From an uncultured Bacteroidia bacterium (GTDB lineage: Bacteria > Bacteroidota > Bacteroidia > Bacteroidales > UBA932), in the NCBI GenBank assembly GCA_902788095.1, contig CADAIT010000015.1, positions 1 to 61,324 of the forward strand: a stretch of 61,324 nucleotides of DNA. The letters are read 5' to 3'. Under the pieces are notes generated by a model, which ran no database searches, was not told the DNA's origin, and saw only the letters and a program-made list of their open reading frames with translations. Positions 1 through 61,324 of this stretch are shown here, piece by piece. Each line of letters begins with the position of its first letter. Position 1 is the first letter of the stretch. The position numbers and the translations under genes were made by a program.

Positions 1-155
1 CGGGTTCCTTATCGGAACGCCTAAAGATATTGCAAAGCCGGGACCAGTGCCGGAAGAATGGACTATTTGGCAAAAGCGGGTGACAAAAAGTCCATTTTGC
101 GGACAGAATGTCCAGGTTATGGGGCCCGGAAAGCCGGGGCTTGCGGCCTGCTGAT

Positions 156-322
156 TTATTCTCCCATTAAGTTTGCGCCCATGTCGAAAACCTGCTTGCA
201 GTGTTCCAGGAAGACGGTTTCGTGGCGGAGTTGCTTGCGTTCCGGGTCGAACATCGTCCAAGGCCAGTCGGTCTTGCCATAGTCTTTAAGCTGCAGGGTG
301 TCCCCGCTCACGAAGATTTCAG
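156..322 (-). pseudogene. Remnant of a protein-coding gene, possibly flavodoxin-like NAD(P)H oxidoreductase C-terminus
   Basis: On the minus strand an open frame ends at a TAA at 156-158 and reads back about 55 residues with protein-like composition (it includes KDYGKTDW, MFDPERKQLRHE and EHCKQVFDMG). The frame has no ATG: upstream it runs through the promoter region of the next gene to a stop near 385. The tail resembles, from memory, the C-terminal segment of flavodoxin-fold NAD(P)H-dependent FMN oxidoreductases, where an acidic DPE motif precedes a helix ending in a Met-Gly pair. I infer a 5'-truncated relic. The family assignment is weak; that the frame is a decayed gene is more likely than that it is expressed. 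Confidence 0.35.
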
Positions 323-342
323 TTGACAAATTTACTGGTTTT

Positions 343-376
343 TTTGAAATGGAATCCGGGAAAATGGCTATATTTG
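343..376 (+). promoter_or_regulatory. Bacteroidetes-type promoter of the flavin-binding protein gene
   Basis: TTTG at 343-346 and TATATTTG at 369-376 fit the -33/-7 pair of Bacteroidetes sigma-ABfr promoters, 22 bases apart. The start codon follows 19 bases after the -7 element, giving a short leader. Confidence 0.6.
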
Positions 377-395
377 TTCTTCATCCAGCATAGAT

Positions 396-869
396 ATGAA
401 ATTCAGACCATTAAGAAGATTCAAGCAGGCCGCCTCGGAGGAGGAATGCCTGGAAATATTGGAAAGTGCTCCGCGCGGGATTCTGTCCGTACACGGAGAA
501 AACGGATACCCTTACGGCATTCCCATGAATTACTTCCTGGCCGATGGAAAAATCTATTTCCACTGCGCCATGGAAGGGCATAAACTCGATGCCGTCCGGG
601 CCAATGACAAAGTGTGTTTCACGGTGTTGTCAGAGCCGGTCAAGCATCCCGGCGAATGGTGGAACTGCTTTACCAGCGTAGTCTGCTTCGGCCGCATTGC
701 GGAGGTTAAGGATGAGCAGCGTAAAAACACCCTTCTGCGCACGCTTGGCACCAAACTGTTCCCGGCCGGTTACGACATTGAGGCCGATATGGCCAAGAAC
801 GCAAGCCGGGCGCTCATCCTCGAGCTTACCATCGACCACATGAGCGGCAAGAAGGTTCGGGAGAAATAA
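396..869 (+). CDS. Pyridoxamine 5'-phosphate oxidase family protein (Nim-like flavin-binding)
   Basis: A 157-residue cytosolic protein of the split-barrel, FMN-binding pyridoxamine phosphate oxidase-like superfamily. The opening residues MKFRPLRRF, the segment GYPYGIPMNY and the motif IYFHCAMEGHKLD match the subgroup containing nitroimidazole-resistance proteins (NimA-like). Members bind a flavin or related cofactor as dimers and some reduce nitro groups, but most chromosomal members have no proven substrate, so a resistance role should not be assumed. It stands alone: its promoter is at 343-376 and the next gene is convergent. The length is normal for the family. Confidence 0.85.
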   Translation: MKFRPLRRFKQAASEEECLEILESAPRGILSVHGENGYPYGIPMNYFLADGKIYFHCAMEGHKLDAVRANDKVCFTVLSEPVKHPGEWWNCFTSVVCFGRIAEVKDEQRKNTLLRTLGTKLFPAGYDIEADMAKNASRALILELTIDHMSGKKVREK

Positions 870-916
870 GCAGCTTTGCAACTTTAGTCCCGGCGAAAAA
901 ATAAAACCTGCAGCGT

Positions 917-1360
917 TTATTTCAAGTTGATAATGATAACGCCGTTGGCGCCGCGGAATCCGTAAATGGAAGCGCTGGCATCTTTGAGCACATCGATACT
1001 TTTCACATCATGAGGACTGATCCAGTCAATGGAGTTCACCGGTGCGCCATCCACGATGAACAGCGGGTCTTTGCCGGCGTAGAGGGTGCTCTCCCCCCGG
1101 ATAATGATGCGCGTCCCTTCCACATACACGCCGGGGCACTTTCCCTGTATCATCTCATAAATGTTCCTGTACATCGGCGCAGTTTCTTCGTCGATGCTCA
1201 CACTGGAAACGGCAGTTGTAAGGGAACCGCGGTCCTGTTTTCCGTACCCGATATCCACCACATCCGCGTTGCGGGACTGATAGGGGTCATGGCGATGCTG
1301 AAGCGTACCGCAGCCCCAAAGCAGGACGCTTAAAGACACCATCTGTAAAATTCGTTTCAT
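917..1360 (-). CDS. Stand-alone TonB-receptor plug domain lipoprotein (SusC-like)
   Basis: A 147-residue protein starting MKRILQMVSLSVLLWGC, a lipoprotein signal with the lipidated Cys at residue 17. The body, from VVDIGYGKQDRGSLTTAVSS to the end, is a plug domain of SusC-type TonB-dependent receptors: it has the GYGxQ signature, the segment PLFIVDGAPV, the IDVLKDASASIYG block and the terminal GANGVIIINLK. There is no beta-barrel after it; the protein stops where a receptor would enter the barrel. Such short plug-only proteins occur in Bacteroidetes and their role is unclear. It is transcribed divergently from the RluA gene. I chose this ATG because the frame further upstream overlaps the divergent gene and lacks a signal peptide. 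Confidence 0.8.
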   Translation of the reverse strand: MKRILQMVSLSVLLWGCGTLQHRHDPYQSRNADVVDIGYGKQDRGSLTTAVSSVSIDEETAPMYRNIYEMIQGKCPGVYVEGTRIIIRGESTLYAGKDPLFIVDGAPVNSIDWISPHDVKSIDVLKDASASIYGFRGANGVIIINLK

Positions 1361-1365
1361 AAGCG

Positions 1366-1407
1366 CAAAACTAATAAAAAAACTCACGAGAAAAAACAGT
1401 ATCTTTG
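1366..1407. promoter_or_regulatory. Back-to-back divergent promoters with start codons almost touching the -7 elements
   Basis: On the minus strand TAGTTTTG (complement of 1366-1373) ends 5 bases before the plug lipoprotein ATG. On the plus strand TATCTTTG (1400-1407) ends 7 bases before the RluA ATG at 1415. Both transcripts should start at or within about 3 bases of the start codon, so both look leaderless. Confidence 0.6.
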
Positions 1408-1414
1408 CATCGTT

Positions 1415-2113
1415 ATGGGAGTTTACAGAGATATAGGGCCGGAGGAGTTCCGGGACCTGCAGGACAGAATCCTCTACGAGGACAACCATATTATCGTATT
1501 CAACAAGCGCACCGGCGAAATTGTGCAGGGAGACAAAACCGACGACGAACCGCTGTGTGAAACACTCAAAGCTTTCATCGCGCAGCGGGACGGTAAGCCG
1601 GGTCAGGTTTTCATGGGGGTTCCCCACCGCCTGGACCGCCCCGTAAGCGGCGTCACGCTCTTCGCCAAAACCTCCAAATCCCTGGAGCGGCTGAACGACA
1701 TGCTCCGCAAAGGAGAGATCCACAAAACGTACTGGGCCCTCACGGCAGGCAGGCCGCCCAAAGAAAGCGACACCCTGACCGACTTCCTCGTCAGGAATGA
1801 GGCCCAGAACAAATCCTATGTGAGCAAAAGCGGGAAGGAAGCACGGCTCAAGTACACGCTCCTCCAAAGCACGGACCGTTATTATCTCCTGGAAGTGGAG
1901 CTCTACACCGGCCGCCATCATCAGATTCGCTGCCAGCTCTCCCACATGGGATGCCCCATCAAAGGAGACCTCAAATACGGGGCAAAGCGTTCCAATCCGG
2001 ACGGCGGCATCTGTCTTCTCGCCCGCCGAATACAGTTCATCCACCCCGTCAAAAAGACCGAGGTGGATGTAACCGCCCCTGTTCCGGAGAGTTGGAAAGG
2101 GGTTGAAGGGTAA
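1415..2113 (+). CDS. RluA-family RNA pseudouridine synthase
   Basis: A 232-residue enzyme that isomerises uridine to pseudouridine in rRNA or tRNA. The catalytic motif HRLDRPVSG (about residues 71-79) carries the nucleophilic Asp of the RluA family, and RHHQIRCQL is the conserved RNA-binding block near the C-terminus. There is no N-terminal S4 domain, so it resembles the short RluA/TruC/RluD-core members; the target uridine cannot be read from sequence. It converges on the AraC-type gene. Its -7 element ends 7 bases before the ATG, suggesting a leaderless mRNA. Confidence 0.88.
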   Translation: MGVYRDIGPEEFRDLQDRILYEDNHIIVFNKRTGEIVQGDKTDDEPLCETLKAFIAQRDGKPGQVFMGVPHRLDRPVSGVTLFAKTSKSLERLNDMLRKGEIHKTYWALTAGRPPKESDTLTDFLVRNEAQNKSYVSKSGKEARLKYTLLQSTDRYYLLEVELYTGRHHQIRCQLSHMGCPIKGDLKYGAKRSNPDGGICLLARRIQFIHPVKKTEVDVTAPVPESWKGVEG

Positions 2114-2134
2114 CGCGTCCGCTGCCGGTTTTAG

Positions 2135-2662
2135 TTAATCACTCTTTTTCGCTTTCAGGTATTTTCTCCGGACTCTGGAGCACCAGTGGCTGGGAGGCTC
2201 TCCCATTACGATCTTGAAACTTTGGAAGAACGACGTGGTTGAGTGGAAACCAGACAACTGGGACAAATCTGAGACACGCAAACTCATGTTATTCCGGTAA
2301 AGTTCCATGGCGTACATAACCCTGTAATAGTTTACGTACTGCCGGAAATTCCGGCCGGAAAAACGATTGATAACCTTACTCAAATACCCTTTATTGGTAT
2401 ATACCGCTCCGGCCAAGTCCTGAAGGGAAAAAGATTCTACCAGGAATGGCCTGTGCTCGGTCATATACCTGCAGCACCTGTCATACAGCAATTGATCGAT
2501 CGCCGACATTTCGTGAGGGGAAGACGGAGCGTCTTCAGGTCTGGATTGTTCCAGAACAGACTTTAACTGAGCCTCTTTCTTACGCAGGTGTTTGAGCAGG
2601 ACAAAGCCCGCCGCTGCCGCCAGCACCAGAAAAAAGGCCAGGAACAAAATTAACAGGTTCAT
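2135..2662 (-). CDS. Membrane-anchored AraC-family helix-turn-helix protein
   Basis: A 175-residue protein with one N-terminal membrane segment (about residues 3-24, LLILFLAFFLVLAAAAGFVL), a short charged linker, and a C-terminal AraC/XylS DNA-binding domain (about residues 65-165). The two helix-turn-helix units are recognisable in LQDLAGAVYTNKGYLSKVIN and LSQLSGFHSTTSFFQSFKIV. This resembles the C-terminal part of Bacteroidetes regulators that follow a TPR sensor, but the sensor is absent, so the signal is unknown. It is the last gene of a long minus-strand run, 50 bases after a YitT gene. No target site is visible. Confidence 0.8.
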   Translation of the reverse strand: MNLLILFLAFFLVLAAAAGFVLLKHLRKKEAQLKSVLEQSRPEDAPSSPHEMSAIDQLLYDRCCRYMTEHRPFLVESFSLQDLAGAVYTNKGYLSKVINRFSGRNFRQYVNYYRVMYAMELYRNNMSLRVSDLSQLSGFHSTTSFFQSFKIVMGEPPSHWCSRVRRKYLKAKKSD

Positions 2663-2712
2663 GGGCTTTTTAGGTTGGGCCGGGCGGACGCGTTTCCCTA
2701 TGTCAAAGAACG

Positions 2713-3696
2713 CTATTTCTTGATGGTATCAAAGCCTTTGCCATACACGCCGTTCACCGAACTTACGGAAAGGAACGCGTGTGAGTCGATTTGCTTGATA
2801 TAACGCAGCATCAAATTCAGGTCGGTCTTGCGGGTAAGGACCATGAGCACCTTCGTATCCTGTTTGGTGTACCAGCCCTTGCCGTCCAATACGGTGACAC
2901 CGCGGTGCAATTCCTGGGAGATGGCATCGGCAATTTTGTCATACTCCTTGGAGAGGATAAACAACTGCACGCTCTGCTGCGAACCCGAGATGTACATATC
3001 CAGCACATAACTGTTCACCGTCACCAGGATAAGGCCGTACAGAATGGTGGTTATCTTCTCGGCAATCGGCATCTTGAACGTAACCGGATTCCCGGCCGCA
3101 TCCAAAACCGGCAGGCCCGTGACAGGGTCCAGCTCATTCACGAAGGAAGGCACGAAAATGGACGACCCGATGATGATGAAATCCAGGAACAGAATCACCT
3201 TGCCGGGCGACACGTTGTGGTACTTGGTGTAAATGAGGGCGATGATGTCCGTCCCGCCCGTGGAGCCGCCGTTGGAGATGCTCATGCCTATGCCAATTCC
3301 GGCCGCAATGCCGCCCATGAGCACGCTCAGGAGCTTGCCATTGTCGATAGCCAGGGTTTTGATGATGCTCACAGGAATGAGTCCGGGCAGGAAACGCAGA
3401 GCCACGGATGCCAACACGATGGCGTAGATGGTCTTGGCCCCGAAACCCATGCCCAGGACGAACATGGCGGCAGCAATAAGGATGGCGTTCAGGATGAAGT
3501 AGCTGTAACCCATCTGGATGGTGCCGTTGGTGGCATACTGAATCATGGAGCTGATACCCGAAACACCCCCGCCGATGAGGTTGTTCGGAATCAGGAACAT
3601 CGACCATCCCGTCACGTAGATAAGGATGCCGATCGTTACCAAAACCCATTCCTTAACCTGGGTAAAGACCGATTTTTTTAAAAAGAGGGACTTCAT
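2713..3696 (-). CDS. YitT family membrane protein (DUF2179), copy 1
   Basis: A 327-residue integral membrane protein with about five or six hydrophobic segments in the first 240 residues (YitT_membrane repeat) and a C-terminal soluble DUF2179 domain (about residues 245-325; ending in the characteristic DSHAFLSVSSVNGVYGKGFD). The membrane part shows the family motif GISNGGSTGGTDIIA-like around GMSISNGGSTGGTDI. Function is not established; transport has been proposed. It begins two bases after the end of its paralogue and is part of the leuS run. Confidence 0.88.
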   Translation of the reverse strand: MKSLFLKKSVFTQVKEWVLVTIGILIYVTGWSMFLIPNNLIGGGVSGISSMIQYATNGTIQMGYSYFILNAILIAAAMFVLGMGFGAKTIYAIVLASVALRFLPGLIPVSIIKTLAIDNGKLLSVLMGGIAAGIGIGMSISNGGSTGGTDIIALIYTKYHNVSPGKVILFLDFIIIGSSIFVPSFVNELDPVTGLPVLDAAGNPVTFKMPIAEKITTILYGLILVTVNSYVLDMYISGSQQSVQLFILSKEYDKIADAISQELHRGVTVLDGKGWYTKQDTKVLMVLTRKTDLNLMLRYIKQIDSHAFLSVSSVNGVYGKGFDTIKK

Positions 3697-3697
3697 G

Positions 3698-4612
3698 TTA
3701 TTTCTTCTTTTTCTTGATAAGTCCGGTTTTCATTTCGTCGAAACCCTCGCCAAAAACATTGTTGGCGGGCACCACGCTCACAAAGGCCTTAGGGTCGATA
3801 TCCTTGATGGCCTTGGTAAGTTCCGGGAGTTCCGTCTTGCGGATGAGCACCAGCAGCACCTGCCGGTTCTCCCCGGTGTACCATCCCTGGGCATTGAGCG
3901 CCGTCACGCCCCGTTCCATCTCATGACAGATATAGTCTCCTATCTCCTTCTGATGCGCCGAGAAAATGTGCACCTGCACCGTGGAATCCTTACCCAACAG
4001 GATAAGGTCCAGGACATACGCGCAGATGCCCATGGTGATGTAGCCATAGACCACATCCGTAAAGCAGTGCCCCGGCACGAAAATCAGGAGGGTAATGACG
4101 ACAAAGTCCGCGAACAGATAAAACCGGCCTACGGAGATGGGCCAGAATTTGTTCACGATAAGCGCCAGGATATCCGTTCCTCCGGTGGAACCGCCGCGCA
4201 TGATAATGAGCGCCAGGCCGACGGCTTCCAGCAGACCGCCGATGATGGGAACCAGGATGCCGTCGCCCACATACAGCACCTCCCCTTCCACCGACCACAG
4301 CCAGCGCATGTTTTCACTGCCCAATATACGGAACAACGCCGTGGAAAGCAGGATGGCATAGATGGTCTTGATGCCGAACCCCTGCCCCAGAATGAACCAG
4401 GCAAGCACCAGCAGCAGCACATTGATTCCGAAATACCAGATATCCACCGGAATGCTGGTAACCATGGCCAGCAGGGCCGATGCACCTGTCAGACCACCGT
4501 CAATCATGTTGTTGGGAAGCAGGAAAGACTGCCAGGCCATCACGAACAGCACGACGCCGACTGTAATGATGACATAGTCAAAAACGCCTATGAGGAACTT
4601 CTTCTCAGTCAT
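3698..4612 (-). CDS. YitT family membrane protein (DUF2179), copy 2
   Basis: A 304-residue paralogue of the next gene downstream with the same architecture: N-terminal membrane segments, a GGSTGGTDILA motif, and a C-terminal DUF2179 domain with a matching FVSVVPANNVFGEGFDEMK end. It follows leuS by 3 bases and is followed by its paralogue after 1 base, so the pair is translated from the leuS transcript. The two copies have diverged clearly, so this is an old duplication. It ends with a lysine-rich tail. Biochemical role unknown. Confidence 0.88.
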   Translation of the reverse strand: MTEKKFLIGVFDYVIITVGVVLFVMAWQSFLLPNNMIDGGLTGASALLAMVTSIPVDIWYFGINVLLLVLAWFILGQGFGIKTIYAILLSTALFRILGSENMRWLWSVEGEVLYVGDGILVPIIGGLLEAVGLALIIMRGGSTGGTDILALIVNKFWPISVGRFYLFADFVVITLLIFVPGHCFTDVVYGYITMGICAYVLDLILLGKDSTVQVHIFSAHQKEIGDYICHEMERGVTALNAQGWYTGENRQVLLVLIRKTELPELTKAIKDIDPKAFVSVVPANNVFGEGFDEMKTGLIKKKKK

Positions 4613-4615
4613 CGC

Positions 4616-7375
4616 TTATTTCTTCAAAACTACATTTACAATACGCCCGGGAACTACGATTACCCTGGCAATGGACATGTCTCCCACGTACTGCGGCGTC
4701 TTCTGGTGCGCGCGCACGGCTGCCTCCACGGCTTCCGGCGTATCGGACGCAGGGGCCTCCAGGAAGAAGCGCGTCTTGCCGTTGAAAGACACCGGGTAAT
4801 TCACCAGATTGTCCGCAGCCAGGTCTTTACGGTATTCCGGGAAGGCGGCATACGCCACGGACGTTTCATGTCCCAGCTGGTGCCACAGTTCCTCCGCGAT
4901 ATGCGGAGCAAACGGGCTCAGCACGATGGTAAGCGGTTCCAGGATGGCACGCTTGGAGCAGCCGCCCAGCTCATTCAGGGCAATCATGAAGGCCGATATG
5001 GTGGTATTGTAGGAGAAGTGCTCAATATCATCCTGCGCCTTGCCGATAAGCTTGTGCAGGGCCTTGAGCTCTTCCTTCGTAGGCTCCTCGTCCGTCACCA
5101 GCCACGCGTCGCGGTCCCAGAACAGGTGCCAGAACTTTTTCAGGAAGCGGTTGACACCGTCGATACCCTTCGTATCCCAAGGCTTGGCCTGTTCGATGGG
5201 TCCCAGGAACATCTCGTACAGGCGCAGCGTGTCGGCCCCGTACGTATCGCAAATCTTGTCCGGATTCACCACGTTGTACATGCTCTTGGACATTTTTTCG
5301 ATGGCCCAGCCGCAGATGTACTCGCCGTTTTCCAGCACGAATTCCGCATTTTTGTAATCCGGGCGCCAGGCGCGGAACGCCTCGATGTCCAGTTTGTCAT
5401 TATAGACGATGTTCACATCCACATGCACCGGAATGGTCTCGTACTGGTCCTTGAGACCGGCGCTCACGAACTTGTTGGTGCCGGGAATCAGGTACACGAA
5501 GTTGGAGCGTCCCTGAATCATGCCCTGGTTGATGAGCTTGCAGAAAGGTTCGTCCTCGCAGACGTAGCCCAGGTCATACAGGAACTTGTTCCAGAAACGG
5601 CTGTAAATCAGATGGCCGGTCGCGTGTTCCGTGCCGCCCACATAGAGGTCCACATTCCGCCAATACGCATTGGCGTCCTTGCTCACCAGCTCTTCCCCGT
5701 TGTGCGGGTCCATATAGCGCAGATAATAGGCGCTGGAGCCTGCGAAACCGGGCATGGTGCTCTTTTCCAGCGGATAGCCGTCGTAGGTCCAGTCCTTGGC
5801 GCGGGCCAGCGGCGGCTGACCGTCCTCGGTAGGTTTATACTGGTCGATTTCCGGCAGGGTGAGCGGAAGGGCCTCCAGCGGGAGCGGCGTGGCGATGCCA
5901 TCTTTGTAATAGATGGGGAAAGGCTCGCCCCAATAACGCTGGCGGGAGAAAATGGCGTCGCGGATGCGGTAGTTGATTTTGCGGTGGCCGATGCCGTGCT
6001 TCTCCACATAGTCGATGGCGGCGGGGATAGCCTCTTTCACGGTGAGTCCGTTCAGGAAACCGCTGTTGCACATGATGCCTTCCTTGGCATCCAGGCTTTG
6101 TTCGCTTACATCGGCGCCTTCAATCAGGGGAATGACGGGCAGGCCGAATTTCTTGGCAAAGGCGTAGTCGCGGCTGTCGTGGGCGGGGACAGCCATGATG
6201 GCCCCCGTTCCGTAACCGGCGAGCACGTATTCCGAAATCCACACCGGGACTTTGTCTCCGGTGAGCGGATTGATGCCGTAGGAACCCGAGAAAACGCCCG
6301 TAACCGCCTTGCCGGCAATACGTTCACGCTCCGTTTTCTTCTTCACCTGCTCCAGATAGGCATCCACTTCCGCCTTCCGGGAGCCGGCGGTAAGCAGCGG
6401 CACCCATTCGCTTTCCGGCGCCAGCACCATGAAGGTGACCCCGAAGACCGTATCGGCACGGGTAGTGAAGATGGTGACATCGTGCTCCTTGCCGTCGCAA
6501 GTGACCTTGAATACCATTTCCGCACCTTCGCTGCGGCCAATCCAGTTGCGTTGCATCTCCTTCAGGGAGTCCGTCCAGTCCAGGCGGTCCAACCCGTCCA
6601 GCAGACGTCCGGCATAGGCGCTTACGCGAAGTTGCCATTGGGTCATTTTCTTCTGGAATACCGGATGCCCTCCGCGTTCGGAGAAGCCGTCCTTCACCTC
6701 GTCGTTGGCCAGCACGGTTCCCAGGGCCGGGCACCAGTTCACGGTACTTTCTCCCTGATAGGCAATGCGGTAGCGCATCAGGACATCGGCTTTTTCCTTT
6801 TCGGAAAACGCCTTCCACTCCCCTGCCGTAAAGGGCGCACCTTCGCTGCAGGCCGCATCCACGGCAGCGCTTCCGCCCTGCTCGAAGGCCTTCACCAGTT
6901 CTTCAACAGGACGCGCTTTCCGGAGTTTGTTGTCGTACCAGGCGCCGAACATCTGCAGGAAAGCCCACTGGGTCCACTTGTAGTAATCCGGGTCTGAGGT
7001 ACGGAACTCGCGGTCCCAGTCAAAGGAAAACCCGATACGGTCCAGCTGCTGACGATACCGGGCCACGTTGTCCCGCGTGGTCTTTTCCGGATGCTGACCG
7101 GTCTGGATGGCATATTGCTCCGCAGGCAGACCGAAGGCATCGTAGCCCATCGGATGCAGCACATTGAAGCCCTTCAGGCGCTTGTAGCGGGCAAAGATAT
7201 CACTGGCGATATAGCCCAGCGGATGCCCGACATGCAAGCCCGCACCACTGGGGTAAGGGAACATGTCCAGTACGTAATACTTGGGTTTGTCCGACTTGTC
7301 CGCAGCGTGATAAGTCTTGTTCTGGGCCCACCACTGCTGCCATTTGCGTTCAATCTCAGAAAAATTATAATCCAT
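4616..7375 (-). CDS. leuS: Leucyl-tRNA synthetase
   Basis: A 919-residue class I aminoacyl-tRNA synthetase that charges tRNA-Leu. The HIGH signature is HVGH at residues 48-51, preceded by the typical PYPSGAGL. The KMSKS loop (EKMSKSMYN) is near residue 693. Between them lies the CP1 editing insertion, with [12 protein letters not shown] and the [19 protein letters not shown] block that hydrolyses mischarged tRNA. An anticodon-binding domain and a small C-terminal domain ending in VVLKK complete the protein. It is 4 bases downstream of the M28-TonB gene and heads the two YitT genes. Confidence 0.97.
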
Positions 7376-7379
7376 AGTG

Positions 7380-8732
7380 TCAGTTAATCGTCTTTCCGTT
7401 TATACCAAACTTCCCTCTTGTCCTGCTCAATTTGAATTCCACCGCGATGGTCAGGGCCACCTTGCACTTTTTTCCGCGGTGCCGGCCGGGCCGCCACTTG
7501 GGCGAAGCGGAAACCACACGCAACGCTTCCTCGTCCAGGGACTCATGTACGCCGCGCGCAATCTTCACATCCCGCACTTCCCCCCTCTCGTCAATGACAA
7601 AATCCACCAATACACGGCCCTGGATGCCATTCTCCTGGGCATACTTAGGATACTTCAGGTATTGATATACCCAACGCTCCATGAACGCGGAAGGGTCCGG
7701 AGAATTCAGGAACATGGGCTTGACATCCACGTCGCTGTAGGCATATACGCCAACCGGCGTCTTGGCATCCGGCGTCAACGTACTGTCCCGAAACAAGGGC
7801 CGGGGGCCGTTGGCAAGATGCTGCACGAAACTGTAAATATATTCCAGTTCCTTCTCCATGCCTTCGAAGTCGATGATGGCGTAGGTGTCGCGGCCCGTGC
7901 CGTGTTCCGGATATCGGCCCGTAGTGAACAGGACGGAAGGAATTTCCTTGTCGTAAAAGACGATATGGTCGCCGGGATAGGGCTGCTGGGCGGTGATTTC
8001 CGCCTGTATCGGCAGCAACTCGCCCTGCAGCGTACGGATAAGGGCGTTCAGGTCTCCATTGGAGGCGGTATAGGCCCAAAAACCATGTTCCGATGTGCCC
8101 AGCATATCCAGATTGACCATGGCGTCTATCTGGGCCACGTCGGCGGAAAAAGCCCGGTTCAGGAAATACCAGGAACCCGCGAAAGACTCGCAGGAACTGC
8201 CGAAGCCGACAAAGAGGATGCTCCGGCGGATGAGGGTGCGGGAATAGGACAGTTTTCTGGCCAGCTCCAGCATGAGGGCCATGCCGGAGGCATTGCCGTT
8301 GGCGCCGGAATACAGGCGCACCTGCTTTTCACCGTTTACCATCAGCGTATCCGTACCCAGGTTGTCCATCCGGGCTCCAATGACTATGTAATGCTGGTTC
8401 TGCGCCTTGTCCCATCCCTCCAGCAGACCGGTCACATTGCGTGAGGTAAGCGTATCGGCCCCCGCAGCCAAGCCGAAGGTGTTGCCGGCCTTCAGCAGGT
8501 CTATTCCACAGGCTTTCAATTGTTCCTCCAGGTATTCTGCCGCCATCCTTTCTCCCTCTGAACCGGCTTTGCGGCCTTCCAGCTGCGCACCGGACAGGTA
8601 GGCCACATGCTCCTTCAGGGCCCGGACGGTCTCGGAATCGTCCAGGTCCTCGAGGGGTGTCCGGTATTGGGCCCAGGCGGGGACGAGCGCAAGAAGCGCT
8701 GTCACGACACTAAAGAAAAAACGTCTCATCAT
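7380..8732 (-). CDS. Degenerate M28-family peptidase fused to a TonB C-terminal domain
   Basis: About 450 residues: a signal peptide (to AWAQ, residue 22), an M28 aminopeptidase-like domain (about 35-320) and a TonB energy-transducer C-terminal domain (about 345-440; [20 protein letters not shown] and the [12 protein letters not shown] turn). The M28 fold is clear, but key zinc and catalytic positions are changed. The usual HxD is ARMD (Arg121, Asp123), the bridging Asp of GANDNASG is Gly146, and the EE pair is Cys181-Glu182. Asp209 (NLDMLG) and a late His remain. It is probably not an active zinc peptidase. The start is ATGATG overlapping the TGA of the SPOR gene; an alternative start lies one codon in. 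Confidence 0.8.
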
Positions 8733-9262
8733 TTGTTCACAAGAATCCAGGCGTCCTGCGGGCAAATGCCCTTCCCACGCATTTCTTTCAGGGTTTTCAA
8801 GCTTGCACTCAAATCATTGGAGGGACACACGCCCACGGCCAGCAGTCCGTTGCGGAAACTGATGATGGTGCCCGTATAACCGGCCCCGTTACAAGCCTTG
8901 AGCTTGCGCTCCGCATAAGAACGCCCCCGGAAGGCGCCTACGATGATGTAGTATTTGCTTTCCAGTTTGGTAGTGAACAGCCCGCCCATCTTGGACGGAT
9001 TCAGGATGGTGCCCCTGGTCTGGGCCAGCGAATCCAGCAGGTAGGTTTCCAATGCGGCCAACGAATCTGCCATTTGTTTTTCTGCCCGCTGCAACGAATC
9101 CAGTACCGCCTGGTGACGTGCTTCTTCACGGGCCATCCGCTCCAGACGGATTTCCTCAAGCCGGGCCGCCGTGGGCCGGCCGGCAAGGGTGCGGATGAAG
9201 TCACACCCCGTGACCAACAGCAGCAATGTCGCTGACATCAGCAAAATGAAGGCTCTTTTCAT
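8729..9262 (-). CDS. SPOR-domain lipoprotein
   Basis: A 177-residue lipoprotein (signal to LLLVTGC, lipidated Cys at residue 20), an alanine/glutamate-rich helical middle (about 35-85, probably coiled coil), and a C-terminal SPOR domain (about 103-177, starting KYYIIVGAFRGRSYAERKL). SPOR domains bind denuded peptidoglycan glycan strands, usually at the division site. The domain ends in AWILVNK. It is the first gene of the run that includes the M28-TonB gene, leuS and the YitT pair, and its stop overlaps the next start. It has a promoter and a real Shine-Dalgarno site (9270-9290). Confidence 0.85.
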   Translation of the reverse strand: MKRAFILLMSATLLLLVTGCDFIRTLAGRPTAARLEEIRLERMAREEARHQAVLDSLQRAEKQMADSLAALETYLLDSLAQTRGTILNPSKMGGLFTTKLESKYYIIVGAFRGRSYAERKLKACNGAGYTGTIISFRNGLLAVGVCPSNDLSASLKTLKEMRGKGICPQDAWILVNK

Positions 9263-9269
9263 ACATAAT

Positions 9270-9290
9270 CCTCCTTAATCTGCAAAAATA
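9270..9290 (-). promoter_or_regulatory. Promoter and strong Shine-Dalgarno of the SPOR-leuS run
   Basis: The minus strand carries TATTTTTG (complement of 9283-9290) and then AAGGAGG (complement of 9270-9276) seven bases before the ATG. A canonical Shine-Dalgarno is rare in this window, where most genes have none. Confidence 0.6.
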
Positions 9291-9324
9291 CGCTTTTTTC
9301 CAAAATCAAGCCAAATAAATATTG

Positions 9325-9332
9325 TATATTTG
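9325..9332 (+). promoter_or_regulatory. -7 promoter element of phoH
   Basis: TATATTTG 18 bases before the phoH start codon, back to back with the SPOR-gene promoter on the other strand. Confidence 0.55.
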
Positions 9333-9350
9333 TGCTAGAAAAACACGTGC

Positions 9351-10304
9351 ATGAAAAAAACCGTCAAGCTGGAAGCCATTGACCCCATAGAAATTTATGG
9401 TGCAGGCAATCGAATCCTGAGCGAATTCTGCTCCTACTTTCCCCATCTTAAAGTAGTCGCCCGCGGCGACGAACTCATTCTGGAGGGGCAGGAAAGCGAC
9501 ATTGCTGAATTCAACATCCGTTTTGCCCAATTGGTGGAAAGACGCCATCACAAAATGAACCTCACCGTGTATGACGTAGAGGACATTTTCTCCGGAAACA
9601 GCAACGACCGCTTCCGTCTGGACGGCAATGCCATCATCGTTTACGGAACAGACGGCAAGCCCATCCGCGCCCGCGGAAAAACCCAGCAGGAACTGGTTAA
9701 ATCCTATTTTAACAACGACCTCATCTTTGCTATCGGCCCGGCCGGAACCGGCAAAACCTACATGGCCATCGCCCTCGCCGTTCGGGCGCTGAAGAACCGT
9801 GAAATCAAACGGATTATCCTCACCCGTCCCGCCGTGGAGGCCGGCGAGCGCCTGGGATTTCTTCCCGGTGACCTGAAAGACAAGCTGGACCCGTATCTGC
9901 AACCCCTTTACGACGCCCTTTCCGACATGATTCCCGGCAAAAAGCTGCAGGAGTTCATGGCCGACGGAACCATCCAGATAGCGCCTCTCGCCTACATGCG
10001 CGGACGCACCCTGGACAAAGCCTGCGTCATTCTGGACGAAGCCCAGAACACCAACCTGGGCCAGTTGAAGATGTTTCTCACCCGCATGGGCACCAGTGCC
10101 AAATTCATCGTCACCGGAGATGCCACCCAGATAGACCTGCCCCGCCGGGAAGACAGCGGTCTCATTACCGGTATCCGGCTACTGGAGGGAATCAAGGGCA
10201 TAGCCACCATCCGCTTTACCAGCGAAGACATCGTCCGTCATCCCCTTGTCACCAAAATCGTCAAGGCCTTTGACAAAGGAGATTCTTCGCTTCGCTCAGA
10301 ATGA
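9351..10304 (+). CDS. phoH: PhoH family ATPase
   Basis: A 317-residue cytosolic ATPase of the PhoH/PhoL type. The N-terminal third (about 1-95) is the KH-like extension; the ATPase core begins with Walker A GPAGTGKTY (129-137) and has Walker B VILDEAQN near residue 226. The family resembles superfamily 1 helicases and is linked to RNA metabolism and phosphate response; the exact role here is not shown. The last seven residues (DSSLRSE) and stop lie inside a copy of a dispersed repeat (10281-10306), so the original C-terminus was replaced or extended by that insertion. Confidence 0.93.
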   Translation: MKKTVKLEAIDPIEIYGAGNRILSEFCSYFPHLKVVARGDELILEGQESDIAEFNIRFAQLVERRHHKMNLTVYDVEDIFSGNSNDRFRLDGNAIIVYGTDGKPIRARGKTQQELVKSYFNNDLIFAIGPAGTGKTYMAIALAVRALKNREIKRIILTRPAVEAGERLGFLPGDLKDKLDPYLQPLYDALSDMIPGKKLQEFMADGTIQIAPLAYMRGRTLDKACVILDEAQNTNLGQLKMFLTRMGTSAKFIVTGDATQIDLPRREDSGLITGIRLLEGIKGIATIRFTSEDIVRHPLVTKIVKAFDKGDSSLRSE

Positions 10305-10306
10305 CA
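10281..10306 (-). repeat. Dispersed TGTCATTCTGAGCG-type repeat, copy 1
   Basis: Read on the minus strand it is TGTCATTCTGAGCGAAGCG followed by AAGAATC. Matching copies or parts occur at 28667-28735 and 58781-58850. Here it overlaps the 3' end of phoH and supplies its stop codon. Confidence 0.75.
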
Positions 10307-10336
10307 AAAAACTCCGCCCAAATAAATCGGACGGAG
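10305..10336 (-). terminator. Intrinsic terminator of the gyrA-TPR transcript
   Basis: CTCCGCCC (10312-10319) pairs with GGACGGAG (10329-10336) with one mismatch. In the minus direction the stem is followed by TTTTTT, fitting rho-independent termination after the TPR gene. Confidence 0.6.
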
Positions 10337-10363
10337 CTTAACAATCAGCTTATTTTCTGACGA

Positions 10364-11671
10364 TTACTGGGCTCCGTTCAGGACGGCTTCCCACTTCTCG
10401 TACGCTTCTTTGTACTTGGGATCCACGCCACGGAGCTGGAAGTTCAGGCGTTTGAGGAAGTCGGCGCAGGCGGCCTTCACGTCCGGGTTGGTGCTCACGT
10501 TGTAGCACTGCTCGAAGGGAGTCAGGGCACCCACATACACTTCCGTAAGCTTGGCGTTGAGTTCATCGTATTTCTTGTACTCACGCACATCCAGCGCATT
10601 CATCTGGTCCACGATATCTTCACCCTTCTTGAGCGCGATGTTGGCCATTCCGTAGTAAGCCATATCGTACTTGGGATCGATACCCAGGGCTTTGTCATAG
10701 GCAGCCTGTGCAGCCTCGTAATCCTTCACGCCGGCCAGGATATTGCCTTCCACATAATACAGGGAAGCATTGTCCGGCATGGCTTTCTTGGCCTCGTCCA
10801 GCAGTTCCACAATCTTCTTGGGATCCTCATTGGTGGTGAGGTACAGGTTGATGAGGTTGGTAAGGATGGAGGCGTTGTCCGGATACTTGGTGAGGCCGGT
10901 AGCCAGGTAGTTCTTGGCCGCCAGGGTATCCGCTTTTGCCAGGGAGCACTCGGAGAGGGCGGCATAGATGTTACCCTCGGAAGTGAAACCGCGCTCCAGG
11001 CATTTGTTGTAATACTCGATGGCACGGTCATAATTGTGAACGGCCAGGGCGGTGAAAGCGCAGTTGTAGGCAGCGTCGTCGTTGCGCACGGAGCACGGAG
11101 CAGTAGCCGACCAGTCTGCAGCACCTTTGAAGAGGTCGCTGGCCTTGGCCATGTCGCCCAGCTGATAAGCGGTGAAAGCGTCGTTATAATAGTTGTTTAC
11201 CACTTCCTGCAGCTTGGGATCCACATCCTTATCCTTGGCGCCCAGCTCGAAAGCCTTCACATACGCGGCGGCAGCCTCTCCCAGCAGGTCGCCGGGAACG
11301 GACGGATTGGTCACTTCCACGATAGCCAGGACACCGGCCTCGTTGAAGTAAGCGTTCACATGCGAGAACTCCTGTTTCTCGAAGGTAGCGTTCTGAAGGG
11401 TTACGTTGGAAACGGAAACGGGTTTCTCCTTATTCATCAGGGCAAAGGTGGTTTTGTCCACACCCGTGCTCATGTTGGTAGTAGGATTGGCATAAGCTGC
11501 CATATAGGCTTTTCCAAGGTTCATCCAGGTGGCCGGTTTGGTGCCCTTCTTGGCATCCATGCTGGCACTCAGGGCCTTGTCAATACCCTTCTGCAAGTCC
11601 GCATCGGGTTTTTGTGCATACGCCAGCTGCAGGGAGCAGGCCAGCGCGAGAGCAATAAACAGTTTTTTCAT
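10364..11671 (-). CDS. Secreted tetratricopeptide-repeat protein
   Basis: A 435-residue protein with a signal peptide (MKKLFIALALACSLQLAYA) and TPR helices from about residue 140. Recognisable repeats include the segment around NCAFTALAVHNYDRAIEYYNKCLERG (about 200-230) and ASLYYVEGNILAGVKDYEAAQAAYDKALGIDPKYDMAYYG (about 300-345). TPRs are protein-binding scaffolds. It is probably periplasmic, since there is no lipobox. It lies 16 bases downstream of gyrA, so it is probably co-transcribed, and it is followed by an intrinsic terminator. Similar TPR proteins follow gyrA in other Bacteroidetes as far as I recall; the partner is unknown. Confidence 0.85.
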   Translation of the reverse strand: MKKLFIALALACSLQLAYAQKPDADLQKGIDKALSASMDAKKGTKPATWMNLGKAYMAAYANPTTNMSTGVDKTTFALMNKEKPVSVSNVTLQNATFEKQEFSHVNAYFNEAGVLAIVEVTNPSVPGDLLGEAAAAYVKAFELGAKDKDVDPKLQEVVNNYYNDAFTAYQLGDMAKASDLFKGAADWSATAPCSVRNDDAAYNCAFTALAVHNYDRAIEYYNKCLERGFTSEGNIYAALSECSLAKADTLAAKNYLATGLTKYPDNASILTNLINLYLTTNEDPKKIVELLDEAKKAMPDNASLYYVEGNILAGVKDYEAAQAAYDKALGIDPKYDMAYYGMANIALKKGEDIVDQMNALDVREYKKYDELNAKLTEVYVGALTPFEQCYNVSTNPDVKAACADFLKRLNFQLRGVDPKYKEAYEKWEAVLNGAQ

Positions 11672-11687
11672 ACTATAACATGGTTAA

Positions 11688-14267
11688 TTAGTTATTCTCC
11701 GGAGTATCATTCGCAATATCCGTGCCTTCCGATGCAGGAAGCTCCGTTCCCTCCGCCGCCTGGCTCTCTTCTTCCTCGCTGTGAGCGACCACGGAAACCG
11801 CTGCAATGGCATCTTTTTCACGGATATTGATGAGTTTGACGCCCTGAGTGGCACGTCCGGCCACACGAATCGTGGAAACGGGCATTCGGATGGTCATTCC
11901 GCTGCGGCAGATAATCATCAGGTCATCTTCGTCGGTGACATTCTTGATGGTTACCAGAGCGCCGGTCTTTTCCGTGATGTTCAAGGTTCTGACGCCCTTG
12001 GCGCCACGGGAAGTCTGGCGGTAGTCCATGGGATCCGAGCGTTTGCCGAAGCCGTTCTCCGATACGGCAAGTACCTGATGCTTGTCAACATCCTCCGCCT
12101 GGGGATCCTGGCAAACAACGCCTACGACATAGTCCCCTTCATCCAGGTTGATGCCGCGGACGCCGGTGGAGGTGCGGCCCATGGCGCGGGCTTCCGCCTC
12201 GTCGAATCGTACGCAACGCCCGCCGTGGGCGGCAATCATGATGTTGCAGCGCCCGTTGGTGAGCAGCGCGGCCAGCAGTTCGTCATCTTCGCGGATGTTG
12301 ATGGCGTTCACGCCGTTGGTGCGCGGACGGGAATAAGCCTCCAGGGAGGTCTTTTTCACGATACCGTTGCGGGTGAACATCATAATGTAGTTGTTGTTGA
12401 TGAAGTCTTCGTCCTTGAGCGTTTTCACGTTCAGATATGCACGCACGCTGTCGTCCGGGTCTATCATGAGGATGTTCTGGATGGCGCGGCCCTTGCTGGT
12501 GCGGTTGCCTTCCGGAATCTCGTAAACCTTGAGCCAGTAGCACTTGCCCTTCCGGGTGAACAGAAGCATGGTGCTGTGGGTATTGGCAATATAGATGTGC
12601 TCGATGAAGTCTTCGTCACGGGTGGCGCTGCCTTTCATGCCGACGCCGCCGCGGTTCTGGGTGCGGAATTCCGTGAGGGCCGTACGCTTGATATAGCCCA
12701 GGTGACTGATGGTGATGACCTGGTCTTCGTCCGCATAGAAGTCCTCCGGGTTGAATTCATCTTCCGCAAGGGTGATTTCCGTGCGGCGGGCATCTCCGTA
12801 ACGGGCCTTGAGGTCCTGGGTCTCCGTTTTTACCACATTGAACTGCTCTTCCACGGAAGCGAGAATCTGGTTGCAGCGCTCGATGAACTTCATGAGGTCA
12901 TCGTACTCGTTCTGAAGCTTTTCGCGCTCCAGGCCGACCAGCTGACGCAGGCGCATTTCCACGATGGCGGCAGCCTGAACATCCGTGAACTGGTAGCGTT
13001 CCACCAGCATCTGGCGGGCTTCGTCGATGCTCTTGGACTCATAGCGGATGATATGGACAATCTCGTCGATAAGGTCCATGGCTTTCAGGAGACCTTCCAG
13101 GATATGGGCGCGTTTCTGGGCCTTGTCCAGCTCAAACTTGGTACGACGCACCACCACTTCGTGGCGAAAATCCACGAATTCCTTGATAATCTCCTTGAGG
13201 CTGAGGGTGCGGGGACGCCCCTTCACCAGCGCCACGTTGTTGAAGGAGAAACTGGACTGCAGCGGGCTGTACTTGAACAGCATGTTGAGCACTACGCCCG
13301 AGTTGGTTCCCTGCTTGAGGCGGATGACCACGCGGGTTTCTCCGCGGGAACTCTCATCGTTGATATAGGAGATGCCCTCCACTTTCTTGTCCTCCGCCAA
13401 CTGGGCTATCTTCTCAATCATCTCGCGCTTGTTCACCATGTACGGGATTTCCGTCACCACGATGGTTTCGCGCCCGTGCTCGTCCACCTCAATTTCCGTC
13501 TTGGAACGCACCACCACGCGGCCGCGGCCGGTTTCGTAGGCTTCCCTGATGCCGGAAACGCCCATGACGATGCCGCCCGTCGGGAAATCGGGGCCTTTGA
13601 TGTAATGCATGAGCTCATCCGTGGTAATTTCCGGATTGTCGATATACGCGCAGATGGCATCGCAGCATTCGCCCAGGTTGTGCGGGGCCATGTTGGTAGC
13701 CATGCCCACGGCGATACCGGAGGCTCCGTTCAGCAGCAGCAGCGGCGCCTTGGTGGGCAGCACGGTGGGTTCCTCCAGCGTGTCGTCGAAGTTGAGGGTC
13801 ATGTCCACGGTATTCTTGTCCATGTCTCCCAGTACGTCTTCCGCCATTTTCTGGAGTTTGGCTTCCGTATAACGCATGGCAGCCGGCGAATCTCCGTCCA
13901 CAGAGCCGAAGTTGCCCTGTCCTTTCACCATGGGATAGCGCTGGTTCCATTCCTGGCCCAGACGCACCATGGCGTCATATACGCTGGAGTCTCCGTGCGG
14001 GTGGAACTTACCCATGACCTCGCCCACGATACGGGCGCTCTTCTTGGTTTGGCCGTTAAAGTTCAGGCCCATGTTATCCATGCCGAACAGGACGCGACGC
14101 TGCACGGGTTTGAGGCCGTCACGGGCATCCGGGAGCGCACGGGAAACAATCACCGACATGGAATAGTCGATGTAAGCCGTACGCATTTCATGGTCTATCT
14201 CCACCTGCTCGATATAGCCGGTTCCGGGCACTTCTTCCAACTGATTCTTCTCTTCGTTGTTGTCCAT
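11688..14267 (-). CDS. gyrA: DNA gyrase subunit A
   Basis: The 859-residue GyrA subunit of type IIA topoisomerase. The breakage-reunion domain spans about residues 1-520, with the catalytic Tyr in [10 protein letters not shown] (about 127). The quinolone-resistance region reads HGDSSVYD, so it keeps the Ser and Asp (E. coli S83 and D87 equivalents) associated with susceptibility. The C-terminal beta-pinwheel wraps DNA; its GyrA-box position reads QNRGGVG. An acidic tail follows ([18 protein letters not shown]). Its promoter is at 14304-14311 and it is followed by the TPR gene. gyrB is not in the window. Confidence 0.97.
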
Positions 14268-14303
14268 TTTTATTCGATGAAATTACTTATCTTTATAAAC
14301 ATA

Positions 14304-14334
14304 CAAAGATAAGAAAAAAATTTGATTCGGACAA
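14304..14334 (-). promoter_or_regulatory. Promoter of gyrA
   Basis: TATCTTTG on the minus strand (complement of 14304-14311), with TTGT about 20 bases upstream. The leader to the gyrA ATG is about 30 bases. Confidence 0.55.
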
Positions 14335-14347
14335 CCCTTTCCCCGGC

Positions 14348-15217
14348 CTATTCAGACGACACATCCACCCAGCGGATGTCCGCGTCCCGGCGCCACCAGG
14401 TGAGCTGGCGCTTGGCATAATGACGCGTATTGGCCTGAATATGCCGGATGGTTGTTTCCTGGTCATACTTACCGTCGAAGTATTCAAAGAATTCACGGTA
14501 GCCCACGGTTTGCAGGGCGGGCAGTTCCCGGTGCGGCAGCATAGCGCGGGCCTCCCCTTCCAGACCGTCCGCCACCATTTGTTCCACCCGCGCGTTTATG
14601 CGCGCATACAATTGCTCCCGGGGCCGTTCCAAGCCCGTTTTCACGATGCGGAAAGACCGCTGTTTGAAACTGCGCGTCTTGAACGAAGAAAAGGGCTGGC
14701 CGGTGTACATGCTCACCTCCAGCGCGCGCACGACACGCTGACCGTTGCTCAAATCCAGCTCCTCGTAGGATACGGGATCCAGCTCCTTCAGCTGCTGGGC
14801 CAGCACATCCACCCCCTCGCTCTGCAGGCAGTCCATCAGGTGACGGCGCAGCTGCATGGGGACTTCGGGAAAATCGTCCAGACCGTAGCAGAAGGCATCG
14901 ATATACAACATGGAACCGCCGCACATCACCAGGTGCTCATGTCCCTCCGCAAAGAGACGGTTCACCAGTTCCAGCGCCTCCGTTTCATAGATGCCGGCCG
15001 TATAGTTTTGCGTAACGGGAACCGTTCCTATAAAATAATGCCGCACCGCGGCGCGTTCTTCTTCCGAAGGAGCCGCCGTGCCGATGGTGAGTCCTTGATA
15101 AATTTGACGGGAGTCGCAGGAAATGACCGGAGAGCCCACCTCAAGTGCACGTGCAACGGCATAGCCGGTTTTGCCGACAGCGGTGGGACCCAGTATAATC
15201 TCCAGCGTTTGGGGCAT
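14348..15217 (-). CDS. miaA: tRNA dimethylallyltransferase
   Basis: A 289-residue enzyme that transfers a dimethylallyl group to N6 of A37 in tRNAs reading UNN codons. The N-terminal P-loop GPTAVGKTG (about residues 10-18) and SCDSRQIYQGLTIGTA are diagnostic, and KTGLERPRE with YAKRQLTWWRRD forms the tRNA-binding C-terminal part. Its length is normal for MiaA in this phylum. The gene begins 2 bases after the acidic-tail protein gene and is probably co-transcribed with it. Confidence 0.95.
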   Translation of the reverse strand: MPQTLEIILGPTAVGKTGYAVARALEVGSPVISCDSRQIYQGLTIGTAAPSEEERAAVRHYFIGTVPVTQNYTAGIYETEALELVNRLFAEGHEHLVMCGGSMLYIDAFCYGLDDFPEVPMQLRRHLMDCLQSEGVDVLAQQLKELDPVSYEELDLSNGQRVVRALEVSMYTGQPFSSFKTRSFKQRSFRIVKTGLERPREQLYARINARVEQMVADGLEGEARAMLPHRELPALQTVGYREFFEYFDGKYDQETTIRHIQANTRHYAKRQLTWWRRDADIRWVDVSSE

Positions 15218-15219
15218 GC

Positions 15220-15765
15220 TTATTCTTCGCCCTCGTCAAAGATTTCTTTGCCGTCTTCGTCCTCGTCTTCCTCCGGCTCGTCGTCGAACTCTTCGTCGTC
15301 CAGGTCATCGTCTTCTTCTCCGGGAAGACGGCGCTGGCGGTCCGGAAGGTCCTCAAAGGCGACATAGCCGTTCTCGAATTCAACGGGATTGGGACCTTTG
15401 CTTTCCGCGAGCTGCGGGGAATCCGGGAGTACGGTCACGCCCTCCGCTTCCCCCTCAAGGGTGATGTTCACACTTTTGCGGTTGGTGACATCGTAAAAAT
15501 ATACGAAGTCCGTCGCGCCGGCCTTGGCAACCTTTTCCAGCGGGGTCTGGTCCACCGTGCCCCAGCCCAGGTCGAACAAGCCGTAACGCCCCACGACGGC
15601 GCCGGTCACATCCAAAGCCTTGAACATGATGATGGCGTCCTGGGGAAACTCCAAGTCCGCTCTTAGCTGTTTATGCAGGGTGTACAGCGTGGTGGCGCCG
15701 TGCACATTGTATATTCTGAAAAAGCCCTTGATGCCCGAGAGGGTAACGCGCAGTTTGAATACCAT
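15220..15765 (-). CDS. Plasmid pRiA4b ORF-3-like (IS1096 passenger TnpR-like) protein with acidic tail
   Basis: A 181-residue cytosolic protein. Residues 1-105 match the pRiA4b ORF-3/IS1096 passenger TnpR-like domain common as a single-gene family in Bacteroidetes; the function is unknown and there is no transposase here. The last 40 residues are almost all Asp and Glu. I chose the ATG at 15763-15765 because the promoter TATATTTG (complement of 15794-15801) lies just upstream and longer starts would begin inside the divergent yigZ gene. It is followed after 2 bases by miaA. Confidence 0.7.
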   Translation of the reverse strand: MVFKLRVTLSGIKGFFRIYNVHGATTLYTLHKQLRADLEFPQDAIIMFKALDVTGAVVGRYGLFDLGWGTVDQTPLEKVAKAGATDFVYFYDVTNRKSVNITLEGEAEGVTVLPDSPQLAESKGPNPVEFENGYVAFEDLPDRQRRLPGEEDDDLDDEEFDDEPEEDEDEDGKEIFDEGEE

Positions 15766-15793
15766 ACTTATAACACTTCTTTTTTCGGCAACA

Positions 15794-15851
15794 CAAATAT
15801 ACTGCTTTTTTCCCGTTCCATTGCAAATTATTACAAAAATCACTATTTTCG
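15794..15851. promoter_or_regulatory. Divergent promoters for the acidic-tail protein and yigZ
   Basis: Minus-strand TATATTTG is the complement of 15794-15801. Plus-strand TATTTTCG at 15844-15851 ends 5 bases before the yigZ ATG, predicting a leaderless yigZ mRNA. Confidence 0.55.
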
Positions 15852-15856
15852 TATCC

Positions 15857-16456
15857 ATGGAAGCATTTGACGCATATCGCACGCTTGCGGCGCCTTCGGA
15901 AGGCCTTTTCAAGGACAACGGCTCGCGCTTCATCGCCCTCGCCTACCCGGTGGAGACAGAGGAGGAAGTGAAAGCCGTCCTCGCTTCCCTGAGAAAGGAA
16001 TATCACGACGCCCGGCACCACTGTTATGCGTATCGGCTCGGATATCAGGGCGACGTTTTCCGCGCCAGCGACGACGGAGAACCGGCCGGCAGCGCCGGGC
16101 GCCCCATCCTGGGCCAGATAGACTCCGCCGGCCTGAGCGACACGCTCGTAGTGGTGGTACGCTATTTCGGCGGCATCAAACTGGGCATTCCGGGCCTCAT
16201 CCGGGCCTACAAGACCTCCACGGCGGATGCCATCGGCAAGGGACAAATCGTTACCAAAATCGCCGGAAGGCATTTCCGGGTCCGTTTTGACTACCTTTCC
16301 ATGAACGCCGTCATGAAAGTGCTCAAGGACATGGACCTTACGCCGCGGGCGCAGGATTTCGGGGAAAGCTGCTCGCTCGAGGTACGCGTAAGGCTGTCCT
16401 CCATAGAAGATTTCAAAAAAAAGCTGGATTCTTTCGCGAATCTGGAAGAAATATAG
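15857..16456 (+). CDS. IMPACT/YigZ family protein
   Basis: A 199-residue protein. The N-terminal UPF0029/IMPACT domain (about 20-125) carries ARHHCYAYRLG, SDDGEPAGSAGRPIL and VVVVRYFGGIKLG, all signatures of the family. The C-terminal DUF1949 ferredoxin-like domain occupies about 135-195. YigZ-type proteins are conserved and linked to translation control or nucleic-acid binding without a proven activity. I chose the ATG at 15857: an open frame continues upstream, but it is antisense to the neighbouring gene and the promoter overlaps it. The -7 element is 5 bases from the ATG. Confidence 0.9.
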   Translation: MEAFDAYRTLAAPSEGLFKDNGSRFIALAYPVETEEEVKAVLASLRKEYHDARHHCYAYRLGYQGDVFRASDDGEPAGSAGRPILGQIDSAGLSDTLVVVVRYFGGIKLGIPGLIRAYKTSTADAIGKGQIVTKIAGRHFRVRFDYLSMNAVMKVLKDMDLTPRAQDFGESCSLEVRVRLSSIEDFKKKLDSFANLEEI

Positions 16457-16502
16457 GTTTTTTCAATTATAATTCGTAACTTAGCCCGATACAAAAGCAA
16501 AC

Positions 16503-16534
16503 ACTAATAACCTTTATTACTAATAACCTTTATT
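16503..16534 (+). repeat. Perfect 16-base tandem duplication in the serC leader
   Basis: ACTAATAACCTTTATT occurs twice in a row, ending 6 bases before the serC ATG. Each unit contains TAATAA and TTATTA arms. It could be a slippage product or a paired protein- or RNA-binding element. Confidence 0.8.
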
Positions 16535-16540
16535 AATACC

Positions 16541-17617
16541 ATGTCTAAAAAAGTTCATGTTTTCAATGCCGGTCCCTGCCTTCTGCCGCAGGTTGCCATT
16601 GACCACACCATCGAAGCCCTGAAAGACTTCAGCGGCACCGGAATTTCCCTGATTTCCATCAGCCACCGCACCAAAGAGTGGGATGCCGTCATGGACGAAT
16701 GCCGCGCACTGTGGAAGGAGCTTCTCCACATTCCGGACACGCACGAGGTCGTGTTCCTGGGCGGCGGTGCATCGCTGCAGTTCCTGTACGTAGCCATGAA
16801 TTACCTGGAGAAGAAGGCCGCCTATCTGGATACCGGCGTCTGGGCCCACAAGGCCCTCGTAGAGGCCCAGGGCATCGGCGAGGCGTATGCCATCGCCTGC
16901 TCCAAGGACAAGAACTACACCTATATTCCCAAGGGATTCGAGATTCCCGCAGACCTCGACTACCTCCACATCACCACCAACAACACCATTTACGGTACGG
17001 AAATCAGGGAAGATATGGACTGCCCCTGCCCGCTTATCGCAGACATGTCCTCGGACATCATGTCCCGTCCGGTAGATGTAAGCAAATATGACCTCATCTA
17101 CGGCGGTGCCCAGAAGAACGTGGGACCTGCCGGCGTCATCTTCGCCATCATCCGCAAAAGCTCTCTGGGCCGCGTTACGCGCCATATTCCCACCATGCTC
17201 AACTACCAGACCCATATCGACAAGCTTTCCATGTTCAACACGCCGCCGGTGTTTGCCATCTACGTGATGAACGAAACCCTCAAATGGATCAAGTCCATGG
17301 GCGGCGTAGAGGCCATCGAGAAAATCAACCGGGAAAAGGCCGAGCTGCTGTACAACGAGATTGACCGCAACTCCATGTTCGTGGGCACCGCCGCCAAAGA
17401 GGACCGTTCCCTCATGAACGTCTGCTTTGTCATGGCTCCCGGCAAGGAAGAACTCCAGGACGAGTTCTTCGCCTTCGCCAAAGAGCGCGGCATGGTGGGC
17501 ATCAAGGGCCACCGCAGCGTAGGCGGTTTCCGCGCCTCCCTGTACAACGCCTGCCCCATTGAGAGCGTCCAGGCCCTGGTAGATTGCATGAAAGAATTTG
17601 AAGCCTTGAAGAAATAA
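16541..17617 (+). CDS. serC: Phosphoserine aminotransferase
   Basis: A 358-residue PLP enzyme of class V that makes 3-phosphoserine from 3-phosphohydroxypyruvate and glutamate (serine synthesis; also pyridoxal phosphate synthesis in some bacteria). It begins with the family opening [10 protein letters not shown], has [13 protein letters not shown] in the cofactor-binding region, and [11 protein letters not shown] with the PLP lysine near residue 192. It is the first gene of the serC-serA-DUF1015 operon; its stop TAA shares a base with the serA ATG. The region before it carries the 16-base tandem repeat. Confidence 0.96.
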
Positions 17618-18537
17618 TGAAAGTTTTATTAGCAACCCAAAAGCCCTTTGCCGCCGCTGCGGTCAAAGGCATCACCGATATTCTGGAAGCCGCCGGTCAT
17701 CAGGTGGCCAAGTTGGAAAAATATGCCGAGCAGGCCGATTTCGTAAAGGCCGTCGGGGACGCCGAAGCCCTCATCATCCGTTCCGACAAAGTGACGGAGG
17801 AGGTGATGGCCGCGGCACCCAAGCTCAAGGTTGTGGTACGTGCCGGCGCCGGTTTCGACAATGTGGACCTGGCCGCCGCAACCGCCCGCGGCATCGTGGT
17901 CATGAACACCCCGGGACAGAATTCCAACGCCGTGGCGGAACTGGCCCTGTGCATGATGATTTTCATGGCCCGCACCCAGCTTACCCCGGCTACCGGCTCG
18001 GAACTCCTGGGCAAGCGCCTGGGCGTACAGGCCTATGGCAACGTGGGGCGCCTGGTAGGCCAGAAAGCCAAGGCCCTGGGCATGGAAGTCTGCGCCCTGG
18101 ACCCGTTCCTCACGGATGAGCAGATTCTCGCCGGCGGCGCCACGCCCGTCCACTCCGTGGAAGAGCTGTATGCTGCATCGGATTACCTCTCCATCCACAT
18201 CCCCGCCCTTCCTTCCACCATCGGAAGCATCGGCTATGACCTGATTACCCGCATGCCCAAGGGGGCAACGCTGGTCAATACCGCCCGCAAGGAGGTCATT
18301 GACGAAGACGGCCTCATGAAAGCCCTGGAGGAACGCCAGGACCTCAAGTATGTCACGGACGTGATGCCGGACAACTATGCCGCCCTGCAGGAAAAATTCG
18401 GCACGCGTGTGTTCGCCACGCCCAAGAAGATGGGTGCCCAGACGGCCGAAGCCAATGTGAACGCCGGCCTGGCCGCCGCCCGCCAGATTGTGGATTTCTT
18501 CGCAACAGGCAACCGTAAATTCCAAGTAAACAAATAG
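17617..18537 (+). CDS. serA: D-3-phosphoglycerate dehydrogenase
   Basis: A 306-residue D-isomer-specific 2-hydroxyacid dehydrogenase that oxidises 3-phosphoglycerate to 3-phosphohydroxypyruvate, the step before SerC. The substrate-binding domain is at both ends (RAGAGFDNVDLAAATARGI near 70-90) with the NAD-binding Rossmann part in the middle. The usual GxGxxG reads AYGNVGRLVG, with Ala in place of the first Gly. It has no C-terminal ACT domain, so classical serine feedback through ACT is unlikely. Identity as SerA rests mainly on its tight coupling to serC (TAATG overlap). Confidence 0.92.
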   Translation: MKVLLATQKPFAAAAVKGITDILEAAGHQVAKLEKYAEQADFVKAVGDAEALIIRSDKVTEEVMAAAPKLKVVVRAGAGFDNVDLAAATARGIVVMNTPGQNSNAVAELALCMMIFMARTQLTPATGSELLGKRLGVQAYGNVGRLVGQKAKALGMEVCALDPFLTDEQILAGGATPVHSVEELYAASDYLSIHIPALPSTIGSIGYDLITRMPKGATLVNTARKEVIDEDGLMKALEERQDLKYVTDVMPDNYAALQEKFGTRVFATPKKMGAQTAEANVNAGLAAARQIVDFFATGNRKFQVNK

Positions 18538-18538
18538 T

Positions 18539-19801
18539 ATGGTACGAGTAAAACCCTTTGCGGCCATCCGTCCGCCCAAAGACCTGGTGACCGAAGTAGC
18601 AGCCCCCCCGTATGATGTACTGAATTCGGAGGAAGCCCTGGCCATGGCCGGTGAAAAGAGCCTCCTGCACATCACTAAGCCGGAGATTGACTTCACGCCC
18701 ATCGCCGGCGAGCACGAGCAGCGCACCTATGACAAGGCCGTGTCCAACTTCAAGGAATGGAAGGAAAAAGGCTGGCTGATCCAGGACGAGAAAGAGAAGT
18801 ACTATGTGTACGCCCAGACCATGGGGAAGCGCACCCAGTACGGACTGGTGCTCTGCGCCCACACGGACGACTATGCCAGCGGCGTCATCAAGAAACATGA
18901 GCTCACCCGCAAGGACAAGGAAGACGACCGCATGGTGCATGTACGCATCCAGAATGCCAATATCGAGCCCGTATTCTTTGCTTACAAGGACAACGCGGAA
19001 CTGAACGCCATCGTTGCCAAGGCCGCCGCCGGAAAACCGGAGTACAAGTTCGTGGACGAAAACAAGTTCACGCACACCTTCTGGGTAATCGACGACGACG
19101 CCACCATCGCCCGCATCACGGAAATCTTCTCCAAGGAGATTGACGCGTTCTATGTGGCCGACGGGCACCACCGCACAGCTGCCGCCGCCCGCGTCGGCGC
19201 GGAGAAGAAGGCCCAGAACCCCAGGCACACCGGCAACGAGGAGTACAACTACTTCATGGCTGTATGCTTCCCGCAGAGCCACCTGGCCATCATCGACTAC
19301 AACCGCGTAGTGAAAGACCTGAACGGACTCACGGAAGAGCAGCTGCTCAAGGCGCTGGAGGAAGACTTCGAGGTGTCGATGGTTTCCAAACCGCGCTGCG
19401 GACGCCCGGCCAAGCCCTATGCGCCCACCGGCCTTCACAACTTCTCCATGTACCTGGGAGACAAATGGTACAGCCTCACCGCCAAGCCGGGCCGCTACGA
19501 TGACGCGGACCCCATCGGCGTGCTGGACGTGACCGTCCTGAGCAACCTGGTACTTGACAAGATTTTGGGAATCAAGGATTTACGCACGGATAAACGCATC
19601 GACTTCGTGGGTGGTATCCGCGGCCTGAGAGAATTGGCCCGCCGCGTGGATTCCGGCGAGATGAAGGTGGCTTTTGCCCTCTATCCCGTCTCCATGGACC
19701 AGCTCATCCGCATTGCGGACACCGGCAACATCATGCCGCCCAAGACCACCTGGTTTGAGCCCAAGCTCCGCAGCGGCCTGGCCATCCACTCCCTGGCGTA
19801 A
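18539..19801 (+). CDS. DUF1015 family protein of the serine operon
   Basis: A 420-residue DUF1015 protein starting one base after serA. Signatures seen are KPFAAIRPPKDLVTEVAAPPYDVL at the start (residues 4-27) and the ADGHHRTAAAARVG block near 209-222. The catalytic chemistry is not established as far as I know. The fixed position with serC and serA in Bacteroidetes and Firmicutes suggests a role in serine or phosphoserine metabolism; some annotate it as a phosphatase or kinase by context, which I cannot confirm. A strong terminator follows at 19819-19867. Confidence 0.9.
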   Translation: MVRVKPFAAIRPPKDLVTEVAAPPYDVLNSEEALAMAGEKSLLHITKPEIDFTPIAGEHEQRTYDKAVSNFKEWKEKGWLIQDEKEKYYVYAQTMGKRTQYGLVLCAHTDDYASGVIKKHELTRKDKEDDRMVHVRIQNANIEPVFFAYKDNAELNAIVAKAAAGKPEYKFVDENKFTHTFWVIDDDATIARITEIFSKEIDAFYVADGHHRTAAAARVGAEKKAQNPRHTGNEEYNYFMAVCFPQSHLAIIDYNRVVKDLNGLTEEQLLKALEEDFEVSMVSKPRCGRPAKPYAPTGLHNFSMYLGDKWYSLTAKPGRYDDADPIGVLDVTVLSNLVLDKILGIKDLRTDKRIDFVGGIRGLRELARRVDSGEMKVAFALYPVSMDQLIRIADTGNIMPPKTTWFEPKLRSGLAIHSLA

Positions 19802-19818
19802 ATTACACCGAACTTCTT

Positions 19819-19867
19819 AAAAGGGCCTGTATTCCAGGATTTTTCCAAGGAATACAGACCCTTTTTC
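19819..19867. terminator. Bidirectional intrinsic terminator after the serine operon
   Basis: AAAAGGG.CTGTATTCC pairs with GGAATACAG.CCCTTTTT around a 13-base loop. A T-run follows the stem on both strands, so it can serve both the serine operon and the convergent LolA-like gene. Confidence 0.9.
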
Positions 19868-19898
19868 ATAAACGGAAATTTGTAAAACGTCACCCTTG

Positions 19899-20420
19899 CT
19901 ATTTGGTCTTGATGACGTATTCGGTGGAAATACCGCCGAACTCTTCCAGCACCATCCGCTTGAGCTGGCCGTTTTTCTTGTAGTCCAGTTCCATGCCGGA
20001 ATAGCCTTTGGGCAGGGCTTTGCGTACTTTGATGACTACGTGCTTGCCGCCATCCTTGTTTTCGGAGACGGTGAAATCCGCCTTCAGGTCTTCGGCAATT
20101 TCCTCATAGCGGCCGGCAATGCCGTACAGAATGGCATTGGTCTCGTTTTTGATGGATTTGTTGTTTTCCCGGTTCACATCCAGGGCGATGCCTCGCATAT
20201 CCATGCGCAGATACGGGCCGTCGATAATGAAGTAGTCACCGTCGGGCTTGGTATAGAGCATGGCCAGCTGGTCGGGAGCGGTAAAGGTAAGGGTGCCTTC
20301 GCTCTTGATGACGCGGCCGGAAATTTTCAATGTCTTGGCCTGGGTAAAAGTGCCTTCCAGGTCTTGTGCTCCCGCAGCAATTCCGCAAAGGAGCAGCGCG
20401 AATGTAAGGATTTTCTTCAT
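19899..20420 (-). CDS. LolA-like outer-membrane lipoprotein carrier family protein
   Basis: A 173-residue secreted protein with a signal peptide ending GIAAGA. The body matches the LolA/LolB fold family: LEGTFTQAKTLKISGRVIKSEGTLTFTAPDQLAMLY is typical of the Bacteroidetes LolA-like group, followed by GDYFIIDGPYLRMDMRG and a final EYVIKTK strand. LolA ferries lipoproteins across the periplasm. Several Bacteroidetes paralogues exist and this could be a specialised one rather than the housekeeping LolA. It converges on the serine operon and diverges from the Clp gene. Confidence 0.78.
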   Translation of the reverse strand: MKKILTFALLLCGIAAGAQDLEGTFTQAKTLKISGRVIKSEGTLTFTAPDQLAMLYTKPDGDYFIIDGPYLRMDMRGIALDVNRENNKSIKNETNAILYGIAGRYEEIAEDLKADFTVSENKDGGKHVVIKVRKALPKGYSGMELDYKKNGQLKRMVLEEFGGISTEYVIKTK

Positions 20421-20515
20421 AGCGGAGAGTCTCGCTGCAAAAACAATGCCCGTACGTTATTGACATTTTGTCAGTTCCTCTTTGCGGGCGCGATTGTTGA
20501 TAAGTGGAATTTGAT

Positions 20516-20523
20516 TATTTTTG
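20516..20523 (+). promoter_or_regulatory. -7 element directly before the Clp ATPase start
   Basis: TATTTTTG ends 5 bases before the ATG at 20529, with TTG at about 20495-20497. The bases TATCCATG after it are the same as in the yigZ promoter. A leaderless mRNA is predicted. Confidence 0.55.
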
Positions 20524-20528
20524 TATCC

Positions 20529-22862
20529 ATGCAATTGAAAGTTACCGAAGACCTCAATCTGGTCATCAAATACGCGCGGGAGGAAGCCATGCGCACCGGA
20601 AGTTACGGCATCGGCCCGGACCACCTGTTCCTTGGCATTATCCGCCATGAGGAAAATGCGGCGTTCAAGGCGCTGCAGAACCTGGGCATAGAGCCGGCAG
20701 ACCTCAAAGCCTTCATCGACCAGCGCATTTTTACCAACGAGACCATCCCCTACGAGCAAATTGAGAACATCAGTTTCTCACGGCAGGCGCAGAACGTGCT
20801 CAGCATTACGGTAATGGAAGCCACCCGGCTCAAGAGCCCCGCGGCAGCCCCCCAGCATCTGCTCCTGGCCCTGTGCCGCACGACGGAAAGCTACGGGCAG
20901 GTATATCTGCGTTCGCACGGCATCGATTACGGTCGCCTGCTGGCCTATATGGAGGACGAAGGACTCCTGCACCCCGGACAGCAAGAGGGTGAGGAAACGC
21001 CCAAACAGCCGTCCCAAGGCCCGGATGACGAGCCGGCCGAGGAAAAAAAGCTGGATATCGAGGAGTTCGCTTACGACCTCACCCGTGCCGCCCGTGAAGG
21101 CAAATTGGATCCGGTGGTGGGCCGCGACACGGAGATAGCCCGCGTCATCGAGATTTTGGGCCGACGGAAAAAGAACAACCCCATGCTCATCGGCGAACCG
21201 GGCGTCGGCAAGAGCGCCATCGTGGAAGGCATCGCCCAGCGCATCGCCACCGGCGACATCTCCGCCGCCCTCGCCAAGAAACGCATCCTGTCCCTGGACA
21301 TCGCCTCCGTGGTGGCCGGAACCAAATACCGCGGCGACTTTGAAAAGCGCCTGAAGAGCATCATCAAGGAAGCCTCCGAGAATCCGGACCTTATCCTGTT
21401 CATTGACGAATTCCACACCATCGTGGGCGCCGGCGGTGCTTCCGGCAGCCTGGATGCGGCCAATATGCTGAAGCCTGCGCTCGCACGCGGCGAATTCCAG
21501 TGCATCGGCGCAACCACGCTGGACGAGTTTACCAAAATTGTGGAAAAGGACGGCGCACTGGACCGCCGTTTCCAGAAGATTGTGGTGGAATCCACGGACG
21601 TTCCGCAGTCTATCGCCATCCTGCAGCAACTCAAGCCCAAATACGAGGAATTCCACGGCATTACCTATACGGACGAAGCCATTGACGCCGCCGTACGCCT
21701 GACGGACCGGTATATTACCGACAAATCGCTTCCGGACAAGGCCATTGACGCGCTGGACGAGGCCGGTTCCATGGTACGCCTGTCGCTGGCCAAGAAAAAA
21801 AGCCGCGGCAACGTGGTGGAGGCCGAGGACATCGCTTCGGTCGTGTCCAAGATGACGGGCATACCGGTGAACAAGGTGGCCGAAAGCGAAGGCAACCGCC
21901 TGGTGAAAATGCGCGAGCGGCTGAAGCAGCGCATCATCGGCCAGGATGAGGCGGTGGAAAAGGTGGTACGCGCCATCCAGCGCAACCGTGCCGGGCTCAA
22001 GGATCCGCACCGGCCCATCGGCACCTTCCTTTTCTTCGGCCCTACCGGCGTCGGGAAAACGCAGTTGGCCCGTTCGCTGGCCGAATACCTGTTTGACAGC
22101 GAGGAGAACCTGGTACGCATTGACATGAGCGAATATATGGAGAAGTTCAGTGTTTCGCGGCTGATTGGTGCGCCTCCGGGATATGTCGGCTATGAGGAAG
22201 GGGGGCAGTTGAGCGAACGCGTGCGGCGCAAACCGTATTGCGTGGTGCTGTTGGACGAGATTGAGAAAGCGCATCCGGACATCTTCAACCTGCTCCTGCA
22301 GGTGATGGACGAGGGACGCCTGACGGACAGCAACGGCCGTACCGTGGACTTCAAGAACACCATCGTAATCATGACCTCCAACGTGGGCAGCCGCGAGATG
22401 GAGGAATATGGAAACGGGATAGGATTTGCCACAGCAGGCAAAAATGTGGAGATGGACCGGCGTTCCGTGGTGGAAAAAGCGGTGAAGAAGGCGTTCCCGC
22501 CGGAATTCATCAACCGGGTAGATGACCAGGTGTACTTCAATTCCCTGACCAAGGAATCCATTGAGTCCATCATTGACATTGAACTCAAGGACCTCCGTGC
22601 CCGGGCGCTGGAAGCCGGTTACAAGCTCACCATCACGCCTTCCGCCAAGCGTTTTATCGCCGATGCCGGCTATGACCCCGCCTACGGTGCGCGTCCGCTC
22701 AAGCGGGCGGTGATGCGCTACGTGGAAGACCCGGTATCCGAATTCATCATTGGAGACCGCATCCTGGTGTCCAGGCAGAAAGGCGGCGGCACGGTGCGCA
22801 CCCTCCGCGTAGGCCTCTCCCCCGACAAGGAATCCACCGTAGTGGACCTGAAGGCGGAGTAA
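20529..22862 (+). CDS. ATP-dependent Clp protease ATP-binding subunit (ClpA-like architecture)
   Basis: A 777-residue AAA+ unfoldase. It has a double Clp N-domain (about 1-145), an acidic/Pro linker, AAA1 with Walker A GEPGVGKSA (about 222), and AAA2 with Walker A GPTGVGKTQ (about 503). The D2 domain has an IGF tripeptide (about 630), the loop that docks onto ClpP, so it should feed a ClpP barrel. The long coiled-coil middle domain of ClpB is absent, and the shorter one of ClpC also seems missing (LAKKKSRGNVVEAEDI), which resembles ClpA. clpP and clpS are not in the window. The upstream open frame before this ATG is antisense to the LolA-like gene and was excluded. Confidence 0.93.
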   Translation: MQLKVTEDLNLVIKYAREEAMRTGSYGIGPDHLFLGIIRHEENAAFKALQNLGIEPADLKAFIDQRIFTNETIPYEQIENISFSRQAQNVLSITVMEATRLKSPAAAPQHLLLALCRTTESYGQVYLRSHGIDYGRLLAYMEDEGLLHPGQQEGEETPKQPSQGPDDEPAEEKKLDIEEFAYDLTRAAREGKLDPVVGRDTEIARVIEILGRRKKNNPMLIGEPGVGKSAIVEGIAQRIATGDISAALAKKRILSLDIASVVAGTKYRGDFEKRLKSIIKEASENPDLILFIDEFHTIVGAGGASGSLDAANMLKPALARGEFQCIGATTLDEFTKIVEKDGALDRRFQKIVVESTDVPQSIAILQQLKPKYEEFHGITYTDEAIDAAVRLTDRYITDKSLPDKAIDALDEAGSMVRLSLAKKKSRGNVVEAEDIASVVSKMTGIPVNKVAESEGNRLVKMRERLKQRIIGQDEAVEKVVRAIQRNRAGLKDPHRPIGTFLFFGPTGVGKTQLARSLAEYLFDSEENLVRIDMSEYMEKFSVSRLIGAPPGYVGYEEGGQLSERVRRKPYCVVLLDEIEKAHPDIFNLLLQVMDEGRLTDSNGRTVDFKNTIVIMTSNVGSREMEEYGNGIGFATAGKNVEMDRRSVVEKAVKKAFPPEFINRVDDQVYFNSLTKESIESIIDIELKDLRARALEAGYKLTITPSAKRFIADAGYDPAYGARPLKRAVMRYVEDPVSEFIIGDRILVSRQKGGGTVRTLRVGLSPDKESTVVDLKAE

Positions 22863-22868
22863 GGGGCG

Positions 22869-22994
22869 CTAAAGGGTGGCGGCCTGCTCGAATTCCAGAT
22901 CCAAGTCGCTGATGATGTCCTTCAGGGCCTGGAAGGAAGTGGTGGAAGAAATCATGTTTCCGAGGGCGTCGATGTTAAAATCTGTGTTGCGCAT
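22869..22994 (-). CDS. Small protein of 41 residues, function unknown
   Basis: ATG at 22992-22994, TAG at 22869-22871. The peptide starts MRNTDFNIDALGNMISS and ends DIISDLDLEFEQAATL. It is acidic, predicted mostly helical, with no signal peptide, Cys or membrane segment. Support for expression: a proper -7 element TATCTTTG on the minus strand (complement of 23021-23028) 26 bases before the ATG, and an upstream terminator (23063-23092) that insulates it from the preceding gene on the same strand. The last 7 bases approach the convergent Clp gene end. I do not recognise the family; comparison across related genomes would decide. Confidence 0.55.
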   Translation of the reverse strand: MRNTDFNIDALGNMISSTTSFQALKDIISDLDLEFEQAATL

Positions 22995-23020
22995 GGTACT
23001 TTTCTTTTAAGTTTCTGGTG

Positions 23021-23028
23021 CAAAGATA
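23021..23028 (-). promoter_or_regulatory. -7 element of the 41-residue peptide gene
   Basis: Minus-strand TATCTTTG in the gap between the nuclease terminator and the small ORF. No other gene on this strand could use it. Confidence 0.5.
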
Positions 23029-23062
23029 CCGTCACCATGCGCCAAATCATTGCGCAAGCAAG

Positions 23063-23092
23063 AAAAAAGCGGGCAAAAACCCGCTTTTTTTT
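23063..23092. terminator. Bidirectional intrinsic terminator after the nuclease gene
   Basis: AAAAAAGCGGG and CCCGCTTTTTTTT form a perfect stem around a short A-rich loop. It ends the minus-strand nuclease gene. Confidence 0.9.
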
Positions 23093-23111
23093 GTAAAAAC
23101 CTTCTTATGGC

Positions 23112-24722
23112 TTACCAGAGCGACGCTGAGGACCTTTCCGCGTTATCCTGCAGGCTTTTTGGAACGTTGGCGAAGAAGTCCCAGCCGGAGCGTTGTTCAA
23201 CGGCATCAATGCTGGTAAGGCCCTGGGAGTAGCTGCCGCCGTGGGCCTCATTGGTGAACAGGTAGGCGCAGCCCTTGGCAGCCGTCATAGTTCCGGAACT
23301 GTCGAAGCTGCACTTCATCAGGCACTTGTAGAAGTGGCTGGGGCAGGGAACGCCGTCCAAGGTTTTGCTGCTCTCGTACAACACGCCGACGACCACATAC
23401 AGCGTGTCCCTTCCGGAAGGCGCATTGGATTTCACGGCCAGTTCCAGGCTGTTCCAGACGCCGTCATTAAAGGAGGTCTGGTACTGCAGGGCCTGGTTGG
23501 TGTAGTAGAAAGTCTGCTTGTTGGCATCGCCGGTGGCCTGCCGGTAGTTGGAGGCGACAAAGTGTCCGCGGCTGAATCCGCTGGTGGAGGAACATTGCTG
23601 CCAGGAGGACGGCAGGCCCGGGTCCTCGTGCCAGCTGCCCGTGCGGCCCACGCCGTTATCCGGATAGGCGTCTTTCTGCATCACGAACGCATTCCAGAGC
23701 GGGGCCTGCTTGGTTTTGTCCACCAGGGCAGTCCAGTTGCGGTACTGTTTCCCGTTATAGGAATAGGTGTGCGTAATAATCTTCTGGTTGCTGTTGCCCG
23801 TGTCGTACTGGTACCATTTGGTGCTTCCATACGTTTCTGCGCCGGAATTGGTACACTTGTCCGTATCTTTCAGGTTAACAGCGGGGATCTCGTATCCGCC
23901 CAGATACTGAAGTCCTGCGGTGGCGCCTCCGGCCTGCGTGGTGAAACTCTTCACATCGCTGAATACGTCCACGTATTTCTTGGCGGCATCGTCCCAGACC
24001 GTTACGAAGGCCTTATAATAATAGGTGGTACCCGGCTCCAGGGAGGAAAGCGTCACCGTAAAGTACGCATCCGTAGCGCTGGAACTGCTGAGCGCGGCCT
24101 GCTGCGAAAGTTTATCGGCCGACGTCCCATAATACACGCCCCGGTCATATGCACCGACAGACTCGCCCTCGGACGGGGCATCCGTATAATTGCATCGGAT
24201 GCTGGCCGTGGTGGAAGTGACGTTAGTTGCATCGGCCGCATACACTTTGGTATTTATAGCAGACGCCGTTCCCTTCTCCTGCGTGATTTCGAACTCCAGC
24301 GAGCCCTCTCCCTCACCGTCCACTTCGAAAAGGAGGGTGGCACGGCGGGCGTAGGCGTAGTCCGGGTTTGCCGGAACAGTGACGCTGATGGTTTCATCGC
24401 CTTGGCCTGCGGTATGATTGAGTTCCACCCAGTCTTCCTGTGTAGAAACTGTCCACACGGCTTCCGTAGTGAGCGTAAAAGTGCGCGTACCGCCTTCTCC
24501 GGGGAAGGAAAGGGTTTCCGGCGAGGCCGAGAAGGTGTAGGTGGTGGGGCCTGAAGGCTCACCCGGCGTCTCAGGACCGCCCGGCGTCTCCGGACCGCCC
24601 GGCGTCTCCGGACCGGAAGGATTCTCGGACCCGGAAGGAATGGCCGGTTTTATCGGTTGCGCGGCGGGTTCACATGCCAGAAAGCCCAGCAGGCTTCCCA
24701 AAACGAGAAAAGTCTTCTTCAT
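23112..24722 (-). CDS. Lipoprotein with BACON domain and DNA/RNA non-specific endonuclease domain
   Basis: A 536-residue protein. It has a lipoprotein signal (GSLLGFLAC, Cys about residue 17), a Pro/Gly/Glu linker with PGGPET repeats (about 33-58), a BACON-type domain (about 60-150; WTVSTQEDWVEL), and a fibronectin-like segment (about 165-265). A NUC1 endonuclease domain follows (about 270-525). Its usual DRGH reads SRGH (SRGHFVASNYR), keeping the general-base His but not the Asp; NDGVWNSLE matches the family's N..W..LE block. It is likely surface-exposed and degrades extracellular nucleic acid. It starts 2 bases after glyA, an odd operon partner. Confidence 0.85.
   Translation of the reverse strand: MKKTFLVLGSLLGFLACEPAAQPIKPAIPSGSENPSGPETPGGPETPGGPETPGEPSGPTTYTFSASPETLSFPGEGGTRTFTLTTEAVWTVSTQEDWVELNHTAGQGDETISVTVPANPDYAYARRATLLFEVDGEGEGSLEFEITQEKGTASAINTKVYAADATNVTSTTASIRCNYTDAPSEGESVGAYDRGVYYGTSADKLSQQAALSSSSATDAYFTVTLSSLEPGTTYYYKAFVTVWDDAAKKYVDVFSDVKSFTTQAGGATAGLQYLGGYEIPAVNLKDTDKCTNSGAETYGSTKWYQYDTGNSNQKIITHTYSYNGKQYRNWTALVDKTKQAPLWNAFVMQKDAYPDNGVGRTGSWHEDPGLPSSWQQCSSTSGFSRGHFVASNYRQATGDANKQTFYYTNQALQYQTSFNDGVWNSLELAVKSNAPSGRDTLYVVVGVLYESSKTLDGVPCPSHFYKCLMKCSFDSSGTMTAAKGCAYLFTNEAHGGSYSQGLTSIDAVEQRSGWDFFANVPKSLQDNAERSSASLW
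24562..24615 (-). repeat. Three 18-base coding repeats in the nuclease linker
   Basis: Three units of CCCGGCGTCTCNGGACCG (24562-24579, 24580-24597, 24598-24615), coding six residues each of the PGGPET linker. In-frame copy change is possible. Confidence 0.85.
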
Positions 24723-24724
24723 GA

Positions 24725-26068
24725 TTAGTAACGGTTCAAGGGCATGCCCGAAGTCATGTTGTGGACCTGACGTTTCACCTCGTCAAGGACCAGTTTATGG
24801 GCAATCCGTTCTGCCGTCTGGGCCTCCGTGGGTTCCTTGGCGGAAATAGCGTCAAAATGCTTGTTGGCCGACTCCAGCACCCGGTCAATCAGTTCCACGA
24901 TGTCGAGCATGTCCTTTTCCTCAAAGCCGCGGGAAGTGATGGCCGGCGTTCCGATACGCAAGCCGCTGGTAGCAAAGGCGCTGCGGCTGTCGAACGGCAC
25001 CATGTTCTTGTTCACGGTGATATCGGCACGGACCAGTTCTTTCTCTGCCACGCGACCCGTCAAATCCGGGAACTTGGTGCGTAAGTCGATGAGCATAAGG
25101 TGGTTGTCCGTTCCGCCGGAGATAATCTTGTAGCCTTTGTCCAGGAAGGCACGGCACATGGTGGCGGCATTGGCCACAACCTGCTTCTGGTACTGTTTGT
25201 ACTCAGGCTGGGCGGCCTCCCAGAAAGCCACGGCCTTGGCGGCAATTACATGCTCCAGCGGCCCGCCCTGGATGCCGGGGAAAACGGCGGAATTCAGGAT
25301 GGCACTCATCTTCTTCACCTCGCCCTTGGGCGTCGTGAGGCCCCACGGGTTGTCGAAATCCTTGCCCATGAGAATGATGCCGCCGCGCGGTCCGCGCAGG
25401 GTCTTGTGCGTGGTGGAAGTGACGATATGGGCGTATTTCACCGGGTTCTTCAGCAGGCCCGCGGCGATGAGGCCGGCGGTATGGGCCATGTCAATCCAGA
25501 GGATGGCGCCCACCTTGTCGGCAATGGCACGCATGCGCTCGTAATCCCACTCACGGGAATAGGCCGATGCACCGCCGATGATGAGTTTGGGCTTGCATTC
25601 CAGGGCCTTGCGCTCCATCTCGTCGTAGTCAATCCGGCCGGTTTCCGGATTGAGTCCGTATGCAACGGGATGGTACAGGATGCCGGAAGCATTCACCGGC
25701 GAGCCGTGTGTAAGGTGGCCGCCCATGGAGAGGTCCAGTCCCATGAAGGTGTCCCCGGGTTTGAGGACGGCCATGGTGACGGCCATGTTGGCCTGGGCGC
25801 CGGAATGCGGCTGCACATTGGCGTATTCGGCGCCATACAGTGCACAAAGGCGGTCAATGGCCAGCTGCTCTATCTGGTCCACCACCTCGCACCCGCCGTA
25901 ATAGCGCTTGCCGGGGTAGCCCTCGGCGTATTTGTTGGTGCATACGGAGCCCATGGCTTCCAGCACTTCGTCCGTGACATAATTTTCGGAGGCAATCAGT
26001 TCCAGGCCGGCGGCCTGGCGCTCGTGTTCCTTGTTGATAAGGTCGAAAAGTTGAGAATCGCGTTTCAT
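24725..26068 (-). CDS. glyA: Serine hydroxymethyltransferase
   Basis: A 447-residue fold-type I PLP enzyme that interconverts serine and glycine while charging tetrahydrofolate. It has [20 protein letters not shown] at the N-terminus, [27 protein letters not shown], and the PLP lysine in [14 protein letters not shown] near residue 222. The length includes a short C-terminal extension typical of Bacteroidetes. It supplies one-carbon units and links to the serine operon in the same window. It is transcribed divergently from the TrmH gene. Confidence 0.97.
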
Positions 26069-26105
26069 ATTCTGTGGTTAGTTTTTACATTTACTTATCA
26101 GTTTA

Positions 26106-26133
26106 CAAATTTAAGAGAAAACCTTTACCTTTG
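26106..26133. promoter_or_regulatory. Divergent glyA/trmH promoters
   Basis: Minus-strand TAAATTTG (complement of 26106-26113) for glyA with a 37-base leader. Plus-strand TACCTTTG (26126-26133) ends 4 bases before the TrmH ATG, so this transcript should be leaderless. Confidence 0.55.
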
Positions 26134-26137
26134 CAAT

Positions 26138-26662
26138 ATGAAAGACAGAAAACTTCTCAATATAGAACTGGGACGCATGACGGCCGATGCGTACCGTCAC
26201 CGTGCCGAAAGCGGATTGGTGCTGGTGCTGGACAATATCCGCAGCGCGCACAACGTCGGAAGCGCTTTCCGCACCGGCGACGCTTTCGGTGTGGACAAAA
26301 TCTGGTTGGGCGGCATCTGTCCCGTCCCGCCGTCCGCAGACCTGCACAAGGTGGCGCTCGGGGCGGAGGAGTCCGTCCCTTCCGAGCACGTGGACGATGT
26401 GGTGGCCCTGGTGAAACGCCTGCAGGCGGAAGGATACACCGTAGTAGCCGTGGAACAGACCGTCCATTCGGTGAAACTGGACCGATTCCGCCGGGAGCCC
26501 GGCCGCAAGTATGCCTTGATATTCGGAAACGAAGTCAGCGGCGTACAACAGGAAGTTGTGGACGCCGCCGACTTTTCGCTCGAAATCCCTCAGCAGGGAA
26601 CCAAGCATTCACTCAATGTTTCTGTGAGCGTGGGTGTGGTTCTGTGGGGATTACACGCGTGA
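26138..26662 (+). CDS. TrmH/SpoU-family tRNA/rRNA 2'-O-methyltransferase
   Basis: A 174-residue SPOUT-fold methyltransferase using S-adenosylmethionine to methylate a ribose 2'-OH in tRNA or rRNA. The family motifs are VLDNIRSAHNVGSAFRTGDAFGVDKIWLGG (motif 1 region, 31-60), FGNEVSGV (motif 2) and IPQQGTKHSLNVSVSVG (motif 3, trefoil knot). It lacks extra RNA-binding domains, so the target is unknown. I start at 26138; longer upstream frames are antisense to glyA. Its 3' end overlaps the convergent DUF1295 gene by 12 bases. Confidence 0.9.
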   Translation: MKDRKLLNIELGRMTADAYRHRAESGLVLVLDNIRSAHNVGSAFRTGDAFGVDKIWLGGICPVPPSADLHKVALGAEESVPSEHVDDVVALVKRLQAEGYTVVAVEQTVHSVKLDRFRREPGRKYALIFGNEVSGVQQEVVDAADFSLEIPQQGTKHSLNVSVSVGVVLWGLHA

Positions 26663-27607
26663 ACCGTCGTATTTCTTTCCGGGGAAGAACCGGGGCACGG
26701 AGCGGCAATACCGGGCGTATTCCGGATACTTGCCAGAGCTGATTTCCTCCGCCAGGGCGGAACTGCCCAGGAAAAGCACAATCAGCAGGAGCGCACCGAT
26801 GATGCTCCAGTTGAAAACGCCCACTCCGGCGCCGATGGAGAAGATATACAGCGCACACCAGGTGCCCTGCTCGCCCAGGTAGTTGGGGTGGCGGCTGCGG
26901 CTCCAGAGGCCGCGCGTGTTGAAACCTTTGTTATACGGCGCAGGCAGGTCCTCCAGCTTCTGGCCGGCTTTGAGCATCTTCCATTTGGTGGTCTGGAAGG
27001 CCCACTGCTGCTCATCGGCAATGGTCTCGTACAGGATGAACCCGAACATGAGCGCCGCAGCGACGGCATCCACCCAGCCGAAGGGTACGGTGGAGTTCAT
27101 GCTCACCAGGGCCGGGAACGTGGTCATGAGCACCAGGACATTCTGGTAAATGCAGATGAAGAAAAGGTCGAAGACACCCCAGGCCAGGCGGTTGCCCTTG
27201 AAGGGAGCGCCATTTCGGACCACCGCCCAACGATAGTCCTCCTCTCCTTCCCAGAATTTGAGCTTGTAGGCCCCTTTGCGGGCAAAATTCATGGTGAGAC
27301 GGCAGCCCCAGAGGGTGGCCAGGATGGCAATCACGACCAGGCGGAGCTGCATGCCGCCGTTGACGGCGATAATCCAGGTATAGGCGATGGGAAGCAGGCT
27401 CCAGAGTTTGTCCATCTGGGAATTGTTCCCGGTAAGTTCGCCCAGGATGAAGCACCAGGCGGCGCTGCATGCGCAGATGATGCCCAGGGTCTTGAGGGTG
27501 GAGAGTTGCGTCGCATCCAGTGCAGGGCCCACATAGATGTACAGGATGGGGCACACAATGAGCGACAAGCCCAGCAGCGTGGCCATCAGGGGAATGTTCA
27601 TTTTCAT
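26651..27607 (-). CDS. DUF1295 family membrane protein (steroid 5-alpha-reductase-like)
   Basis: A 318-residue multi-pass membrane protein of the DUF1295/3-oxo-5-alpha-steroid 4-dehydrogenase family. About eight hydrophobic segments are visible. The C-terminal signature GFNTRGLWSRSRHPNYLGEQG (about 220-240) and the end RYCRSVPRFFPGKK match the family, which includes NADPH-dependent steroid or lipid double-bond reductases and isoprenylcysteine methyltransferase relatives. The substrate is not inferable. Promoter TACATTTG (complement of 27641-27648) gives a 33-base leader. It overlaps the trmH 3' end. Confidence 0.85.
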   Translation of the reverse strand: MKMNIPLMATLLGLSLIVCPILYIYVGPALDATQLSTLKTLGIICACSAAWCFILGELTGNNSQMDKLWSLLPIAYTWIIAVNGGMQLRLVVIAILATLWGCRLTMNFARKGAYKLKFWEGEEDYRWAVVRNGAPFKGNRLAWGVFDLFFICIYQNVLVLMTTFPALVSMNSTVPFGWVDAVAAALMFGFILYETIADEQQWAFQTTKWKMLKAGQKLEDLPAPYNKGFNTRGLWSRSRHPNYLGEQGTWCALYIFSIGAGVGVFNWSIIGALLLIVLFLGSSALAEEISSGKYPEYARYCRSVPRFFPGKKYDGSRV

Positions 27608-27648
27608 ATCAACAGGTTCAGTTAAAGTACATTAGATTGCAAATGTAG

Positions 27649-28040
27649 TAAAAAAACCATGAATGCCCCAATCGCCTTGAAAAATATCCTTCGCACAGCA
27701 GGACTCGCAGCTCTCGGCGCATTCATTCTCTACCGGACAGGCGATGGTGCAACTTGCCTTCTGTCGGCTTATGTATAACAAAATCTACGAATGAATTTTA
27801 AACAGCTTCTGAGTCAAGCAAGCTGATATCATAACGTTAAAAATGTATCACAACTTAACACCCTACTATATAGAATCCATTTTGCAAGAGAGAACGGGCC
27901 AAGCAATCATCTAAGGAGTCATTACTGGTACAGCCAGCGGCACGCATAAGCCCGTTTTTGCACCGCTGGAGGACCAAAAGGTCTGCCAATGGCACGTTTT
28001 GTGGCCCAAACGTGCCGGTGGCGGGACTGGGTCCCGGGGA
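27649..28040. other. Gene-poor stretch with hairpins and a doubtful 39-residue frame
   Basis: I see no convincing gene. On the plus strand 27659-27778 encodes 39 residues (MNAPIALKNILRTAGLAALG...), with an amphipathic start but no promoter element in front; it may be a remnant. The right part holds short perfect hairpins: GGACC/GGTC at 27971-27983 and GGCACGTTT/AAACGTGCC (9 bp) at 27991-28016. These lie beyond the stop of the minus-strand Lrp gene and could act as its terminator or as a small structured element. Base composition on the left is lower in G+C than the neighbours. Confidence 0.35.
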
Positions 28041-28508
28041 CTACAGATAGAGTGCGCGGGTATTCTTGATTTCGTCCATGACGAAGGAGGAAAGGATGGA
28101 GCCGATGGAGCTGATGTTGCCCAGGACGTTGATGATAAACTCGTTGTAATACTTCATGTCGGGCGCGTAAATCTTCAACAGATAGTCGTATTCGCCGGAA
28201 ATGTTGTAGCATTCGGCTACCTGGGGAATGTCCCGGATGACGGAGATGAAATCCCGCGCCACATCACGGTTCATCTGCTTGAGCTTCACGGAACAGAACA
28301 CGGTGAATCCCCTGCCCAGCTTTTCCGCATCCAGCACGGCCACATACTGCTTGATGAAGCCGCTGCGTTCCAGCCGTTTCATGCGCTCGAACACGGGTGT
28401 GGTGGACAGGTTCACGCGTGCCGCCAGTTCCTTGGTAGTAAGCCGTGCATTCTCCTGCAGGGCCCGCAGGATTTGCAAATCCACAGCATCCAACTGTATA
28501 TCGCTCAT
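28041..28508 (-). CDS. Lrp/AsnC family transcriptional regulator
   Basis: A 155-residue feast/famine regulator. The N-terminal winged helix-turn-helix (about 5-65, LDAVDLQILRALQENARLTTKELAARVNLST) is followed by a RAM ligand-binding domain (about 70-150, with ISGEYDYLLKIYAPD). Lrp members form octamers that sense amino acids. It is divergent from metY-metX-thrA, separated by 260 bases containing both promoters, so control of that operon, with methionine or a related amino acid as ligand, is a reasonable inference. Promoter TATATTTG is the complement of 28575-28582. Confidence 0.92.
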   Translation of the reverse strand: MSDIQLDAVDLQILRALQENARLTTKELAARVNLSTTPVFERMKRLERSGFIKQYVAVLDAEKLGRGFTVFCSVKLKQMNRDVARDFISVIRDIPQVAECYNISGEYDYLLKIYAPDMKYYNEFIINVLGNISSIGSILSSFVMDEIKNTRALYL

Positions 28509-28574
28509 AAGAATAATTTTCTGCTAAAAACAAAAATTCAACGTCTATTTTTCTAAATATTCCAATCTAAAAAG

Positions 28575-28641
28575 CAAATATAGGAATATTTTCCAAATTT
28601 CATGAAAAACTTGTCCGTTTTTTCCGGACATTCTATCTTTG
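28575..28641. promoter_or_regulatory. Divergent Lrp/metY promoters
   Basis: Minus-strand TATATTTG (complement of 28575-28582) for the Lrp gene, and plus-strand TTG at 28611-28613 with TATCTTTG at 28634-28641, spaced by 20 bases, for metY. The metY leader is about 125 bases and contains the hairpin repeat at 28667-28735. Any Lrp operator should lie here. Confidence 0.6.
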
Positions 28642-28666
28642 CATTCCGAGAGCGTCGGCTAAAAGC

Positions 28667-28735
28667 AGATTCTTCGGCAGGTGGACCTGCCTTTGAATGA
28701 CATCGGCCTGTCATTCTGAACGAAGTGAAGAATCT
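28667..28735 (+). repeat. Palindromic pair of the dispersed TGTCATTCTGA repeat in the metY leader
   Basis: AGATTCTTC (28667-28675) and TTGAATGACA (28693-28702) are in inverted order to TGTCATTCTGAA (28709-28720) and GAAGAATCT (28727-28735). The two halves can fold into a long hairpin, with a smaller GCAGGT/ACCTGC stem in the left arm. A related single copy is in phoH and a triplet is at 58781-58850. Confidence 0.7.
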
Positions 28736-28768
28736 ACTTTTGCCACTCCTCAGGAAAAAAACAGAACT

Positions 28769-30049
28769 ATGGCAAAAATTGACACCTTATGCGTACATGC
28801 CGGATACAGCCCCGGAAAGGGCGAACCACGGCAGCTCCCCATCATCCAGAGTACAACTTTCAAATATGAGACGTCGGACCAGATGGCTCGCCTGTTCGAC
28901 CTGGAAGAAGCCGGCTACTTCTATACCCGCCTGCAGAATCCCACGGTCGATGCCGTTGCCGCGCAGCTATGCGCCCTGGAAGGCGGCGTGGGGGCCATCC
29001 TCACCTCCTCCGGGCAGGCCGCCAATCTCTTCGCCTGCATCAATATCGCCGGTGCCGGGGACCACATCATCGCCGCCAACAACATTTACGGCGGCACCTT
29101 CAACCTGCTGGGCGTCACACTGGAAAAATTCGGCATTGCGGTCAGTTTCATCAAGGCCGACGCCTCCGACAGCGAGATTGAAGCCGCCATCCGGCCCAAC
29201 ACCAAGCTCATCTTCGGGGAAACCCTCTCCAACCCGGGCGTAGAGGTGCTGGACATTGCCCGCTGGGCCGCCGTGGCGCACAAGAACGGTCTGCCGCTCG
29301 TGATTGACAACACCTTCGCCACGCCCGTCCTGTGCCGCCCGTTCGAATGGGGCGCCGACATTGTAACCCATTCCACCACCAAGTACATCGACGGGCACGG
29401 GGCCAGCGTGGGCGGCGCCGTGGTGGACAGCGGCAACTTCCCCTGGGACAAATATGCCGACAAATTCCCCGGCCTCACCACGCCGGACGCCTCCTATCAC
29501 GGCCTCACCTATACCAAAAAGTTCGGCAAGGCCGCCTTCATCACCAAGGCTGTCACCCACCTGATGCGGGACTTGGGCAGCACCCAAAGCCCCCAGAACG
29601 CCTTTTACCTGCACCTGGGCCTGCAAACCCTGCACCTGAGGATGCCGCGCCACTCCAGCAGCGCCCTTCAGGTGGCCCGCTGGCTGGAAAACTGCCCGGA
29701 CGTAGCCTGGGTGCACTATCCCGGCCTGGAAAGCGACCCGCACCACGCGCTGGCACGCAAATACCTGCCGGATGGCTGCAGCGGCGTGCTTTGCTTCGGC
29801 CTCAAGGGCGGCCGCGCCTTCGACAACCGCTTCCTGGACGCCCTCAAACTGGTGACGATTGAAACCCACGTGGCCGACTGCCACACCTGCGTCCTGCACC
29901 CGGCATCGCATACGCATCGGCAACTCTCCGACGAGCAGCTGAAAGCCGCCGGGATAGCCCCGGACCTCATCCGCTTCAGCGTGGGCCTGGAGGCAGCGGA
30001 AGACATTATCGCAGACTTGGAGCAGGCCCTGAACGCAGCTAAACAATGA
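28769..30049 (+). CDS. metY: O-acetylhomoserine sulfhydrylase (aminocarboxypropyltransferase)
   Basis: A 426-residue PLP enzyme of the Cys/Met metabolism family that makes homocysteine from O-acetylhomoserine and sulfide. The opening IDTLCVHAGYSPGKGEPRQLPII and the PLP lysine in HSTTKYIDGHG (about residue 204) are typical of MetY rather than cystathionine synthases. The sequence RFSVGLEAAEDIIADLEQAL closes the protein. I start at 28769; the longer frame would translate the dispersed repeat. Its stop overlaps the metX ATG. Confidence 0.93.
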   Translation: MAKIDTLCVHAGYSPGKGEPRQLPIIQSTTFKYETSDQMARLFDLEEAGYFYTRLQNPTVDAVAAQLCALEGGVGAILTSSGQAANLFACINIAGAGDHIIAANNIYGGTFNLLGVTLEKFGIAVSFIKADASDSEIEAAIRPNTKLIFGETLSNPGVEVLDIARWAAVAHKNGLPLVIDNTFATPVLCRPFEWGADIVTHSTTKYIDGHGASVGGAVVDSGNFPWDKYADKFPGLTTPDASYHGLTYTKKFGKAAFITKAVTHLMRDLGSTQSPQNAFYLHLGLQTLHLRMPRHSSSALQVARWLENCPDVAWVHYPGLESDPHHALARKYLPDGCSGVLCFGLKGGRAFDNRFLDALKLVTIETHVADCHTCVLHPASHTHRQLSDEQLKAAGIAPDLIRFSVGLEAAEDIIADLEQALNAAKQ

Positions 30050-31038
30050 TAAAACAACAACTTACAACACGACTGGACTTGGAATGCGGCGGCCGGCTGG
30101 AAAACGCCCGCATTGTATTCCACACCTCCGGATCCAGGACCGGAAAAGTCATCTGGATTTGCCATGCCCTCACCGCCAACAGCGACCCGGAAGACTGGTG
30201 GCCGGAGATGGTGGGACCGGGCAAAACCATCGACACGGAAAAAAACCGCGTGATATGCGTGAACATGCTGGGGAGCGCCTATGGTTCCGAAGGGCCGGCC
30301 CGTGAGAATCCAGCCACCGGGAAGCCCTGGATGCTGGATTTTCCGGACGTCACCATCCGCGATACGGTGCAGGCTTTTGAACTTGTGCGCAAACACCTGG
30401 GAATCCAAAAAATCGACCTCCTGATTGGCTCCTCCAACGGCGGATTCGACGCCATTGAATGGGCCGTGATGCAGCCGGATTTGTTTACCCGCTGCCTCTT
30501 CCTTTGCACGGCCCCGCGCATCTCCCCCTTCCTGGGAGCGACGGTGGAAGCCCAGCGCATGGCCCTGGAAGCGGACCCGACCTTCCGCGAGGCCCGCTCG
30601 CTGGACGGCGGCCGGGAAGGCCTCAAGTGCGCCCGCGCCCAGGCCCTTATCAGTTACCGCTGCTTCAAAGGCTACGGCCTCACCCAGGCGGAGGCCGACC
30701 CGGACACCCTGTTTGCAGGCCGCGTGGCCTCCTATGAGCGTTATCAGGGTGAAAAACTGGTGCGTCGCAACTTCGACGCCTACTCCTATTACTGCCTCTG
30801 CAATGCACTGGACAGCCACAACGTCGGCCGTGGACGGGGCGGCGTGCAAAAGGCCCTGCAAGGCATCAAGGCCCGCGTCACCGTGGTCGCCGTGGACAGC
30901 GACCTCATTTTCCCGCCGGCAGAAAGCCGTGAATGGGCATCCTGGATTCCGGGAGCCCAATATGTAGAAATCACTTCCAACTTCGGCCACGACGGCTTCC
31001 TTTTGGAAACCGCCAAACTGTCGGCCCTTATCCTGTAA
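30046..31038 (+). CDS. metX: Homoserine O-acetyltransferase (MetX family alpha/beta hydrolase)
   Basis: A 330-residue alpha/beta-hydrolase that transfers an acetyl (or succinyl) group to homoserine, feeding MetY. The nucleophile elbow is IGSSNGGFDAIEW (Ser about 129), with the acid in DSDLIFPP and the His in FGHDGFL. HALTANSDPEDWW is the oxyanion-side motif. The usual GGSMGG reads GSSNGG, a small variation. It overlaps metY by 4 bases and precedes thrA by 4 bases. Acetyl versus succinyl donor cannot be told here; the MetY neighbour is compatible with acetyl. Confidence 0.92.
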   Translation: MIKQQLTTRLDLECGGRLENARIVFHTSGSRTGKVIWICHALTANSDPEDWWPEMVGPGKTIDTEKNRVICVNMLGSAYGSEGPARENPATGKPWMLDFPDVTIRDTVQAFELVRKHLGIQKIDLLIGSSNGGFDAIEWAVMQPDLFTRCLFLCTAPRISPFLGATVEAQRMALEADPTFREARSLDGGREGLKCARAQALISYRCFKGYGLTQAEADPDTLFAGRVASYERYQGEKLVRRNFDAYSYYCLCNALDSHNVGRGRGGVQKALQGIKARVTVVAVDSDLIFPPAESREWASWIPGAQYVEITSNFGHDGFLLETAKLSALIL

Positions 31039-31042
31039 GCGT

Positions 31043-33403
31043 ATGCAAGTACTCAAATTCGGCGGCAGCTCCGTTGCCAACGCTGAAGCCATGCTTCAAA
31101 CCATCAAAATAGTGGAAAAGGCCCTGGAGGCCGACCGGACCATCGTCGTGAGCTCCGCCATCAGCGGCTGCACGGACGGGCTCATCGAAATGGGCCGCCT
31201 GGCCGCCGGACGCGACGAGGCCTACAAACTCCGCCTGGCGCACTGGCAGGAGAAACATCGCACCATCGTCGGGAAACTCCTTCCGGAAGGGTACAGGAAC
31301 AAGACACAGGCAGCCGTAGATGCCCTGTTCGGGGACCTGGAACGCATCCTGCAGGGCGTGTTCCTGCTGGGCGAGCTCTCCCCTGCCAGCCTGAGCGCAG
31401 TGGAAAGTTTCGGCGAGCTTTTCTCCACCCGCATCCTTACGGACAGTTTCCTTTCGCAAGGCATTGCGTGCCGATGGCTGGACGCCCGCGAACTCATCCG
31501 CATACGGGACGGCGTGGTGGAAAGCACCGAGTCTTACCGGCGCATGCAGGAAGCCATTGACCAGCATACCCGCGCGGAGCTGTTCATCGTTCCGGGCTTC
31601 ATTGCGCGGGACCAGGACGGCAAGGTGGCGACGCTGGGACGCGGCGGTTCCGACTATACCGCCTCGCTCTTCGCCGTGGGCATCCACGCCCGCCGGGTGG
31701 AGATTTGGACCGACGTTCCCGGCATCATGACCGCCCATCCGGACGTGGTGCCGTCGGCCCGTCCCATTCCGCATATCTCCTACCGTGCGGCGCAGGAACT
31801 GTCCCATTTCGGCGCCAAGGTGATTTATCCGCCGACCATCCAACCGGTTGTAGCTGAGGGGATTCCCATTTACGTAAAAGACACCTTCCACCCCGATGAA
31901 CCCGGCACGCTGGTGGAGAAGAATCCGCCGCGGGCGCAAGGGGGTGCCATCGGCATTGCCCATTCCCACGGCCTGGCGCTTATCTCGCTGGAAGGCAGCG
32001 GCATGGTGGGCGTTCCGGGATTCAGTTCCCGCCTTTTCGACGCCCTTTCCCGTGCCGGCATCAATATCATCCTCATCACGCAGGCGTCCTCGGTACATTC
32101 CATGTGCATTGCCATCGCCGCAGCGGACGCCGAGAAGGCCAGAAGGGCGGCCGATACCTGCTTCGCGTATGAAATTTCCCTGGGAAAACTGAATCCCCTG
32201 CGCGTGGAAAAAGGCTTCTCCATCGTCTGCGTCATCGGCGACGATATGCTGGGGCACAGCGGCGCCACCGGCAGCATGCTGGCCGCCCTGAGCCGCCACA
32301 GCATCCCCGTACGCGCCACCGCCCAGGGTTCCTCCGAGCGGAACATCTCCGTGATTGTCCCTTCCGAGCGGGCCGATGAAGCCATCCGCGCCATCCACCA
32401 CGAGTTCTTCGACCGCTTTGCCACGCAGGTCATCCCGCTGTTCATCGCCGGATACGGCCGCGTGGGCAAGGCACTGGTACACATGCTGCTGGACAATGCA
32501 GCGGCCATCGCCAAGCGCTCCGGCAAAGAACTCCGCGTGTGCGGCCTGGCCCGGAGTACGCGCTATGTGATTGATACGGAGGGCATCGACCTGGCCCATG
32601 CCGGCGAATGGCTGGAAAAAGGCATGGCCGGCTCCTTTGTGGATGCCCTGTGCGGGCTGTCCCTGGAGAACGCCATCTTCATTGACTGTACGGCCAATGA
32701 GGAGCTCGGGTTCCGCTATCCTGACCTTTTCCACAGCGGCTATTCCGTGGTGGCCTGCAACAAAATCCCCTTCTCGGGCACGTATGCCCAGTTCAAAAAC
32801 CTGCAGCTGGAGGCCCACAAGGCCGGTGTTTCCTTACGCTACGAGACTACGGCGGGGGCGGCCCTGCCCGTCCTGGTAACCCTGGACCGCGTAGTGCAGA
32901 GCGGCGACCGGCTGGTGCGCATGGACGCCGTGCTCTCCGGCACCCTCAACTACCTGCTGGACAATTACAAGGGCAGCGACTGGGAGGCCCTGGTGGAAGA
33001 CGCCCGCATAAAAGGCTACACGGAACCGGACCCGCAGGTGGACCTTTCCGGCAAAGACGTACTCCGGAAAATCCTCATTCTGAGCCGCCAGGCGGGCCTT
33101 CCGCTGGAAGAGGCGCAGGTAACGCTCGAGCCCATTCCAGCCGATATCGAAAAGCGGTACAAAAAAGCCGCAGCCTCTTCGAAGAAGCTGCGGTACGTTG
33201 CAACGGTGGACGCAGAGGGCCACGCGACGGTGGGCTTGCAGGAGGTGGGACCGGACAGCCCGCTCTACAGCCTCCGGGGCACGGACAACGCCATCCTCAT
33301 CACCACCGGCGACTACCCTTCCCCCATGCTCATCCAAGGCGCCGGCGCCGGAACGCGCCAGACGGCCGGCGGCCTGCTGAATGACATCATGCTCAGCCTT
33401 TAA
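31043..33403 (+). CDS. thrA: Bifunctional aspartate kinase / homoserine dehydrogenase
   Basis: A 786-residue fusion. The aspartokinase domain (about 1-280) begins QVLKFGGSSVAN. Two ACT regulatory segments follow (about 310-445, GSGMVGVPGFSSRLFDALSRAGINI and VIGDDMLGHSGATGSMLAAL). The homoserine dehydrogenase part (about 460-786) starts FIAGYGRVGKA and holds the catalytic Lys region SGKDVLRKILILSRQAG. It makes aspartyl phosphate and homoserine, the entry to methionine and threonine. Its position after metX suggests it serves homoserine for methionine. Its stop overlaps the convergent peptidase gene by 4 bases. Confidence 0.95.
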   Translation: MQVLKFGGSSVANAEAMLQTIKIVEKALEADRTIVVSSAISGCTDGLIEMGRLAAGRDEAYKLRLAHWQEKHRTIVGKLLPEGYRNKTQAAVDALFGDLERILQGVFLLGELSPASLSAVESFGELFSTRILTDSFLSQGIACRWLDARELIRIRDGVVESTESYRRMQEAIDQHTRAELFIVPGFIARDQDGKVATLGRGGSDYTASLFAVGIHARRVEIWTDVPGIMTAHPDVVPSARPIPHISYRAAQELSHFGAKVIYPPTIQPVVAEGIPIYVKDTFHPDEPGTLVEKNPPRAQGGAIGIAHSHGLALISLEGSGMVGVPGFSSRLFDALSRAGINIILITQASSVHSMCIAIAAADAEKARRAADTCFAYEISLGKLNPLRVEKGFSIVCVIGDDMLGHSGATGSMLAALSRHSIPVRATAQGSSERNISVIVPSERADEAIRAIHHEFFDRFATQVIPLFIAGYGRVGKALVHMLLDNAAAIAKRSGKELRVCGLARSTRYVIDTEGIDLAHAGEWLEKGMAGSFVDALCGLSLENAIFIDCTANEELGFRYPDLFHSGYSVVACNKIPFSGTYAQFKNLQLEAHKAGVSLRYETTAGAALPVLVTLDRVVQSGDRLVRMDAVLSGTLNYLLDNYKGSDWEALVEDARIKGYTEPDPQVDLSGKDVLRKILILSRQAGLPLEEAQVTLEPIPADIEKRYKKAAASSKKLRYVATVDAEGHATVGLQEVGPDSPLYSLRGTDNAILITTGDYPSPMLIQGAGAGTRQTAGGLLNDIMLSL

Positions 33404-35367
33404 TCCACAAAACACATCTCGTCCAGGAGGTAGCCGGCATGGCCGATTTCCTTTATTATGAACAGAATGTAGCGGACGTCCAGGGAGATGTTGCGACAGA
33501 CTTCCGGGTCGAAGTCAAGGTCGCTCATGGTACCCTCCCATACGCGGTCGAAATTGATTCCAATCAAATTGCCTTCCGCATTCAGCACCGGTGAGCCGGA
33601 GTTGCCGCCGGTGGTATGGTTGGTGGCCAGAAAGCAAACGGGCTGGTCCTCGTAGCCGCCCCGGGCATAAATATCCCGCAGCGCCTGGGGAATGTTGTAG
33701 TCGAAGATGTCCGGATTGTCCTTCTCGATGATGCCCCGCAGCGTGGATACCGGCCGGTAGTAGATGGCATCGGCAGGCCGATACCCCTCCACATGGCCGT
33801 AGGCGACGCGGAGCGTGAGGTTGGCGTCCGGGTAAAAGGCCTTGTCAGGCTCGAATTCCATCTGTGCGCGCATATAGTCGCGGTTCAGCAGCTGAAGCGA
33901 TTCGTTCAGTGAACGCACTTTGCTCACGATGGGACCTGCATAAAAGGCATCCAGGGCATCGGACAGCGCACGGGCCTCCTCGTCACTGGCAAAGACATCG
34001 TCCTTCCAGGCCGCCATGCTGCTGTATTCGGCACGCTTCTGCAGGAAATACGCAGGCTTGTAGGCATCGTCCAGATTCTTGTCGAAAGCTTCCATCAAGG
34101 CCACGAAGGTTTCCTCGTCGATGGGCCTGTAGTAGTCTTTCATGCTGAACGGACGGCCGGAAACCATGCGAAGGCGCTCGATGCTGCGGACGGTCTCGTT
34201 GTAGTATTCATAGGCCCGGTACAGGGCGTTGCGCTCCTCGTAAACGGCTGCCAGATTGTCCAGCAGATGCTCGTACTGCGTGCCGCGGGCCCACTCCCGG
34301 AAGCGCTTTTCGTAGGCCTGCTTGACGGCCACGGTCTTCATTTTCTTGAGGCCTTTCTCCTCGCCCTGCCATTTTTTCCAGGCATTGGCTACGCCCGCAT
34401 ATTTGCTGGAATACTGGATACGCACGGCCTGGCTCCGGTCCATGTACTTCTTCATGATTTGCAGCCGGGTGGTACGAAGGGCGATTTTTTCCGGATCCGA
34501 CACCTGGGAAATATACTTCACGGCCTCCGAGTGCACATATTCCTGCGTGCTGCCGGGGCAGCCGTACACAAAGGTAAAATCGCCCTCCTGCACGCCTGCA
34601 CGCGAAATCTTCAAGGATTTTTTAGGCGTATATGGCACGTTGTCAGGGCTGTAATCGGCCGGCATATTGTCCTTGCCGGCATAGATGCGGAAGATGGAGA
34701 AGTCGCCGGTATGGCGGGGCCACATCCAGTTGTCCGTTTCACCGCCGAACTTGCCGATGGAGGAGGGCGGTGCGCCCACCAGCCGCACGTCCCGGTATTC
34801 GCGGAACACGAAGAGGAAGTACTGGTTGCCATAGTACAGGGCTTCCACGCTGGCCTTGAGCCCGTTGCCGCCCTTCACGGCCTGTTCCTTGAGCTTGTCG
34901 CTGTTCTTCTTGACAATTTTGACGCGGTCCGCTTCATCCATTTTTTCCGGCTTGTACCCCTTGAGCACCTGGGCGGTCACGTCCTCCATCCGTTCCAGAA
35001 AACGCACGGTGAGCCCGGGATTGGGCAGTTCCTGCTGGCGGTTCATGGCCCAGAAGCCGTCTTTAAGGTAGTCGTGCTCCACGGAGGAGTGCTTCTGGAT
35101 GTAGTCGTAGCCGCAGTGGTGGTTGGTGAACAGGAGTCCCTCGTCGCTCACCAGCTCGCCGGTACAGCCGCCGCCGAAGAGCACCACGGCGTCTTTCAGG
35201 CTGGCCTGGTTCACGCTGTAAATGTCCTCGGCGCTGAGTTTGAAGCCTTTGGCCTGCATATCTTCTATGCGCTGGGAAATGAGGGCCGGGAGCCACATGC
35301 CTTCGTCGGCCTTCAACGGAAACAATGCGGCGGCCAGAAGGACCGCCAGGAGAATGGATTTCTTCAT
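33400..35367 (-). CDS. S46 family dipeptidyl-peptidase, DPP11 (Asp/Glu-specific) type
   Basis: A 655-residue secreted serine peptidase (signal peptide to LFPLKA) that removes dipeptides from peptide N-termini. The triad is His in TNHHCGYD (83-84), Asp in ETDNWMWPRHTGDF (near 225) and Ser in GGNSGSP (about 590). The residue 18 after that Ser is Arg in GINFDRVWEG (about 608). In Porphyromonas this position (673) separates DPP11 (Arg, acidic P1) from DPP7 (Gly, hydrophobic P1), so I infer Asp/Glu specificity. The length is slightly shorter than the usual 700-720. Promoter is the complement of 35390-35397. Confidence 0.9.
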   Translation of the reverse strand: MKKSILLAVLLAAALFPLKADEGMWLPALISQRIEDMQAKGFKLSAEDIYSVNQASLKDAVVLFGGGCTGELVSDEGLLFTNHHCGYDYIQKHSSVEHDYLKDGFWAMNRQQELPNPGLTVRFLERMEDVTAQVLKGYKPEKMDEADRVKIVKKNSDKLKEQAVKGGNGLKASVEALYYGNQYFLFVFREYRDVRLVGAPPSSIGKFGGETDNWMWPRHTGDFSIFRIYAGKDNMPADYSPDNVPYTPKKSLKISRAGVQEGDFTFVYGCPGSTQEYVHSEAVKYISQVSDPEKIALRTTRLQIMKKYMDRSQAVRIQYSSKYAGVANAWKKWQGEEKGLKKMKTVAVKQAYEKRFREWARGTQYEHLLDNLAAVYEERNALYRAYEYYNETVRSIERLRMVSGRPFSMKDYYRPIDEETFVALMEAFDKNLDDAYKPAYFLQKRAEYSSMAAWKDDVFASDEEARALSDALDAFYAGPIVSKVRSLNESLQLLNRDYMRAQMEFEPDKAFYPDANLTLRVAYGHVEGYRPADAIYYRPVSTLRGIIEKDNPDIFDYNIPQALRDIYARGGYEDQPVCFLATNHTTGGNSGSPVLNAEGNLIGINFDRVWEGTMSDLDFDPEVCRNISLDVRYILFIIKEIGHAGYLLDEMCFVD

Positions 35368-35389
35368 AACAATGGCGATAGGTCTTTTG

Positions 35390-35417
35390 CAAATATAGGA
35401 ATTTTAGTTTATATTTG
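35390..35417. promoter_or_regulatory. Divergent promoters of the DPP11 and nucleoside phosphorylase genes
   Basis: TATATTTG on both strands (complement of 35390-35397, and 35410-35417), each 22 bases from its start codon. Confidence 0.6.
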
Positions 35418-35439
35418 TGTTTTAAGAACCACATCAATT

Positions 35440-36324
35440 ATGAGAATTCCTGAATCTGAACTCATCATCAACGGCGACGGCTCCGTTTTCCACATTCACC
35501 TGAAACCGGAAGAACTCGCCGATAACGTCATCATGGTCGGCGACCCTTCACGCGTGGACATGATTGCCGAATATCTCACCGACATTGAATTCCGCCATGA
35601 GTCGCGTGAATTCGTTTCCGTGACCGGAAAATACAACGGGAAGCGCATCACCGCCCTCTCCCACGGAATCGGCCCGGACAACATTGACATTGTCATGACG
35701 GAACTGGACGCCCTTGCCAATGTGGACTTCAAAACCCGCGAGGTAAAGCCGGAGCATCGCTCCCTGAACATCCTGCGCATCGGCACTTCCGGTGCCCTGC
35801 ACCCTGACATTCCCCTGGGCAGCTATGTACTGTCACACATCAGCGTGGGATTCGACGGTGTCATGAACTGGTATGGCAACCGCGAAAAAATCACCATTCC
35901 GGAAGTGGAGGAAGCATTCAAAAAGCACATGAACTGGAGCCCGTACATTTCTTCCCCTTACTTCGTGAAGGCCTCCAGCAAAATCATCAAGCTCATGAAG
36001 GACGTCACATTGAAGGGCGTAACCATTTCTGCACCTGGCTTCTACGGTCCTCAAGGACGTATTGTCCGCCTGCCGCTGGCCATGCCCAACATGCTGAAGG
36101 ACGTCGAAGATTTCCGCTTCTCCACCGACGGTGAGGACTACCGCATCACCAACTTCGAGATGGAGAGTTCCCCGCTCGCCGGCCTGGCCGCCCAGCTGGG
36201 CCACCATGCCAGCACGGTTTGCTGCATCATCGCCAACCGCTACCTGCAAAGTTCCAACCCGGACTACAAACCGGCCATCCGCAAGCTTGTGGAACTGAGC
36301 CTGGAGAAGATGTCCACGCTGTAA
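35440..36324 (+). CDS. udp: Nucleoside phosphorylase (uridine phosphorylase-like)
   Basis: A 294-residue enzyme of the PNP/UDP phosphorylase family that cleaves a nucleoside with phosphate to base and ribose 1-phosphate. VIMVGDPSRVDMIAEYL is the phosphate-binding start of the family, SHGIGPDNIDIVMTEL and RIGTSGALHPDI form the base pocket, and FEMESSPLAGL is the signature near the C-terminus. Pyrimidine (uridine) preference is likely from similarity but not proven. The frame continues upstream antisense to the peptidase gene; the ATG 22 bases after the promoter is the sensible start. Confidence 0.88.
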   Translation: MRIPESELIINGDGSVFHIHLKPEELADNVIMVGDPSRVDMIAEYLTDIEFRHESREFVSVTGKYNGKRITALSHGIGPDNIDIVMTELDALANVDFKTREVKPEHRSLNILRIGTSGALHPDIPLGSYVLSHISVGFDGVMNWYGNREKITIPEVEEAFKKHMNWSPYISSPYFVKASSKIIKLMKDVTLKGVTISAPGFYGPQGRIVRLPLAMPNMLKDVEDFRFSTDGEDYRITNFEMESSPLAGLAAQLGHHASTVCCIIANRYLQSSNPDYKPAIRKLVELSLEKMSTL

Positions 36325-36354
36325 AACCCGCCGCATCTGAAAAATACCCCGAGT

Positions 36355-37854
36355 ATGATTAATACCGCCTACGTATCGGACAAGTACCAGTACACCATGG
36401 GAAAGTCCTATCTGGACTGTGGAAAGGAAAACCAGCTTGCCGTGTTCAACCTCTTCTATCGCAAGGCTCCGGAGAATAACAACTGGGCCGTGGTGAGCGG
36501 CACGGAGGAAGTGATAGAGATGGTCCTGAAACTGGGGACCGAACCGGAGGAATTCTACGAGAAATTCCTGCCCGGAGAGGAATACAAAGAGTTCCGCAAG
36601 TACCTGAGCACCATGAAGTTCACGGGGGACGTGTACACCATGCGCGAAGGGGAAATCGTATTTCCCAACCAACCCATCGTTACGGTGGTGGGACCGCTGG
36701 TGCAGGCCCAGGTGCTGGAAACGCCCATGCTGTGCATCCTGAATCACCAGATGGCCGTGGCCACCAAAGCCTCCCGCGTATGCCGTTCCACGAACAAGCC
36801 GGTCTCCGAGTTCGGTTCCCGCCGTGCGCATGGCCCCTGGGCTGCAGTGTATGGCGGCAAGGCGGCCCAGATTGCCGGCTGCGCCAGTTCTTCCAACATT
36901 CTCACGGGGGCATTCAACAACGTGCCTTCCACCGGCACCATGGCGCACAGCTTCATCACCTCCTACGGCAGCACCGTAGAGGGTGAGCATCAGGCATTTA
37001 CGGACTATATCAACACACACAGGGGAGAAAATATCATCCTGCTGATTGATACGTATGACACCCTGCGCTGCGGCATCAAGAACGCCATCCGTTCCTTCAA
37101 GGAAAACGGCATTGACGACAGTTATGCCCCCGGTTACGGCATCCGCCTGGACAGCGGGGACCTCGCGTACCTCTCGCAGGAAGTGCGCCGCACCCTGGAC
37201 GCCCACGGACTCAAGCGGTGCAAAATTTTCGCAACCAACGGTCTGGACGAATACCTCATCACCGACCTGGAGCGCCAGGGCGCCTGCATCGACAGTTATG
37301 GCGTAGGCGATGCCATCGCCACGTCCAAAGCCGCCCCTTGCTTCGGCAACGTATATAAGCTGGTGCAGATTGACGATGAACCCGTGCTCAAACGTTCGGA
37401 AGACAAAATCAAGCTCATCAACCCCGGTTTCCAGATAACCTGGCGCATATCGGCCCAGGACAAGGAAAAAGGGAATTCCATGGACGGCTATGTTTTCAAG
37501 GCCGACGTCACCTGCCTCCGCGGGGATGCCACCGACCTGGCCATCCAGCAAGGGAAGACGGTCACCGTCCGGGACGAGTACGACTCCTTCAAGAGCAAGA
37601 CTTTTGAGGAAGGAACCTACGACGCCCGTCCGCTGCAACTCCAGTCCATCAAAGCAGGCAAGCGTATCGCCCCGTACTATGACCTTCAGACCAAAAAGGC
37701 CTTCTATCAGGACAACCTCAACCATTTTTCACCGGCGGAGCGACGCCTGATCAACCCCCACTATTATAAAGTGGATATCTCCGACGCCCTTTACGACCTC
37801 AAGATGTCCATCATCGGAAAGCTGGTGAAGGAGATTGACTCCTTTGAGATTTAA
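36355..37854 (+). CDS. pncB: Nicotinate phosphoribosyltransferase
   Basis: A 499-residue enzyme joining nicotinate and PRPP to nicotinate mononucleotide (Preiss-Handler NAD salvage). The signature EFGSRRAHGPWAAVYGGKAAQIAGC (about 155-180) and GTMAHSFI with the conserved His are typical, as is IRLDSGDLAYLSQEVRRTLDAHG near 262-284. The N-terminus NTAYVSDKYQYTMGKSYL fits the family. It follows the nucleoside phosphorylase by 30 bases; both act in nucleotide salvage. It is the last gene before the inserted ATPase locus. Confidence 0.95.
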   Translation: MINTAYVSDKYQYTMGKSYLDCGKENQLAVFNLFYRKAPENNNWAVVSGTEEVIEMVLKLGTEPEEFYEKFLPGEEYKEFRKYLSTMKFTGDVYTMREGEIVFPNQPIVTVVGPLVQAQVLETPMLCILNHQMAVATKASRVCRSTNKPVSEFGSRRAHGPWAAVYGGKAAQIAGCASSSNILTGAFNNVPSTGTMAHSFITSYGSTVEGEHQAFTDYINTHRGENIILLIDTYDTLRCGIKNAIRSFKENGIDDSYAPGYGIRLDSGDLAYLSQEVRRTLDAHGLKRCKIFATNGLDEYLITDLERQGACIDSYGVGDAIATSKAAPCFGNVYKLVQIDDEPVLKRSEDKIKLINPGFQITWRISAQDKEKGNSMDGYVFKADVTCLRGDATDLAIQQGKTVTVRDEYDSFKSKTFEEGTYDARPLQLQSIKAGKRIAPYYDLQTKKAFYQDNLNHFSPAERRLINPHYYKVDISDALYDLKMSIIGKLVKEIDSFEI

Positions 37855-37956
37855 GAGGGTATTACGAAGCTCTTCCAAGGACTGACAGTTGCCGGAAGGA
37901 AGCCGTCGAGACAAGTTTCAAGCCGGCTGCACTTGCATATCCCATAAAAACTTCTT

Positions 37957-37993
37957 ACATTGCGAAAAATTTCGCAACGAAAATTTTCGCAAT
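37957..37993 (+). repeat. 37-base direct repeat R1, ending at the ATPase start codon
   Basis: Starts ACATTGCGAAAAATTTCGCA and ends TTTTCGCAAT, immediately followed by ATG. It contains TTGCGAAA-AA-TTTCGCAA and CGAAAATTTTCG palindromes. R2 at 39056-39092 matches at 32 of 37 bases by direct comparison. Confidence 0.85.
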
Positions 37994-39055
37994 ATGGATA
38001 ATCCGTTCAAATTCGGCACCGTCGTAGAAGGAGCATACTTCACAGACAGGGTAGATGAAAGAGCTTTTCTTACCCAAATTCTGCATAGCCCCAACCATGC
38101 CATCCTGATTAGTCCGCGCCGCTATGGGAAAAGTTCCCTCGTTGCCGAAACCCTGAGATCGGAAAAAAGAGAATCCATTTCCCTGAATATGCAGGCCGTA
38201 ACCAGTTCCCTCAAACTGGCCGAGGCCTTATACAGGAGATTCTTTTCCCTCCACCCCATAGAAAAGGCCAGGCATTATCTGTCGCACCTGAGGATTATCC
38301 CTACCTTGTCCATCAACCCCGTCTCCGGAAGCCCGGAGGTATCGTTTCTACCCAACGTAAATGCGCAGGTTGTATTGGAAGATGTCTTTGCCATGCTCGA
38401 AAAAGCAGGACAAAAGAAAAAGCTGATAGTAGTACTGGACGAATTCCAGGAAATCCTGCAGATAGAAAAAGGACTGGACAAACTTCTGCGTTCCATCATG
38501 CAGGAACAGCAGAACATCAACTACATTTTGATGGGCAGCCAGGAAGACATGATGAAAAAAATCTTCCTCAGGAAAAAATCGGCCTTTTACCACTTCGGAA
38601 ACGTCATCCACCTGGACAGGATACCGGAGGCCGACTTCAAACAGTACATCGAAGACAGGTTGCCGACAAAAAACCGGGGCAAAGGAATCTCGGACGACAT
38701 TCTCTCCTTCACGGCTTGCCATCCTTACTACACACAGCAACTCGCTTTCCAAGTTTGGTTCGAACTGCAGCAGGGAGCGGAAATACCTTTATCGGTCCCA
38801 ACAGCCATCGAGCATATCATCCAGGCCCATGACTTTGACTATTCCCGCTTGTGGGAATCCATGAACAGGACAAACCGTCTTGTACTGCTGAAACTTGCCG
38901 ATAACGACAAAGCGCCCATGGAAAATCCGGAACTTCCCCCCAGCACCATTTTCAGTGCCCTGAAACGGCTGGTCAGTGCCGGAATACTGATTAAAAACGG
39001 GAAATACGTCTATGACGACCCCTTCTTCAAACGCTGGGTAAAAAGAATAATTTAG
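37994..39055 (+). CDS. AAA ATPase (COG1672-type predicted ATPase), repeat-bounded
   Basis: A 353-residue P-loop ATPase of the MNS/archaeal-ATPase group common in Bacteroidetes. Walker A is SPRRYGKSSL (about 38-47), Walker B LIVVLDEFQEIL (about 144-155), then MGSQEDMMKKIF (about 180-191), and a C-terminal winged-helix-like part (about 275-353) ending in VYDDPFFKRWVKR. No nuclease, transposase or phage gene is adjacent. G+C is about 47% in a sampled 60-base line, against about 57% around it, suggesting later acquisition. The CDS fits exactly between R1 (directly before ATG) and R2 (directly after TAG). The substrate is unknown; earlier TTG starts are in-frame but would read through R1. Confidence 0.88.
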   Translation: MDNPFKFGTVVEGAYFTDRVDERAFLTQILHSPNHAILISPRRYGKSSLVAETLRSEKRESISLNMQAVTSSLKLAEALYRRFFSLHPIEKARHYLSHLRIIPTLSINPVSGSPEVSFLPNVNAQVVLEDVFAMLEKAGQKKKLIVVLDEFQEILQIEKGLDKLLRSIMQEQQNINYILMGSQEDMMKKIFLRKKSAFYHFGNVIHLDRIPEADFKQYIEDRLPTKNRGKGISDDILSFTACHPYYTQQLAFQVWFELQQGAEIPLSVPTAIEHIIQAHDFDYSRLWESMNRTNRLVLLKLADNDKAPMENPELPPSTIFSALKRLVSAGILIKNGKYVYDDPFFKRWVKRII

Positions 39056-39092
39056 ACATTGCGAAAAAAGTCGCAACGAAAAAAATCGCAAT
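39056..39092 (+). repeat. 37-base direct repeat R2, starting right after the ATPase stop codon
   Basis: Begins ACATTGCGAAAAAAGTCGCA and ends AATCGCAAT. It differs from R1 at five positions (14, 15, 28, 29, 30), all within the spacers between TTGCGAAA/TCGCAA half-sites. The helicase ATG follows 5 bases later. Confidence 0.85.
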
Positions 39093-39097
39093 CAACT

Positions 39098-41230
39098 ATG
39101 ACGGACATTTTCCAGGGACTGAATTCGCGCCAGCGGGAGGCCGTAGAGGCCACCGAGGGCCGCATCCGCGTGGTAGCGGGCGCCGGGACGGGCAAAACCA
39201 AGGCCCTGACGCACCGCTATGCCTACTTGGTGAATGTCCTGGGCATCGACCCGGCCAACCTGCTGTGCCTGACCTTCACCAACAAGGCCGCGGCCGAGAT
39301 GCGCAACCGCATCGCCGCCATGGTGCAGAGCGGAGACTACAACGACTTCGTGTGCACCCTGCACGGCTTCTGCGTCAAGTTCCTGCGCAAGGAAATCTAC
39401 CGCATCGGCTTCCCCAAATCCTTCACCGTGCTGGACGAGGAAGACAGCAAGGCCATCGCCAAACAGGCCATGGACGAACTGGGGCTCAAGCGCACGGAAA
39501 AGACGGTGAAGCAGTTCCTGGACGCCATCGGGGCCGAAAAAGCCCTCAACGGCTACATCCAGACCTATATGCTGCCGGGCAGTGTGGTCTCCGACGAGAT
39601 GCGCCGCACTTCCCGCCTGGCCGCCTACGTGAGCCGGCAGATGAAAAACTACGCGCTGGACTTCGACGACCTGATGAACGTGACCAAGTACATCCTGGAC
39701 CATTTTCCGGACGCCTGCGAGGAGTGGCAGACCAAACTGAACTACATCATGGTGGACGAGGCCCAGGACTGCAACCTGGACGACTGGGACCTCATCGACC
39801 GCCTCAGCGCCAAGCACCGGAACCTTTTTATCGTAGGGGACCCGGACCAGGCCATCTACGAGTGGCGCGGCGCCCGGCCGGACCTTTTTGTCAATTTCGC
39901 GGCCGACAAAACCATCATCCTGGACGAGAACTACCGCTCTACGCCCCGCATCCTGGACGTAGCCAACAGCGTGATTTCCAACAACCAGAACCGCATCCCC
40001 AAGGACCTTTTCACCCGAAAGGCTGAGGGCAAGGCCGTCATTCATTTCCACGGCAAAAGCGAGAAGGAGGAGACGGAGTGGATTGTGACGCAAATCAAAC
40101 GCCTGCTGGACAGCGGCGCCCGCGTGAGCGACATCGCCATCCTCTACCGCAGCAGCTACCTCTCCCGCGCCCTGGAGCAAGCGCTGCTGAACGCGCACCT
40201 GGAATACACCATCTGGGGCGGCACGCGCTTTTTCGAGCGGCGGGAAATCAAAGACGCGCTCAGTTATTTACGGCTGGTCAGCAACCAGGACGACGACCTC
40301 TCCTTCGAGCGCATCATCAACGTACCTTCCCGCAAGCTGGGACGCAAGTTCCTGGACGGCATAAGGGCCCTGGCCGACGAAAAGGGCATCTCGCTCTACA
40401 GCGCCTTGCAACTGAACGGGGACGCCAAATCGGCCCCCTTTGTGGAACTTATCGAGGACGCCAAGCAGTTTGCGCTGGAAAACCGGGTGAGCGACCTGCT
40501 GAACCGCCTGCTGGACCGTTCCGGCTACAAGAAAATGGTGCGCGAAGACCAGGACGAAGACCGTCTGGAGAACCTGGACGAGCTTCTTTCCAGCATCCGT
40601 TTCTACGAGAGCGTCCGCACGCCGGAAGAGAGCACGCTGGCGGATTACCTGCAGGACATCGCCCTTTACACCAACGACGACCACCGCAAGGACACCCCTA
40701 CCCTCAAACTGATGACCATCCACCAGGCCAAGGGGCTGGAATTCCCTTACGTCTTTGTCACAGGCCTTTCGGAGGGCATTTTCCCCAACATGCGCAGCAT
40801 CCGCGAGGGGAAGAAGAACGGCGAAGAAGAGGAGCGGCGGCTCATGTATGTAGCCATCACCCGCGCGGAGAAAGCGCTCTTCCTTACCGAGAGCGAGGGC
40901 TTCAACATTTCCACCAAGATGGCCAAATACCCGTCCCGTTTCCTGGCGGAAATCAAGCAGAATCTGGTGGTGACGGAAGGCGTTGTACCGGAGGAACTGT
41001 GGAAGGGAACCCGGAGCCTCACCCATGTGCTGGACCAGGAGGACTTCAGTGCCGAACGCGCCGCCTACCAGTCCCCCTTCCATGTGGGAGACATCGTCAC
41101 GCATGCCGTATTTGGCGAAGGCGTCATCGTAGCCGCCAACAAAGACTTCACCAGCTTTGACGTCCAGTTCGACTCCGGTGCCATCCGCACCCTCCGCGCC
41201 AGTTTCATTACACTTGCGGACCTGCCGTAA
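39098..41230 (+). CDS. UvrD/PcrA-type superfamily 1A DNA helicase
   Basis: A 710-residue ATP-dependent 3'-5' helicase of repair and replication. Motif I is VVAGAGTGKTKAL (about 25-37), motif II VDEAQD near 218, motif III GDPDQAIYEWRGA, then DENYRSTPRIL, and motifs V-VI LMTIHQAKGLEFPYVFVTGLSEG and RLMYVAITRAEKAL in the C-terminal third. The C-terminal tail ends in a Tudor-like fold region (HAVFGEGVIVAANKDFTSFDVQFDSG). The start ATG at 39098 is 5 bases after R2; the frame upstream reads through R2 and is unlikely. Its own promoter may have been altered by the inserted ATPase unit. It overlaps the convergent RND gene by 23 bases. Confidence 0.95.
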   Translation: MTDIFQGLNSRQREAVEATEGRIRVVAGAGTGKTKALTHRYAYLVNVLGIDPANLLCLTFTNKAAAEMRNRIAAMVQSGDYNDFVCTLHGFCVKFLRKEIYRIGFPKSFTVLDEEDSKAIAKQAMDELGLKRTEKTVKQFLDAIGAEKALNGYIQTYMLPGSVVSDEMRRTSRLAAYVSRQMKNYALDFDDLMNVTKYILDHFPDACEEWQTKLNYIMVDEAQDCNLDDWDLIDRLSAKHRNLFIVGDPDQAIYEWRGARPDLFVNFAADKTIILDENYRSTPRILDVANSVISNNQNRIPKDLFTRKAEGKAVIHFHGKSEKEETEWIVTQIKRLLDSGARVSDIAILYRSSYLSRALEQALLNAHLEYTIWGGTRFFERREIKDALSYLRLVSNQDDDLSFERIINVPSRKLGRKFLDGIRALADEKGISLYSALQLNGDAKSAPFVELIEDAKQFALENRVSDLLNRLLDRSGYKKMVREDQDEDRLENLDELLSSIRFYESVRTPEESTLADYLQDIALYTNDDHRKDTPTLKLMTIHQAKGLEFPYVFVTGLSEGIFPNMRSIREGKKNGEEEERRLMYVAITRAEKALFLTESEGFNISTKMAKYPSRFLAEIKQNLVVTEGVVPEELWKGTRSLTHVLDQEDFSAERAAYQSPFHVGDIVTHAVFGEGVIVAANKDFTSFDVQFDSGAIRTLRASFITLADLP

Positions 41231-44200
41231 CGTCCTTCCCTTTAAACAGCAGGTAATAGCCGACGGGCATCACCAGCACAATCAGGAAGATGGAGAGGAT
41301 GGTGCCGAAGCAGATGACCACCCCCATGGGCTGCCATAGGAGGTCGGCGGAGATTATCATGGGCAGGACGCCCAGGGCGGTGGTACAGGAGGTAAGAAAG
41401 ATGGGACGGACACGGCGTTTTCCAGCTTCCATGGCGGCCGTACGGACATCGGCACCGTCTTTAAAGCGCTTGCCTTCCGCGTACTCGTACATGAGGATGC
41501 CGTTGCGCACCACAATGCCCACCAGCGAGATGAGGCCCAGGGCGGCCGTCATGCCAAAGTCCAGGTTGAAGAGCCACATGCCCAGGAAGGCGCCAAAGAA
41601 GCAGAGCGTACTCATGGCCATGGTAAGCAGGGCAATGCTGGCCTTTTTGAAGTGGAACAGCAGGAAAATGAACAGGATGAGGCAAGCCACAATGAACGCA
41701 ATGGCTATCTGAGGCCCCAATACGGCATTCAAGGAAGACAGGCCGCTGTACTCATAGCGCACACCTTCCGGCAATTCCACCTGCTTCATGTACGCGTCCA
41801 CCTTATCCATCACCCGCGGCTGGCTCACGCCCATCTTGGTGTCGGCATACACCCCCACGGCGGGTTCACCGCCCCAGCGGTGCAGCTGCGCGGGCTGCCA
41901 GTCCGGTTCCACGGAAGCTACCTGCCGCAGCGGAATGCGCACGCCCGGCAAGGCCGATGTCACCAACTGGTCTCCCACCACCGTATAAGGCATATCGCCC
42001 TCAAGTCCCTCGGCATATAATGTCACGGGGACGGAACGGTCCTCCTCCCAGACGGAGGCAATGGACTGGCCATTGAAAGAGCCGGCCAGCTGCAACGAAA
42101 GCAGCGTCCGGTTCACGCCTAAGCGGGAGGCTTCATCGCTGTCCAGGCGGATGTTCACCACCGGCTGCAAGTTGTCATTGTCCGCATGGACCCATTTCAC
42201 CTGCGTATCCATCTGCATAAGCCGGGCACGGAGGGCGTCTGCGGCGGGATAGAGAGCCTCACGCTTCTCGCCCTTGAAAATTACATGCACCGGCGCATCC
42301 ACCATCTGGTAGTCCATCTGCTTGAAGCGGAGCAACGCCTGCGGGAACAGCGTCTCCCGGTTCTCGTATTCCTGCAGAAGCGCCACTGTAGCCTTGCTGG
42401 AAACGGTTTTTACGATGAGCTGGGCCGACGAAGGCGAAGGAATCTTGGGTGCATACGTGGCGCTGAAACGTGGCACGCTCACCCCTTTATAGGACGTAAC
42501 GGATACCACGCGGTCGTCGGCCAGGAGCATTTTCTCCAAGGCCTCCGTCACCTCGCGCGTACGCTCCAGCGAGTTGCCGGCCTCCAGGTCCACTTCCACG
42601 CAGAAGAAGTCCCGGTTGGCCTTGGGCATCATCTGGAAATTGAGCGTCAGGAACATGAGGACGCCCAGTCCGACCGCCGTCAAGGCCCCGGCCAGCGTCA
42701 GATGCGGGTTGCGGAAACACCAGCCCTGCGCCGTTGCATACGCATTTTCAATGAAATGGAACAGTTTGGACTGGATGCGGGCCACCAGGTTCTCATCCCC
42801 CTTGTGCGGCTCGCTGATAAAACGGGTTTCCAGCGACGGCACCATGGACACGGCGTACACCAGCGACAGCATAAGCGCACACAATATCACCCAGGGGAAA
42901 AACTTCACGAAGTCCCGCATATAGTCGGTCAGGATGACCTTTACCGGGAAAAACATGAGGGCGATGGCCAGCGTGGCCACAAACGTGGGCATAAAGAGTT
43001 CCTTGGCGCTGGCACAGGCGGCGTCCATGCGGTCCATCCCCCGCCCCAGCTTGTCCATATACCCGTCCATGGTAATGATGGAGTCGTCCACAATCATGCC
43101 CAGGCAGGTAATCAGGGCTGCCAGCGTTACGGTATTCAGGTCGATACCGGTGACATACATGATGCACAGGGCCATGGCCGTGATAATGGGCAGTCCCGAC
43201 GATGCGATGAGGGCGCTCTTGAGCGGGAACAGCAAGAGCATCACCAGAATGACCACCAGCATGGAGATGATCAGGTCCCGCATGAAGTTGAAAACGGAGT
43301 CTCCCACCACCTTGGGCTGGTCGGTGATTTTGGTGATGGTGACACTGTGCGGGAGCTCACTGCGGAAGTCTGCCAGCACGCGGTCCACGTCGCGCCCGAA
43401 CGCGGTGATATCATTTCCGGGACGGGACTCCAGCGACATCACCACGCAAGGCGTCCCGTTATAGCTGACCTCCTCTGTAGCAGCCTGATAACGGCGTTCT
43501 ATACGCGCCACGTCCTTCAGCCGCACCACATCGCCGGCCGGGCTGGCATACACAATGCGCTCGCCAATCTCCTGCTCGGAAGTGATGGCCGGGTCCACAT
43601 GGATGGGGGCATTCACATACGCGGCGTCAAAGCTGCCGCCGGGCGCCGGAAGGGACGCGGTCTGGTAATTCATCAGCAGGGTGGCAGGGTCGATGCCGTA
43701 CGCACTCACCCGTTCCATATCCACATGGACGGCAATCTCGTCCGGCCGCGTGCCCAGGATTTTCACGCTGGACAGTTTGTCTATGCGACGCAGGCGCTCA
43801 CTCAGGACATCGGCCAGTTCTTCCAGTTCCCCGTATCCCTTGTCGGTGGACTGGATGGAGAGCATGATGGCCGACAAGGCGGTAAAATCGTCCAGGACGG
43901 CGACAGCAAGGACGCCTGCAGGCAAGAGCGCTTTTTCCTGCTGCAGGCGGAGCTTGATTTTGGACCATACCTCGTCCTTCTTGGACTGCGGGCTGTTCAG
44001 GTCCACATAGATGTAGCAGATACCGTCCTGACTTACCGAATGGACCGTGCTCCGGATGACTTCCTTGAAGGTGAAAAGCGTTTCCTCCAGGGGCTTGGCC
44101 AGCTGGTCTTCCACTTCCTGTGCCGAGGCACCGGGATAGACACCCACCACCAGCCCCTGTTTGATTTCAAAGGTGGGAAATTCATCCTTGTTGATCCGGC

Positions 44201-44318
44201 TTACGCCCCAGATGCCCAGTACGCAAAGGGCCGCCACAAGAAGATAGACCACCTTCTTGTGCCGGATGGTCCAACGGACCCATCCTCCGATTCCCTTATT
44301 GTACCGTCTTCCGTCCAT
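41208..44318 (-). CDS. RND efflux transporter permease subunit
   Basis: A 1036-residue inner-membrane proton-driven exporter of the AcrB/HAE1 family, with 12 expected membrane segments and two large periplasmic loops. The Asp pair of the proton relay is in CLGMIVDDSIITMDGYMDK (about 415, TM4). The C-terminal half repeats the topology. It pairs with the adaptor gene upstream (3-base gap) but no outer-membrane channel gene is adjacent. The substrate cannot be predicted. It overlaps the helicase end by 23 bases. Confidence 0.93.
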   Translation of the reverse strand: MDGRRYNKGIGGWVRWTIRHKKVVYLLVAALCVLGIWGVSRINKDEFPTFEIKQGLVVGVYPGASAQEVEDQLAKPLEETLFTFKEVIRSTVHSVSQDGICYIYVDLNSPQSKKDEVWSKIKLRLQQEKALLPAGVLAVAVLDDFTALSAIMLSIQSTDKGYGELEELADVLSERLRRIDKLSSVKILGTRPDEIAVHVDMERVSAYGIDPATLLMNYQTASLPAPGGSFDAAYVNAPIHVDPAITSEQEIGERIVYASPAGDVVRLKDVARIERRYQAATEEVSYNGTPCVVMSLESRPGNDITAFGRDVDRVLADFRSELPHSVTITKITDQPKVVGDSVFNFMRDLIISMLVVILVMLLLFPLKSALIASSGLPIITAMALCIMYVTGIDLNTVTLAALITCLGMIVDDSIITMDGYMDKLGRGMDRMDAACASAKELFMPTFVATLAIALMFFPVKVILTDYMRDFVKFFPWVILCALMLSLVYAVSMVPSLETRFISEPHKGDENLVARIQSKLFHFIENAYATAQGWCFRNPHLTLAGALTAVGLGVLMFLTLNFQMMPKANRDFFCVEVDLEAGNSLERTREVTEALEKMLLADDRVVSVTSYKGVSVPRFSATYAPKIPSPSSAQLIVKTVSSKATVALLQEYENRETLFPQALLRFKQMDYQMVDAPVHVIFKGEKREALYPAADALRARLMQMDTQVKWVHADNDNLQPVVNIRLDSDEASRLGVNRTLLSLQLAGSFNGQSIASVWEEDRSVPVTLYAEGLEGDMPYTVVGDQLVTSALPGVRIPLRQVASVEPDWQPAQLHRWGGEPAVGVYADTKMGVSQPRVMDKVDAYMKQVELPEGVRYEYSGLSSLNAVLGPQIAIAFIVACLILFIFLLFHFKKASIALLTMAMSTLCFFGAFLGMWLFNLDFGMTAALGLISLVGIVVRNGILMYEYAEGKRFKDGADVRTAAMEAGKRRVRPIFLTSCTTALGVLPMIISADLLWQPMGVVICFGTILSIFLIVLVMPVGYYLLFKGKDVTAGPQV

Positions 44319-44321
44319 GGA

Positions 44322-45323
44322 CTATTGTACCGTCTGTACACGCATGCCGCCGGAGACTTTACGGGTACCTTCCACAATGAGCAGGTCCCCTTCCCTGAGA
44401 CCTTTTTCCACAATGATGTTCCGCCCGCTGTATCCGCCGACGACAATCGACTTACGGACGACGACACCCTGCTCCACGCACCAGACATACCGCCCCTCCG
44501 CTCCGGTGCGCACGGCGCCGGCCGGGCAGAGGATGCGCACGTCCGCCGGCATGAGAATACGCACCTTACACACCATGCCGGGCAGGAGCGACGCGTCTTC
44601 TACCCGCGCCAGACAGTCATAGGTATGGGACAGGGCCTGTCCCACCACGCCTTTGGTCTCCAGTGTAGCCTGGAACGTCCTGCCCAGGGCGGGCACTTCC
44701 ACCTCCACATCCATGCCGGGTTCCAGCTGCATAATCTCCCCTTCCGGAACCGGGAAGCGGACGTAAGTGCCACTGCGGTCCAACAGTTGTACCAGCGGCT
44801 GAAGAGCATCGACCCGAATGCCTTTCTGGGCATAAACATCGCCGATAACCCCCTCGAAGGGGGCCTTCAGCGTCCCTTCTTCCAGCGTCCGGCGGGCGGC
44901 GGCCTGCGCGGCGCGGGCCTGTGCGAGCTGCGTCTCAATCTCCACCACTTTCACATCGGCCACGGCACCGCCGTCCTTCAGTTTTTGGATGCGCTCGAAA
45001 CCGTCCTGCGCCTGGGAAAGCGATGCCCGGGCTATGTCAAAGGCCGATTTCACCTGTTCCGAATACACACGCGCCACCACCTGTCCTTTTTTCACGCGCT
45101 GCCCTTGTTTGACGGGGATATCCACCAGCGTACCGGCATACGGGGCCGTGATGGTGGTGGCTGCGGCCGCTTCCGCCTTGCCCACATAGGAAGCCTGCAC
45201 GTGCGTGACTTCCGCTGCCACGGGGGCCACTCTTACCGTGACCGGGGCCGAATGGACCGGTTTTACGCGGTGGCCGCAGGAGGCAAGCGCCAGGACGGAA
45301 AGAAGGAGGAGGATTCTTTTCAT
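44322..45323 (-). CDS. RND efflux periplasmic adaptor subunit
   Basis: A 333-residue membrane-fusion protein. It has a lipoprotein-type N-terminus (signal to SVLALASC, residue 16), a barrel-sandwich lipoyl-like domain (AAAATTITAPYAGTLVDIPV and TLKAPFEGVIGDVYAQKG), a helical hairpin between them (about 90-135) and beta-barrel/MP domains. It bridges the permease to an outer-membrane channel. Its ATG overlaps the TGA of prfB (ATGA), so it is translationally coupled to the release factor gene, an odd arrangement. Confidence 0.92.
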   Translation of the reverse strand: MKRILLLLSVLALASCGHRVKPVHSAPVTVRVAPVAAEVTHVQASYVGKAEAAAATTITAPYAGTLVDIPVKQGQRVKKGQVVARVYSEQVKSAFDIARASLSQAQDGFERIQKLKDGGAVADVKVVEIETQLAQARAAQAAARRTLEEGTLKAPFEGVIGDVYAQKGIRVDALQPLVQLLDRSGTYVRFPVPEGEIMQLEPGMDVEVEVPALGRTFQATLETKGVVGQALSHTYDCLARVEDASLLPGMVCKVRILMPADVRILCPAGAVRTGAEGRYVWCVEQGVVVRKSIVVGGYSGRNIIVEKGLREGDLLIVEGTRKVSGGMRVQTVQ

Positions 45324-46465
45324 CAGTCCAGATTGTCGGGATCGGTAACGGCGCTGCCCTTACCCATCAGATAGGTTTTCATGAATTCATTGAGGTCGCC
45401 GTCCAGCACAGCCTGGGTATCGGCTGTACTGTAACCGGTGCGGAGGTCTTTCACCAACTTGTACGGGTGAAGCACGTAGTTGCGAATCTGGGAGCCCCAT
45501 TCAATCCGCTTTTTCTGTCCTTCCAGCTCGGCCTGTTTTTCCTGCCGTTTCTTGAGCTCGATGTCATACAAGCGCGATTTCAGGATAAGGAGGGCACGCT
45601 GGCGATTGTCCTGCTGACTGCGGGTCTCCGTATTTTCAACCATGATGCCGGAAGGGATATGGCGCACGCGGACGCCGGTTTCCACCTTGTTCACGTTCTG
45701 GCCGCCATGGCCGCCGCTGCGGAAGGTGTCCCATTCCAGGTCGCCCGGGTTGATTTCGATGTTGATGGAATCGTCCACCAAAGGATACACAAACACGCTG
45801 GAGAAGGTAGTCTGGCGCTTCCCCTGGGCATTGAAGGGCGATATGCGCACCAGACGATGAACACCGTTTTCCGCCTTCAGGTAGCCGTAGGCATAGTCCC
45901 CTTCCACCTCAATGGTGCAGCTCTTGATGCCCGCCTCTTCGCCTTCCAGCAGGGAGGTGACCGTCATCTTGTAACCGTTGCGCTCCCCCCAGCGGAGGTA
46001 CATGCGCATGAGCATGGCGCTCCAGTCGTTGGCCTCGGTGCCGCCCGCACCGGAATTGATGGTGAGCACGGCGCCCAGGTTGTCGCCTTCGTTTCCCAGC
46101 ATGTTCCTCAGTTCCAAGGCTTCAACGGCCTCTGTGGCCTGCTGGAAGTTCTGGTCCAGCTCGCGGGTTTCGTCCGTTTCCACGGCCTCGTCTTCCCTGC
46201 CGGCGATGCTTTCTTTGGCAAACTCGTACAGCACGTCCAAGTCATCGGCAAGGCCCTTGGCTTTGTCATAATCCGTTACCCACGACTTGATGCCGGAAAG
46301 CTTCTTCAAAAAAGCCTCCGCCACCTTGGGGTCGGCCCAAAAGTCCGGGGCCAGCGTTTCTTCCGTCTTGGCAGCTACCTCTTTCCGTTTCCCGGCTATG
46401 TCAAGGCACGCATCCAGCGCCTGCACACGCTCCTGCAATTCCTTTATTTGTTCCTGTGTAATCAT
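45323..46465 (-). CDS. prfB: Peptide chain release factor 2, without a programmed frameshift
   Basis: A 380-residue RF2. The GGQ loop is SGGHGGQNVNKVETGVRV (about 240); the stop-codon reading tripeptide SPF is in VRISPFNAQGKR. RF2 genes commonly have an in-frame UGA near codon 26 with the slippery CUUUGAC. Here the corresponding place reads CCTTGACAT (minus strand; CTTGAC is the complement of 46400-46405), coding Leu-Asp with no stop, so no frameshift is needed. I choose the ATG at 46463-46465: its -7 element TATATTTG (46472-46479) leaves only 6 bases, while the TTG start at 46472-46474 lies inside the promoter. Confidence 0.95.
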   Translation of the reverse strand: MITQEQIKELQERVQALDACLDIAGKRKEVAAKTEETLAPDFWADPKVAEAFLKKLSGIKSWVTDYDKAKGLADDLDVLYEFAKESIAGREDEAVETDETRELDQNFQQATEAVEALELRNMLGNEGDNLGAVLTINSGAGGTEANDWSAMLMRMYLRWGERNGYKMTVTSLLEGEEAGIKSCTIEVEGDYAYGYLKAENGVHRLVRISPFNAQGKRQTTFSSVFVYPLVDDSINIEINPGDLEWDTFRSGGHGGQNVNKVETGVRVRHIPSGIMVENTETRSQQDNRQRALLILKSRLYDIELKKRQEKQAELEGQKKRIEWGSQIRNYVLHPYKLVKDLRTGYSTADTQAVLDGDLNEFMKTYLMGKGSAVTDPDNLD

Positions 46466-46471
46466 AACTTG

Positions 46472-46479
46472 CAAATATA
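46472..46479 (-). promoter_or_regulatory. -7 element directly before the prfB start
   Basis: TATATTTG on the minus strand with 6 bases to the ATG, predicting a leaderless or near-leaderless transcript for prfB and its RND partners. Confidence 0.55.
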
Positions 46480-46551
46480 CGAAATTTCCGCCATACTTTT
46501 ATGGGACACCATCTGTGACAGATATACGCCTGACACTCACCCATTTACACA

Positions 46552-46584
46552 ACAATCCTCGTTCAAAATCCGAACGAGGATTGT
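46552..46584 (-). terminator. Hairpin after the DUF6515 gene
   Basis: ACAATCCTCGTTC (46552-46564) pairs perfectly with GAACGAGGATTGT (46572-46584) over 13 bp with a 7-base loop. The flanking T-run is weak, so termination is likely but not certain. Confidence 0.6.
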
Positions 46585-46625
46585 ATAGGAAGGTGCTGGG
46601 AATCAGCTATTTGGCTATCACAAGT

Positions 46626-47985
46626 TTAGCGGTACACATTATACTGGGTGTACAGGGAGCCGTACATCTGGCCCAGAACCTCCAGGTAAGGGACACCTTC
46701 GAACAGGGTGGTCCGATATACGGTGTTGTCCACCAGATAATACTCGATACCGTCCATGACAATTGTCTCATAGTCGTCCGGGAGGGAGGTGACCAGCGCA
46801 CCGGCAGGCGGGACTATCGTGGAGTAGGAACCGGAAGGAGAAACCGTGTAGAAAACGCCGTCCTGGTAGAAATACTCGGAATTGGCGTAAGCGTAACTCT
46901 GCACCAGTCCCAGGCGGTTGGCCAGCTCGTAGGCCGACAGCGCACGATTGGCATTGATGGCATACGAGGTCTGGCGGGCGATGAGCCGGGCATTCTGCTG
47001 GGCGATAATCAGGTTCTGCCGTGCAATGATGTTATAATAATCGAAGGTGCGTGAATAGGTGCGATAGGTATCGCAGTAGTACGCAAAGCGGATGGCACGG
47101 AAGACAGCCCTGTCGATGGCGGCCTCCAGCGGAGTGCCGAACGGAGGACGGCAAACCACATAGGCCCCGCCAAAAGGACGGTAATAAATGCCGTTGTAGA
47201 AATAATAGTCGATTCCCCAGTGGCTGATGCGGCGCCACTGCGGCGGCAGGCTGTGGATACGATAGCCGTAGTAGTGCGGATGGTCTCCCCAGAAGTAACC
47301 GGGACGGTCCCAAGGCATGGGGTCGCGGTGACGCGGGGCGATGCGGTACATGTTGTGGCGGTCATCCACGCGCATGTCGTCACTGTAGCGGTAGTTGTAA
47401 CCGTCGTCACGATAGGTGGGGTTCACCGGGGTATCGTCGGCCTTGCTCGCACTGGAGGTGAGACCGCTGCGGCTCACGTTGGAGGAACGCACGGTGGTGC
47501 CGGTCACCGGCGCGGCGGAGCTACTGCTCGTTGCACGGGTGCCGCTCTGCACGGTAGTGCTGCCGCCGGAACGGCTGGCAGTGCCGCTGGAGCGGGCGGT
47601 GCTGCCGGAGGAACGCGACTGCGAGCTGCCGGTTACCGCAGAGGAAGTGCCGGAAGAGCGGGTAGTACTGCCGCTGGAACGGCTTACCTGCTGGTTGCTG
47701 CCGGAAGAGCGGCTGGTGCTGCCGCTGGAACGGCTTACCTGCTGGTCCGGAAGAGCGGCTGGTGCTGCCGCTGGAACGGCTTACCTGCTGGTTGCTGCCG
47801 GAAGAGCGGGTAGTAGTGCCGCTGGAACGGCTGGTCGAAGTGGTGGAACGGCTGCTGGTAGAACTGCCGTTTGAACGGGTGGTGGTAGAGCCACCGCCGG
47901 AGCGGGACTGCCCAGACATATCGGGAGCCGTGAGCATGGACAAAGCCATTACCAACGCAGCGGCATAAGTCATTAATTTTCTCAT
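46626..47985 (-). pseudogene. DUF6515-like secreted protein gene with a 5-base frameshift in its repeat region
   Basis: A signal peptide (MRKLMTYAAALVMALSMLTAP) is followed by Ser/Gly/Thr/Arg repeats of the SRSSGSNQQVSRSSGST type. At about 47743-47747 one repeat lacks CAGCA relative to its neighbours (GGCAGCAACCAGCAGG is GGACCAGCAGG), shifting the frame. The reading then runs to a stop at 47521. The original frame continues from about 47742 to a stop at 46626 and encodes about 300 further residues with conserved-looking Tyr/Arg-rich segments (MPWDRPGYFWGDHP, WRRISHWGIDYYFYNGIYY). Restoring 5 bases gives one protein of about 454 residues. It lies 19 bases after namZ. Phase variation, decay or an assembly error are all possible. 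Confidence 0.8.
47640..47830 (-). repeat. Coding repeats of about 30-60 bases in the DUF6515 gene
   Basis: Near-identical blocks built on CTGCTGGTTGCTGCCGGAAG (plus strand) occur three times between 47685 and 47815; the middle copy lacks 5 bases. Strand slippage or recombination here could switch the frame. Confidence 0.75.
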
Positions 47986-48004
47986 AGCGTCTCAGTTTTT
48001 AGTA

Positions 48005-49252
48005 TCAGTCGTATAAATAATAATTGCGGGAAAGAGCTTTAAAAGCGTCGGCATCCTTGTTCCAATAGGCTTGAATATCGGCCACTTTCAAACGCTTTCC
48101 AAAATTGACTCTTACATAATCTGTACCACAGACGATATCTAACATCCGCGTCTTCTTGAGCGGATAAGGGTTATGCTTGGGCCAGAGCTCCTGCACGGCC
48201 TGCATCACATAGAACTGCAGGAGCGAAACCGGCGCCTTCTCGAAATCAGTAAAAAAGAAATGGACACCGTGCACCAGCTTTCCGCTGTAATAGCCGGCGA
48301 TGGGCTTGTAATGGATGGTGCGGAAGACTACACCCGGCAGATGGTAGCTGTCCAGGCGGGCCTTGAGGGCATCGGCATCAATCCAATCCATGGCGAAGGT
48401 CTGGAACGGGATGGTGTACCCTACTCCTACGTGGATGTGGCCATATTCGCCGCAAATGCCGGACGAGGCATAGCAGAGGGCGCTTTCCATGGACGGGATG
48501 TTGGGAGAAGGCAGTATCCAGGGAAGGCCCGTGTCACGGAATTGCATCCAACGATGCCAGCCGCGCATGGCCACTACGTTGAGCTTGCATTTGATGTGTT
48601 CCTGGTCCCCTTTCTGGCCTTTGTTCAGGCCTTCTTCGTTGATGAGTGCGGCCAGCTCCCCTACCGTGAGACCGTACACAAACGGAATATGGAACTGGCT
48701 CACAAAAGAGTAGAAGCCCTCCTCCACCAGCGGACCTTCCACCTTGTTTCCGCCCAGCGGATTGGGGCGGTCCAGCACCAGCACTTCGATACCGGCCTTT
48801 CCGCAGGCCCGCATCACCAGGCCCAATGTGGAAATGAAAGTATAGCAGCGTACGCCCACGTCCTGGATATCGTACACCATGACATCCACTCCCTTCAGCA
48901 TTTCCGGGGTGGGCTCACGCGTGCTGCCATAGAGGGAGAATACCGGAAGCCCGGTTTTGGGGTCTATGCTTCCTTCCACCACGTCGCCGGCGTAAGCGTC
49001 GCCCCGCACCCCATGCTCCGGACCATACAGGGCCACCAGGTTCACCTCGGGGGCTTCAAACAGAATGTCGATGGTGGAACGGAGGTTCCGGTCCACCCCG
49101 CTGGGGTTGGTCACCAGGCCGACCCGTTTCCCCTGCAACTCCTCGAAACCGTTGAGCTGCAGTACATCGATACCTGTGAGCACCTGTGCGTGCATCATCT
49201 GCCCGACCAGCAAGGCCACGAGCAAAATCAAGCATTTTTTACTGATACGCAT
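48005..49252 (-). CDS. namZ: Exo-beta-N-acetylmuramidase NamZ family protein (DUF1343)
   Basis: A 415-residue secreted protein with a signal peptide (MRISKKCLILLVALLVGQMMHA). DUF1343/NamZ removes N-acetylmuramic acid from the non-reducing end of peptidoglycan fragments. The core motifs are GKRVGLVTNPSGVDR, VALYGPEHGVRG and VYDIQDVGVRCYTFISTLG, and the C-terminal half holds the YPLKKT region and terminal NYYLYD. Placement beside murI supports cell-wall recycling or remodelling. I start at 49250-49252; the longer frame lies over murI and lacks a signal. Confidence 0.92.
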   Translation of the reverse strand: MRISKKCLILLVALLVGQMMHAQVLTGIDVLQLNGFEELQGKRVGLVTNPSGVDRNLRSTIDILFEAPEVNLVALYGPEHGVRGDAYAGDVVEGSIDPKTGLPVFSLYGSTREPTPEMLKGVDVMVYDIQDVGVRCYTFISTLGLVMRACGKAGIEVLVLDRPNPLGGNKVEGPLVEEGFYSFVSQFHIPFVYGLTVGELAALINEEGLNKGQKGDQEHIKCKLNVVAMRGWHRWMQFRDTGLPWILPSPNIPSMESALCYASSGICGEYGHIHVGVGYTIPFQTFAMDWIDADALKARLDSYHLPGVVFRTIHYKPIAGYYSGKLVHGVHFFFTDFEKAPVSLLQFYVMQAVQELWPKHNPYPLKKTRMLDIVCGTDYVRVNFGKRLKVADIQAYWNKDADAFKALSRNYYLYD

Positions 49253-49280
49253 CCTATTATGTGTTAATCGTTTATAAATC

Positions 49281-50039
49281 TCAAGCACTCTCCACCAAGG
49301 CAAAAATGCGCCGGAGGGCGGCGGGGTCCCCGGAAGCATGCAATTCCACGGAGAACGGGCCGGCCCCGGTGGTGACGCCGCGCTGCGCAAGCACGTGCAT
49401 GGTTTGTCGCGCTACGGCGGGAGCCGGGTCGATTACCCGCACGGACGGACCGGCCAGGCGTTCAATCACCGGCTGCAGGAAGGGATAATGCGTACAACCC
49501 AGGACGATGGTATCGGCCCCGGTGTCCAGCAGCGGCTGAAGCGAAGCCCGCACCGTGGCCTCCGTCTCCGGGCCGTCCAGTTTCCCGGCTTCTACCAGTT
49601 CCACAAACCCCTGGCCCACATGTTCCGCGATGCGCACATCGTCCTCATACAAGCCCCTTGTATTCAAGTACTTGGAGCCTTTCAGCGTGCCTGCTGTAGC
49701 CAATACGCCGATGACACCGCTCCTGGTGCCCAACGCCGCCGGTTTCACGGCCGGCTCCATGCCGACGAAAGGGACGTCCGGATACTCCGCCCTGAGCGTG
49801 GCGATGGCCGCCGCAGTGGCCGTGTTGCAGGCTACCACAATGATATCGGCACCCTTCTCAAGGAGAAATTCCGTGATGAAACGCCCCCGCCGCTGGATAT
49901 AAAGCGGCGTTTTTTCTCCGTACGGGCAGTGCGCGTTGTCGGAGAAATAGTGGTACTGCTCGTGCGGCAGCACTTTAATCAGCTCCCGATATACCGAGAG
50001 GCCGCCGCAACCGGAGTCAAATATGCCTATCGTCGCCAT
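49281..50039 (-). CDS. murI: Glutamate racemase
   Basis: A 252-residue enzyme making D-glutamate for peptidoglycan. The start IGIFDSGCGGLSVYREL, the first catalytic Cys in VVACNTATAAA (about 72) and the second in VLGCTHYPFLQP (about 182) are all present. The ATG at 50037-50039 lies inside the end of the DUF4922 gene (23-base overlap), and namZ follows. Longer starts upstream would lie entirely inside that gene. Confidence 0.95.
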   Translation of the reverse strand: MATIGIFDSGCGGLSVYRELIKVLPHEQYHYFSDNAHCPYGEKTPLYIQRRGRFITEFLLEKGADIIVVACNTATAAAIATLRAEYPDVPFVGMEPAVKPAALGTRSGVIGVLATAGTLKGSKYLNTRGLYEDDVRIAEHVGQGFVELVEAGKLDGPETEATVRASLQPLLDTGADTIVLGCTHYPFLQPVIERLAGPSVRVIDPAPAVARQTMHVLAQRGVTTGAGPFSVELHASGDPAALRRIFALVESA

Positions 50040-51585
50040 TGGTCTGTCCCCATGTTTCGTCAATAACTGAGCGTGCGTGGGCATCGGCTCGGTCCGTCAG
50101 GCCGACATAACGCCAGCAATGTTCCCCGGCACAAACATCGTACCGCACATGCATGGGCGCCTCTTCCGGCTTTTCCGTCGCAACGGGCCGATGGGCCAGC
50201 CATGTGACCACCTCTTCGGTATTCACCAGGTCCGGGCCGACCGCCAGCTTGCGTCCGGCCTTCCGGCGGGCCACATGCGCCATCAGTTGCGTACGGATGG
50301 CTACGGACTGCTCTTTGCGCTCCGCTTCCGGCAGCAGCGATACCACGCTCAGGAGATAATCTTCCGCGCCGATACAGTTTACCGCCTGCACCTTTCCGCC
50401 GTTCACAATAAACTTGAGCGTACCGGCAAAGCGCATAGGTTCTCCTTCCCCGTATAGGATGAAGGACGGTTCCGCAAAGAGCGTAGAAATGGTAACCGCC
50501 TCAAACACAAGTTCATCGTACAGTACGCCGTTATAGTCTATTTTGCCTTCCCGGTACGATACCTGCTGCGGGCCGGCGCCGTCGGAAATAATCTCGAAAC
50601 CTATTTGCGAGGCTGCGACAATGCCCACCTCGATACGGGGCTGGGTACGCACCAGGCGCCACAGCAGCCGCTCTTCCTCCGCAGCGGGCAAAGTGACATC
50701 GTCATAAATCTGCGAAAGCACCGTCGGGGTGAGCCGGTCGAAGTCATCCACCTCAGGCACCACAATGAAGCCGGCCATGTCTGCCGCACCGGGCGAAATG
50801 GCAAAGTGGGCGTCTCCCTCCGCGAAGAAGCATTGCGGGCGGGAGGCGCTGCGCAACGTGACCAGCGCACGGAATTCGCCCTCGCTGCAATAGGTAAACG
50901 CATTGAAACGAGGTTCCGTTTCTTCCGCCAGCAGATTCAGGCAGTCCAGCAAACGGTAAAACAGCTTGGCCATGGACTTGGCCGTAGTGGCCCGCAGCAT
51001 AAAAATACCGCGGTTGAACCCTTGGTAATGATACAGCTGCGCATCACGGACGGAAGTAATAAAGCGGACTTCCTGCGGCGATTCCCCCGCCCGCACGGCA
51101 CGGAGCATCCGCTCCGTCACGCGCTCCAGCGGCATATAGCCCTTGGGACAAGCCTGGAAATGGGCGTGCTGCGGGACCGAGGTTCCGCTGTTGGGGCTGT
51201 TGTAGAAGACGATGTAATTCTCCAGCTGGGCCGCCATGTCCAGCATGTCCGGGAAACGGTGCCAGATGGTTTGCGGGGCATGGATATCGCGCGTGATGAC
51301 CAGATGGTTCGGGAAAATGGGCGCCCGGTTTACCAGGATGTTGTATTTGCGCCCCTTCCTGCCTTCAAACGGCAGCGTGTGCTGATGCTCCATATAGTTC
51401 TCCTCGCACAGCGGACAGCCGTGGTCGAAGATGGGCATACGGCCCGGGTTGGACTGAAGCGTAACCAGCGTCCCCCGAAGCGGCAGGGTGCGGGTACGGG
51501 CGCTTTTTAGGGCCCGGTACTTGGCCGCCACCGCCGGCCACACCGACAGTTGGTCGTGTACGAATTTGTCGATATCTAATGCCAT
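50017..51585 (-). CDS. DUF4922 HIT-like protein fused to a truncated SpoIID/LytB domain
   Basis: A 522-residue protein. Residues about 15-345 are DUF4922, a galactose-1-phosphate uridylyltransferase/HIT-like domain with the histidine motif PQHAHFQ (about 138-144) and CPLCEEN. From about 385 it enters a SpoIID domain (FAGTLKFIVNGGKVQAVNCIG, EDYLLSVVSLL, QLMAHVARRKAG, YDVCAGEHCWRYVGL). The SpoIID part should continue for roughly another hundred or more residues with a conserved Cys-rich segment, but the frame stops after ETWGQTNGDDRHI where murI begins. I infer a deletion that joined the two genes. The HIT-like part may still work. Confidence 0.8.
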   Translation of the reverse strand: MALDIDKFVHDQLSVWPAVAAKYRALKSARTRTLPLRGTLVTLQSNPGRMPIFDHGCPLCEENYMEHQHTLPFEGRKGRKYNILVNRAPIFPNHLVITRDIHAPQTIWHRFPDMLDMAAQLENYIVFYNSPNSGTSVPQHAHFQACPKGYMPLERVTERMLRAVRAGESPQEVRFITSVRDAQLYHYQGFNRGIFMLRATTAKSMAKLFYRLLDCLNLLAEETEPRFNAFTYCSEGEFRALVTLRSASRPQCFFAEGDAHFAISPGAADMAGFIVVPEVDDFDRLTPTVLSQIYDDVTLPAAEEERLLWRLVRTQPRIEVGIVAASQIGFEIISDGAGPQQVSYREGKIDYNGVLYDELVFEAVTISTLFAEPSFILYGEGEPMRFAGTLKFIVNGGKVQAVNCIGAEDYLLSVVSLLPEAERKEQSVAIRTQLMAHVARRKAGRKLAVGPDLVNTEEVVTWLAHRPVATEKPEEAPMHVRYDVCAGEHCWRYVGLTDRADAHARSVIDETWGQTNGDDRHI

Positions 51586-51620
51586 AACCTTGTAAAGTTA
51601 AGGCTTTTTTCGGGGAAATC

Positions 51621-52211
51621 CTACAGTAACGCCATCAAACGGGTACGAATCCGGGGAAATTCCGACTCGAAATTGGGGGTGAGAACGTTTTTTCCGAAGG
51701 CGGCATCCAATTCTTCCGGTGACCACCACTTCCCTTCGGAAACCTCGGCCTCGTCCGGGGAGATTTCCGGATGGCCGACCATCCCGTAAATGAACACGAA
51801 CTCGCTGTCGCGCTCCGTCTCATACGTATAAGTTTCCAGCGGGACAGGATTGAAAGCCTGCAGGCCCAATTCCTCCGCGGCCTCACGGTACAATGCTTCC
51901 ACGGCCTGTTCTCCATATGTAACGTGGCCGCCCACAGCCGTATCCCAATAGCCGGGAAGCAGGTCTTTGGTCATGGCGCGCTTCTGCAGGTAAATCTTGC
52001 CGAACCTGTCAACAATATGCAGATGAACTACCGGATGCAGCACTTTGGAACCGCTGTGGCACCAGGCACGCGTGGCCTGACCATATACCAGGCCGGACGG
52101 TTCGATGAGCGGCAGCAACTCCCCTTTCGGCACTGCCTGCCGACCGGGAAACCTGATGGAAGGCCGTGGGTACAGCGGAGCGGGGTCCGGAGGATAAACC
52201 AAATCCGTCAT
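51621..52211 (-). CDS. NUDIX hydrolase
   Basis: A 196-residue hydrolase of nucleoside-diphosphate-linked compounds. The Nudix box is complete at residues 95-117 (G, then E101, REAAEELGL) so metal binding and activity are expected. The N-terminal half with GKIYLQKRAMTKDLLPGYWDTAVGGHV resembles the YfcD/IDI-like subgroup, but the substrate is unknown. It follows the transporter gene by 3 bases and precedes the DUF4922 gene by 35 bases, all on one strand. Confidence 0.92.
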   Translation of the reverse strand: MTDLVYPPDPAPLYPRPSIRFPGRQAVPKGELLPLIEPSGLVYGQATRAWCHSGSKVLHPVVHLHIVDRFGKIYLQKRAMTKDLLPGYWDTAVGGHVTYGEQAVEALYREAAEELGLQAFNPVPLETYTYETERDSEFVFIYGMVGHPEISPDEAEVSEGKWWSPEELDAAFGKNVLTPNFESEFPRIRTRLMALL

Positions 52212-52214
52212 GAC

Positions 52215-53900
52215 TCAAGCCACAGCAAACAGGATGAGCAGCTGGGCCACCAGCACGCGCATGAACATGGACAGCGGATACACCGTCGCATAGTTCACGG
52301 ACGTATAGTCACTGCCATACATGCCCTGGGCGAAGGCCAGCACGGGCGGATTGGTGCAGGAGCCGCTGATAAGTCCGCAAATCTGATAAAAATTCAGATG
52401 GCAGAACGCGCGGGCCACGATGAACGTGATGCACAGGGGGATGAGCGTGATGAGCGCACCGTAAAGAATCCACCAGTAACCACCGCCCACGATGGAGCTC
52501 CAGAAATCCGCACCGGCGCCGATACCCACGGAAGCAAGGAACATGGCAATGCCGATTTCTCTCAGCATCAGATTCGCGCTGGTAGTGGTATATGTGGTGA
52601 TTTTGTATTTGGGGCCGAAGTATCCCAGCAGGATGGCGATGATGAGCGGACCTCCCGCCAGGCCCAGTTTGATGGCCTGCGGAATCCCCGGGAAGCGGAT
52701 GGGAATGGAGCCGAAGATAATGCCCACCACAATACCCAGGAAAATGGGCACCAGATTGGGCTTGTTGAGGGCATCGTTGGAATTGCCCACCTTCTTGGCC
52801 AGGTTCTCGATGTTTTTCAGCGTTCCCACGCACATGAGACCGTCGCCCACCTGAATATACAGGTTGGGGCTGGCCACCAGTTCCACGCCGGCACGGATAA
52901 CGCGTGTCACACTTACGCCATAGGCGCTGCGGAAGCCGAGTTCCTTCAGTTTTTTGCCGGTAAGCTTGCCATTGGTGACCACGATGCGGCGGGTGACCAT
53001 GTTGTGGTCTTTCTCCACCCAGTCGGACTGGTGCATGGGCACTTCCTCACCAAAGAGGATGCGGATTTTATCCACTTCGTTCTGGGACGTGACGACAAGC
53101 AGTTTGTCGCCCTCGTTCAGGATGGTTTCCGGCTGCGGGAACAGGATTTCATCGCCCTTCATGACACGGGAGACCACAAAATCGCCTCCGAATTCCTGCA
53201 GGATGGCAGACAGCTTGCGTCCGAAAATGGCCGGATTTTCCACCATCACGTGCATGCGGCGGGCCTTTTCCACCTTGTCGTCATCCGCCTTCAGTTCCGC
53301 CAGTTCCTTGTTGTGGTCGATTTTGAACAAGGCCTTGAACAGCAGAATGACGCCAATCACGCCGATGACGCCTATCGGATAGGCTACGGCGTATGCCGAT
53401 GCCAGTTGTCCGGAGGCCTCGCCGGCCGCCAGCGCACTGCTGCCACCCGCAACGGCGGCATCGACAAAGGTCTGCTGTGCTGCACCCAGACCGGGCGTAT
53501 TGGTGACGGCGCCGGACATCACGCCCACCATCGTGGACAGGCTTTCACCGCTGATGGCCGATACCGCCCAGGTCACCGCCACGGCCAGCAGGACGTTCAT
53601 CACGGCCAGCAGGTTCATTTTGACGCCGCCGCTCCTGAACGAATGGAAAAAACCGGGGCCCACCTGCAGGCCGATGGAGAATACAAAGAGAATCAGGCCG
53701 AATTCTTTCACGAAATGCAGCATGTCCAGGTCCATCTGAAAGCCCAGATGGCCCATCAGGATGCCCAGGAACAGAATCCAGGTGGAGCCCAGTGAAATGC
53801 CCCTTACCTTGAAACGGCCCAGAAAAAGACCGATGCCAATCACAAAGGCCAGCAGCATGATGCTGTGAGCCACGCCATATCCCAAAAACAAGTCTTTCAT
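52215..53900 (-). CDS. YidE/AspT-type putative transporter with TrkA-C domains
   Basis: A 561-residue integral membrane protein of the aspartate:alanine exchanger (AAEx) family: two membrane blocks of AspT/YidE/YbjL duplication, separated by two soluble RCK/TrkA C-terminal domains (about 200-370; EGDKLLVVTSQNEVDKI and LKELGFRSAYGVSVTRVIRAGVELVA). Its second membrane block holds GLISGSCTNPPVLAFAQG. Substrates are unknown; exchangers of amino acids or nucleotides are known relatives. I start at the ATG at 53898-53900, 2 bases after the thioesterase stop; the TTG upstream is inside that gene's stop. Confidence 0.88.
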   Translation of the reverse strand: MKDLFLGYGVAHSIMLLAFVIGIGLFLGRFKVRGISLGSTWILFLGILMGHLGFQMDLDMLHFVKEFGLILFVFSIGLQVGPGFFHSFRSGGVKMNLLAVMNVLLAVAVTWAVSAISGESLSTMVGVMSGAVTNTPGLGAAQQTFVDAAVAGGSSALAAGEASGQLASAYAVAYPIGVIGVIGVILLFKALFKIDHNKELAELKADDDKVEKARRMHVMVENPAIFGRKLSAILQEFGGDFVVSRVMKGDEILFPQPETILNEGDKLLVVTSQNEVDKIRILFGEEVPMHQSDWVEKDHNMVTRRIVVTNGKLTGKKLKELGFRSAYGVSVTRVIRAGVELVASPNLYIQVGDGLMCVGTLKNIENLAKKVGNSNDALNKPNLVPIFLGIVVGIIFGSIPIRFPGIPQAIKLGLAGGPLIIAILLGYFGPKYKITTYTTTSANLMLREIGIAMFLASVGIGAGADFWSSIVGGGYWWILYGALITLIPLCITFIVARAFCHLNFYQICGLISGSCTNPPVLAFAQGMYGSDYTSVNYATVYPLSMFMRVLVAQLLILFAVA

Positions 53901-53902
53901 AA

Positions 53903-54649
53903 TCAATATTCAAGTTTCACGACAAAGCAGGACTTGCCGTCCACGCGGCCTTCCACATACCAGGAACTGCCTTCCTGCAGGCGGTATAACTGCACCGTCT
54001 CATCGGCCTTTGTCTCTTTGTTAAAACTGACGTACACGTCCTTCAGGGCCTGCTCCGCCTGCTCCAGCGGAATGCAGTCCATGGCCCAGACCACGTATCG
54101 CGCGTTGTTGGTATGGCCGATGAGATCCAGGTCCGAGAACGCCACGCGATGCTCACCCACACATTCCGGCTCCACGCCTTTGGGGAGAACCACTTTGGGA
54201 GCCGCCTCCTTGACAGCATCGTCCACATCATAGTCCACTTCTAAGAAATGGGCCATATCCTCCGGACGCACCAAACGACGGGTTTCCTCGTTGATGACCA
54301 CCCAGGAGCTGGTGCAGACCACACTGTGCTCCCCCGCCTCATTCTGCAGGTCGAAGTCACGGATGTAGAAAAGCCCGGCAGCTCCTTTGTGCCAGGTATA
54401 TAGTGCAACCCTGTCCCGCCATGCGGCAGGCTTCACGAAGCGGATGTGCATGCGGCTGAGTACCCAGGCTGTGTGGTGGACGTGCAGGGTGTCGTAGCCG
54501 AAACCCAACTCCTGCGCCGCCCAGTATGCGATTTCCTGGGCGAGGTCCATGAATGCGGCAGGCTTCAGCAGAAGCTTGCGGTCCGTTTGATAACACGGGA
54601 TGAAAATGTCTTGTCTGAATTTATATCCTTCTCTGCTGACCGGATTCAT
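53903..54649 (-). CDS. Acyl-ACP thioesterase
   Basis: A 248-residue double hot-dog thioesterase (acyl-ACP thioesterase family) that releases free fatty acids from acyl carrier protein. The N-terminal half has DIFIPCYQTDRKLLLKPAAFMDLAQEIAYWAAQELGFG, HTAWVLSRMHIRF and a second half starting HRVAFSDLDLIGHTNNARYVVWAMDCIP with the catalytic Asn/His region. Bacteroidales use these enzymes to adjust lipid chain length. It is 13 bases after the HU-like gene and 2 before the transporter. Confidence 0.9.
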   Translation of the reverse strand: MNPVSREGYKFRQDIFIPCYQTDRKLLLKPAAFMDLAQEIAYWAAQELGFGYDTLHVHHTAWVLSRMHIRFVKPAAWRDRVALYTWHKGAAGLFYIRDFDLQNEAGEHSVVCTSSWVVINEETRRLVRPEDMAHFLEVDYDVDDAVKEAAPKVVLPKGVEPECVGEHRVAFSDLDLIGHTNNARYVVWAMDCIPLEQAEQALKDVYVSFNKETKADETVQLYRLQEGSSWYVEGRVDGKSCFVVKLEY

Positions 54650-54662
54650 TATGACAACACTA

Positions 54663-55484
54663 CTAATATAACACTTCTAACTCTTCCGGGGAATACAGGA
54701 ACCGATCCAGCCATTCGGGGGCCACGCGGCCTGCCACGGCCAGCCCCAAGGCGGCCAGGAGCAGCAAGACGAGCAAGACGATGAGGATTCGGACGAACAC
54801 GCTCCTGCCCTTGCGAGAAGGTTCGGGAGACACATTCGCTTCGACCGCAGGGATGGAATCCGGTTCAGGGGCAGCGACCGGCTCGGGCTCGGGTTCTGCG
54901 ACCGGCTCCGGTTCGGATTCCGGCGCTGCGACAGGTGCGGGCTCGGGTTCTGCGACTGGCTCCGGCTCCGGCTCGGGCTCCGGCGCTGCGACGGGAGCGG
55001 GCGACTCCTCCAACATGGAGGCGAGGGCGGAGACCGCCTCTTCCACCTCCTCCTTCGTTTCCTCGTGTGTTTTCAGGGAAATGGGCTGCAGGCCAAAACC
55101 GGTAGGATAAATGTCCAGGTCTTCGTCCGCCACAAAGAAAAAATGATTCTCCCGCGTGGCGCGCAAGCGGCCGAGACCCGGGAAAACAATGGTTTTCTTC
55201 ACCTTGAGCACCTCCTTCATCTCTGTCAGGAAGTCCGTAAGGATGCGTTGGGCGTCCGCCTCGGGCACATGGTTGGCCTGGACATACAAATCGACCAAAA
55301 GCGTATCCTCCCCCTGCTTGGGCGAGAAATACAGCCGCCGATATGGCGGGAGGATGGTATAGCCGCGATCGGCGAAGGTAGCCGGCACCAGTTCCGTCAC
55401 GAAACTGCCCACGCCGGGCAACGTCACGGTGTCGTGGTCCATCACCACTTCTTTTACCATTCTGGCCAACAGGTCGATGTCCAT
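54663..55484 (-). CDS. CCDC81-type HU-like protein with Pro/Glu repeats and a C-terminal membrane anchor
   Basis: A 273-residue protein. Residues 1-135 are two tandem HU-CCDC81-like prokaryotic domains (MVKEVVMDHDTVTLPGVGSFV and MKEVLKVKKTIVFPGLGRL). Then come about 75 residues of Pro-Glu-Ala repeats (about 160-215) and a single membrane helix (VRILIVLLVLLLLAALGLAVA, about 232-254). Other Bacteroidetes homologues end in a SPOR domain; here the chain ends soon after the helix (SPEELEVLY), so the peptidoglycan-binding part is missing. A role in linking nucleoid to envelope is a guess. It heads the minus-strand run; promoter TATCTTTG at 55512-55519. Confidence 0.78.
   Translation of the reverse strand: MDIDLLARMVKEVVMDHDTVTLPGVGSFVTELVPATFADRGYTILPPYRRLYFSPKQGEDTLLVDLYVQANHVPEADAQRILTDFLTEMKEVLKVKKTIVFPGLGRLRATRENHFFFVADEDLDIYPTGFGLQPISLKTHEETKEEVEEAVSALASMLEESPAPVAAPEPEPEPEPVAEPEPAPVAAPESEPEPVAEPEPEPVAAPEPDSIPAVEANVSPEPSRKGRSVFVRILIVLLVLLLLAALGLAVAGRVAPEWLDRFLYSPEELEVLY
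54840..55010 (-). repeat. Minisatellite-like Pro/Glu coding repeats
   Basis: Imperfect units of about 45-50 bases rich in GGCTCGGGCTCCGG on the plus strand encode the EPEPEPVAAP tract of the HU-CCDC81 protein. Confidence 0.7.
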
Positions 55485-55511
55485 TTTTCCTCGGAACTAC
55501 AAATTAACTTA

Positions 55512-55519
55512 CAAAGATA
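55512..55519 (-). promoter_or_regulatory. -7 element of the HU-CCDC81/thioesterase run
   Basis: Minus-strand TATCTTTG 27 bases before the ATG at 55484. Confidence 0.5.
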
Positions 55520-55567
55520 CATAAAAATCCGGCACAATAAATCTTTTGAAAAAAAATCTGCAAAAGC

Positions 55568-55598
55568 TTTGGAGAATTCAAAAAAGGTTGTACCTTTG
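55568..55598 (+). promoter_or_regulatory. Promoter of tRNA-Asn
   Basis: TTTG (55568-55571) and TACCTTTG (55591-55598) with 19 bases between, the best-matched promoter in the window. A leader of about 25-30 bases precedes the tRNA. Confidence 0.7.
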
Positions 55599-55629
55599 CA
55601 ATCCCGTTACGGAAATAACGGCAAAATAT

Positions 55630-55703
55630 TCCTCCTTAGCTCAGTTGGTTAGAGCATCTGACTGTTAATCAGAGGGTCGTTGGTTCAAGTCCAACAGGGG
55701 GAG
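55630..55703 (+). tRNA. tRNA-Asn (anticodon GTT)
   Basis: A 74-base cloverleaf. Acceptor TCCTCCT pairs with AGGGGGA; D-arm GCTC/GAGC; anticodon arm TCTGA-CTGTTAA-TCAGA with anticodon GTT; T-arm GTTGG-TTCAAGT-CCAAC; discriminator G. The 3' CCA is not fully encoded, as is usual in this phylum. It has its own promoter and terminator. I see no integrase nearby and no repeat of its 3' end within the window. Confidence 0.97.
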
Positions 55704-55711
55704 CACCTAAA

Positions 55712-55754
55712 AATCAAGCACTTGCGGAAACCGTAAGTGCTTGATTCATTTTTA
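55712..55754 (+). terminator. Terminator of tRNA-Asn
   Basis: AATCAAGCACTTGCGG and CCGTAAGTGCTTGATT form a 16-bp stem around AAA, followed by CATTTTTA. The T-run reaches the end of the convergent FtsX gene. Confidence 0.85.
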
Positions 55755-58136
55755 CTCTTTCTTCAGCTCCGTCACCGGGCTGGTCCGGGCGGCCTTGAGG
55801 GTTTGCCAGAGGACGGTACCAAAGGCAATTGCCAGAGATATCAGCACCGCCAGCGCGAATACCCAGCCATAGCCTTCTATCCTATAAGCGAAGCGTTCCA
55901 GATACAGCCGGGAAGCCCAAACGGCCAGCGGGATGCCTATGAGGCAGGCCCCGCCCACCAGAAGCATGTAGCTGCGAACCGTGCGCCAGGTTTCTTTCGA
56001 GACATCGGAGCCGAAAACCTTGCGCACGGCTATTTGCTTGGTGTTTTCATCGGCAAAATAAGTGCTCATGGCAAGAAGGCCCAGGAGAGAGATGAGAACC
56101 GCCAGGACTGCGAAGAGTTCCACCAGGCGGAGGGTCCTTTGGACAGGCGCCAGCAGTTTGCGGTTGATGTCTTTGATAAAGCCGTAGCGCCAAGCGGGCT
56201 CTTCCACGCCGGAGGTCTCCAGCCGATACTCCCTGTAAGCCTGCCGGATGGCTTTATCGTAAGATTCATCCTCTCCCGTGGTGCCAATCAGCATGCAATT
56301 AGCATAATGCAGTTCCTCGGCCCGGGTCACGATGACACCGCCATTGGGATTCTGGACGCTTTCGGAGGCGGGCCTGGCGGGAAAATCCGTCACTACGCCG
56401 CCGATGAACTCCGGCTGCGCGCCGTTCATATTGATCCTTCTGGGGAATACGGTGGAAGTATCGGACACAGCCGCTGCGTTGAAGGCCGAACGGCTCATCC
56501 AGAGCGAATGCGTCAGCGGATGGCCGAAGTCTTCCTCCACTTCCAGCCCCAGCAGTTTGAAATAAGTGGAATCGCAGAGGATGACGGGCATATCCACGTG
56601 ATGCTCCTCGTCCACCTTCACACCCATCGTCATGTTAATCATTCCGGGAATTCCGCGGCCGACGCCGGCCTTAGTCACAAACGGAAGTTGCTCTACCTTG
56701 TCCTTGAAGAGTTTCATGGCATCGTAGTTCTGTGCGGAATACTCAATGTAGTAGAGATTTTCCGTGGCGGCGTGCATCGGCCTTGTAAGCATGTGGCGCA
56801 TCTGCACCTCCATTACCAGCGCCAGGGCAATCAGGAATACGGAAAGGACATTCTGCACCACGATGAAGACTTTGCTCAGTACCATCTTGTTGCGGCGACG
56901 GAGTGTGCCTTTTATGACATCAATAGGCTGGTAACGGGAAGCCGCAAAGGCCGGGAGCAGGCCGTTGACAACGCCCAGGACCAGGATTCCGGCCAGGTAG
57001 GCCAGGATATACCCGGGCGTAAGCATGAAGGAAAGTCGCACACTGGTATCGCCCATGCCCAGCATCATTTCGTCCGGGTCGGCAGTAGAAACCAGGCTGT
57101 TCATCATGGGCACAAGCAAGTCGGCCAGCAGCAGCGCCGCGGCAAAGCAGACGGCGGTGAAAGCCACGGATTCGCCGATGTACTTCCAGAGGATGCCGGT
57201 TTTATCGGCCCCCAGAAGCCGCCGGGTAGCCATTTCCTTAGCCCGCTTGCCCGTGAGCGCCAGGCTCAGGTTCACATAGTTGAAGATGGCCGAAAGTAAC
57301 AGCAGGAGTACAACCATCGTCAGGAGCCTGAGCATCCGGGCGTTGCCGGTGCGGGTGAGGCCGTTGCTGCTGCCGGTGAAGAAGAAGGCTTCGTCCATGC
57401 GGTAAGCTTTCCATTCGTCCACCTTTTCCGCGCTCCAAATGGGGTCGTAGTTCTTGTGCAGCAGCGCCTTCACTTTGGCCCTCACAGCCGCGACGTCCGC
57501 ATCTTCGCGTGCACGGAACCAGGTAGTGTAGTTGCCGATGCTGCCGAAGTTCCGTTCCTGTTCGGCGGCCCATGCACCTGAAATGTGCGTGATGATGTCG
57601 CAGGGCATGACGTAGGTCCCGTCAAAATCGGCAAAAACGCCCTTGACGGTGCGGTTGGCGTCGTTCACGGAGATGGCGCTGCCGACGAGGCTCCCTCCCC
57701 CTTTGGCCAGTCTCCTGGCGAGGGATTCACTGATGAGGACATCGTCCTTGCCGACAAAGTCATCCAGACCGCCTTCTACCAGATGGTATTGCGGGAACAC
57801 CTTGAAAAAATCGGCATCGGCCTCTATGCCGGAGCACGGAAGCAGCTCATTGCCTTGGCGGATGAGCGGCTGCCAGAGGAGCACCATGCGCGTGACGGCC
57901 TCCACTTCGGGTATGTTCATTTCCAGTTCCTCTTTGTCCCAATAGGTCAGGCCCAGGAACTCATTGGTTCCCAGCACGAAGGTGCGCTTCCACTGCGGCG
58001 ACTCATGCGCCACCTCATACTGCTGCACTACATAGCTGCCGATGAGGATCACAAACGCCAGGCTTACGGCCAGCCCCGCCGCCTCGATGGCCGTGTACAG
58101 TTTATTGCGGGAAAGGAATTTCAGGTAACTTTTCAT
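55752..58136 (-). CDS. FtsX-like ABC transporter permease (MacB type), copy A
   Basis: A 794-residue inner-membrane permease with an N-terminal membrane helix (about 17-40), a large periplasmic MacB core, a membrane block about 285-430 (FNYVNLSLALTGKRAKEMATRRLLGADKTGIL), a second periplasmic part, and a C-terminal block with FADENTKQIAVRKVFGSD and TLKAARTSPVTELKKE. No ATPase subunit is adjacent. Family members act with a separate MacB/LolD-like ATPase in export or lipoprotein release, or as mechanotransmission systems. It is paralogous to the second permease at 58848 and transcribed divergently from an ORF6N gene. Confidence 0.9.
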   Translation of the reverse strand: MKSYLKFLSRNKLYTAIEAAGLAVSLAFVILIGSYVVQQYEVAHESPQWKRTFVLGTNEFLGLTYWDKEELEMNIPEVEAVTRMVLLWQPLIRQGNELLPCSGIEADADFFKVFPQYHLVEGGLDDFVGKDDVLISESLARRLAKGGGSLVGSAISVNDANRTVKGVFADFDGTYVMPCDIITHISGAWAAEQERNFGSIGNYTTWFRAREDADVAAVRAKVKALLHKNYDPIWSAEKVDEWKAYRMDEAFFFTGSSNGLTRTGNARMLRLLTMVVLLLLLSAIFNYVNLSLALTGKRAKEMATRRLLGADKTGILWKYIGESVAFTAVCFAAALLLADLLVPMMNSLVSTADPDEMMLGMGDTSVRLSFMLTPGYILAYLAGILVLGVVNGLLPAFAASRYQPIDVIKGTLRRRNKMVLSKVFIVVQNVLSVFLIALALVMEVQMRHMLTRPMHAATENLYYIEYSAQNYDAMKLFKDKVEQLPFVTKAGVGRGIPGMINMTMGVKVDEEHHVDMPVILCDSTYFKLLGLEVEEDFGHPLTHSLWMSRSAFNAAAVSDTSTVFPRRINMNGAQPEFIGGVVTDFPARPASESVQNPNGGVIVTRAEELHYANCMLIGTTGEDESYDKAIRQAYREYRLETSGVEEPAWRYGFIKDINRKLLAPVQRTLRLVELFAVLAVLISLLGLLAMSTYFADENTKQIAVRKVFGSDVSKETWRTVRSYMLLVGGACLIGIPLAVWASRLYLERFAYRIEGYGWVFALAVLISLAIAFGTVLWQTLKAARTSPVTELKKE

Positions 58137-58143
58137 ATCTGGC

Positions 58144-58174
58144 TTGACATGTATTATGCTATTGTTTATATTTG
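58144..58174 (+). promoter_or_regulatory. Promoter of the first ORF6N gene
   Basis: TTG at 58144-58146 and TATATTTG at 58167-58174, spacing 20. The same layout recurs before the second ORF6N gene (TATATTTG 61215-61222). Confidence 0.6.
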
Positions 58175-58197
58175 CAGGAATCTATAATTTGAAGGAT

Positions 58198-58779
58198 ATG
58201 AGTGATGAATTGATTCTTGTGCAAAACCTCATCCATGAGTTTCGGGGAAAGAAGGTAATGTTGGACTTCGACCTGGCAAGGCTATACCAGGTGGAAACAC
58301 GAGTGCTAAACCAAGCTGTCAAGAGGAACATCAAGAGGTTTCCGCCAGATTTCATGTTCCAATTAACTGAAGACGAATGGATTACGAACTCATCACAAAT
58401 TGTGATGACATCAAACAGGCCAAAATCCGCCCTGCCATATGCTTTTACCGAACAGGGTGTTGCCATGCTTTCCGGGTTATTGAAAAGTGATGTAGCCATC
58501 GCTGCAAATATCGCTATCATGCGGGCCTTTGTGCAAGTCCGTGAATACTTGCTTGCCGCTTCTACTGTATCGGCCGAACTGAAGGAGCTCCGGGCCAAAG
58601 TGGACCTTCTGGCCCTCCAGAGGGAAGAAGACCTGGGGGCCGTGAACAACCTCTCGGAGGACGTCCGGCAGGACATCGACAACCTGTATCTGGCCATCGG
58701 CGAACTTTCTTCCCGCATGGAGGAGAAGAAGCAAGAACCGCGGCGGAAGATTGGCTTCCAGCAAAATATGGATGATTGA
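58198..58779 (+). CDS. ORF6N-domain protein
   Basis: A 193-residue protein. The N-terminal ORF6N (ANT/KilA-N-related) domain (about 1-95) shows VQNLIHEFRGKKVMLDFDLARLYQVETRVLNQAVKRNIKRFPPDFMFQLT and the block KSALPYAFTEQGVAMLSGLLKS. The C-terminal half is a predicted coiled coil (about 115-180, SAELKELRAKVDLLALQREEDLG). ORF6N domains occur in phage antirepressors and bacterial chromosomal proteins and can bind DNA. No phage genes are near. The ATG at 58198 is 23 bases after the promoter; an earlier in-frame start lies inside the promoter. It is divergent from the FtsX permease A. Confidence 0.88.
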   Translation: MSDELILVQNLIHEFRGKKVMLDFDLARLYQVETRVLNQAVKRNIKRFPPDFMFQLTEDEWITNSSQIVMTSNRPKSALPYAFTEQGVAMLSGLLKSDVAIAANIAIMRAFVQVREYLLAASTVSAELKELRAKVDLLALQREEDLGAVNNLSEDVRQDIDNLYLAIGELSSRMEEKKQEPRRKIGFQQNMDD

Positions 58780-58780
58780 C

Positions 58781-58850
58781 CTGTCATTCTGATCACTTTT
58801 CTGTCATTCTGAGCGACCTCTCTGTCATTCTGAGCGCAGCGAAGAATCTA
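58781..58850 (+). repeat. Three copies of the CTGTCATTCTGA repeat, about 20 bases apart
   Basis: Cores at 58781-58792, 58801-58812 and 58822-58833; only the last is full length and continues GAGCGCAGCGAAGAATCTA to 58850. It lies between the convergent ORF6N and FtsX B genes, and its end contains the FtsX B stop codon (58848-58850). Confidence 0.85.
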
Positions 58851-61184
58851 TTCCTTTTTCAATTCCGTCGCCGGATTGGTCCGGGCGGCCTTGAGGGTTT
58901 GCCAGAGGACGGACCCGAAAGCCATGGCAAATGTAAGGACAACAGCCAGCGCAAATATCCACCAATAGCCTTCCAGCCTGTAAATGAAGTCTTTGAGGTA
59001 TTCCTGAGCTGCCCAGACGGCAAGGGGTATGCCGATGATGCAGGCGATGCCCACCAGCACCATATAGTCACGGATGGAACGCCATGCCTCCGTGTCCACC
59101 GTGCTGCCAAAGACCTTGCGCACGGCAATATCGTGGGCTTTTTCATCGGCATAGAAGGTACTCATGGCAAGCAAATCCAGCAGCGAAAGCAGCAGCGCCA
59201 GTATCATGAACACCTCCATGAGCCGCATGTTGTTCCGGGCGGGCCGCAGCGCCTTTTCGTAGAATTCCGTCAGGTAACCGTCGGCCAGTTCATAATAGAC
59301 CATATTGTCCTTCTTCCAGGTTTCATAGCTTTCCCTTATCTGTTTACGGGCCTCTTCGTGGTCTCCGCCGATTTCCATCAGGATGCCATAGGCATAAGGA
59401 AATTTTTCCTGAATATTTTCAACCAGGACAATCATATTCTCCTTTGCTCCCATATTGTTCAGGGATACCGGAAAATCAGCAATGACGCCGCCCATATTCT
59501 CGCAATTGCCCATTCTTTGACTCAGGACCCCGATATCGTGTGACGCATCGGTAAAGCCGGAAGCCGCAAAGGCCGATTCTCCGAACCAGACAGTATTGTT
59601 CACCGGGGCATTGTAATCGGCCAGCACCTCAAATCCCAGCATATCAAAGGCGGCTTTGTCCATATGGTAAACCCGGTAGAGGATGTCCTTCCCATCCGCC
59701 GTCTGGCTATACTGCCCACCGGCTTGTAGCCCGGGCACATGAACAGCCAGACCGGTGCTTTTCACAAAAGGCAACGCCTCCAGTGAACTTCTGAGAGACT
59801 CCAGGCCGAAGGAGGCGGATGACAGGAGATACTTGTTGTCAAGATCGGCATGGACGGGCCGGTTCAGCGATTTCCGGTACTGCGCTTCCATGACGATGGC
59901 AAGGGCAATCAAGAGGACCGACAGCGCATTTTGCAGGACGATAAACACCTTGCTGAAAGTCATTTTGCTCTGCGTGCGGAAGTTCCCGCGGACCACGTCG
60001 ATGGGTTTCCAGCGGCTTGAGAATAGGGCAGGCAAGAGTCCCGCCAGGAACCCGACCACCAGCACCAGGCCGATGAAAATGGCGATGTATTTGGGTGTGA
60101 ACTGAATCCGGATGGCTATGTCCGGGTCGTTCAGGAGGCGGTTCACCACAGGCGTCCACCAAATGGCCAGAAGGAGGGAAACCGCAAAGCACACCAGTGT
60201 AAAGAGCACGGACTCCAGGATTCTACGGCCAAAGACGGAGGCCTGCGAGGCGCCGATAAGCCGCCTTGTAGCCATCTCCCGAGCCCTTTTTGCGCTGAGT
60301 GCCATGTTCAGGTTGATGTAGTTGAATACGGCACTGACCAGGAGGAGCAGCACGGCCACAAGCAGCAGGTCCAACGTCCGTTTGTCGCTGTGGGCGATAT
60401 TTCCCGAGACATAGGTGCCGCTTTGCGCGTCTCCGAATATCAGTTCATCCAGTCTATAGATCCGGACTCCTTGCAGGAAGGACGACCCGTAAGTGTCGTA
60501 GAGGCGCTTGCAGACCGCCACGGCCTTCTCTTCCAACGCGTTCCTGTCGGCCCCCGGACGAAGTTTTACAAAGGTACAAACGCTGCCAAACTGGTCGTTG
60601 GGGTCGGAAAATGCCTTGACGGGCCCGTCGATGGAAAGGACGACATCGGCATAATCGAAGAGTGTGGACTTCCAGTCCCGCATGACGGCGGCGACGGTAA
60701 AGGCGTCTTTTCCCAATTTCCACTTGTCTCCGACTTTCAGTCCGGACTTGTGCGAAAACTCCTCGCTGATAATCATATTGCCGGCATCGGACAGGACGTC
60801 TGGCCCGCCTTCTACAAATTTCAGATTGGGGAACAGCTCAAAGAAATGCCTGTCTGCCGTAACTATCTTGGCCTTCAGCATCCCCTCCTCCGGGAACAGG
60901 AGATAATCCACCAGAGACAGCCTGCCCGCCACCTCCACTTCCGGGGCGGCTTCTTGGATGGCATCCGTGAAGGTGTAGGTGAGTCCCAGCTGGTCCGGAT
61001 GGCCGTCTTCCACCATTGCAAAGGTATAGATGTCCCGCCAGAGCGGGTTTTCATACTTGACCTCGAACTGCTGCACCACATAGCTGCCGATGATAATCAC
61101 AAACGCCAGGCTCACCGCCAGCCCCACCGCCTCGATGGCGGTGTACAGTTTGTTGCGGGAGAGGAATTTCAGGTAGCTTTTCAT
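58848..61184 (-). CDS. FtsX-like ABC transporter permease (MacB type), copy B
   Basis: A 778-residue paralogue of copy A. The first 50 residues are nearly identical (MKSYLKFLSRNKLYTAIEA...), as is the C-terminal TLKAARTNPATELKKE, while the periplasmic part has diverged; the membrane block is FNYINLNMALSAKRAREMATRRLIGAS. The stop codon is inside the dispersed repeat. No ATPase gene is adjacent. It is divergent from the second ORF6N gene. Confidence 0.9.
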   Translation of the reverse strand: MKSYLKFLSRNKLYTAIEAVGLAVSLAFVIIIGSYVVQQFEVKYENPLWRDIYTFAMVEDGHPDQLGLTYTFTDAIQEAAPEVEVAGRLSLVDYLLFPEEGMLKAKIVTADRHFFELFPNLKFVEGGPDVLSDAGNMIISEEFSHKSGLKVGDKWKLGKDAFTVAAVMRDWKSTLFDYADVVLSIDGPVKAFSDPNDQFGSVCTFVKLRPGADRNALEEKAVAVCKRLYDTYGSSFLQGVRIYRLDELIFGDAQSGTYVSGNIAHSDKRTLDLLLVAVLLLLVSAVFNYINLNMALSAKRAREMATRRLIGASQASVFGRRILESVLFTLVCFAVSLLLAIWWTPVVNRLLNDPDIAIRIQFTPKYIAIFIGLVLVVGFLAGLLPALFSSRWKPIDVVRGNFRTQSKMTFSKVFIVLQNALSVLLIALAIVMEAQYRKSLNRPVHADLDNKYLLSSASFGLESLRSSLEALPFVKSTGLAVHVPGLQAGGQYSQTADGKDILYRVYHMDKAAFDMLGFEVLADYNAPVNNTVWFGESAFAASGFTDASHDIGVLSQRMGNCENMGGVIADFPVSLNNMGAKENMIVLVENIQEKFPYAYGILMEIGGDHEEARKQIRESYETWKKDNMVYYELADGYLTEFYEKALRPARNNMRLMEVFMILALLLSLLDLLAMSTFYADEKAHDIAVRKVFGSTVDTEAWRSIRDYMVLVGIACIIGIPLAVWAAQEYLKDFIYRLEGYWWIFALAVVLTFAMAFGSVLWQTLKAARTNPATELKKE

Positions 61185-61214
61185 ATCGGACTTGACTTGT
61201 TTTCTACAATTGTC

Positions 61215-61222
61215 TATATTTG
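61215..61222 (+). promoter_or_regulatory. -7 element of the second ORF6N gene
   Basis: TATATTTG, 24 bases before the ATG at 61247, with a TTG near 61192-61194. The intergenic layout matches that of the first module. Confidence 0.55.
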
Positions 61223-61246
61223 TAACGAACGATAAAGTGTTGAGTT

Positions 61247-61324
61247 ATGAGTGAGGATTTGATTATCGTCCAAAATCTGATTTATGAGATTCGCGGGCAG
61301 AAAGTGATGCTGGATTTTGATCTG
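61247..61324 (+). CDS. ORF6N-domain protein, second copy, cut by the window end
   Basis: Only 26 residues are visible (MSEDLIIVQNLIYEIRGQKV...), clearly homologous to residues 1-26 of the first ORF6N protein. It is divergent from FtsX copy B with the same promoter layout, so the FtsX-ORF6N module is duplicated in tandem. The rest lies outside the window. Confidence 0.85.
   Translation, partial: MSEDLIIVQNLIYEIRGQKVMLDFDL

Follow-up and report, generated by a model that had tools for sequence, protein, structure and literature searches.

The locus

The window, a 61,324-nt stretch of DNA from an uncultured Bacteroidia bacterium, carries an ATPase gene that lies between pncB and a helicase gene and is bounded by two direct repeats, R1 and R2. 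The features of this region are as follows.

36355-37854, plus strand: pncB (nicotinate phosphoribosyltransferase; Pfam NAPRTase domains), upstream of and outside the unit
37933-37962, plus strand: promoter-like stretch, with TTG at 37933-37935, 20 bases, and TACATTGCG from 37956, running into R1
37957-37993, plus strand: R1, two 15-nt units (37963-37977 and 37978-37992), abutting the ATPase ATG at 37994; candidate cognate array (operator)
37994-39055, plus strand: AAA/P-loop ATPase of 353 aa (Pfam AAA_14; Orc1/Cdc6-like predicted fold)
38867-39049, plus strand: predicted C-terminal winged helix of the ATPase, residues 292-352 (AlphaFold2 secondary structure, read by eye)
39056-39092, plus strand: R2, two 15-nt units (39062-39076 and 39077-39091), separating the ATPase stop codon from the helicase start codon
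39098-41230, plus strand: PcrA/UvrD-type helicase (Pfam UvrD-helicase and UvrD_C)

An earlier note on this DNA had described the repeats as abutting the gene exactly, and they do, R1 ending one base before the ATG at 37994 and R2 starting one base after the TAG that ends at 39055. It was equally right that R1 and R2 are identical at 32 of 37 positions, that R2 ends 5 bases ahead of the helicase ATG at 39098, and that the G+C content of the ATPase gene (0.48) is lower than that of its neighbours pncB (0.56) and the helicase gene (0.60). The same note saw the repeats as built from selected half-sites, which is correct in part. The five positions at which R1 and R2 differ (TT/AG and TTT/AAA) do all lie in A/T-rich spacers, but TTTCGCAA is intact in R1 alone, with R2 retaining TCGCAA, and a pair of tandem 15-nt units, in R1 CGAAAAATTTCGCAA and CGAAAATTTTCGCAA, is the better description of each repeat. 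Dyad symmetry is near-perfect in R1 (30/35 positions) and much weaker in R2 (20/35).

When up to 3 mismatches were allowed, the pattern TTGCGAAANNNNTCGCAACGAAANNNNTCGCAA matched only R1 and R2 in the window and nothing in 100 shuffles of it. Across the genome assembly (2.16 Mb, 83% complete), the core CGAAANNNNTCGNAACGAAA with at most 1 mismatch likewise has no site besides R1 and R2. The shuffles and the genome-wide core search together rule out a chance origin of the repeats, and the confinement of the core to these two sites means that no wider regulon is seen in this genome. The promoter consensus of Bacteroidota is TTG / TAnnTTTG. Where the window has TACATTGCG, most close relatives of the ATPase gene read TATATTGCG, and the full TATATTTG is found in several relatives of 46-52% identity.

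The ATPase and its predicted fold

The ATPase scores 35 bits against Pfam AAA_14 (cut-off 27) and 29.4 bits against ATPase_2, just under the cut-off of 33.2. Its Pfam matches include neither a methyltransferase nor a nuclease domain, no relative of solved structure was found by sequence search, and the PADLOC defence models yielded nothing beyond weak PDC-S01 matches (2e-6 at best, the best stretch being residues 26-78). An AlphaFold2 model built from a 15-sequence alignment (pLDDT 87.7) consists of a P-loop core and a C-terminal winged helix, in which residues 316-328 form the candidate recognition helix and residues 332-340 the wing strands. S317, T318, S321, K324 and R325 are invariant across the 15 homologues.

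In a Foldseek search the model matched 2qen (3.9e-13) and 2fna (7.9e-13) best, over 371-377 columns with a TM score of 0.59-0.60 and an rmsd of 6.7-7.0, followed by the DNA-bound Orc1/Cdc6 structures 2v1u (7.7e-9) and 2qby (1.9e-8). The NCBIfam orc1/cdc6 model TIGR02928 gave 13.7 bits, far from its cut-off of 181.3, indicating that the window ATPase is Orc1-like in fold and is not a member of that family by sequence.

Close relatives and the distribution of the repeats

Homologues of at least 60% identity are present in ten genomes of the genus, the window included; all are draft genomes, and every named record among them is a MAG or an uncultured assembly. R1 stands directly 5' of the start codon in all ten (with one extra base in G157). 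R2 follows the stop codon in seven (G000, G325, G358, G182, G192, G082 and G157) and is lacking in the other three (G119, G163 and G080). In G358 and G182, R1 and R2 are identical over a 33-nt core. Homologues of 46-52% identity have the same kind of array, many of them with a concerted change to TTACGAAA/TCGTAA, and those read carry R1 only, except for L106 (from a MAG labelled Victivallales), which has a second array about 50 nt past the stop codon. As a separate observation, two divergent family members adjoin each other in the same orientation in G158:C5 and in G083:C77.

When 400 genomes were scanned for the array with at most 2 mismatches, 36 matched, and the same scan with the pattern written backward matched 4 (G088, G098, G279 and G306), so several of the 2-mismatch matches are at chance level. 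An ATPase homologue adjoins the array in 22 of the 36 genomes, and three others have only an ATPase remnant (recognised by eye after R in G096 and G004, a partial match in G186). A lone R with 0-1 mismatch and no ATPase in the fetched flanks was found in five further genomes (G331, G169, G155, G376 and G055). The remaining six matches have 2 mismatches each and several of them are chance-like. In whole-genome homologue searches of the five (E 1e-6; drafts, 73-96% complete), no ATPase was found in G331 or G155, and only distant homologues of 26-33% identity in G169, G376 and G055. A lone R in five genomes is not explained by an operator alone unless the loss of the ATPase was recent. In two copies of R, the R2 of G157 (L102) and the lone R of G169 (L118), the centre is inverted (CGTTGCG for CGCAACG) with the arms kept.

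Viral contigs hold no relative by the R pattern or by protein, in a single-protein scan for close relatives, and plasmid and phage records hold distant relatives only (on 15 plasmid and 2 phage records). Carriage as phage or plasmid cargo is rejected on these grounds. Among seven plasmid-borne homologues whose upstream regions were read, the Vibrio one has a clear 14-nt array, the Parabacteroides one a 15-nt repeat further upstream, and five an unclear array or none. The Vibrio plasmid (L220, NZ_CP072682.1) lies outside the phylum, and its array consists of CTAAATACTAAACT repeated 5' of the start codon.

The helicase junction

The same R1-ATPase-R2-helicase block is found in G325, where 4 nt separate R2 from the helicase start codon. 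When the window and G325 are compared, R1 is identical at 35/37 and R2 at 34/37 positions, whereas third codon positions are 52% identical in the ATPase gene and 70% in the helicase gene. Within G325, R1 and R2 agree at 31/37 positions; in both genomes the agreement of R1 with R2 is thus below that of R2 with R2 across genomes. The conservation of each repeat against divergent third codon positions suggests that R1 and R2 are separately held by selection. With respect to pncB and an RND transporter gene (named by eye), the ATPase-helicase block as a whole has opposite orientations in the window and in G325 (L096), and pncB flanks it on the opposite side in G325. A pncA-like gene, also named by eye, lies between pncB and the helicase gene in some relatives and is not seen at the window junction.

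The earlier note had proposed that a single copy of the repeat at this junction in strains without the ATPase would support mobility. Such a lone R, preceded by an R1-type flank, does stand in G331 and G169, about 175-180 nt 5' of the orthologous helicase gene, but the upstream genes differ from that of the window, so that these sites may be the scar of a loss and not a virgin target. The approximately 175-180 nt between the lone R and the helicase gene are absent from the window. No R is present in the 330 nt shown before the helicase gene in G363, and G141 and G019 also have no R at this place.

The helicase orthologue has a TATATTTG promoter of its own in G331, G169 and G363, which is absent in the window and in G325, and the window helicase is now probably read from the ATPase promoter. 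The suggestion that the repeats tether the expression of both genes can be kept for these two genomes, in which R2 lies 4-5 bases ahead of a helicase gene that has lost its own promoter, but it does not extend to the other five carriers of R2, where no gene is seen to start directly after R2.

An array with a protein-specific period

Beyond the close relatives, 132 homologue loci were collected, of which 125 were kept and reduced to 62 representatives (<70% identity), leaving out incomplete or short proteins (<=330 aa) and loci with <100 nt upstream. The strongest self-match in the 125 nt upstream of the start codon is at 15 nt in 29/62 and at 14 nt in 15/62 of these homologues (44/62 together), compared with 10/102 control genes (4 at 15 nt, 6 at 14 nt; Fisher p 5e-16). 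The mean lag-15 score of the 62 homologues is 9.74, against 3.82 in shuffles. The unit sequence varies from gene to gene, with TTACTAA, TTGTAACA, GGTCCACC and TCCACAATTTTGTGG types.

The period follows an N-terminal motif of the protein. In this set, which comes mostly from the genus of the window, a score threshold called 45 arrays and left 17 uncalled: FTDR-type proteins have 25 arrays at 15 nt, 1 at 14 nt and 6 uncalled, FCDR-type proteins have 15 at 14 nt, none at 15 nt and 5 uncalled, and proteins with other motif types have four at 15 nt. The 15-nt period of R1 is the one shared by FTDR-type homologues. L112 breaks the rule. The period changes only twice on a tree built from the ATPase domain alone, against a mean of 13.4 changes when periods were shuffled, with 0/500 shuffles as low. 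The period was then predicted beforehand for genomes elsewhere in the phylum, where 31 distinct loci were kept after duplicate places and short-upstream loci had been dropped. All 22 callable loci obey the rule, with 13 FC types at 14 nt (a single genus, g59, contributing 5) and 9 others at 15 nt, and 9/31 could not be called; among these loci, L260 reads FCDR although the script matched YYGR. In family f34 of the same phylum, five members of FCGR type (L249, L250 and L255-L257) have frames of >1300 codons, the ATPase apparently being fused to a long C-terminal region, and three of the five have 14-nt arrays.

The sequence of the array follows the protein as well. Array similarity tracks the identity of the recognition helix beyond that of the ATPase domain (partial r 0.36, p 0.0005, n=45, 2000 permutations), in a Mantel permutation that removes phylogeny incompletely. 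In the set of 62, in the genome-wide core search and in the phylum set alike, the array lies at the gene's own promoter and is specific to the gene. Since both the period and the sequence are specific to the protein, the ATPase itself is likely to be the reader of the array. A different transcription factor could bind the arrays instead, and the persistence of R in genomes that yielded no close ATPase would fit such a protein, the more so as the binding of the array by the ATPase is itself deduced from comparison. The units of paralogues differ, yet their period and sequence follow the ATPase and its winged helix, and R has only two sites in its genome, which together make a separate factor improbable.

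TAnnTTTG is found in the promoter window of 35/45 called arrays, and the arrays end anywhere from 38 nt past the start of this element to 29 nt before it, 19/35 of them at least 3 nt before. The arrays thus overlap or adjoin the core promoter, and many fall outside the transcript to be expected; their varied position indicates that the sign of regulation may vary between family members. This placement bears on two further explanations. R might act in RNA, as a leader hairpin or as a terminator after the stop codon; R1 comes after a -7-like element and would be transcribed, and it has a strong dyad by sequence symmetry. However, the 19 arrays that end upstream of TAnnTTTG would be outside the RNA while keeping the same period, and an action in RNA is hardly plausible. 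Alternatively, the unit could be a vestigial or active mini-replicator integrated in the chromosome, with an initiator and its iterons, like archaeal orc1/cdc6-origin pairs. The Orc1/Cdc6-like predicted fold is in keeping with this idea, as is the presence of one private array per initiator-like gene, which recalls the origin-specific pairing of cdc6 genes described for Haloarcula hispanica. But the arrays lie on or beside promoter elements, up to several paralogues are scattered over a genome, and the curated orc1/cdc6 model is far from matched, so that we regard a replicator as very improbable.

The best reading of R1 is therefore as the private operator of an Orc1/Cdc6-like ATPase, with R2 as a second copy, insofar as sequence comparison can assign such a role. 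We found no description of arrays at the promoters of this ATPase family in the titles and abstract openings that searches of PMC papers returned, a scope outside which most subscription-journal papers fall.

Mobility of the gene

The earlier note had also suggested that the unit may be mobile, with the repeats as its ends or recombination sites. The first half of this view is partly borne out for the gene, which, judging from comparison of loci, appears to move on an evolutionary time scale. The ten close elements occupy eight loci, and in the 2-5 kb of flank compared (less at contig ends), neighbours are shared only between the window and G325 and between G119 and G163, beyond paralogues of 43% identity; to this are added the lone R in five genomes and the seven family members with long flanking duplications. 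The second half is not borne out: three of the ten close relatives and the 46-52% relatives read, L106 excepted, carry R1 only, and no target duplication coincides with R.

The search for flanking duplications covered 70 distinct family loci, each flanked by at least 600 nt on both sides; phylum-row proteins of at least 420 aa had been dropped from this set. Direct flanking repeats of at least 30 nt are present in 14/70 of these loci, against 2/91 control genes (p 0.0002). In 8 of the 14 the repeat is a second array and in 7 it is a longer duplication of neighbouring sequence, G182 having both. These neighbour duplications (L026/G182, L048, L051, L022, L024, L108 and L245) are 43-362 nt long (p 0.04 vs controls). 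In 6/7 the gene has a longer neighbour ORF as one flank and, opposite it, a copy of that ORF's 3' end; L108 has a 5' end instead. The window locus has no such flanking duplication. The 43-nt duplication in G182 is weak when taken alone, because another copy of the gene tail is present elsewhere in G182 and no clean empty site for this element was found: a DNA match of 72-80% identity exists in six other genomes, but the sequence that follows the gene there is unrelated.

The two control genes with matches are RhuM-family genes (Pfam Virulence_RhuM) in L114 and L115, from Prevotella-type MAGs. They are flanked by direct repeats of 48 nt and 125 nt and lie close to R copies with ATPase remnants, and the L115 gene has a weak Bro-N match. 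Other one-gene inserts may share these RhuM/R sites.

R1 and R2 could nevertheless be cassette ends or recombination sites, with recombination of R1 with R2 excising the ATPase gene and leaving one R, and integration at a lone R restoring R-ATPase-R. This would account for the placement of R2 right after the stop codon in seven of ten close relatives, for the 33-nt core that R1 and R2 share unchanged in G358 and G182, for the lone R with an R1-type flank before the same helicase gene in G331 and G169, and for the spread of ten elements over eight loci; the inverted centres in the R2 of G157 and the lone R of G169 would fit as well. Outside the genus, second arrays of other sequence lie 3' of the stop codon in L269 (direct) and L245 (best matched inverted). 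A serine recombinase gene (Pfam Resolvase, 1.5e-29) is present on the minus strand of L097 (G358) at 8042-8713, about 2 kb downstream of an R-ATPase-R element with identical R1 and R2, so the idea of a recombination site is not dead. Against it, 64/77 family loci (redundant ones included) have no second array at a score of 15, and 29/31 loci of the phylum set are under that score (for six of these the downstream sequence is missing). Neighbour sequence, and not R, makes up the long duplications around family genes. A crude motif screen for recombinases and transposases, which covered 71 neighbouring ORFs at the ten close elements and at three sites with a lone R, flagged the G358 resolvase alone; a minority of the remaining ORFs were searched against a family library. 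R1 and R2 have been kept distinct in the window and in G325. We consider cassette ends unlikely for the R-bounded forms. R as a general element end is ruled out as a feature of the family, most members tested having no second array.

A wider hypothesis can be put forward tentatively, although we hold it to be rather doubtful: a phylum-wide family of single-gene mobile elements, in which each ATPase and its private array co-diversify so that each copy recognises itself only, which spread without a transposase by insertion with long target duplication, and whose R-bounded forms can be reduced to a lone R.

A proposed role for the ATPase and its array

The finding is real and more general than the first reading of this one locus could reveal. 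The suggestion that the gene is self-regulated is strongly supported by comparison, an array being widespread at the promoters of these ATPases with a period and sequence that follow the protein. We therefore hold it probable that the unit is an Orc1/Cdc6-like ATPase gene with a private array, whose protein would bind the array and control its own promoter. The array, the period rule, its co-variation with the winged helix, the conservation, the fold and the change of locus are results of computation; from them we infer binding, autoregulation, titration, coupling and the manner in which the gene moves.

In the proposed mechanism, the C-terminal winged helix would bind the units of R1, and neighbouring ATPase protomers would sit on units 15 nt apart, or 14 nt apart in the sister subfamily. 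The array-bound ATPase would then control its own promoter, most simply by repression. R2 would be a second array for the same protein, which could titrate it, bridge to R1 or act on the helicase gene. In the window and in G325, where it lies between the ATPase gene and a promoterless helicase gene, R2 may tie the helicase to the ATPase. In other genomes, further binding or titration of the protein is the likelier role of this array. The ATPase gene, together with its promoter-operator, would move between loci as a one-gene insert, mostly without R2.

If this is true, a testable molecular role could be given to a large set of bacterial "ATP-binding proteins", as DNA-binding autoregulators with an Orc1-like fold, and a code would link the recognition helix to the array sequence. 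The sharp 14- versus 15-nt rule offers a handle on the spacing of AAA proteins along DNA, and the one-gene inserts with neighbour duplications would make the old idea of transposase-free gene mobility testable in a second gene family.

Comparison with known systems

The best whole-chain fold matches are the archaeal proteins SSO1545 (2fna) and PABY2304 (2qen) of Pfam ATPase_2/AAA_14, targets of 350-352 residues with 16-17% sequence identity to the window ATPase. We know of no operator array for SSO1545 or PABY2304.

Archaeal Orc1/Cdc6 proteins with their origin recognition boxes share with the window family an AAA domain joined to a winged helix, a gene paired with its own repeats and, in one case, downstream repeats. 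Origin-specific cdc6 pairs and an ORB-rich region downstream of cdc6E, to which titration is ascribed, are described for Haloarcula hispanica (PMC3936714). Separately, Orc1-2 is presented as a transcription regulator (PMC9738581). The window family differs in that it is bacterial, has many paralogues with unrelated arrays and tight 14/15-nt tandems at its own promoters, and gives no sign of a replication function.

Iteron-controlled plasmid initiators also bind tandem repeats at their own promoter, with a longer iteron spacing. They have a different protein fold from the window ATPase, for which no replicon is shown here.

The insertion of restriction-modification genes with long target duplication was reportedly described by Nobusato et al. 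in 2000. The duplications span tens to hundreds of bases in the account of PMC3031569, and the ATPase genes were apparently inserted with neighbour duplications of the same order. Here, by contrast, a single ATPase gene is concerned, with duplications in 7/70 family loci.

IniR, a protein of 818 aa with an SSO1545-like ATPase domain and a MalT-like domain, acts on iniBAC (PMC5760070). Its C-terminal DNA-binding domain differs from the predicted one of the window ATPase, and the portion of text covered makes no mention of a tandem array. IniR resembles the proposed autoregulator in placing an SSO1545-like ATPase domain within a DNA-binding transcription regulator.
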